Shown here: positions 1-34,040 of the stretch, in pieces
Layout of the letters: each line of letters begins with the position of its first letter
How positions within the stretch are numbered: position 1 is the first letter of the stretch
Made by a program: the position numbers and the translations under genes
Notes under the pieces: generated by a model
Database searches by the model: none
Seen by the model: only the letters and a program-made list of their open reading frames with translations
What the model was told of the DNA's origin: nothing
Assembly (NCBI GenBank): GCA_028873795.1
Contig: JAPPNP010000072.1
Location: 1 to 34,040, forward strand
Direction: 5' to 3'
From: Chloroflexota bacterium
GTDB taxonomy: Bacteria; Chloroflexota; UBA11872
DNA length: 34,040 nt

Positions 1-2825
<2,825 letters not shown>

Positions 2826-2944
2826 TCGTTAGACCGGCAAAACTGCAGCTTTGCGTGCTCTTCAGTTGTCAAGGTTCACCCGCGCGCCGCCCGTCGGCGC
2901 CCGAGGCACAGCAACGCAAGGCATAGCTTGCGCCCAGAAACGCA

Positions 2945-2973
2945 AGGATACTGACGCTCGGGTGCGCCGTCAA
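2945..2973 (-). promoter_or_regulatory. Sigma70-type promoter for the stand-alone 23S gene
   Basis: On the minus strand TTGACG (2973-2968) is followed by exactly 17 bases and TATCCT (2950-2945). Transcription would begin near 2938 and give a leader of about 113 bases before the mature 5' end at about 2825. The leader carries TTGACAACTGAAGAGC, reminiscent of conserved leader sequence before other 23S genes; its TTGACA has no partner -10. The stretch 2826-3091 otherwise holds no gene. The promoter explains how a 23S without an upstream 16S can be expressed. Confidence 0.65.
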
Positions 2974-2977
2974 CGGA

Positions 2978-2999
2978 AAACGCCGCGATGGCGGTGTTT
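2978..2999 (-). terminator. Possible weak terminator between the GNAT gene and the 23S promoter
   Basis: An 8-bp inverted repeat (2978-2985 with 2992-2999, loop of 6) lies just downstream of the minus-strand GNAT reading frame and just upstream of the 23S promoter. In minus-strand RNA one pair is A·C and the stem is followed by a short U run (GTTTTCC). It could separate the two transcription units; the U tract is short, so this is tentative. Confidence 0.3.
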
Positions 3000-3091
3000 C
3001 TCACAGTTTCCCGCCGGCCGGGCTCCCTCGAAATCCGACGGATCGGCGCCGGACGGCTGATCGTGCTCTGCGTGGCCGGGCGATGGACGGG

Positions 3092-3676
3092 TCAGCTCCG
3101 CCGTCCTGGCGCCCACAGGTACCAGAGCAATTGGATCTCGCCCGGAAACTCGGGGTACGCACGCTCCCGGATGCCGCCCAGCGTGAATCCGTGCTTGGCG
3201 TAGAAGCGGCATGCGGCGGGGTTGGTGTTCTGCGTCTCCACCTTCAGCCAGGTGCAGCCCTGGTCCCACGCAAACTGCGCCGCGGCCTGGAGCAGCCGGC
3301 TGCCGATGCCCTGTCCTCGATGTGACGGGGCGACGCGGATATCCCACAAGACGCCGAGGTCCGTCCGACCCTCGAGCATGCGCACCGCGGGCGTGCGGTG
3401 CGCCACCACGGCGCCGCCGACCCGGCGTCCGGCGTCGTAGGCGCCGAAGAAGCCCCAATGCGAAATGTCGCCAATCTGCAGCCAGCGCGACACCGGCTCG
3501 CCGTCGTCGAAATCCTTCGACAGCGGCGGGTCGATGGGCGCCTCGGTGATGCGGATGCCTTGGAGCCCGGAGCACTGCTACTCGATCCGCAGGACAGACA
3601 TCGTGGTGAACGAGATCGGTACCGTGCCGTAGTCGGCCAGCGACGGTGACTCATCGCGTCGGACGGTGACGGACAT
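3092..3676 (-). pseudogene. GNAT-family N-acetyltransferase interrupted by an in-frame TAG
   Basis: Read in one frame from ATG 3676 the product is a GNAT acetyltransferase of about 194 residues. It starts MSVTVRRDESPSLADYG, reaches SVLRIE, meets a TAG at 3580-3578 (codon 33), and resumes with GIRITEAPIDPPLSKDF. The acetyl-CoA loop RGQGIG, the VETQNTNPAACRFYAKHGF helix region and the closing LLWYLW are intact. Both parts align end to end with a full-length GNAT pattern familiar from this family, so the amber codon interrupts a real gene and is not its 5' boundary. The longest uninterrupted piece begins at GTG 3493 (133 aa) and lacks the first strands. Alternatives are a sequencing error, amber readthrough or a shortened functional form. 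No acceptor can be inferred. It runs divergently from the AAC(3)-like gene. Confidence 0.75.
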
Positions 3677-3678
3677 CG

Positions 3679-3718
3679 TGGTTGAGGGGTGGAAAGGATG
3701 GTTGAGGGGTGGAAAGGA
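3679..3718. repeat. Perfect tandem duplication of a 20-base unit
   Basis: Two identical adjacent copies of TGGTTGAGGGGTGGAAAGGA occupy 3679-3698 and 3699-3718. They begin 2 bases upstream of the GNAT start codon at 3676 and fill the front of the 174-base gap to the divergent AAC(3)-like gene, so the duplication sits in the shared upstream region. A weak TTGGCG, 17 bases, TACACC pair follows it on the plus strand (about 3720-3748). Confidence 0.95.
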
Positions 3719-3850
3719 ATTGGCGAGATTGTCCCGAGAGGCTACACCCGCGGGCGGCGGCACTCGCGCATGGGAGCACCGCCGTCGACATGGACAGCGT
3801 GCCCACTGCCTGCAACGATCGCATCCCGCATCGAGCCGGCGCACGCCACG

Positions 3851-4759
3851 GTGAACGAGCAGCCAGACACCGCGGAAGATCACCGGCCGGTCGTCACGCA
3901 CGACGACGTCGTGGCCGGTCTCAAGGCGCTGGGGCTTCCCGGCGTCGAGGTCGTCGTGGTCCACTCGTCGCTCAGCGCCTTTGGCTGGGTGGCTGGCGGC
4001 GCCCAAACGGTCGTGGCCGCGGTGCGTTCCGTGGTTCCCACGGTCATCGCGCCCGCGTTTACCTATGTGGCCCGTCTGCCGTCGCCGCCGGAGCCCCATA
4101 TTCCGTTCAACGCCGATACTCCCGCGACGTGGAAAGAGTTCCGGGAAGCGTTGTCTCGAACGCCGGTGCACCGCGCGGATGGACCGATCAACCGAAACAT
4201 GGGCGCCATCGCGGCCGCGTTTGCCGCCGAGCCGGACGCGTCGCGCAGCCCGGCGCCGATTTGCGGGTTCTCGGGTGTGGGCCCCCGCGCACCCGAGATA
4301 TTGGCCCATGGCACCGCCGACCAACCGCTCGCGGTTCTCGAGACGGCCGCCGAGCAAGGTGCGTGGATCCTGCTGCTCGGCGTCGGACACTGGTCGAACA
4401 CGACGATTCACGTGGCGGAGAATCACGAGCACCGAGGCGGCTACACGCGCTTCGCGCGCGTCGCCGACGATCCGCGCGGCTGGACGGCGGTGCGAAACGT
4501 CGGCGGCACGTCGAGCGGGTTTCCGGCGATCGAGCCGCATCTGACCGGCATGCAGCGCGAAACCACCATCGGCGCCGCGCGTTGCTTGACAGTTCCGGCA
4601 GCGGACACTATCCGAGTGGCGCGCGAGCTCATTCGCCGCGACCCGGCGGCCCTGCTCACCCCAGAGGACCGCGCGCCCGGCGGCCGGGCTTCGGACGCCA
4701 TCGCGAAGCGGCAGGCGTATCTGCGGAGCCTGCCTTCGACCGTGCAAGAGTCTGATTGA
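3851..4759 (+). CDS. AAC(3)-family N-acetyltransferase
   Basis: A 302-residue protein of the aminoglycoside 3-N-acetyltransferase fold (the 'antibiotic_NAT' family), which transfers acetyl from acetyl-CoA to an amine. The N-terminal acetyl-CoA region shows HSSLSAFGWVAGG (about 38-50). The catalytic block is GVGHWSNTTIHVAE with His180 and Glu190. Length suits the family (about 260-300 aa). The open frame extends upstream to GTG 3689, but the family N-terminus corresponds to VTHDDVVAGL, so GTG 3851 is preferred; no strong ribosome site precedes it. Many chromosomal members are not resistance enzymes and their substrates are unknown, so resistance should not be assumed. Its partner across the gap is another acetyltransferase, now interrupted. 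Confidence 0.82.
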   Translation: MNEQPDTAEDHRPVVTHDDVVAGLKALGLPGVEVVVVHSSLSAFGWVAGGAQTVVAAVRSVVPTVIAPAFTYVARLPSPPEPHIPFNADTPATWKEFREALSRTPVHRADGPINRNMGAIAAAFAAEPDASRSPAPICGFSGVGPRAPEILAHGTADQPLAVLETAAEQGAWILLLGVGHWSNTTIHVAENHEHRGGYTRFARVADDPRGWTAVRNVGGTSSGFPAIEPHLTGMQRETTIGAARCLTVPAADTIRVARELIRRDPAALLTPEDRAPGGRASDAIAKRQAYLRSLPSTVQESD

Positions 4760-4771
4760 CCCTGCGGAGTT

Positions 4772-4827
4772 GACCCCAATCCGTTCGCCCTGAGCCTGTC
4801 GAAGGGACTATCGAACGGATTGGGGTC
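4772..4827. repeat. 16-bp perfect inverted repeat enclosing a REP-like core
   Basis: Arms 4772-4787 and 4812-4827 are perfect reverse complements. The 24-base interior holds CCCTGAGCCTGTCGAAGGG, the core of a palindromic element dispersed in intergenic DNA of many high-GC bacteria. It lies 12 bases after the AAC(3)-like stop, so it could also act as a terminator or 3' stabiliser, although no T tract follows. The rest of the gap to 4988 shows nothing else except a ribosome site. Confidence 0.85.
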
Positions 4828-4988
4828 CGTGTCTGCCACGGAGCCTTGCTTGTTTAGGGGTTGAGTAGGTTCTCGCGCCTACCGCCGTCCAGGACGTATC
4901 ACGGCGATCACCGGACGTAAGATCGCGCCGCAGAGCACACGGTCGGCGCTTGGTGGATCCAGGAGCTGCCAAGGAAGGAAGCGATTTC

Positions 4989-5420
4989 ATGGACATGGTG
5001 AAACGGCTCGTGGCGGTTGCGCTCGTGGCAATCGCGTTCGTCGTGGGGCTAAATCTGATCCTCACGCCGGTCTACCACGACGGCGGACCGACATATCCGG
5101 TGTGGCAGGTCGTCAACTGGTTCATGGCGGTGGCGGTGCCGGTTGCGCTGGCGGTGAGCGTTGGGCGCAAGCGCAGCTTGGCCGGAAGCCCCACGGATGC
5201 CGTCACTCGCGAATACTTCTCCGCCACGGCGGTGCTCTACGGATCAATCGCCCTGGTCATCCTGTTTTACTGGGGCTGGCTGTGGACGTTCTGGCCGGAG
5301 AACGAGACCGGACTCGCCGCCCAGTCCCACATCAGTCATTTCCCCTGGGTCGATGTGCTCTTCACCTGGGTGGTGGGCAACACCGGCTTCTACCTGTGGA
5401 GCGGCGCCGTGCGGCAGTGA
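4989..5420 (+). CDS. Small four-helix membrane protein, function unknown
   Basis: A 143-residue integral membrane protein. Start ATG 4989 is chosen because AAGGAAGG (4971-4978) stands 10 bases before it; an earlier in-frame start at 4950 would ignore that site. Four hydrophobic segments are visible: one near residues 7-28, then VNWFMAVAVPVALAVSV, VLYGSIALVILFYWGWLW, and VDVLFTWVVGNTGFYLW near the C-terminus. The loops are short and carry no catalytic motif. I do not recognise a named family. The protein is monocistronic, between an inverted repeat and a hairpin. Confidence 0.72.
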   Translation: MDMVKRLVAVALVAIAFVVGLNLILTPVYHDGGPTYPVWQVVNWFMAVAVPVALAVSVGRKRSLAGSPTDAVTREYFSATAVLYGSIALVILFYWGWLWTFWPENETGLAAQSHISHFPWVDVLFTWVVGNTGFYLWSGAVRQ

Positions 5421-5457
5421 GGCGCATGGCGCTTCGCCGGCGTCCCGCGTGGTCATG

Positions 5458-5489
5458 CGCCCACCGGGCGGTGCTCCGTTCGGTGGGCG
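5458..5489. terminator. Hairpin between convergent genes, possible bidirectional terminator
   Basis: A 9-bp perfect stem (5458-5466 with 5481-5489) with a 14-base loop lies between the plus-strand membrane protein and the minus-strand phosphoesterase, which converge here. There is no T tract on either strand, so factor-independent termination is uncertain. Confidence 0.45.
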
Positions 5490-5516
5490 TGCATTAGACG
5501 TGAGTAGTCGATGCGG

Positions 5517-6482
5517 CTACTCGGTTAGGAACGTCTCGAGCCGGTCGATCACGATCCGCTGCGCGGCCGAGATCGGTTGTTGGATCGTCAGGCCGGCCGC
5601 AAGCTGGTGTCCGCCGCCGCCGAACTCCTCGGCCAAGGCGCGGACCGGGCGTCCCGTCGACCGCAGACTGGCGCGGGTCCTGTCAGGATCGAGCTCATAG
5701 AACACCGCCGCAATCTCGGCGCCCACGACTTCTTGCAGCGTATTGGGCAGCCCGTGGGAGTAGTGCACGCTGGCGTCCACCGAGTCCGCCATGGCCTGGG
5801 TGACGCAGGTCCACACGATGCGGCCGCTCGCCGTGGTCTGCACCGCCGCCAGGGCGGCGCCGTAGAGGCGCGTGGCGGCGATGGTGCGGGCGTTGAGGAC
5901 CCGCCGGGGAAGACCGTGCGTCGCGCCGCCGGCTTCGAGCAGACCGGCCGCCGCCCGCAGCGTCCGCGGCGAGGTGTCGGCGATCTGAAAGCCGAGCGTG
6001 TCGCCCACAAGTCCCGCTTGCAGATTGGTCGCCATGTCCGGGGACAGCGGAATGCCAGCGTCCGTAAAGATCCCCCAAAGAACCTCGGCCGTGGCCGCGG
6101 CGGCGGTCTCCACGTAGTTCACGCCGCCGTAGTGCTGATTGGAGTCGTGGTGGTCGATGTTCACGACGGGCCAACGCTGCAGCAGCGCGTCACGCAGCGA
6201 CGGCTCGCCGCCCAACAGCGCGGGGCTGGCGGTGTCCACCACGAAGGTGATGTCGTGATCGGCCGTGGCCAGCTCAGCGCTTAGAGGAATCACGGCACTC
6301 GCGCCCGGCAATTCGTTTAGGGGCGGGGCGATGCGCTCGGGATGGTGGACGGCCAGTACCGCATCCACGCCAAGCTGGGCAAACGCGCCGCCGAGCGCCA
6401 GCGCGGAGCCCAGGCTGTCGGCGTCCGAATCCCGGTGCGAAAGCACCAGGGGACGCCGAGCGCGTTGCATGGACTCGATCAC
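5517..6482 (-). CDS. nrnA: DHH/DHHA1 phosphoesterase, NrnA-like nanoRNase/pAp phosphatase
   Basis: A 321-residue DHH-superfamily protein resembling bifunctional oligoribonuclease/3'-phosphoadenosine phosphatase. NrnA-type enzymes degrade short RNAs and dephosphorylate pAp in the cytoplasm. Metal-binding motifs appear in order: HRDSDADSLGS (16-26), VVD (81-83) and NIDHHDSN (108-115). The C-terminal DHHA1 domain ends with GGGGHQLAAG (from 288). In motif I the usual NPDGD is RDSDAD, which keeps the aspartates. The start is uncertain: GTG 6482 leaves little before motif I, while the upstream codons read LTEPDLPAARRR, which looks like the usual first helix, with only a CTG (6518) as possible start. 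In Chloroflexota and Firmicutes this gene often follows rbfA; here it does not. Confidence 0.86.
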   Translation of the reverse strand: MIESMQRARRPLVLSHRDSDADSLGSALALGGAFAQLGVDAVLAVHHPERIAPPLNELPGASAVIPLSAELATADHDITFVVDTASPALLGGEPSLRDALLQRWPVVNIDHHDSNQHYGGVNYVETAAAATAEVLWGIFTDAGIPLSPDMATNLQAGLVGDTLGFQIADTSPRTLRAAAGLLEAGGATHGLPRRVLNARTIAATRLYGAALAAVQTTASGRIVWTCVTQAMADSVDASVHYSHGLPNTLQEVVGAEIAAVFYELDPDRTRASLRSTGRPVRALAEEFGGGGHQLAAGLTIQQPISAAQRIVIDRLETFLTE

Positions 6483-6707
6483 GCGGCGCCGCGCGGCGGG
6501 GAGGTCTGGTTCGGTCAGAATTCGAGGTGACTTTCGCCGGGGCTTGAGCGGCGGATTATTTCACAGCCTGCAGGCGTGCTTGGGTCGCCATGGCCAGGGC
6601 GCGGCTGAATGTCACGGCAAGTTTCGCTCGCGAAGTCGCCATTCACGGCATCCGTTCGGACGCCGGTTCGTCTCCCACGTCGGAGTCCTGGGCGAAACCC
6701 CTCCGTC

Positions 6708-6727
6708 ATTCCGGCGGAAGCCGGAAT
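6708..6727. repeat. REP-like hairpin (ATTCCGGC arms, GGAA loop)
   Basis: Eight-bp perfect arms (6708-6715 and 6720-6727) close a GGAA tetraloop. The surrounding CGTCATTCCGGCGGAAGCC is a version of an intergenic palindrome common in high-GC genomes. It lies in the 428-base gap 6483-6910, which has no supportable gene. Confidence 0.8.
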
Positions 6728-6775
6728 CCAGTCCGGTCGAATCTGGGGCGCCTCCGACACTTGGGGTAGAGCCTG

Positions 6776-6816
6776 CCCCGTACTCGATACGGGGGGCGGG
6801 TCTCAGACCCGCCCCC
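6776..6816. repeat. Two abutting palindromes in the nrnA-folK gap
   Basis: The first pairs CCCCGTA (6776-6782) with TACGGGG (6788-6794). The second is a perfect 12-base inverted repeat (6792-6803 and 6805-6816) centred on C6804, reading GGGCGGGTCTCAGACCCGCC in its middle. The two share bases 6792-6794, so they are alternative structures. Together with the element at 6708 they mark this gap as a repeat landing site. The second lies about 95 bases beyond the end of the minus-strand folK gene and could help end its transcript. Confidence 0.8.
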
Positions 6817-6910
6817 TATCGGCTCGTTTCTGGGAAGGGGCGGCCCCAAGCTCGTCGCAGGGGCCACCGAACGCATCGGGGCCATTCCGATGGCTGGGTC
6901 CTATCCGCTC

Positions 6911-7447
6911 CTAGCGATCCAGCACACCGGACCACACGGCGTCCGGTCCCGCCACCCGCACCAGGTCCACACGACCCAGCCGCTGGTCAATCTCGGCCAG
7001 CGTCGCGTCGTGGCCCGCCAGCATCTCGCTTGGCGCAATGTCGGCCAGCGGGGCAGTCATGAACGGTCGCTCGGCAACGCGGGGATGGGGGACGGACACC
7101 CGCCCATTCGCGATCTCCAGCGCGCCCAGGCTCACGATGTCCACGTCCAGCGGGCGCGGACCAAGCGGGATGCCCGGCCGGCGCCCCGCCGCAAACTCCA
7201 GCCCCTTGCACCACAGCAACAGCCGCACCGGCCCCAGCGCGGTCGTGAGCCGCAGCGCCAGGTTCAAAAACGGCCCCTGATGCACGTGCCCCGCCGGCGG
7301 CGACTCGTAGACCGGCGACACGGCGTCAATGCGACCGATCCCCGCCAGCGCCTCCACCGCGCCGCGCAGAAGGGCCATCCGGTCGCCCATGCTCGAACCC
7401 AGGACCAAGAGGGCAGGCAGGCAGTTTTTGGCTGGTTGCGCGGGCAT
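6911..7447 (-). CDS. folK: 2-amino-4-hydroxy-6-hydroxymethyldihydropteridine pyrophosphokinase (HPPK)
   Basis: A 178-residue FolK, which transfers pyrophosphate from ATP to the pterin alcohol in folate synthesis (cytoplasm). Characteristic segments in order are LGSSMGDR (the usual LGSNxGDR), VSPVYESPP, PFLNLALRL, then GPRPLDVDIV with the two metal-binding aspartates, and VPHPRVAERPF. Length suits the monofunctional family. ATG 7447 is the start; it gives a short N-terminal extension (MPAQPAKNCLP) before the first strand. No other folate gene is in the window; upstream is a 357-base gap shared with the divergent uxs promoter. Confidence 0.92.
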   Translation of the reverse strand: MPAQPAKNCLPALLVLGSSMGDRMALLRGAVEALAGIGRIDAVSPVYESPPAGHVHQGPFLNLALRLTTALGPVRLLLWCKGLEFAAGRRPGIPLGPRPLDVDIVSLGALEIANGRVSVPHPRVAERPFMTAPLADIAPSEMLAGHDATLAEIDQRLGRVDLVRVAGPDAVWSGVLDR

Positions 7448-7624
7448 GGCGTGGTTAAATTCGGTCCGATCGGCTTAGCCTATAGATTCCGCGTCGGTTG
7501 CCGGCGGCGAGAACAACCGTTGCTTGACTTGAAGGTAGCAACCTCCCTGTGGCGGGGCCGGCTCGGGTTGTTCAGCCTTGCATAGGCGGGTGGGTGCATC
7601 ACGCCTAGCTGCGGGGCCCGCGGA

Positions 7625-7664
7625 TTCCCGCTCCCCGCCTTCGCGGGGACAGGCTCCGCGGGAA
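7625..7664. repeat. Nested palindrome (REP-like) in the folK-uxs gap
   Basis: Outer arms TTCCCGC (7625-7631) and GCGGGAA (7658-7664) enclose an inner hairpin CCCCGC (7633-7638) and GCGGGG (7643-7648). GGATTCCCG followed later by GCGGGAACGAC is the pattern of a widespread intergenic repeat. The divergent gap 7448-7804 holds this element and the promoter at 7705, and no gene that I can support. Confidence 0.8.
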
Positions 7665-7704
7665 CGACGGCGGGGCGCCGGATTGTCGGGGGGGTGGCAA
7701 GTCG

Positions 7705-7734
7705 TTGAGAGACTTCCCCGCCGCCACTTAGAAT
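7705..7734 (+). promoter_or_regulatory. Sigma70-type promoter of the glycan cluster
   Basis: TTGAGA (7705-7710), an 18-base spacer, and TAGAAT (7729-7734), each one base from consensus. Transcription would begin near 7741, leaving a 5' leader of about 64 bases before GTG 7805. AGGTGAGG at 7784-7791 is the likely ribosome site. As the following seven genes are packed with overlaps or gaps up to 21 bases, this is the probable promoter for the whole run to 15461. Confidence 0.6.
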
Positions 7735-7804
7735 GGACCCCCGCAGGATGGCGCCGGCCTGACATGGTTTGCGCGCGGCGCCTAGGTGAGGACCCCAAGT
7801 CCGC

Positions 7805-8761
7805 GTGAACACGGCGCTCGTGGCCGGGGGTGCCGGCTTCATTGGCTCGCATCTCTGTGACCGATTGCTCGCGTCCGGTCGCCGCGTGATTGCGGTGGAT
7901 AGCTTTCTGACCGGGCGTCCCGAGAACGTGGCGCACCTGGCGGGGCGTCCTGATTTCCAACTGATCGAGCATGACGTTTGCGAGCCGCTGGACGTTGAAG
8001 GGCCGGTGGACGCGGTGTTTCACCTGGCCAGCCCGGCCAGCCCGACGGACTTTGATCGCATTCCCGAGGAGATTATGTGGGTGAACGCGCTCGGTACCCG
8101 CAACCTGTGCGATCTGGCGCAGCGCGACGGGGCCCGGTTGCTGCTGGCGTCGACCTCGGAGATTTACGGCGATCCCCTGGAGCACCCCCAACGCGAGTCG
8201 TACTTTGGCAACGTGAACCCGATCGGTCCCCGCGCGCCCTACGACGAGAGCAAGCGTTTCGCCGAGTCGCTGGTGATGATGCGGCGGCGGATGCACGGGC
8301 TGAATGCGCGGGTGGTGCGGATTTTCAACACTTACGGCCCGCGCATGCGTCTGGGGGATGGCCGGATGTCGATCGAATTCGTGACCAATGCCCTGCGCGG
8401 CGAACCGCTCACGGTGGTGGGCGACGGCAGCCAGACGCGCAGTTTGTGCTTCGTGACCGATATGGCCGCGGGAATCTCCCGTGCGATGTATCTGCCCGCC
8501 ACGGACGGCCAGGTGTTCAACCTGGGCAACCCCAGCGAGCACTCAGTGGCGGAATACGCGGAATTGATCCGGGACATCGCCGACTCATCGTCCGAGATTC
8601 GCCATGTTCCGGCCCGGCCGGACGATCCACAGCGGCGACAGCCGGATATCGGACGTGCGCGGAAGGTCCTGGACTGGCAGCCGGAGATAGCGCCCGTCGA
8701 CGGGCTGCGTCGGACGGTTGATTGGTACCGCGAGCATTTGGCGCTTGCTGAGCCGAGCTAG
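7805..8761 (+). CDS. uxs: UDP-glucuronate decarboxylase (UDP-xylose synthase)
   Basis: A 318-residue extended short-chain dehydrogenase that converts UDP-glucuronate to UDP-xylose with NAD. It shows the Rossmann motif GGAGFIG (8-14), FHLASPASP (72-80), the active-site Ser/Thr segment STSEIYGDP, the catalytic YDESK (146-150), then FNTYGPRM and the family-typical DDPQRRQPDI near the C-terminus. These last blocks separate it from dTDP-glucose dehydratase. Start GTG 7805 follows a plausible ribosome site and puts the first strand at residues 2-7. It is first in the glycan cluster and would supply UDP-xylose, or a sugar made from it, to the glycosyltransferases downstream. Confidence 0.9.
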   Translation: MNTALVAGGAGFIGSHLCDRLLASGRRVIAVDSFLTGRPENVAHLAGRPDFQLIEHDVCEPLDVEGPVDAVFHLASPASPTDFDRIPEEIMWVNALGTRNLCDLAQRDGARLLLASTSEIYGDPLEHPQRESYFGNVNPIGPRAPYDESKRFAESLVMMRRRMHGLNARVVRIFNTYGPRMRLGDGRMSIEFVTNALRGEPLTVVGDGSQTRSLCFVTDMAAGISRAMYLPATDGQVFNLGNPSEHSVAEYAELIRDIADSSSEIRHVPARPDDPQRRQPDIGRARKVLDWQPEIAPVDGLRRTVDWYREHLALAEPS

Positions 8762-10388
8762 TCCGAGCGCCGTCGTCTCGGCCTGGGCGCCGCAACTGTT
8801 GTTGGCGCTAACGGCCGTCGTGGTGTCTGGACTGTACGGAGCCTTTGTGTCGGCCAGGGTTGGCGGTTTGCTGCAGGCCGTGCCGCCGGTGCTTGGGGCG
8901 GCGCTGGCCGCCGCCGCGTGGTGGACGGCCCAAGATCGAGCGCGCGGCCTCCGCTGGCTGGCGGCCGCGGCGGTGGCCGGATTCACAGCCGTCGCCATCG
9001 TGCAGATGCCGCCGGCGCTGCTGGGCCTGGCGTTCGTCGCGTTTGGCGGGGTGGTGGTGGTTGGCGGGCTGCGCATCGCGGGCAAGCTGCCGGATGCGCG
9101 CGCGGCCACGGCCCTTCTGGCCGCCGCAGCGCTTGCCCTGGTCCCGTTTCGCGGGCTTGGCGAAATTGCGCTCGGAGCATCGGTGGTCGGGCTGAGCGAC
9201 TTTGCCTTGGGAGCGGCGCTGGTCGTTTGGCTTGGGGGCCGAGGCCGCGACTCGCGAGCGGTCATTCCTCGCCTGGCGCTGGCCATTGGGCTGTTTGCCG
9301 CCTGGCTGGGCATAACCGGGGCGCTGGCCGATGACTTGGCGCCGGTGCTCAAGGAGAGCGCCAAGTGGCTGCAGGTGGCCGTGGCGGTGGTCCTGCTGGC
9401 GGACGTGCTGCGCCACGTCGAGGCGAGAATTGCCGTGGCGTGGCTGGTCGGCATTGCCGTCGCGGCGGAGGCTGCGGTGGGTCTGGTCCAGGCGATAACG
9501 GGCATCGGACCGGCCGCGTTCAACGTGGGTGGTCTGATCCGGTCATTTGGGACGTTCGAGCAGCCCAATCCCTTTGGGGGGTACCTTGGCTTGCATTTGC
9601 CGCTGCTGCTGGCGGGGGCGATCTATGCTCGGCGGTCGCGCCGGCCCTGGATCACCGCTCTCTGGCTGCTGGTGTTGGCCGCGATCGTCATCAGTCGATC
9701 GCGAGGAGCCTGGATTGGAATGATCGGAAGCACAGCCGTGGTGCTGCTGGCGGCGATGCCCCGCGCCCGCGTGCTGGGCGCGTCGACGGGGGCGGTTATC
9801 GTCGCCGCGTTCCTGGCGTTGGCGGGATGGCAGCTTTCAGGCGGCGTCGGGGAGGCGATTCCGGACCAGGCGCGGGCGGCGGTGGAGGGCCGTCTTGAGG
9901 CGCGCGACGCGCTGCGAATCGCGGTCCACGACGACTACCCCATCAGCGAACGGCTGGCCCAATGGGAGACCGGCTGGCGGATGTTCATGAGCGCGCCGCT
10001 GATCGGAGTCGGCGCTGGGAACTACGACGAGGCGTACTCCAAGCTCTACTTCGAGCCGTTCGTGCAGCCACCGGGGCATGCGCACAACATCTATCTGAAC
10101 TTTGCGGCGGAGGCCGGATTGCCGGCGGCCGTTGCCTTTGTCGCGCTCAGCGCGTGGGCGGTCTGGCGTTGCATTCGCGCGGTGCAGTGGGCCCGGGGCA
10201 CGCCTTGGGAGTGGGCGGCGATCGGGGCGCTGGGCGGTTTGGTCGCATTCTCCCTGCACAACCTGGTGGATAGCCTGTTCGTGAACGGCATGGGACTCGT
10301 GTTCGCCCTCTTCATTGCCTTGAGCTACGCCATCGAGTGGGACCACCGCCGCCGGCAAGCCCGCCCAAGCTCGGAAGCGGCGACGTGA
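8745..10388 (+). CDS. O-antigen ligase / Wzy-like polytopic membrane protein
   Basis: About 547 residues, almost wholly hydrophobic, with some 10-12 membrane segments and one long extracytoplasmic loop around residues 360-450. That loop and its following helix carry GVGAGNYDEAYSKLYFEP and then GHAHNIYLNFAAEAGLP, the H-x-x-x-x-L...E-x-G pattern of the O-antigen ligase (WaaL/Wzy) domain. Such proteins join or polymerise lipid-linked glycans on the outer face of the membrane. The start is uncertain: TTG 8745 overlaps uxs by 17 bases, and TTG 8718 would overlap by 44; no clear ribosome site decides it. Ends with TGA sharing bases with the next GTG. Confidence 0.82.
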   Translation: MLSRASPSAVVSAWAPQLLLALTAVVVSGLYGAFVSARVGGLLQAVPPVLGAALAAAAWWTAQDRARGLRWLAAAAVAGFTAVAIVQMPPALLGLAFVAFGGVVVVGGLRIAGKLPDARAATALLAAAALALVPFRGLGEIALGASVVGLSDFALGAALVVWLGGRGRDSRAVIPRLALAIGLFAAWLGITGALADDLAPVLKESAKWLQVAVAVVLLADVLRHVEARIAVAWLVGIAVAAEAAVGLVQAITGIGPAAFNVGGLIRSFGTFEQPNPFGGYLGLHLPLLLAGAIYARRSRRPWITALWLLVLAAIVISRSRGAWIGMIGSTAVVLLAAMPRARVLGASTGAVIVAAFLALAGWQLSGGVGEAIPDQARAAVEGRLEARDALRIAVHDDYPISERLAQWETGWRMFMSAPLIGVGAGNYDEAYSKLYFEPFVQPPGHAHNIYLNFAAEAGLPAAVAFVALSAWAVWRCIRAVQWARGTPWEWAAIGALGGLVAFSLHNLVDSLFVNGMGLVFALFIALSYAIEWDHRRRQARPSSEAAT

Positions 10389-11419
10389 AGGAGCGGGACA
10401 CGCCGCCGGAAGTCGCTGGTCAGGCCGCGCCGCTGGTAGCCCGGCCGGCCCTTCGGAGTGGCTTCTTGAGCCTCCGCACGCTGCTGAGCTTCGCTATCGC
10501 CGCGGCGCTGCTGGTGCTGGTGTGGTTTCTGAACGATCTATCGGTCGAGGAGATCTTGGATCGCCTGTCCCGCGCGAATCCCTGGTTGATTGTGGCGGCA
10601 TTCGTGGTCTACGGCTTGAACTTCCCGATGCGGACCTTGCGCTGGCGAATCTTGCTCAACAACACGGTCAAACATGAGGAGACAACCCCGAGATACACGA
10701 TGTGGGGCTTGTTCCAGATCCTCTACATCTCGTGGTTTGTGAACGGCGTCATTCCGCTCAAGATGGGGGATGTTTACCGGGCCTACATGGCCCGCGCCAA
10801 CTACGGCACGTCGCTCACGCGCACGTTGGGGACGGTGTTCACCGAACGGGTGCTGGACGTCGTGACGTTGATCGTGATCGTGCTGGCGAGTTCGGTCTTC
10901 GTGCTGCGGCTGCCAGAGGTTGGTGAGGACGTGGGCCGCATCATCCTGGTGGCGGTGGTGGTGCTGGCCGTTCTGGCCGCGGCAGTCTTCGCGATGCTCC
11001 TGTTCGGCAGTCCGATCTTCCGACGGTTCCCGAAGCGGGTGGCGGAGATCTACGAGCGCTTCCATAGCGGCGTCTTCGATAGCTGGACCTGGCGCAGCGG
11101 ACCCTATCTCTGGCTGCTGAGCTTCGCCATCTGGTCGGCGGAGATGGGCCGCCTGACCCTCGTGACGCGGGCCGTTGGACTTGAGCTGGGGCTTGGCACG
11201 ATTTTCTTCAGCGGCGCGGCCGCGTCGCTGTTGCTGGCATTTCCGACGCCCGGCGGCCTAGGCGCCGTGGATGGCGGGATCATTGGCCTGCTGCGGGTGG
11301 CGGGCGGTGTGAGCGCCGGTCCGGCTGGGGTGGTGGCGATCATCGATCGGTTCATCTCCTATTGGTGCGTCACGGTTTCCGGCGCGGCGATGTTTGCGTT
11401 GACGAGAATGAAGCGATAG
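10385..11419 (+). CDS. Flippase-like membrane protein (lysylphosphatidylglycerol synthase TM / UPF0104 family)
   Basis: A 344-residue membrane protein with about eight helices, of the family that includes the membrane half of MprF and archaeal AglD. The signature FPMRTLRWRILL early on, SWFVNGVIPLKMGDVYRAY in the middle, and AFPTPGGLGAVDGG near the C-terminus are typical. The MprF part flips lysyl-lipid; many stand-alone members sit in glycan clusters and are presumed to move lipid-linked sugars. GTG 10385 overlaps the preceding TGA (GTGA), implying translational coupling; an upstream in-frame start at 10337 would add a proline-rich tail unlike the family. Confidence 0.85.
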   Translation: MKERDTPPEVAGQAAPLVARPALRSGFLSLRTLLSFAIAAALLVLVWFLNDLSVEEILDRLSRANPWLIVAAFVVYGLNFPMRTLRWRILLNNTVKHEETTPRYTMWGLFQILYISWFVNGVIPLKMGDVYRAYMARANYGTSLTRTLGTVFTERVLDVVTLIVIVLASSVFVLRLPEVGEDVGRIILVAVVVLAVLAAAVFAMLLFGSPIFRRFPKRVAEIYERFHSGVFDSWTWRSGPYLWLLSFAIWSAEMGRLTLVTRAVGLELGLGTIFFSGAAASLLLAFPTPGGLGAVDGGIIGLLRVAGGVSAGPAGVVAIIDRFISYWCVTVSGAAMFALTRMKR

Positions 11420-11427
11420 GTCGACGC

Positions 11428-12603
11428 GTGCGGGTGGGCATCGACTACACGTCCGCCGCCACGCAACGCGAAGGCATAGGCCGCGCGACGCGGGAGCTAG
11501 TGGGCGCGATGCTGCGGCTGCCGGACTGTCCCGAGCTGCATCTGGTCTATGCCCATCGGGGCCCGGTGCCCGAGGCTGACGCGCTGGCCGTCAACGAGCG
11601 AGTCAGGGTGCGGCGGCTGCCGCTGAGCCCCCGACTCATGCTGGCGGGCTGGTACAAGGCGCGTCTGCCGCTGCCCATCGAGGCGCTGCTCGGCCCGCTG
11701 CACGTGATGCACGGGCCCGACTTCGTGCTCCCGCCGCGCCTGGCGGCCGCCGGCGTCGTCACCGTGCACGACCTGGCGTTCGTGACCCGGCCCGAGGACG
11801 CGCACCCGGCGCAGCGCAGATTCCTGGAGTCCGCCGTGCCGTTGTCGATCGACCGCGCGCGGCTGGTGGTGGCGGTCTCCGAGACCACGCGCAAGGACCT
11901 GATGACGCGCTACGGCGTGCGCCCGCACCGGATTCGCGTCGTGCCGAACGCGGTGAGCGCCGAGTTTCATGAGCGCGACGGCGACCAAGAACTGGCCGAG
12001 GCGCGGCGCCGGCTGCGGCTCCCCGAGGACTACCTGCTGAGCGTGGGCACGATTCATCCGCGGAAGAATCTCGGGGGACTGGCCCGCGCGGCCGCATCGA
12101 GCGCGCGGCAGTTGGGGCGGCCGCTGCCGGTGCTGCACGTCGGACGCGAAGGCTGGCTGTGCGAGCGCGTGTTTGCCGACGTCGAGACGGCCGGACCGCC
12201 CGGCATTCGCTTCGTCGGCCAAATCAGCGACGCCACGCTGCGCGCGCTCTATCGCCAGGCGGCGGCGCTGGTGTATCCGAGCTTCGCCGAGGGATTCGGC
12301 CTCCCCATCCTGGAGGCTTACGCCTGCGGCACGCCGGTCGTCACGTCGAACGGATCCGGAATGCTCGAGGCTGCCGGCGACGCGGCCGAGCTGGTGGACC
12401 CGCACGATCCCGACTCGATTGCCGCCGGCATCGTGCGCGTGGCGCAGGATGCGGAGCGGCGCGCGGAGTTGGTGGAGCGGGGCCGGCGTCGGCTTGAGCA
12501 TTTTTCCTGGTCCCGCTCGGCGCGGCAGATGCTCGACGTTTACGCCGAGGCGCGCCGAGGTAAGGCGGCGCCCGAGAACGGCCGGACTGAGACGAAGCGG
12601 TAG
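11428..12603 (+). CDS. GT4-family glycosyltransferase (first of three)
   Basis: A 391-residue retaining glycosyltransferase of the GT-B fold. The N-terminal domain begins VRVGIDYTSAATQREGIGRA, with the glycine-rich acceptor-side loop, and contains VVTVHDLAF and VVAVSETTRKDL. The C-terminal domain has the nucleotide-sugar site SVGTIHPRKN and the E-x7-E motif EGFGLPILE followed by AYACGTPVV. Start GTG 11428 lies 8 bases after the preceding stop. The frame stays open upstream to 11362, inside the previous gene, which is unlikely to be used. Layout resembles mannosyl- or rhamnosyltransferases with a 'GVGRYT'-like loop, but donor and acceptor cannot be told from sequence. Confidence 0.88.
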   Translation: MRVGIDYTSAATQREGIGRATRELVGAMLRLPDCPELHLVYAHRGPVPEADALAVNERVRVRRLPLSPRLMLAGWYKARLPLPIEALLGPLHVMHGPDFVLPPRLAAAGVVTVHDLAFVTRPEDAHPAQRRFLESAVPLSIDRARLVVAVSETTRKDLMTRYGVRPHRIRVVPNAVSAEFHERDGDQELAEARRRLRLPEDYLLSVGTIHPRKNLGGLARAAASSARQLGRPLPVLHVGREGWLCERVFADVETAGPPGIRFVGQISDATLRALYRQAAALVYPSFAEGFGLPILEAYACGTPVVTSNGSGMLEAAGDAAELVDPHDPDSIAAGIVRVAQDAERRAELVERGRRRLEHFSWSRSARQMLDVYAEARRGKAAPENGRTETKR

Positions 12604-12624
12604 ACTGCGGCTGAGGCAAGGCGC

Positions 12625-13296
12625 ATGACACCTCCCGACATCCTGAGCTACGCCGTCCTGGGCGTGGTGGCCTACTTGCTTGGCAGCGTGCCGGTCGCGT
12701 TGATCATGTCCGCGGTGCTCAAGCGGACGGATCTGCGAAGGATCGGTTCCGGCAATTTGGGCGTGCTGAACACGATGTTCAACGTGGGCAAGCTGCCCGG
12801 CCTGCTCACGATCGTCGGCCACGGCATCTTGGCCGCGCTCACCGTGTTTCTGGCGGGATGGTTTCCCGAGGGGTGGTTCCCCTGGGGATGGCAGTATCCG
12901 GCCGATTGGTGGGTTCCGATGCGAGACGATGTCGGTCTCATGGTTGCCATGGCCGGCCTCACGGCGGGCAACATGTGGCAGCTCTTCGCCAAGTTTCGCG
13001 GCAGCCGCGGCAGCACCACGGTGGGTTGGGCGCTCCTGGTAGCCGCGCCGCTCATGCTGCTGGTGCTCTTTGGCGTGTGGCTGGCGGCGATTCTGGCCTT
13101 GCGGCGCAACGTGCCCGCGGCCCGCGTGCTTCACGCGGCCATCCCGGTGGTATTCGGGCTCATGCAGGGCTCGTGGACGTTTGCCATCGGTGGGGCCGTG
13201 ATTGCGGTGCTGCTTACCCTGAAAGTCGCCTTTAGCGGAGACGACGCCACGGCCCTAGGCGTCTACCGGCGGTTCGGCATCAACGAAAACCGCTAG
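12625..13296 (+). CDS. PlsY-fold membrane protein with degenerate acyltransferase motifs
   Basis: A 223-residue polytopic protein with the layout of glycerol-3-phosphate acyltransferase PlsY: YLLGSVPVALI in the first helix, then RRIGSGNLGVLNTMFNVGK (39-56). PlsY normally reads GSGNxGATNVxRxxGK, so the Arg is Phe51 or Asn here. The usual DxxKG is GHGIL (65-69). The usual GHxxPxFxxFKGGKGVAT is GNMWQLFAKFRGSRGSTT (115-132), losing the His and the GGKG. No C-terminal His-Arg-x-x-Asn motif is evident. The fold is kept and the catalytic and glycerol-phosphate-binding residues are not, so acyl-phosphate chemistry on glycerol-3-phosphate is doubtful. Its position among glycosyltransferases suggests a role in glycolipid synthesis or transport. 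Start ATG 12625, 21 bases after the preceding stop. Confidence 0.75.
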   Translation: MTPPDILSYAVLGVVAYLLGSVPVALIMSAVLKRTDLRRIGSGNLGVLNTMFNVGKLPGLLTIVGHGILAALTVFLAGWFPEGWFPWGWQYPADWWVPMRDDVGLMVAMAGLTAGNMWQLFAKFRGSRGSTTVGWALLVAAPLMLLVLFGVWLAAILALRRNVPAARVLHAAIPVVFGLMQGSWTFAIGGAVIAVLLTLKVAFSGDDATALGVYRRFGINENR

Positions 13297-13311
13297 GCGC
13301 GCAAACCTCCG

Positions 13312-14367
13312 GTGCGCGTCGAGCTCAACGCCCTCTTTCGCCTATCGCCGCTGACAGGCACCGGCCAGCACCTGGAGCATCTGGTCGCCGCGCTGCGGGC
13401 CGGGTACCCGGACGTCGAAATCATCGAGCGCGTGCCCGGCCGCCGACTGCAGGGCAGGGCCGGAAAAGTGTGGTGGGAGCAGGTGGCGTGGCCCGCGGCG
13501 AGCCGATCCGCGGACGTGCTGCATGCGCCGCACCTCGCGCCGCCGATCGCCGCTCCGCGCGCCATCGTGACCGCGCATGACGCCATCCCGTTCGTGCTGC
13601 CCGAGTACGGCGCCGGCCGCCTGCGGCGGCTGTACAACGGGCTGGTCCGCGTGGGGCTGCGGCGTACGCGTCACCTGATCGCGGTGTCGCACTGGACTCG
13701 GCGCGACCTCACGCGGGTGCTGGGCGTGCCGGCCGAGCGCATCCACGTGGTCCACAACGGCATCGCCGCCAGCCTTACCCCGACGCCCGATGCCGGCGCC
13801 GCGTCGATTCGGGAGCACTACGGCCTTCCGGCCCGCTTTGCGCTGTATCTGGGGGCCCTGGACGCTCGGAAGAACCTGGGCGTGCTGCTTCGAGCCTGGC
13901 CCGAAATCTGGGCGGCGACGGGCGTGGCGCTCGCGGTGGTCGGACGCGCGCCGAGGCCCACGAGCCTGGTCTATGTGGACTGGTTCCGGGGACACGACGA
14001 TGCCCCCTGGCTGCACGTGATTGGCGAGGTGCCGGAGAGGGACAAGGCGGGCCTCTATCGGGCCGCCGCCGTCTTCGTGTTTCCCTCGCGCTACGAGGGG
14101 TTCGGGCTCGACCCGTTGGAGGCCATGGCGTGCGGCGTTCCGGTCGTGGCGTCCGATGCAACGTCGGTACCGGAAGTCGTGGGGGACGCCGCGGTTTTCG
14201 CGGCGCCCGATGACGTCGAAGCCTGGCAAGCGTCGGTGGCGGATGTGCTGAGCGATCCCAACCGCGCCGCCTCGCTGCGCGACGCGGGCATGGCACGGGC
14301 GCGTGCGTTCACGTGGGAACGCGCCGCCGAGGCCACGATGGCGGTCTACGCCAAGGCGGCGGGATGA
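13312..14367 (+). CDS. GT4-family glycosyltransferase (second of three)
   Basis: A 351-residue GT-B glycosyltransferase. It begins VRVELNALFRLSPLTGTGQH, contains AIVTAHDAIPF and LIAVSHWTRRDL in the acceptor domain, LYLGALDARKNLGVLL at the start of the donor domain, and YEGFGLDPLEAMACGVPVV with the E-x7-E pair. It resembles the first transferase of the cluster in plan (HD-P/F and VS-x-x-T/W-R-x-DL landmarks), so the two may descend from one duplication. GTG 13312 begins 15 bases after the PlsY-like stop. The last codons overlap the next gene as ATGA. Confidence 0.88.
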   Translation: MRVELNALFRLSPLTGTGQHLEHLVAALRAGYPDVEIIERVPGRRLQGRAGKVWWEQVAWPAASRSADVLHAPHLAPPIAAPRAIVTAHDAIPFVLPEYGAGRLRRLYNGLVRVGLRRTRHLIAVSHWTRRDLTRVLGVPAERIHVVHNGIAASLTPTPDAGAASIREHYGLPARFALYLGALDARKNLGVLLRAWPEIWAATGVALAVVGRAPRPTSLVYVDWFRGHDDAPWLHVIGEVPERDKAGLYRAAAVFVFPSRYEGFGLDPLEAMACGVPVVASDATSVPEVVGDAAVFAAPDDVEAWQASVADVLSDPNRAASLRDAGMARARAFTWERAAEATMAVYAKAAG

Positions 14368-15461
14368 AAGTCCTGATGGCGTCGAAAGCGCTGGTGATGG
14401 GCGCGTATCACGCCAAGCTCGTAGCCCTCGGCGCCCAGCCGGGCATCGAACTGCTCGCCCTGGCGCCCGAATCTTGGATCGAAGGCGGCCGGCGGCAACG
14501 CGCCGAACCGGTGTCGCCCGAGCACTACGGTCTGCGCTACCAGCCCCTGCGGCTGAACGGACGCTTTCACCTGCACTGGTGGCCCGGGCTCGCAGGCGCG
14601 GTCCGTGAGTTTCAGCCCGATCTCGTGCATATCGACGAAGAGCCATACAACGCGGCGACCGTGCATGCGTGCCGAATTGCCCGCAGCCGAGGCGCGCGCG
14701 TGGTCTTCTTCGCCTGGCAGAACATCCGGCGGCGCTATCCGCCGCCGTTTGCGTGGTTCGAGCGCTACGTGTTCGGTCGCGCCGCGGGCATCGCCGGGAC
14801 GGCGACCGCGGGCGACGTGCTGCGGGCCAAGGGCTTCGCCGGCCCGCTGGCCGTGATTCCCCAATTCGGTGTAGACCCAGAGCGATTTGCACCCGGCGAC
14901 GATGGGGGTGGAAGCACATTTCGCATCGGATTCGCCGGGCGGCTGGTCCACGAAAAGGGCATCGAGCTGCTGGTGGAGGCGGCGCGGCGAATTGACGGCG
15001 ACGTGGAGCTGCTGATCGCGGGCGCCGGGCCGCTCGACGACGCGATTGGCGGGCAGGCGGCCGGCGATGACCGCGTGCGATTGCTGGGCGCGTTGCCCAG
15101 CGCGGAAATGCCAGGGTTCTACCGAGACCTGGACGTGCTCGTGCTGCCGACGCTGGGACGGCGGGGGTGGACCGAGCAATTCGGGCGCGCGGCCATCGAG
15201 GCCATGGCCTGCGGGGTGTCGGTGATCGTCTCGGACGCGGGCGAGCTGCCGGCGGTGGTGGGCCAGGCGGGACGGATAGTTCCGGCCGGTGACGTTGAGG
15301 CGCTTCAGCGGGCGCTGACTGACTTGCGGGTGGATGCAAGCGAGCGCAGCCGGCTTGCCGAAGCGGGACGAGCGCGCGTGCTAGCGGAATTCACCCATGC
15401 ACGGATTGCCGAGACGACGGCGGCGTTCTATCGAGAAGTGATGGACGGCCCCGACCGCTAA
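14364..15461 (+). CDS. GT4-family glycosyltransferase (third of three)
   Basis: A 365-residue GT-B enzyme. Start ATG 14364 overlaps the preceding TGA (ATGA); MKVLMASKALVMGAYHAKL is the expected N-terminal strand-loop-helix. The donor domain shows IGFAGRLVHEKGIELLVEAA and a variant E-x7-E, EQFGRAAIEAMACG. The acceptor domain has DLVHIDEEPYNAAT and FFAWQNIRRRYP, a layout seen in transferases that act on lipid-linked or secondary-metabolite acceptors. Donor and acceptor are unknown. It is the last gene of the plus-strand cluster; its stop overlaps by 4 bases the stop of the convergent oxidoreductase, leaving no room for a terminator. Confidence 0.88.
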   Translation: MKVLMASKALVMGAYHAKLVALGAQPGIELLALAPESWIEGGRRQRAEPVSPEHYGLRYQPLRLNGRFHLHWWPGLAGAVREFQPDLVHIDEEPYNAATVHACRIARSRGARVVFFAWQNIRRRYPPPFAWFERYVFGRAAGIAGTATAGDVLRAKGFAGPLAVIPQFGVDPERFAPGDDGGGSTFRIGFAGRLVHEKGIELLVEAARRIDGDVELLIAGAGPLDDAIGGQAAGDDRVRLLGALPSAEMPGFYRDLDVLVLPTLGRRGWTEQFGRAAIEAMACGVSVIVSDAGELPAVVGQAGRIVPAGDVEALQRALTDLRVDASERSRLAEAGRARVLAEFTHARIAETTAAFYREVMDGPDR

Positions 15462-16732
15462 CCGCCGACGATCTCGCCCTCGACGGGGTCCACGCGAATC
15501 CCCTGCGCTTCGGTCCACTCCACGGCGGCGTCGACTTCGTCGTGCTCACCCTCGACCAGCAGCTGGACCCAGCCGATTCCCCCGTCGATATCCGCGCGGC
15601 GGATGTCGAGCCGCAGGTCGAATCGCCGCGCCAGCTCGTTCACGATCGGAGATTGGATCTTGTCGGCGGGGTAGGTGAGCTGCAGACGCATGCGGGCGGG
15701 CCCGCGCCGGGAAACGGCTCGTCCGCCTCTTCCGTCCCACGGATCATCGACCTCGACCGACCCGCCGGACTCGGCCGCTTCGCGCACCGCGTCCAGCACT
15801 GCGAGCGTGCGGATGGCGTCAAGGCTGGTGACGACCGGCGCCGTGCGCTGACGCACGACCCGGACGAACTCGGCGATCTCGCCGTCGAACATGGCCTGCC
15901 AGGCGTCGCCGAAGTGATGCAGCGTGGCGGGCCGGTCGAAGGTGCGACTGGCGGTGGCGTTCACTTCCACCGTCGCCTCGAATACGTCGCTGCGCAGGCG
16001 ACCGGCGCGACCGACGAGGTCGATCACGTCGGCGTGCGCGGGCGAAGCCTGCGACACCACGAGCGCGGCGGTCACGCCGTCGTCGAAGGTCATCAGGATG
16101 GAGGAGGTTTCGTCGCTCCCGGTGTCGCCGCGATCCACGACGCGCGCGCTCACGCTCACGACGCGGGCTCGGTGCAGCCACAGCACCTGGTCGACGAGGT
16201 GGCTGCCGACGAAGGCAAGCTGTCCGCCTCCGCGCGCAGGCTCGGCCAGCCAGCCTTGGAGCGGTGGACCGCCTTTGAGCGCGACGATGCTCACGATCTC
16301 GCCGGTCAGACCGCGCGCGAGCAGGTCGCGCAGGTGCGTGCGGGCGGCGTGGAACCGCAGACAGTAGCCGGGCATCACGACCACGCCCCGCTCGCGGGCC
16401 GCCGTGGCGACGCTCTCGGCCTCGACGCGGTTGCGAGCGAGGGGCTTCTCAACGAGTACATGAAGTCCGGCGTCGATGCAGGCAAGCGCCGAATCCGCCA
16501 GCGCGTCGTGGGGCACGGCAATCACGGCCGCGTCCGCGACCCCGCTTGCGGCCATGGACTTGGTGTCGTGGAAGGCTTGCACGCCATCGCGCGCGACCTC
16601 GCGAGTCGCGGTCGGATCGGTGTCCACCGCCGCGGTGAGCACCGCGTCGGAGGCATCCTGAATCGACGGCAGCAGCCGGGAGACCATGTGGTCGCCGCAG
16701 CCCACCGCCGCGACGCGCAGGGGATCAGCCAT
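15458..16732 (-). CDS. Gfo/Idh/MocA-family oxidoreductase fused to a C-terminal NIL domain
   Basis: A 424-residue protein in two parts. Residues 1 to about 330 form an NAD(P)-dependent sugar-type oxidoreductase: Rossmann start VAAVGCGDHM, the VEKPLARN loop, and GSHLVDQVLWL in the substrate domain. It ends as such proteins do with VLDAVREAAESGGSVEV. A short arginine-rich linker follows, then residues 348-424 read MRLQLTYPADKIQSP, RRADIDGGIGWVQLLVEG and end VDPVEGEIV. That is a NIL domain, an ACT-like module known from the C-terminus of MetN and from small free-standing proteins, where it binds methionine or related ligands. Met348 (15691-15689) could serve as an internal start. The substrate is unknown; a ligand-sensing tail on this enzyme family is unusual. 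Confidence 0.85.
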   Translation of the reverse strand: MADPLRVAAVGCGDHMVSRLLPSIQDASDAVLTAAVDTDPTATREVARDGVQAFHDTKSMAASGVADAAVIAVPHDALADSALACIDAGLHVLVEKPLARNRVEAESVATAARERGVVVMPGYCLRFHAARTHLRDLLARGLTGEIVSIVALKGGPPLQGWLAEPARGGGQLAFVGSHLVDQVLWLHRARVVSVSARVVDRGDTGSDETSSILMTFDDGVTAALVVSQASPAHADVIDLVGRAGRLRSDVFEATVEVNATASRTFDRPATLHHFGDAWQAMFDGEIAEFVRVVRQRTAPVVTSLDAIRTLAVLDAVREAAESGGSVEVDDPWDGRGGRAVSRRGPARMRLQLTYPADKIQSPIVNELARRFDLRLDIRRADIDGGIGWVQLLVEGEHDEVDAAVEWTEAQGIRVDPVEGEIVGG

Positions 16733-16746
16733 GTGGGCGCCTCGTC

Positions 16747-16764
16747 GCCGGCTTCATGGCCGGC
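16747..16764. other. Short palindrome between the ABC permease and the oxidoreductase
   Basis: GCCGGC at 16747-16752 is repeated in inverse at 16759-16764 around a 6-base loop, in the 47-base gap between two minus-strand genes. It could attenuate read-through from the ABC operon into the oxidoreductase gene. There is no T tract. Confidence 0.3.
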
Positions 16765-16779
16765 ATTGTAGTGGGGCGG

Positions 16780-17619
16780 TCAGATGTCCCGACGCTGGAA
16801 CGCGCGAACCGCATAGGCGAGCGCCAGCACCAGATACACCGCGGCCACCAGCAGCATCCATCCGGAGGGCGGGTTGAGCGAGCTGAACGGGCCTCCCGTC
16901 ATGCCAGTCGTCGACCCCGATTGCTGGGCCAACTGCGCGCCCGCGAGATCCCAGAGCGCCCGCGTGGGCAGCAGCACGCTCGTGGCGATGCCGATGTCGA
17001 ACGTCACCGGGTTGTCGAGAAAGTTGCCGATCTGCTCGATGACGCCGCCGACCAGCGCGACCGCGTAAAGCGTGAACACGACCACGCCGTTGGCCAGCGT
17101 GCCCAACCGGGTGCTGCCCGCGATGGTGACCGCCAGCAGCACGGCGGCCGCGAACAGCATGGCGAAGGGCGCCGTCCAGGCACGCTCCGCGAATTGCCCC
17201 GTGATGATGGCGACGACGGCAATCATGACCGCCGTCGAAATGCCGATGAAGACCGTGAGGAGCAGCAGATTGCCCAGAAACTTGCCCAGCACGATGGAGC
17301 TCCGGCGCAACGGACGCGCCGCCACGGCGTGCATCGTGCCCTGGTCGATCTCGCCCGAAATGGACCCGACGGCGAGGAAGATGGCGAGCAGCGAGGCCAC
17401 GAAATTGAGGCTCCACATGCCGCCCTGCAGCATGAACCCGACGATTACGCGCTGCATGGACGCCGTGAGGTCGGGATCGGTCGAGATGTCGCGGTAGCCA
17501 AACCACACGCCCACGCCGTAGAGCGCCAGAAAGCCGCCGATCACGACGGCGGCCGCCAGCACCACGCGGCGGCGCACGGCCTCCCGCAGCGTGTGATCGG
17601 CCACGATCCAGAGGCTCAT
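16780..17619 (-). CDS. ABC-2 type transporter permease
   Basis: A 279-residue membrane protein with six hydrophobic segments, including VVLAAAVVIGGFLALYGV, SLNFVASLLAIFLAVGSI, LLLLTVFIGISTAVMIAVV and a last VAAVYLVLALAYAV. After the second segment comes the ABC-2 signature SGEIDQGTMHAVAARPLRRS, the coupling region of NosY/NatB-type permeases. It starts at ATG 17619, sharing ATGA with the ATPase gene, and two subunits with two ATPases would form the transporter. The cargo is not evident; such pairs export ions, lipids or antibiotics, or act in stress responses. Confidence 0.87.
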   Translation of the reverse strand: MSLWIVADHTLREAVRRRVVLAAAVVIGGFLALYGVGVWFGYRDISTDPDLTASMQRVIVGFMLQGGMWSLNFVASLLAIFLAVGSISGEIDQGTMHAVAARPLRRSSIVLGKFLGNLLLLTVFIGISTAVMIAVVAIITGQFAERAWTAPFAMLFAAAVLLAVTIAGSTRLGTLANGVVVFTLYAVALVGGVIEQIGNFLDNPVTFDIGIATSVLLPTRALWDLAGAQLAQQSGSTTGMTGGPFSSLNPPSGWMLLVAAVYLVLALAYAVRAFQRRDI

Positions 17620-18527
17620 TGGTCGGTCGAGTCCGCCAGGCGCACGAACAGGTCTTCCAGGCTGTTGGAGCGGACCTGGACCTCGTAGATGGAAACACCG
17701 GCGCCCGCGAGATTGGCGGTGATGCGCGCGATCTCCTCGTCACTGCCCGCCGTCAGCGTGTAGCGGCCCTCATCCGGCCGCGCCGACAGCGGCTCCAGCC
17801 CGGCGGCGCGCAGCGCGGCGTCGGCGCCGTCGCCAAGCCGCAGTTCAACCTCGCGGGCCGCCAGCAGCTGCCGCAGGTCGCCCGCGGCGACGACCTGGCC
17901 ACGGTTGATGATGGCGACCTGGTCGCACACCTGCTCGATTTCGGACAGCAGGTGCGAGTTCAGAAATACGGTGGTGCCGCCCGCGCGCAGCGCGCGAATG
18001 ATGTCCCGCACGTCGCGCCGGCCGATGGGGTCGAGCGCCGACGTCGGCTCGTCCAGCACAACCAGCGGCGGTTCGGCCAGCAGCGCTTGCGCCAGCCCAA
18101 TGCGTTGCAGCATGCCCTTGGAGAACGTGGCCAGGCGGTCGCGTCGACGCTGCGCCAGGCCAACGAGCTCGAGCATTTCGGGCACCCGGCGGCTGCGCGT
18201 GTCCCGGTCCAGACCGGCCAGTCGACCGTGAAAGTCGAGGAACTCCGACGCGTGCATCCATTCGTGAAAGCGAAACGTCTCGGGGAGAAAGCCAATCCGC
18301 CGCCGCGCCGCGAGGCTGCCCGCCGGATGACCCAGCACGGTTACGTCTCCCGCGGTGGCTTGCACCAGGCCGAGAATGATCTTCACCACGGTGCTCTTGC
18401 CGGCGCCGTTCGGTCCGAGGAATCCAAAGACTTCGCCCCGAGGCACGCTCAGATCGACGCCGCGTACGGCGTGCGTATCGCCGAACGACTTGTGCAAGCC
18501 GGTGGCATGGATGGCGGCTTGGTCCAT
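17616..18527 (-). CDS. ABC transporter ATP-binding protein
   Basis: A 303-residue ATPase for the permease encoded next. Walker A GPNGAGKST is at 38-46, the Q-loop region at LPETFRF, the signature FSKGMLQR from 135 (the family's SGG-type motif with Lys at the second position, common in ABC-2 exporters), Walker B LVVLDEP at 155-161, and NSHLLSEIEQVCDQVAII with the switch histidine. After about residue 220 a C-terminal domain (ELRLGDGADAALRAAGLEP) of the kind found in NatA/BcrA-type exporters follows. ATG 18527 starts 2 bases after the upstream stop. Confidence 0.92.
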   Translation of the reverse strand: MDQAAIHATGLHKSFGDTHAVRGVDLSVPRGEVFGFLGPNGAGKSTVVKIILGLVQATAGDVTVLGHPAGSLAARRRIGFLPETFRFHEWMHASEFLDFHGRLAGLDRDTRSRRVPEMLELVGLAQRRRDRLATFSKGMLQRIGLAQALLAEPPLVVLDEPTSALDPIGRRDVRDIIRALRAGGTTVFLNSHLLSEIEQVCDQVAIINRGQVVAAGDLRQLLAAREVELRLGDGADAALRAAGLEPLSARPDEGRYTLTAGSDEEIARITANLAGAGVSIYEVQVRSNSLEDLFVRLADSTDQ

Positions 18528-18529
18528 GC

Positions 18530-19363
18530 CTACGCTCCGGGCTCCAAACCCGCGAGGCGCAAGAGAGCCTTGGGGCTACCCGGCCCCATGAGCACCGCGT
18601 AGGAGTCATCGGCCCGCCAATGGACGAGGGCGCGCCCGTCGGGAAGTTGCAGGGTTTGCGGCTGGCCGTCGTCTTCGAGCGGCCTGAGCCCGAGGATGTC
18701 GCGATACAGAGCGATCTCGCGCAAGACGATTTGACGCGCGAGCACCGGCGGCAGGAACTCGCGCACGAGGGCCTGGCTGATCAGCTCGAGATCCACCTCG
18801 GGCGGCGCCGAAACCCGCGGTGCGGCGAACTGCACCAGCACCAGGTCGTCGCTGCTTGGCGCCGTGCTTGTCCAGGTCGTGACGAGTATTTCGGGACCCT
18901 GAATGGTTACCGCGCGCGTGCGCAGCCGTTCGGGCAGCGGAACGCGCACCTGCGACCCTGCAAGAAAGCGCTGCAGCTGCTCGAAATCGACGTCCACGCG
19001 CCAGGACCCACCCTGCTGCACCGTCCGCTCGGCCGCTGCGTCGAAACCGGCCGGAGCGTCCAGCGTTATCGGTTGGAATTGCAGTTCGGGCAGCGGTTCG
19101 GTCGCGCCGAGGTCCAGGTAGATCGGCGCCTCTACCTCCGTGATTACGAAGGTGTCCGGCGGCAGGTCGGTCGTGGCCGCGGGCGTCGCCGCAGCCGCGG
19201 TGCCCTCGACGATTGGTTCGATGGCCATTGGCTGCTCGCGCAGCCCGTTGAGCACCTCGTGGACAGCAAGCCGGACCGGCTCGACGGTCACGAGCAGCGC
19301 CACGGCCGCGGCCGTGACTACCAGCCCCGCCCACAGCCTGCGGGCCCGCAGAACCTTGCCCAA
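18530..19363 (-). CDS. Membrane-anchored extracytoplasmic protein of unknown function in the ABC operon
   Basis: A 277-residue protein with a basic N-terminus (MGKVLRARRLW) and one membrane helix at about 10-27, followed by a low-complexity Ala/Thr/Pro stretch near residues 54-67, so the bulk should be outside the membrane. The remainder contains two regions rich in strands, QLRF/VDVDFEQLQRFL and a C-terminal ADDSYAVLMGPGS segment. The latter recalls DUF4367/LolA-like domains that follow anti-sigma factors, but no family is assigned. There is no lipobox Cys and no catalytic motif. The gene lies 4 bases after the metallophosphoesterase and 2 before the ATPase, so it is probably an accessory or sensor part of the transporter. 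Confidence 0.75.
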   Translation of the reverse strand: MGKVLRARRLWAGLVVTAAAVALLVTVEPVRLAVHEVLNGLREQPMAIEPIVEGTAAAATPAATTDLPPDTFVITEVEAPIYLDLGATEPLPELQFQPITLDAPAGFDAAAERTVQQGGSWRVDVDFEQLQRFLAGSQVRVPLPERLRTRAVTIQGPEILVTTWTSTAPSSDDLVLVQFAAPRVSAPPEVDLELISQALVREFLPPVLARQIVLREIALYRDILGLRPLEDDGQPQTLQLPDGRALVHWRADDSYAVLMGPGSPKALLRLAGLEPGA

Positions 19364-19367
19364 GCTG

Positions 19368-20108
19368 CTAGGCGGCCGGATCTCGGCCCGTTAGCAGCGA
19401 ATTGCGAAACGGCTCGGATAAGGGCACGCCTCGGGCCAGGGTCTCTCGATGCGCCGCGCGCTGGTCGTAGGGCACACGCCGGATGGCGGCGGACCAGCGC
19501 CCGGACCCGTCGTCCAGCACCGCATAGGTGGCTTGCCCGGGCTGACCGTCATACGTGCGGCCAACCGAACCGCAGTTGACGAGGAGCAACTGCCCCACGT
19601 GCCGCACGAAGGCGCGGTGGGTGTGGCCGCAGACGAGCACCTGGGCCTCCACGGTGGCGAGCCGGGCGACCAACTGCTCGTTTGACGAGTCGGGAAGGAA
19701 GCCGGCCTCGTCATTGCCGGGTGAGGCGTGAACCACAAGCATGGGCCCGGCGGCCGACGACACTCGCACGACGGTGCGCATCGAGGCCATGCGCTCGATC
19801 AGCCGTTCGCCAAGCCGCGCCCGCGCCCAGGCGAGATTGCGCTCCAAGTGATCCGCCGCCGCGGGTGACGTCTGGCGCATGGCCTCCACGGCCCGCCGCG
19901 GGTTCGCGAGGTAGCGGTCCGTGTTCCCCTGGACCAGGGGCCAGCCAAGGTCCAGCAGGCGCTGCCAGCACTCGAGCGCATGCGCGCCGAAGAGCGCCAC
20001 GTCACCGCCGAAAATCACCTGGTCGGGCGCCTGGGTCTTGAGGTCGGCCAGTACGGCGAACAGGGCGCCGAGATTTCCGTGAATGTCGGTGACGACGGCC
20101 ACGCGCAT
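19368..20108 (-). CDS. Calcineurin-like metallophosphoesterase (YfcE/MJ0936 type)
   Basis: A 246-residue dinuclear-metal phosphoesterase of the small bacterial/archaeal type that cleaves phosphodiesters or phosphomonoesters. Metal-ligand motifs in order: DIHGN (8-12), GGDV (34-37), GNTDRY (61-66), VVHASPG and GHTHRAF. The late VNCGSVGRTYDGQP is typical of the YfcE group. ATG 20108 is preferred because MRVAVVTDIHGN is the family N-terminus; the frame is open to 20192 but would add 28 unrelated residues. It is the first gene of a four-gene minus-strand operon with the membrane-anchored unknown and the ABC pair, an unusual partner for a transporter. The true substrate is unknown. Confidence 0.88.
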   Translation of the reverse strand: MRVAVVTDIHGNLGALFAVLADLKTQAPDQVIFGGDVALFGAHALECWQRLLDLGWPLVQGNTDRYLANPRRAVEAMRQTSPAAADHLERNLAWARARLGERLIERMASMRTVVRVSSAAGPMLVVHASPGNDEAGFLPDSSNEQLVARLATVEAQVLVCGHTHRAFVRHVGQLLLVNCGSVGRTYDGQPGQATYAVLDDGSGRWSAAIRRVPYDQRAAHRETLARGVPLSEPFRNSLLTGRDPAA

Positions 20109-20210
20109 GGACCAAGGGTAGTGCATCGGAGTGTGGGGGGCGCCGAGTGTCTTTCCTGCCCCTTGCGTTCCTCGTGGCGTTGTTTGTGACACGTCTGGAA
20201 CCTCACCATT

Positions 20211-20291
20211 GTCATTTCGAGCGGAGCGAGAAATCTAAGGGGCAGGGAGAGCGCACAGCGTCCTTAGATTCCTCACTGCGTTCGGAATGAC
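20211..20291. repeat. Long imperfect inverted repeat of the TCATTTCGAGCGGAGCGAG type
   Basis: Arms 20211-20240 and 20262-20291 pair at 25 of 30 positions around a 21-base centre. The left arm has GTCATTTCGAGCGGAGCGAG and AAATCTAAGG, the right CCTTAGATTCC and TTCGGAATGAC. This is the layout of a miniature palindromic element seen between genes of many environmental bacteria. It is the first of several repeats filling the 403-base gap 20109-20511, in which no gene is supported. Confidence 0.85.
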
Positions 20292-20343
20292 AGGAAGGGC
20301 GTTCGGAATGACACGAAGGGCATTCCGAATGTCAGGAAGTGCC
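20281..20343. repeat. Three 21-base tandem repeats adjoining the inverted repeat
   Basis: Copies start at 20281, 20302 and 20323. The first reads TTCGGAATGACAGGAAGGGC plus one base; the second and third differ by a few substitutions. The first copy's beginning is the right end of the neighbouring inverted repeat, so the array looks like repeated duplication of that element's end. Confidence 0.9.
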
Positions 20344-20349
20344 CGGTGG

Positions 20350-20412
20350 CCCAGGCTGCGTGCAGCCTGGGATGCTCTACCCCGGCCGGTCCCACGCTGC
20401 ACGCAGCGTGGG
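20350..20412. repeat. Pair of 10-bp-stem palindromes upstream of the larA-like gene
   Basis: CCCAGGCTGC and GCAGCCTGGG (20350-20359, 20362-20371) flank GT. CCCACGCTGC and GCAGCGTGGG (20391-20400, 20403-20412) flank AC. The outer flanks GGTGGC and GCCACC are also complementary, so both hairpins can sit in a cruciform-like arrangement. The second palindrome recurs near the end of the window (33942-33963) with one arm diverged. Confidence 0.85.
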
Positions 20413-20511
20413 CCACCGTCGTCCCGAACGCCGCGGGATTACCCACGTTGGTGGTCGCACGTCGTTCGGAGCGATAGGTCGGTGCCTGGAGGGCTTGGCT
20501 ACACTCCCGCC

Positions 20512-21777
20512 GTGGCCGTCAACGATCTCGCTTCGCCGCCGCCCATGCACCTGGTGCGGCAGCAATTCGATGCTTCCGAGGTTCCGGACTTCGACCAGCG
20601 GCTGGCGGCCGAGGCTCGATCAGTGCTCACGGCGCAAGGCGTCGGGACCGGCGCCCGCATTGCCATTGCCGTCGGCTCGCGCGGCGTATCGCCGGTCGAA
20701 CGAGTCGTCCGAATCGTGGGCGAGGCAATTCGCTCGCTCCAGGCCGAGCCGTTCATCGTGCCCGCCATGGGCAGCCACGGCGGCGGTACCGCCGCCGGTC
20801 AGGCGCAGGTGCTCGCCGGCTACGGCATCAGCGAAGCCGCGCTAGGCGTGCCGGTGCGGGCGACCATGGACACGGTCGAGCTCGGTGCGACCGACGACGG
20901 CGTGCGCGTGCACATGGACGCCGCGGCGGCTGCGGCCGACGGCATCGTGGTGATTGGCCGGATCAAGCCGCATACGTCGTTTCGCGGCCCCGTCGAGAGC
21001 GGCTTGTGCAAGATGCTTGCCATCGGGCTGGGCAACCGCCGCGGCGCCGAGACCATCCACGCGCACGATCTCGCCGCCACGATTCCGGCGGCGGCGCGCG
21101 TGGCGCTGGCGGCGGCACCGGTGTGCATGGGCGTGGGGCTGGTCGAGAATGCCTTCGACCGTCCCCATCGGCTCGCGGTCATCGGGCCGGATGTCTTCGA
21201 GGCCACCGATCGCGAGCTGTTGCAGGTTGCGCGCGGCGTCCTCCCGCGCCTCCCGCTGGAGCGGCTCGATCTGCTGGTGGTAGATCGCATGGGCAAGAAC
21301 GTGTCCGGCACCGGCATGGACCCGAACGTGATCGGCATGTGGCGACGCTTCCCGGAGCTGCCGCACGAGCCCGACTATCGCTGGCTGGCCGTACTGGGTC
21401 TGACCGAGCAATCCCACGGGAACGCCGTCGGGATCGGCATGGCCGACCTGACCAGCCGCAAGCTCGCGGATGCCATCGACCCCGTGCCGACGCACGCAAA
21501 CGTCCTGACCAGCATGGCCGTGGGCATGGCCAAGGTGCCGCTCACCCTTCCCAGCGACCGGGAGTGCTGCGACCTGGGACTTGCGCTGGCGAAGCGCTCG
21601 TCGTCCGAGCCGCTGCGCGTGGCGCGCATTGCCTCCACGATGGAGCTGGAGACCTTTTGGCTCAGCGAGGCGGCGCTGCCCGATCTGCCCCAGAGTTGCG
21701 AGGTGCTGGCGAGCCGACCGTCGTTCGACTTCACCGAGGACGGCTCGATCGTCGAGGCCGGCGCTTTCGCGCATTGA
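20512..21777 (+). CDS. LarA-like protein (nickel-pincer racemase/epimerase superfamily)
   Basis: About 421 residues, of the LarA/DUF2088 superfamily. LarA racemises lactate with a nickel-pincer nucleotide cofactor; homologues epimerise or racemise other 2-hydroxy acids. Equivalents of LarA active-site residues are visible: GSRG (55-58), PAMGSHGGGT with His89, IKPHTSFRG with His154, and GLCKMLAIGLG with Lys167. The protein belongs to the 'KPHTSFRGPVESG' branch rather than to true lactate racemase, so the substrate is unknown. GTG 20512 is chosen; ATG 20545 is an alternative, and the frame open from 20287 lies in repeats. A TACACT lies 7 bases before the GTG, so the mRNA may be almost leaderless. 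No larB, larC or larE is in the window, though the cofactor would be needed. Confidence 0.84.
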   Translation: MAVNDLASPPPMHLVRQQFDASEVPDFDQRLAAEARSVLTAQGVGTGARIAIAVGSRGVSPVERVVRIVGEAIRSLQAEPFIVPAMGSHGGGTAAGQAQVLAGYGISEAALGVPVRATMDTVELGATDDGVRVHMDAAAAAADGIVVIGRIKPHTSFRGPVESGLCKMLAIGLGNRRGAETIHAHDLAATIPAAARVALAAAPVCMGVGLVENAFDRPHRLAVIGPDVFEATDRELLQVARGVLPRLPLERLDLLVVDRMGKNVSGTGMDPNVIGMWRRFPELPHEPDYRWLAVLGLTEQSHGNAVGIGMADLTSRKLADAIDPVPTHANVLTSMAVGMAKVPLTLPSDRECCDLGLALAKRSSSEPLRVARIASTMELETFWLSEAALPDLPQSCEVLASRPSFDFTEDGSIVEAGAFAH

Positions 21778-21840
21778 GTCGCCGCCCGCTATGCGCACCC
21801 GGGTGCCGGTCCGGCTGACGCGCGACTTCCGCCGTCACCC

Positions 21841-23007
21841 GTGAAGCGTCGGCGAGTCCTCTTTGCCAGCGGCTGGTTCTACGCGTCGCTCGGCGTCGCG
21901 TTCAATGCCCTGGGTCCCGCGCTCGAGGCCATCCGCGAGGAATTCGCGCTCGAATACATCGGCGCAGGCATGTCGCTGGGGGCGGTCGGTCTGGGTTATA
22001 CCGTCGGCTCGCTGGTGGGCGGGCCGATATCGGACCGGGTTGGAACTCGTCCGAGCATCATCGTCGCCTCGGCCCTCGCGGCCCTCGGCATGTTGCTCGC
22101 CGGAGTGAGTCCGGCTTATCTCGCGTTTCTAGCGGCTCTGGCCCTGGCGTCGATCGGATGGGGGGCGACGGAGGTTGCCGTCACCGCCCAGATCGCGCGC
22201 GGCGGGGCCGCGCTCTCGGTGCGGGACCTGAATCTGGCGCAGCTTGGGTTCGCACTCGGCGCGATAGCCGCCCCGGCCATCGTCGGCGGGGCATTCGCCC
22301 TTGGTTGGGGCTGGCGGCCGCCGGTCGTGCTGAGCGCGCTGATGGCCGCCAGCGTCGCGGCGGCCTTTTTCCGCGTTCCGGGTGCGCCCAGCTCGCCGCG
22401 GCGCACCTCCCTGCGCGGGGTGATTCGGGCGGCCGCGGCGCCGGTGCTGCTGCTGATCGGCCTCGCGTCGGCGCTGGTGGTGGTGCTCGAAACCGGGCTG
22501 GCGGGCTTCTTCGCGCCGTTTCTCGAATACGCCTTCACCCTCGATCGAGCGGCCGCCGCGGCCTCGGTGACGGTGTTCTGGGCGGGAGGGTTTGCGGGGC
22601 GCCTGGTTGGCGCCTGGCTCAGCGGTCGCTTGGACCTGATGATCTGGCTCATCAGCGCGTCGGTCGCGACGGCGGTGGCGGCGCTGCTGGCGGCGCTGGC
22701 CTCGGAAACGTGGATGGCCCTCGCCGGTCTTGTGCTGGCCGGATTGGCGAGCGGAGCGCTGATTCCATCGCTGCTGGCGCTGGCGGCGCGACATCGACCG
22801 GAGGACGCGGGGGCCATGCTCGGCGCGGTGATCGCGATCCTGGGTCTGGGCGGGATCGGCGCGTCGTTGGGCATCGGACGCGCCGCCGATGCCTGGACGC
22901 TGCGCGGCGCCATGCTCATCGCTCCCGCTGCGATGGCGGCCACGGTGGTGACCCTGATCGCCATTCGGGCGCTCATGCCACGGGAGTCGGATGGCACCGG
23001 TCCATAG
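21841..23007 (+). CDS. Major facilitator superfamily transporter
   Basis: A 388-residue protein with about 12 hydrophobic segments in two halves. The loop between helices 2 and 3 has the MFS motif GGPISDRVGTRPSI, and the corresponding position in the second half, GRLVGAWLSGRLD, is a weaker copy. It starts at GTG 21841, 63 bases after the larA-like stop and in the same direction, so the two are probably cotranscribed and the transporter may carry the 2-hydroxy acid handled by its neighbour. Substrate and direction cannot be read from the sequence. Confidence 0.86.
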   Translation: MKRRRVLFASGWFYASLGVAFNALGPALEAIREEFALEYIGAGMSLGAVGLGYTVGSLVGGPISDRVGTRPSIIVASALAALGMLLAGVSPAYLAFLAALALASIGWGATEVAVTAQIARGGAALSVRDLNLAQLGFALGAIAAPAIVGGAFALGWGWRPPVVLSALMAASVAAAFFRVPGAPSSPRRTSLRGVIRAAAAPVLLLIGLASALVVVLETGLAGFFAPFLEYAFTLDRAAAAASVTVFWAGGFAGRLVGAWLSGRLDLMIWLISASVATAVAALLAALASETWMALAGLVLAGLASGALIPSLLALAARHRPEDAGAMLGAVIAILGLGGIGASLGIGRAADAWTLRGAMLIAPAAMAATVVTLIAIRALMPRESDGTGP

Positions 23008-23077
23008 ACGGACTAGTCGCCGGGTGGACCGAGATTGCGAGTCAGTCTGAGCCGAGTCAGTGAATTGAGCGGGACGC

Positions 23078-23098
23078 GGGCGGCCACAAGGGCCGCCC
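23078..23098. repeat. GC-rich hairpin between convergent genes
   Basis: GGGCGGCC (23078-23085) and GGCCGCCC (23091-23098) are perfect arms around ACAAG, followed by CCTAC. This is a palindrome family common between genes in high-GC environmental genomes. It lies in the 110-base gap between the convergent transporter and binding-protein genes and could terminate either. Confidence 0.75.
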
Positions 23099-23117
23099 CT
23101 ACGCCGAATACCTCGGG

Positions 23118-24761
23118 CTAGTTGCTGACGACGACCGCCCGCAGGTCAATGGCGCCGGTTACGGCGTCGATACCAAATCCCGTGATGCGTGGGTGAAGCA
23201 AATAGGCGTCGGCGTGGTGGCCGATGCCAATGGCCGGTTGCTCCGCTTCGAGCACGGCGTCGGCGGCGCGATAGGCACTCCGCCGAGATTCGGGATCGGC
23301 CGCCGCTTCCGCGTCTTGGACGTGCCGGTCGAAGGTCGCGCTGCGCCAGCGGGCGCCCAGATAGTCGGCGTCCGAGAGCCACAGCGTGTCGTACCAGTTC
23401 GCGGGATCGGCGAACTCCGACGTCCACCCGGCGCGGTACACGTCGAAATCGCCCGGATCGTCGGTGAACGACAAGAAGTCGCGCCACGAGCGCTCGTCGG
23501 CCTCCAGGTGGATGCCCAGCGCCTCACGCCAGGTCGTGGCCAGGTAGGCGGCCAGGCGCTTCCACGTGTCGGTGGCGTGGTAAGTGAACCGGAGATTCGG
23601 CAGTCCTTCGCCGTCGGGGAACCCGGCTGAGCTCAGCAGACCTCGCGCGGCGTCGACGTCCGGCGATGGTTGGGCAATCTCGCGGGGAAGCGTGCTGGGC
23701 GGCACGATCGTCCATCCCGGCAGCGTGGGTTCCTCGAACACGGCCGCCGCCATGGCTTCGCGGTCGAGCACCAGGCTCAGCGCCCGCCGGACCTCCGCTC
23801 GATTCCAGGGCGGCTTGGCGGTATTGAAGACGAGAAACCAGCTGCCCCCGCGCTCGAACAGGCGCAGACGATCGCGCAGTTGGTCGTCGCCGCGCGCCGA
23901 GCGATAGGCCGATCCGGCCACCGGCGCCACGTCGACGGTTCCGCTGCGAAACGCCAGCAACGGCGAGCCGTCCTCTTCCGGGAACCGCACCACCACTTCG
24001 CCAAAGTTGCCCGGATCGCCCCAATAGTGGTCGTTGCGAAACAGCGTGAGACCCAGGCCCTGATCCCACTGCACCAACCGATACTGGCCGTTGCCGCGCA
24101 GGCGGCGCGGCTGCGTCCACGCCGCGCCGTAGGACCTGATCTCACCCTCCGGGAGGGGATAGAAAATTGGCGCGGCGACGCGCGCCGGAAAACCGGGGGA
24201 TGGCTCGGCCAGGCCGACCTGGAGCGTCGCGTCGTCGGGCGCGCCCACGCCGACCACTTCGGGGTCCTTGTAAAGCCCATAGGCGTAGTCGCGGGCGCCC
24301 CGCACCGGGAACAGGAGATAGTTGAACGCGCCGCCGATCTGCGGGCTGAGGTTCCGGCGCCAGGCCCATTTGAAGGCGTCCGCGGTCACGGGTTCGCCGG
24401 TCATCCAGCGGGCGTCCGGGCGCAGCGTGAAGGTGATGGTGTGCCCGGCGTTGCTCACCTCCCAGCTTTCCGCCACGGCCGGGGTCGGCAGCCCGTCGCC
24501 GCTCACGGTAATCAGCGGCTCGAAGAGCGCGTTGAGGATGGTGAATTCGTTGGGTGAAGACGCCAGCGCCGGGTCGAGCGTGAGCGGCTCCCGCAGCCAG
24601 AGTTCGATCTTGCCTTCGCCGGCGGAGGGTCTCCCGTCGTCGGGCTCTCCGCAGGCAGCCAATACCGAGGCGCCCGCTGTCGCGCCGAGCCCGGCGAGGA
24701 AGCGCCGGCGCGGCAACCTGGAGCTAACGGGGCGCGATCTCAACGTCGGTGAGCCATTCAC
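23118..24761 (-). CDS. Tat-exported lipoprotein, peptide-type ABC substrate-binding protein (family 5)
   Basis: A 547-residue SBP_bac_5 (OppA/DppA-like) protein. The N-terminus has a twin-arginine signal, LPRRRFLAGLGATAGASV, running into a lipobox LAAC (Cys37), so it should be exported by Tat and lipid-anchored. The mature part has the family landmarks: ILNALFEPLI, AESWEVSNAGHTITFTLRPDARW, GEPVTADAFKWAWRR, AEVRRALSLVLDREAM and, near the C-terminus, YDTLWLSDADY. Family members bind oligopeptides, nickel or sugars. ATG 24761 overlaps the preceding gene by 38 bases; TTG 24716, just after that gene's stop, is equally possible and keeps the whole signal. No permease or ATPase follows. Confidence 0.88.
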   Translation of the reverse strand: MNGSPTLRSRPVSSRLPRRRFLAGLGATAGASVLAACGEPDDGRPSAGEGKIELWLREPLTLDPALASSPNEFTILNALFEPLITVSGDGLPTPAVAESWEVSNAGHTITFTLRPDARWMTGEPVTADAFKWAWRRNLSPQIGGAFNYLLFPVRGARDYAYGLYKDPEVVGVGAPDDATLQVGLAEPSPGFPARVAAPIFYPLPEGEIRSYGAAWTQPRRLRGNGQYRLVQWDQGLGLTLFRNDHYWGDPGNFGEVVVRFPEEDGSPLLAFRSGTVDVAPVAGSAYRSARGDDQLRDRLRLFERGGSWFLVFNTAKPPWNRAEVRRALSLVLDREAMAAAVFEEPTLPGWTIVPPSTLPREIAQPSPDVDAARGLLSSAGFPDGEGLPNLRFTYHATDTWKRLAAYLATTWREALGIHLEADERSWRDFLSFTDDPGDFDVYRAGWTSEFADPANWYDTLWLSDADYLGARWRSATFDRHVQDAEAAADPESRRSAYRAADAVLEAEQPAIGIGHHADAYLLHPRITGFGIDAVTGAIDLRAVVVSN

Positions 24762-26325
24762 GCACCACGGGTTCGCCGGGGTACTGCGTCACCCATGGTT
24801 GCACGAGCTCGTGCGACACGCTGTGATAGATCGGGACGACCGCCCCGCGCTCGACGATGCGCGACTCGGCCAGTTGGTACAGCGCTAGCCGGCGTTCGTG
24901 TCGCGGCTCGCTGCTCGCCAAGGCGAGGAGCAAATCCACGAACCCGTCGCTGAATCCGCCGTAGTTGTCCGGGCGTCCCGATCCAAACAGCATGTCCAGG
25001 AATCCAAAGGGGTCGGGGAAGTCCGCGATCCAGGTCACCAGGTAGGCATGCCGCGGGCTGTCGCCGTGGGCAAGGCCTTCCACGACGTTCAAGTACTCCA
25101 GGAAGTCGAACTGCTCGACTGAAATGTCAACGCCGAGCTGATCCCGCCACGGCTCCACGATGGCGCGCGTGATGGGACCGGCGCTCAATCCGGCGCCCGA
25201 GGTGGCCACGATCAGCTCCGGCCACGCGTCGACCGGGCCATGCCGCGAGAGCTTGAGCTCGCGCCGCGCTGCGTCGAGATCGAATGGCAGCCCCTCGTAG
25301 TCCGCGCGGTATCCAGGCATGCCGGGCGGCAGGATGCCGCGAGCCTCCGCGTGGTGGCCCCTCAGGGTCACCCGATTGATGCGCGGGCGGTCAATGGCGT
25401 GGGCGAAGGCGCGGCGAGCATGGGGATCGTCGAACGGCGGTCGCGACGTGTTGAAGCCGAGAAATGCCAGTGCGAGCGTCGGCGTTCGGCGCAACTCGGC
25501 CGCCCGGGGCTCCCGTGGGTCCGAGAATCGGTCGACGTTCGCGCCGCCGACCCGGACGATATCCAATTGATCCTGCTCGTAGCGCAGCAGCGCCTCGCCC
25601 GGCGCAAGCTCGGCGAGGCGGACGGTTGCCGGGCCGGACTGCCGCGGAAGGTAGGTCGGCGCCGACTCCAGCACGACCTCCGACCGCCGCTGGAAGGACG
25701 TGAGTCGGAACGGACCTGAGCCATTGGGGCGCAGGGACCAATCCGGGCCCTGCGCGACGTTCTCGCGGTCGACGACGAGGCTGGCCCCCTGCGCGATCAG
25801 CGCCGGGAAGTACGCCGCGTGCTGCACCAGGCGCACGTCGAGCAACTGGTCGCTGAGCACGCGCACGCCGCTCAAGGTGTCGGTCTCGCCGCGCTGGAGC
25901 GCATCGGCGCCCTCGATGTTGCCCAGGATGACGCCGGCCGAATGGGATCCGGTGCCGGGATGGATCGCTCGTTCCCACGACCAGCGCACGTCGTCCGCCG
26001 TGAGCGGGCGCCCGTCGTGAAACTGGAGACCTTCACGCAGCTCGAAGAGATAGCGGCGCCCGCCGTCGCTGACCTCCCAAGCCCGCGCAAGCGCCGGCTC
26101 GGGCCGCAACTCCGCGTTTACGCGCGTGAGTCCGGCAAAGACTTCGATCGCGTAGCCGGCGGAGCCGGCGTCGCGCACGACTGCCGGGTCGATGGTTTCC
26201 GGCGTGGTGGTCTCCAGCCGCAGCGTGCCGCCCGCCGCAGCCGCGCCCGTGGCGGGTCGCCCAGCGGTCGCGGCCAGCGCCCCAATCGCCGCCGCGCCAA
26301 GCTTGAGGACGTCGCGGCGTTGCAG
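24724..26325 (-). CDS. Tat-exported peptide-type ABC substrate-binding protein (family 5), probable CTG start
   Basis: A second SBP_bac_5 protein. With the usual start codons the longest form begins at GTG 26178 (484 aa) and has no signal peptide. Reading the same frame upstream gives QRRDVLKLGAAAIGALAATA, a clear twin-arginine signal, then LRLETTTPETIDPAVV, the normal first strand of the mature domain. No ATG, GTG or TTG precedes it before the Nudix stop. CTG 26325 does, with AGGGGA nine bases upstream overlapping that stop. I therefore give 533 residues from CTG. The mature domain shows YLFELREGLQFHDGRPL, TADDVRWSWERAI and the late FGSGRPDNYGGFSD. There is no lipobox. It shares its family with the next gene but is clearly diverged. 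Confidence 0.82.
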   Translation of the reverse strand: MQRRDVLKLGAAAIGALAATAGRPATGAAAAGGTLRLETTTPETIDPAVVRDAGSAGYAIEVFAGLTRVNAELRPEPALARAWEVSDGGRRYLFELREGLQFHDGRPLTADDVRWSWERAIHPGTGSHSAGVILGNIEGADALQRGETDTLSGVRVLSDQLLDVRLVQHAAYFPALIAQGASLVVDRENVAQGPDWSLRPNGSGPFRLTSFQRRSEVVLESAPTYLPRQSGPATVRLAELAPGEALLRYEQDQLDIVRVGGANVDRFSDPREPRAAELRRTPTLALAFLGFNTSRPPFDDPHARRAFAHAIDRPRINRVTLRGHHAEARGILPPGMPGYRADYEGLPFDLDAARRELKLSRHGPVDAWPELIVATSGAGLSAGPITRAIVEPWRDQLGVDISVEQFDFLEYLNVVEGLAHGDSPRHAYLVTWIADFPDPFGFLDMLFGSGRPDNYGGFSDGFVDLLLALASSEPRHERRLALYQLAESRIVERGAVVPIYHSVSHELVQPWVTQYPGEPVVREWLTDVEIAPR

Positions 26326-26338
26326 AGAGGCCGGTCCC

Positions 26339-26824
26339 CTAGGTCGCCGCGCCCTCGGGCACCGTCCGGCGCAGGCTCTCCTCGGCGCGCACCATGACGG
26401 TGCGTTCGTTGGCGTGGTGCAGCATGCGGATCGCGTCGGACACGCTCACCCAGCGCGCCTCCACATGTTCGGCGGGATCGGGACGAATGTTGCCGCCACG
26501 GGCCAGCAGCAGGTACTGGTGCACGATCTTGGGCACGAACCCCGTCCAGAGGTCCGGCCGAACCTCGTAGCGAATCTCGCCCAGGTTTTCCTGCACGTCG
26601 CTGACGATACCGGTCTCCTCGAGGACCTCACGCACGGCGGCGTCGTCGGGGGCTTCGCCGCGCTCGACCGCGCCCTTGGGAAGCACCCAGGCGCCGCGCT
26701 GCGTCTGCACCAGCGCCACCTCGATGCGACCGCGTCGCACGCGGTAAACGACGCCGCCGGAGGATTCCAAATACGGCTCGTCGTCCTTGTTGACGGCGGA
26801 CGGGTCTTGCGGTTCGGAAGTCAT
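26339..26824 (-). CDS. Nudix hydrolase
   Basis: A 161-residue Nudix hydrolase that would cleave a nucleoside diphosphate linked to another group, with a divalent metal. The Nudix box (51-73) runs GAVERGEAPDDAA then VREVLEETGI, with all conserved Glu and Gly positions. The segment ESSGGVVYR before it and VEARWVSVSDAI after it are typical of the MutT/Ap4A-hydrolase-like branch. ATG 26824 overlaps the dcd stop (ATGA), so the two are translationally coupled, pointing to nucleotide-pool housekeeping. Exact substrate unknown. Confidence 0.9.
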   Translation of the reverse strand: MTSEPQDPSAVNKDDEPYLESSGGVVYRVRRGRIEVALVQTQRGAWVLPKGAVERGEAPDDAAVREVLEETGIVSDVQENLGEIRYEVRPDLWTGFVPKIVHQYLLLARGGNIRPDPAEHVEARWVSVSDAIRMLHHANERTVMVRAEESLRRTVPEGAAT

Positions 26825-27420
26825 CCTGATTCATTGCCTCCACTCTGGCTCGGGACGTTGTTGAATCCCAGGTGCGCCCGGCTGGGCGTCGATTCCGGCT
26901 GGCCCTGATACTTGCTGCCGAGACCGGGAGTTCCGTAGGGCCGCTCGGCAGGCGAGGTCAAGTGCATGATCGAGAGTTGGCCGATTTTCATCGTGGGCCA
27001 CAGGAGGATCGGCAGGGTGGCGATGTTGGCCAGCTCCAGCGTGAACTTCCCCTGAAACCCGGGGTCAACGTAGCCTGCGGTGCTGTGAACCATCAGCCCC
27101 AGCCGGCCAAGCGAGCTCTTGCCTTCGATCCGGCCCACCAGGTCGTCGGGCATGGCCACGTACTCCATGGTGCCGCCGAGCACGAACTCGCCGGGATGAA
27201 GCACAAACGGCTCACCAGGACTAATGGCGACCTGCTCAGTTAGCGTTTCCTGATCTATGCGTGGATCGATGTGCGTGTCGGTGTGGTTCAGGAATACCCG
27301 CATGACGGTGCCGAGCCGCAGATCGATGCTGGACGGCTGGACCGCGGCATCGTCAAACGGCTCGATGCGAAGGCGCCCTGCGGCGATGACCTCGCGTAGG
27401 CTCCTATCGCTGAGAACCAC
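26821..27420 (-). CDS. dcd: dCTP deaminase, dUMP-forming (bifunctional Dcd/Dut type)
   Basis: About 199 residues. Dcd deaminates dCTP; the bifunctional type goes on to dUMP and pyrophosphate, supplying thymidylate synthesis. The sequence follows the mycobacterial bifunctional enzyme closely: QPSSIDLRLG, EPFVLHPGEFVLGGT, EGKSSLGRLGLMVHSTAG, YVDPGFQGKFTLELAN (with catalytic Glu), WPTMKIGQLSI and the tail GSKYQGQPESTPSR. The HSTAG...GF pattern, not HVTAHRIDPGW, marks the bifunctional group. GTG 27420 is preferred since VVLSDRSL is the family N-terminus and AGGGG lies 11 bases before it; ATG 27447 would add nine residues. Divergent from glpK across 63 bases. Confidence 0.9.
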   Translation of the reverse strand: MVLSDRSLREVIAAGRLRIEPFDDAAVQPSSIDLRLGTVMRVFLNHTDTHIDPRIDQETLTEQVAISPGEPFVLHPGEFVLGGTMEYVAMPDDLVGRIEGKSSLGRLGLMVHSTAGYVDPGFQGKFTLELANIATLPILLWPTMKIGQLSIMHLTSPAERPYGTPGLGSKYQGQPESTPSRAHLGFNNVPSQSGGNESG

Positions 27421-27483
27421 TCGTGCGCAACCCCTATTGAACGTCATGCTACCGTACCCGACCCCTCGGACTCAGGCACCGCC

Positions 27484-28943
27484 GTGATCCTTGCGATCGA
27501 CCAGGGGACCAGCGGCACCGCGGCGCTGGTCGTGGCGCCAGATGCGACCGTGGTGGGTCAGGGACGCGTCCCGATCGCCGCCCATCATCCCCGGCCCGGC
27601 TGGGTCGAGCAGGATGCGGCGGAGATCCGGCGTAGCGTACAGCGTGCGGTGCAACTTGCGCTCGCCGACGCCGGCGACCCGCCGCTGGCGGCCGTTGGTC
27701 TGACCAATCAACGGGAGACAGCGGTGGCGTGGGACGCCGTTTCGGGCCGCCCGCTGGCGCCCGCGATCGTCTGGCAGGATCGGCGCACGGCGCCCCGTTG
27801 CGAGGCGCTGCGCACGGCAGGCTGGGGCGCCTGCATCGAGTCGCTGACGGGGCTGACCGTCGATCCCTATTTCTCGGCCACGGCCTACGAGTGGATGCTC
27901 GCCAACCATGACCCGGTCCGCGACGCGGCGGCGCGCGGCAACCTGCGGCTGGGCACGGTGGACGCCTGGGCCTTGTGGAATCTCACCGGCGGCGCGCACG
28001 TCACCGATGTCTCGAACGCGTCACGCACGATGCTGATGGACTTGGGAACGCAAGCCTGGTGCGACGAGCTGCTGGAGCTGTTCGGCGTGCCGCGTCAGGC
28101 GTTGCCGACGATCGTCGACTCCGCCGGGGAAATCGCCCGCACCGCCGAGGGCTCCGGCATCGCGCCGGGTGTTCCGATCACCGGACTTGCCGGTGACCAA
28201 CAGGCGGCGCTGTTCGGCCACCTGGCCCATGCCCCTGGCGACACCAAGGTGACCTATGGGACGGGCGGGTTTCTGCTCCAGGTCGCCGGTGAGGAGCGGC
28301 CGGCGGACGTCGAAGGACTGCTCACCACCGTCGCGTGGCGCCGCGAGCATCGCGTGACGTTTGCCCGGGAGGGCAGCGTGTTCGTGGCCGGCGCGTTGAT
28401 TCAGTGGCTGCGCGACGGTCTGGGGCTGATCGCGGAGGCCGGGGAGTGCGAGGTGCGGGCCCGCCGCGTACCGGATGCCGCAGGCGCGGTGATCGTGCCG
28501 GCGTTCGCGGGCCTGGGCACGCCCAACTGGGATCCGCGCGCGCGCGGCGTGATCGTGGGTCTCACGGCCGGAGTCACGGCCGACCACCTCTGCCGCGCGG
28601 CGCTGGAGGCCATTGCGCACCAGATTGCCGACGTGCTCGACGTGATGGACCCAAGCGATGCGCCGCTGCGCGTGGACGGCGGGGCGGCCGCCAGCGACTT
28701 GCTGCTGGAGCTTCAGGCCGCGATCGCGGGGCGTCCGGTGATTCGCCCGGCCCAACTGGAAACCACGGCGCTGGGCGCGGCCTACCTGGCGGGTCTGGCG
28801 GCAGGTGTGTGGGGATCAGCGGAGGAGATTCGGCGTCACCGTCCGCCCGATCGGGTGATCGAACCGTGCGGCGATTTGGGCGCGGTCTCGCGCGACATGT
28901 GGCGCGCCGCCGTCGATCGGGCGCGACGCTGGGCGCCGGACGC

Positions 28944-28947
<4 letters not shown>
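27484..28947 (+). CDS. glpK: FGGY-family carbohydrate kinase, glycerol kinase type
   Basis: A 487-residue FGGY kinase. The pattern is that of glycerol kinase, which makes glycerol-3-phosphate from glycerol and ATP: AIDQGTSGTAA (phosphate loop, 4-14), PGWVEQDAAE, GLTNQRETAVAWD, AIVWQDRRTA, DPYFSATAYEWML, GTVDAWALWNLTGG, DVSNASRTML, GDQQAALFG and PAFAGLGTPNWDPRARG. The RET and YFSAT blocks fit GlpK rather than xylulokinase, though TPNWD replaces the usual APYWD and YEWML the usual IKWIL, so a related polyol substrate is possible. GTG 27484 is the start. No glpD or glpF is nearby. Its TGA overlaps the next GTG. Confidence 0.85.
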
Positions 28948-30896
<1,949 letters not shown>

Positions 30897-30947
30897 ATAT
30901 CATGACCGGGATGCCGTTGCGCGGTTTCGACTGAGAGGCGCAGAGCG

Positions 30948-31889
30948 ATGCGGGCACTGATCTTTGGTGGCGCGGGCAGCATTGGGTCGCGTTTGTCGGC
31001 GGCGCTGGTGAGTCGTGGCGACGAGGTGCTCTCGCTCGACGTCAGCGCGGAGCCGGTCGTGCCGTCGGATGCCTTCGGGCAGGTCGACGCACGCATCGGG
31101 AGCGTTCAGGACGCGGCGGTTGTGGACGAGGTCGTGGCGGAGTTTCGGCCCGACGTGATCTTCCACCTCGCGGCGATCCTGTCGGGTCTGGCGGAGACCG
31201 ATTCCGAGCTGGCTTGGCGGGTGAACGTGGACGGGACGCGCAACGTCCTGGAGGCGGCGCGCAGGTTCGGGATCGGCCGGGTGGTGTTTACGAGCACGGT
31301 GGCCACCTACGGCGCCGGCTTGCCCGAGCCGATCACGGAGGACGTGCCGCAGTGGCCGGCGGGTCTCTACGGCGTGACCAAGGTGCTCGGCGAGCGCCTG
31401 GGGGTCTACTACCACCAGCGCTTCGGGCTAGATTTTCGAGCGGTCAGGCTCGCCGCAATGGTGGCGCCCACCGCTCCGGCGGGCGGCGCGGCCAGCGCGT
31501 TCGTGTGCGATCTCTTCGTCAACGCGGTTCGGGAGGGTGGGTACGACCTCTACGTCTATCCCAATACCCGCGTGCCGATCGTCTGGGTGGACGATGTCGT
31601 CGGCGCGCTGCAGCTCCTGTGCGACGCCGATGAAGCGAAATTGTCGCGCCGCGTCTACCACATCATCGGCGCGGGGCCGAGCGTGCAGGAGATGGTCGAC
31701 GCGGTGCAGGCGCGCTTGCCGCACGCCCGCCTGCGGTTCGAGATCGACCCGGTGCGCGCCGACATCGTGGAAAGCTGGCCGTCGCGTATGGACGACTCGG
31801 CGGCGCGCGCGGATTGGGGCTGGGAGCCCCGCTTCGACCTCGAGCGAATGACCGCCGCCAACCTGGACGCGCTGGGTGCGCCGGCGTAG
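30948..31889 (+). CDS. NAD-dependent epimerase/dehydratase, L-threonine 3-dehydrogenase-like (SDR type)
   Basis: A 313-residue extended SDR. Rossmann motif GGAGSIG (8-14), FHLAAILSG, the active-site segment STVATYG (116-122) and YGVTK (141-145). The C-terminus ESWPSRMDDSAARADWGWEP then FDLERMT closely follows SDR-type L-threonine 3-dehydrogenases, which oxidise threonine to 2-amino-3-ketobutyrate. The middle APTAPAGGAASAF differs from the PGLISYxxxPGGGTTDYA usual for that enzyme, so the substrate may be another 3-hydroxy compound such as a sugar acid. ATG 30948 follows GAGAGGCGCAGAGCG. It is 51 bases downstream of the ligase and 22 before the bicupin. Confidence 0.82.
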   Translation: MRALIFGGAGSIGSRLSAALVSRGDEVLSLDVSAEPVVPSDAFGQVDARIGSVQDAAVVDEVVAEFRPDVIFHLAAILSGLAETDSELAWRVNVDGTRNVLEAARRFGIGRVVFTSTVATYGAGLPEPITEDVPQWPAGLYGVTKVLGERLGVYYHQRFGLDFRAVRLAAMVAPTAPAGGAASAFVCDLFVNAVREGGYDLYVYPNTRVPIVWVDDVVGALQLLCDADEAKLSRRVYHIIGAGPSVQEMVDAVQARLPHARLRFEIDPVRADIVESWPSRMDDSAARADWGWEPRFDLERMTAANLDALGAPA

Positions 31890-31911
31890 GCCGGAGCTCC
31901 CGCCACCGCCA

Positions 31912-33078
31912 ATGAACCCACGCTATCGCGACCTGGCTGCGCTGGCTCAAGCGGCCATCGACGGTCGGCGCGACGTGTCGCAGCTGACCCAGCCCGACAT
32001 CGACCTGGCCCGCCTCTACGCCTACGCCTACCGCACGCAGACTGTCGGGACGTTCCACGCCACGCGCCTGGCGCTCGATCCATTCAGCGGCGTGCCCACC
32101 GTGCAAGTGGCGCAGCGCCGGCTGCGCGATCTGCAGGCCCTGGCCATGCGTCCGGTGCCCGCGGACCTGCGCGCGGCGGCGCCGACGCTGGCCTGGTATC
32201 ACGCCTGGAGCGACGAGGTGGTCGCCGCGCTCACGAATCCGGAGGCTCCGGCGGAGGCGCACGGGATTCGGGATCGGTTTCAGGACGTGATCGCCGCGAT
32301 TCGCGGGTCCGACGGCATCGTCCCCCAGCGCGACGACGACCTGCCGGAGCAGGCGAGCTACAAGGTGCCGGGCATCGAGGTCGTCATCGTGCCGCTGGTC
32401 TATGGCGACCACATTTCGTGGAACACGGCGTTCGTTACGGCGGCCAGCGGCGGCGCCACCACGCACCGGCACGCGCTGCAGGTTGAAATCCACTTGGGCT
32501 ACGAGGGCGTTCACGGGCGAACCCTGCTGGACGGCCGCGCCGCGACGGTGACCGCACCCTACGCCATGCCCATTCCGCCGACGCTTGATCACGGGTTCGA
32601 CAACCTGAGCGGCCACGACCACTTCGTGCCGTTCGTGTTCGGCTCGCGGACGCTGGATGGATGGGGCGTGTTCTTCGACGTCGAGCCGCGGCCGTCGCCC
32701 ACGCACGACTGGCCGGAGACGCCGCTCGAGTCGTCCGGCATGAACGACTCAGTTTTCCTCGCGCCGGCGCTGGCGGCGATGCGGCAGGCGCCGGCTGGAG
32801 AGCGGCGCGTGCTCATTGACGCCGAGCGAACGGCCCGGCCCGCTACCGGCGGGTTGGAACTGGCGGCCATGCACGTGGGTGAGGAGTCGATGGCGCTGAG
32901 CTTCGACGAGTTCCACATCCTCTCGGTGCGAGAGGGTCGGTCACGGCTCTCGATGGCCGGCATCTCGGTGGATCTCGGTCCAGGGGATCATGTGGGCATC
33001 CCCGCCGGGCTACGCGCTACCCTGCGTGGGCTCGATGGTGAGTGCCTGCTGCTCGAAGCCTCACTGCAACCCGGTTGA
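31912..33078 (+). CDS. Two-cupin-domain protein, probable sugar-acid or isomerase-type enzyme, function unknown
   Basis: A 388-residue protein. Residues 1 to about 145 are helical with no recognised motif. A first cupin spans about 150-260 with THRHALQVEIH (His185, His187, and Gln190/Glu192) and a later DHGFDN (His227), the three-histidine metal-site pattern of functional cupins. A second cupin (about 320-388) ends FHILSVREGRSRLSM and LGPGDHVGIPAGLRATL and lacks the histidines, so it is probably structural. Family name unknown. Starting at ATG 31912 gives MNPRYRDLAALAQAAIDGRR. It is sandwiched between an SDR and a TIM-barrel isomerase-like gene, which implies a carbohydrate substrate. Confidence 0.72.
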   Translation: MNPRYRDLAALAQAAIDGRRDVSQLTQPDIDLARLYAYAYRTQTVGTFHATRLALDPFSGVPTVQVAQRRLRDLQALAMRPVPADLRAAAPTLAWYHAWSDEVVAALTNPEAPAEAHGIRDRFQDVIAAIRGSDGIVPQRDDDLPEQASYKVPGIEVVIVPLVYGDHISWNTAFVTAASGGATTHRHALQVEIHLGYEGVHGRTLLDGRAATVTAPYAMPIPPTLDHGFDNLSGHDHFVPFVFGSRTLDGWGVFFDVEPRPSPTHDWPETPLESSGMNDSVFLAPALAAMRQAPAGERRVLIDAERTARPATGGLELAAMHVGEESMALSFDEFHILSVREGRSRLSMAGISVDLGPGDHVGIPAGLRATLRGLDGECLLLEASLQPG

Positions 33079-33117
33079 CACGCCTGCGAAATCTCGCAAC
33101 CGCCTAAGGAGCGCGAA

Positions 33118-33888
33118 ATGCGGATCGGCGCCTGCTTGTGGTCCCTGCCCGAAGACCCCCACGAGGCCGCGGCCTGGGCCAAGGACGTGGGCTTCGAGGC
33201 GATCGACGTGGACCCGGGGTTCGCCGCCGGGTGGGACGCGGCGAGCGGATTGCCGGTGGCCAGCTTGGCCATTGCGCACCTTATTCCGGATGGCGCGGCG
33301 CTCGAGGCCGCCGACGACTCGGCGCGGAAGCAAGCCTTCGATCACGTGCGGGCGGGTCTGGCCGAGGCGGCGGAGTTGAATGCCGAGTTCGTCTACCTGC
33401 CGCCGGCAGCGGCGTCGGCGGTAGATCCGGCGTCGCGGGCGCGCTTTCGCGAAGCCGTGGTGGCGCTCACCGAGGAATCCGCGCGTCTGGGCATCAAGTT
33501 CGGCATCGAGCACTTTCCCGGCTACGCGCTGCCCAGCGTGGCGGAGACCCTGGCCTTCGTCGAGGACGTGGGGCATCCCAACTTGTATGTGCTGCTCGAC
33601 ATCGGCCACGCCCAGATCAGCCGCGAAAGCGTGCCCGACGCCGTCGCGGCGCTGGGCGACCTGTTGACCTTCGTCCACTTCGACGACAACCGCGGCGAGT
33701 TGGACGACCACCTGGCGCTGCTGGACGGGCTCCAGCAGGAGCAGGACCTGGTGGACGCCGTGCGCGCGCTGCGCCGCCACGGCTACGACGGGCAAATCTC
33801 GATTGAGATGAACCCGAAGCTGCCAGACCCCCGCGACGCGATGGTCCGGAGCTTCGAGATTCTCAAGCGGGTGATGGCCCAGGCGTAG
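33118..33888 (+). CDS. Xylose-isomerase-like TIM-barrel protein (sugar phosphate isomerase/epimerase family)
   Basis: A 256-residue AP_endonuc_2-type barrel. Metal ligands fall on expected strands: Glu131 in FGIEHFPG, Asp161 with His164 in LLDIGHAQI, His187 in FVHFDDNRGELDDH and Glu230 in ISIEMNP. Family members isomerise or epimerise sugars and inosose or hydroxypyruvate-type compounds. Start ATG 33118 has AAGGAG (33106-33111) six bases before it, the best ribosome site in the plus-strand run. It follows the bicupin by 39 bases and is likely the last gene of the unit that begins with the kinase. The specific substrate is unknown. Confidence 0.87.
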   Translation: MRIGACLWSLPEDPHEAAAWAKDVGFEAIDVDPGFAAGWDAASGLPVASLAIAHLIPDGAALEAADDSARKQAFDHVRAGLAEAAELNAEFVYLPPAAASAVDPASRARFREAVVALTEESARLGIKFGIEHFPGYALPSVAETLAFVEDVGHPNLYVLLDIGHAQISRESVPDAVAALGDLLTFVHFDDNRGELDDHLALLDGLQQEQDLVDAVRALRRHGYDGQISIEMNPKLPDPRDAMVRSFEILKRVMAQA

Positions 33889-33941
33889 GCAGCGGGGTGC
33901 CGTGCCGGGAGGTGCGGCATGGCGTTGCGCCCGCGGTAGGT

Positions 33942-33963
33942 CCCACGCTGCGCGCAGCTTGGG
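33942..33963. repeat. Palindrome related to the one at 20391-20412
   Basis: CCCACGCTGC (33942-33951), GC, then GCAGCTTGGG (33954-33963). The left arm with its preceding GGT is identical to that of the palindrome 13.5 kb upstream; the right arm differs by one base, and the central dinucleotide is GC instead of AC. It lies 53 bases after the last gene. Nothing else is recognised to the window end at 34040. Confidence 0.8.
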
Positions 33964-34040
33964 ACGCCGAAGAGGCCCCGGCTCGGCACGGGCAGCCACA
34001 AGACACCCCAGGTGCGTAAGGTGTCAAGCCGCGAGCGGTG

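Follow-up and report, generated by a model that had tools for sequence, protein, structure and literature searches.

A lineage-specific fusion of a Gfo/Idh/MocA oxidoreductase with a C-terminal NIL domain in one family of Chloroflexota

What is a NIL domain doing at the end of a Gfo/Idh/MocA dehydrogenase, and is the joining real? The question is raised by a single ATG-started open reading frame of 424 amino acids (15458-16732, minus strand) in a stretch of Chloroflexota DNA that we refer to as the window (34,040 nucleotides, analysed at its full length; all positions are those of the window unless a locus or contig is named). The fold classes of both parts of the protein are already familiar, and no description of the combined Gfo/Idh/MocA-NIL architecture was found in the literature searched, where a NIL domain comes up in three papers, none of which concerns a Gfo/Idh/MocA enzyme. 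An earlier note on this DNA held that NIL domains otherwise occur on MetN-type ATPases and as small separate proteins, which agrees with what we find, and ferredoxin-NIL proteins can be added to these two settings.

Five closely spaced minus-strand genes form a row that ends with this gene; the four before it encode, in order, a metallophosphoesterase, a protein without a Pfam match, an ABC ATPase and a permease. The 3' end of the Gfo-NIL gene overlaps a convergent glycosyltransferase gene (14355-15461) by 4 bases (15458-15461). Amino-acid metabolism is not indicated by these neighbors. Four Pfam models match the protein, all of them above cut-off: GFO_IDH_MocA at residues 5-123 (E 1e-18), GFO_IDH_MocA_C3 at 133-247 (7e-18), GFO_IDH_MocA_C at 141-328 (2e-8), and NIL (PF09383) at 349-414 (E 3e-11; 43.3 bits, with the cut-off at 24 bits; profile positions 2-71 of 73). 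The four matches within one open reading frame bear out the earlier claim that a complete Gfo/Idh/MocA enzyme is followed in frame by a complete NIL domain, and the figures given with that claim (77 residues counted from Met348, with its codon at 15691) are correct. Residue 345 is a better choice for the domain boundary, since it is the position at which stand-alone NIL proteins have their start Met in the alignment. The gene, its parts and its row are as follows.

15458..16732, minus strand: Gfo/Idh/MocA-NIL fusion gene, 424 aa (from the open reading frame, Pfam and the family comparison)
16364..16720, minus strand: Rossmann NAD(P)-binding domain, residues 5-123, with the EKP lysine K96; GxGxxG is GCGDHM in the window's genus
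15746..16363, minus strand: Gfo C-terminal catalytic domain, residues 124-329, with the motif GGGQLAFVGSH, in which Phe174 stands for the usual Asp and His178 is kept
15701..15745, minus strand: inter-domain linker, residues 330-344, of low conservation, with pLDDT <50 at 335-343
15461..15700, minus strand: NIL domain, residues 345-424, corresponding to an entire stand-alone NIL protein minus its start Met
15689..15691, minus strand: codon of Met348, earlier proposed as an internal start, not conserved beyond the genus
15605..15607, minus strand: Asp376, which aligns with Asn295 of the MetN methionine site (alignment; PMC12357092)
16780..17619, minus strand: ABC-2 permease, directly upstream of Gfo-NIL with a gap of 47 bp
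17616..18527, minus strand: ABC ATPase, upstream in the same gene row
18530..19363, minus strand: protein without a Pfam match, with an N-terminal hydrophobic segment, in the same gene row
19368..20111, minus strand: calcineurin-like metallophosphoesterase, first gene of the row

The fusion is real, old, lineage-specific and under strong selection. In a search of 101 genomes with the NIL model and the whole fusion protein as queries, it turned up in every one of the 19 genomes sampled from the window's family (6 from the window's genus, 13 from another), and the frame is full-length and uninterrupted in 18 of these, the copy in genome G017 being cut by a contig end. Members of the window's genus share 92-93% identity with the window protein and those of the other genus 44-51%, and the 18 full-length members all match the same four Pfam models (PF01408, PF22725 and PF02894 among them). 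Both domains are under purifying selection. The window's genus gives pN/pS values of 0.13 (Gfo part), 0.31 (linker) and 0.04 (NIL), and the identities between the genera are 46-47% for the Gfo domains, 18% for the linker and 66% for NIL. A frameshift or stop between the two domains, the case that the earlier note had set against the fusion, was sought, and the frame proved to be open across the junction in every full-length member. Since these members range from 44 to 93% identity, a sequencing or assembly error is excluded. The window's genome assembly does consist of 89 contigs, which leaves some room for a frameshift, a missed stop or a mis-assembly that joins two genes, but the same open frame occurs in 18 separately assembled full-length copies and the purifying selection spans both domains, so the chance of an artefact is negligible.

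The domain-architecture search that had been suggested for this locus finds the same fusion in the window's family only, both among 400 Chloroflexota genomes and among the matches listed in a much wider pattern scan. The 400 genomes were drawn evenly from the phylum; NIL is present in 126 of them, and the Gfo-NIL fusion was not seen in any other lineage of this set. Outside the family, the long NIL frames examined fall into two kinds, MetN (about 330-430 aa) and small NIL genes whose upstream sequence is open. The frame in G311 is of the first kind and not a new fusion, and those in G244, G290, G118 and G170 are of the second kind and likewise not fusions. The wider scan, which covered 84,980 species genomes and rests on two short peptide patterns from the fusion, gave matches beyond the Gfo part only in members of the window's family, among the matches listed.

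The origin of the fusion can be approached through the sister family of the same order (five genomes), in which NIL is a stand-alone gene of approximately 80 aa (43-49% identical). In G020 and G023 this gene comes directly after an ABC ATPase and an ABC-2 permease related to those of the window, and in G021 and G022 it directly follows a pair of large membrane proteins. The same pair (36-44% identical) is found directly before Gfo-NIL in G016, a member of the window's family, and further upstream of Gfo-NIL in most other sampled members of the genus of G016. Because the sister-family NIL follows the same upstream genes, NIL stands at its ancestral place, with the Gfo gene as the newcomer in front of it. 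The earlier note's other case against the fusion, relatives with two separate genes and a stop codon at this point, is borne out in part: NIL is a gene of its own at the equivalent position in the sister family, where it has no neighboring Gfo gene, and a stop codon at the junction occurs in none of the window's own family.

A tree of NIL sequences (FastTree) places the fusions in one clade (support 0.999), which forms a joint clade with the sister-family proteins (0.917), and this joint clade sits among the small, threonine-synthase-linked NILs, apart from the ferredoxin-NIL and MetN types. The simplest reading of the sequences is a single fusion origin at the base of the family. Synteny, alignment and tree show that in the family ancestor a Gfo/Idh/MocA gene entered between a membrane-protein or ABC-permease gene and the small NIL gene and merged in frame with the latter. 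The tandem large membrane proteins (approximately 570 aa each) accompany the NIL locus in both families, and the two are mutually unrelated by profile comparison. The pair is found at these loci.

L066, 12694-16087: tandem membrane-protein pair
L072, 10295-13727: tandem membrane-protein pair
L075, 9774-13176: tandem membrane-protein pair
L076, 5855-9236: tandem membrane-protein pair

The alignment of the free NIL start Met at residue 345, with the residues that follow it (A-R-x-R) mostly kept in the fusions, indicates that the whole NIL protein minus its start codon was captured. An internal start at Met348 had been proposed, by which the gene would yield two products, the full protein and a free NIL. 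Codon 348 is indeed ATG in six of the six genomes of the window's genus, but among 12 genomes of the other genus ten have ATT, one has CTG and one GTC; the ancestral start, three residues further upstream, has been lost, and no obvious ribosome-binding site precedes Met348 in the window. The proposal is not supported, as the internal start is not a conserved feature, and we consider a second product highly improbable.

The model of the fusion protein (mean pLDDT 86) has a complete Gfo fold and a folded NIL, which are separated by a stretch with pLDDT below 50 (residues 335-343). The best PDB matches of the Gfo part are 1,5-anhydrofructose reductase and related sugar and inositol enzymes, with a fold match to 2glx (TMt 0.89). 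The fusion is like the known Gfo/Idh/MocA dehydrogenases (KijD10 3-ketoreductase, 1,5-anhydrofructose reductase and inositol dehydrogenases) in that both domains are complete, the EKP lysine is present and the fold is full-length, but it differs from them by its C-terminal NIL tail and by a Phe in place of the usual active-site Asp. The Asp and His of GGGxxxDxGxH are typical of the Gfo/Idh/MocA group, although not universal. All 18 members have Lys96 (of EKP) and His178, while the position four residues before His178, where the Asp is usual, is Phe174 in all of them. The substitution is not tied to the fusion, as the same change from Asp to Phe occurs in three unfused relatives of the same class (L078, L079 and L080). 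Judged from its sequence and model, the enzyme likely carries out a redox reaction on a sugar or polyol. The reaction, and even the activity, are uncertain because of Phe174 and because the third Gly of the nucleotide motif is replaced by Met in the window's genus.

The fused and unfused proteins with this change can be seen as a Gfo/Idh/MocA subgroup in which Phe replaces the active-site Asp and the Lys and His are kept (GGGQLAFVGSH in the window, 16198-16231). The three unfused relatives lie either next to a gene for a xylose-isomerase-like TIM barrel or next to sialidase-like and transport genes. In GxGxxG, the third Gly is Met throughout the window's genus (GCGDHM, 16685-16702) and Gly in the sister genus.

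The NIL part, modelled by itself (pLDDT 89), has a ferredoxin-like beta-alpha-beta-beta-alpha-beta fold, and its best match is the C2 domain of MetN (3tui, 5e-7); ACT domains, including that of phosphoglycerate dehydrogenase, match more weakly. Compared with the C2/NIL domain of E. coli MetNI, the fold is the same (3tui, E 5e-7; 3dhw, TM 0.79), sequence similarity is detectable (3dhx, E 1e-4), and the domain is again C-terminal on a larger enzyme domain, although the carrier is an ABC ATPase in MetN and a dehydrogenase in the fusion. The two also differ at the methionine site. Replacement of Asn295 by Ala in E. coli MetN raises the Ki for L-Met 28-fold (PMC12357092). This position is Asp376 in all six genomes of the window's genus and Asp in G016, and is Asn in the other 11 of the 12 genomes of the sister genus; in addition, the motif NIL of MetN is DIR in the window and DIR or NVR in the fusions. 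From these residues, methionine is a possible ligand of the fused NIL but not a safe one. The fused NIL is the sole NIL copy in each of the 19 family genomes, and since there is only one NIL domain in the window's genome, that genome has no NIL-type MetN.

NIL is also joined to a redox protein in the ferredoxin-NIL subunit of L-aspartate semialdehyde sulfurtransferase (homocysteine synthesis), and a NIL domain has been described as methionine-binding and enzyme-regulating (PMC12068725). In the ferredoxin-NIL subunit, however, NIL is N-terminal and its partner is a ferredoxin, whereas in the fusion NIL is C-terminal on a dehydrogenase.

The small NILs that lie in threonine synthase rows of Chloroflexota belong to the same subfamily as the fused NIL, both by the tree and by a shared end (..DPVEGD..), but they are free proteins of 76-81 aa, lie beside sulfur-carrier genes and lack a dehydrogenase. 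Threonine synthase, a MoaD/ThiS-like sulfur carrier, ThiF or MnmA is found within approximately 1.5 kb at 16 of the 18 small-NIL loci that were examined outside the window's family and the sister family, and the gene order is frequently threonine synthase-NIL-MoaD. Because these free relatives adjoin threonine synthase and the sulfur carrier, the ligand of the fused NIL probably belongs to the threonine/homocysteine/methionine branch. The row itself (threonine synthase, small NIL, MoaD/ThiS-like carrier and, in some cases, ThiF or MnmA) recurs in many Chloroflexota families, with examples as listed here.

L086, 8420-10336: threonine synthase-NIL-MoaD row
L088, 125-1980: threonine synthase-NIL-MoaD row
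L089, 501-3608: threonine synthase-NIL-MoaD row
L090, 5698-7557: threonine synthase-NIL-MoaD row

We consider this row a candidate for a sulfur-carrier route to homocysteine, or for a regulator of such a route; no paper on it was found in the literature searched, including that on threonine synthase with thiocarboxylate. According to a 2018 study, at least one pathway of homocysteine synthesis is still to be found (PMC5764234). The occurrence of NIL genes in homocysteine pathways elsewhere, namely the NIL-linked HcyBio/ferredoxin-NIL route (PMC5764234, PMC12068725), and in the threonine synthase cluster, might suggest that the fusion is itself an enzyme of methionine/threonine biosynthesis, for example a substitute for homoserine dehydrogenase with feedback control through NIL. 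We regard this as very improbable, since 15 of the 16 family genomes searched have a normal homoserine dehydrogenase, that of the window among them (PF00742, G000:C70), and the Gfo domain matches sugar/polyol enzymes and not homoserine dehydrogenase. Furthermore, HcyBio (PF01837), the partner of ferredoxin-NIL, is absent from 19 of 19 family genomes and was found in three control genomes.

The reading that we prefer, while conceding that it could about as easily be wrong, is that of a lineage-specific fusion in which the activity or assembly of a sugar/polyol-type dehydrogenase is altered by a ligand-binding, ACT-like NIL tail. The protein would be a working NAD(P)-dependent oxidoreductase, the tail would fold as an ACT-like beta-alpha-beta-beta-alpha-beta domain and pair with another NIL domain, and the binding of a small amino-acid-type ligand to NIL would change dehydrogenase activity or assembly. 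D-3-phosphoglycerate dehydrogenase, with its ACT tail and serine, may serve as the model for this effect; it is an analogy in the manner of working, between NAD-dependent dehydrogenases that bear a C-terminal ferredoxin-like amino-acid sensor, and the fold search with the NIL model also gave its ACT domain as a weaker match. This enzyme differs in that its catalytic domain is unrelated, its sensor is ACT and not NIL, and its ligand, serine, is known. The tail is most likely an ACT-like regulatory or docking domain.

The main alternative is that the fused NIL keeps the separate job of its free ancestor and is merely tethered to an enzyme that it does not regulate. That job would consist in binding a partner or acting within a pathway, perhaps together with the threonine synthase/sulfur-carrier system. 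Several features fit this alternative, which has a substantial chance even though we lean against it. NIL is better conserved than any other part of the protein (identity between genera 66%, Gfo domains 46-47%; pN/pS 0.04), the genome has no second NIL, and the model shows a partly flexible linker, which favors loose tethering as much as tight allostery. Moreover, threonine synthase (C75:1734-2966) and a MoaD-like gene (C75:3028-3288) remain adjacent in the window's genome with no NIL between them. Against a mere tether, families f3 and f4 have no NIL but retain threonine synthase and MoaD-like genes, and the fusion has persisted throughout the window's family and was never split again, which suggests that the joining of Gfo and NIL is itself beneficial.

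Regulation through the NIL tail can be extended to a broader proposal, possible but rather doubtful, in which a sulfur- or aspartate-family amino acid controls the sugar/polyol dehydrogenase by way of the captured NIL, and the free NIL is an undescribed regulator, or a part, of a threonine synthase/sulfur-carrier (MoaD-ThiF) pathway in Chloroflexota. If this were true, one protein would couple carbon flow to amino-acid supply. The locus also provides a synteny-supported example of a free sensor-like protein turned into a built-in enzyme domain, and it points to a NIL subfamily whose genes accompany those for threonine synthase and a sulfur carrier. This subfamily, for which we found no stated function, bears on homocysteine synthesis.

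Two other features of the window concern its annotation. A 23S rRNA gene occupies positions 1-2824 on the minus strand and is cut at the contig end, and the open reading frames listed there are spurious. ARAGORN places a tRNA-Ala(GGC) at 17788-17863 on the plus strand, antisense within the conserved ABC ATPase gene, and this call is probably a false positive.
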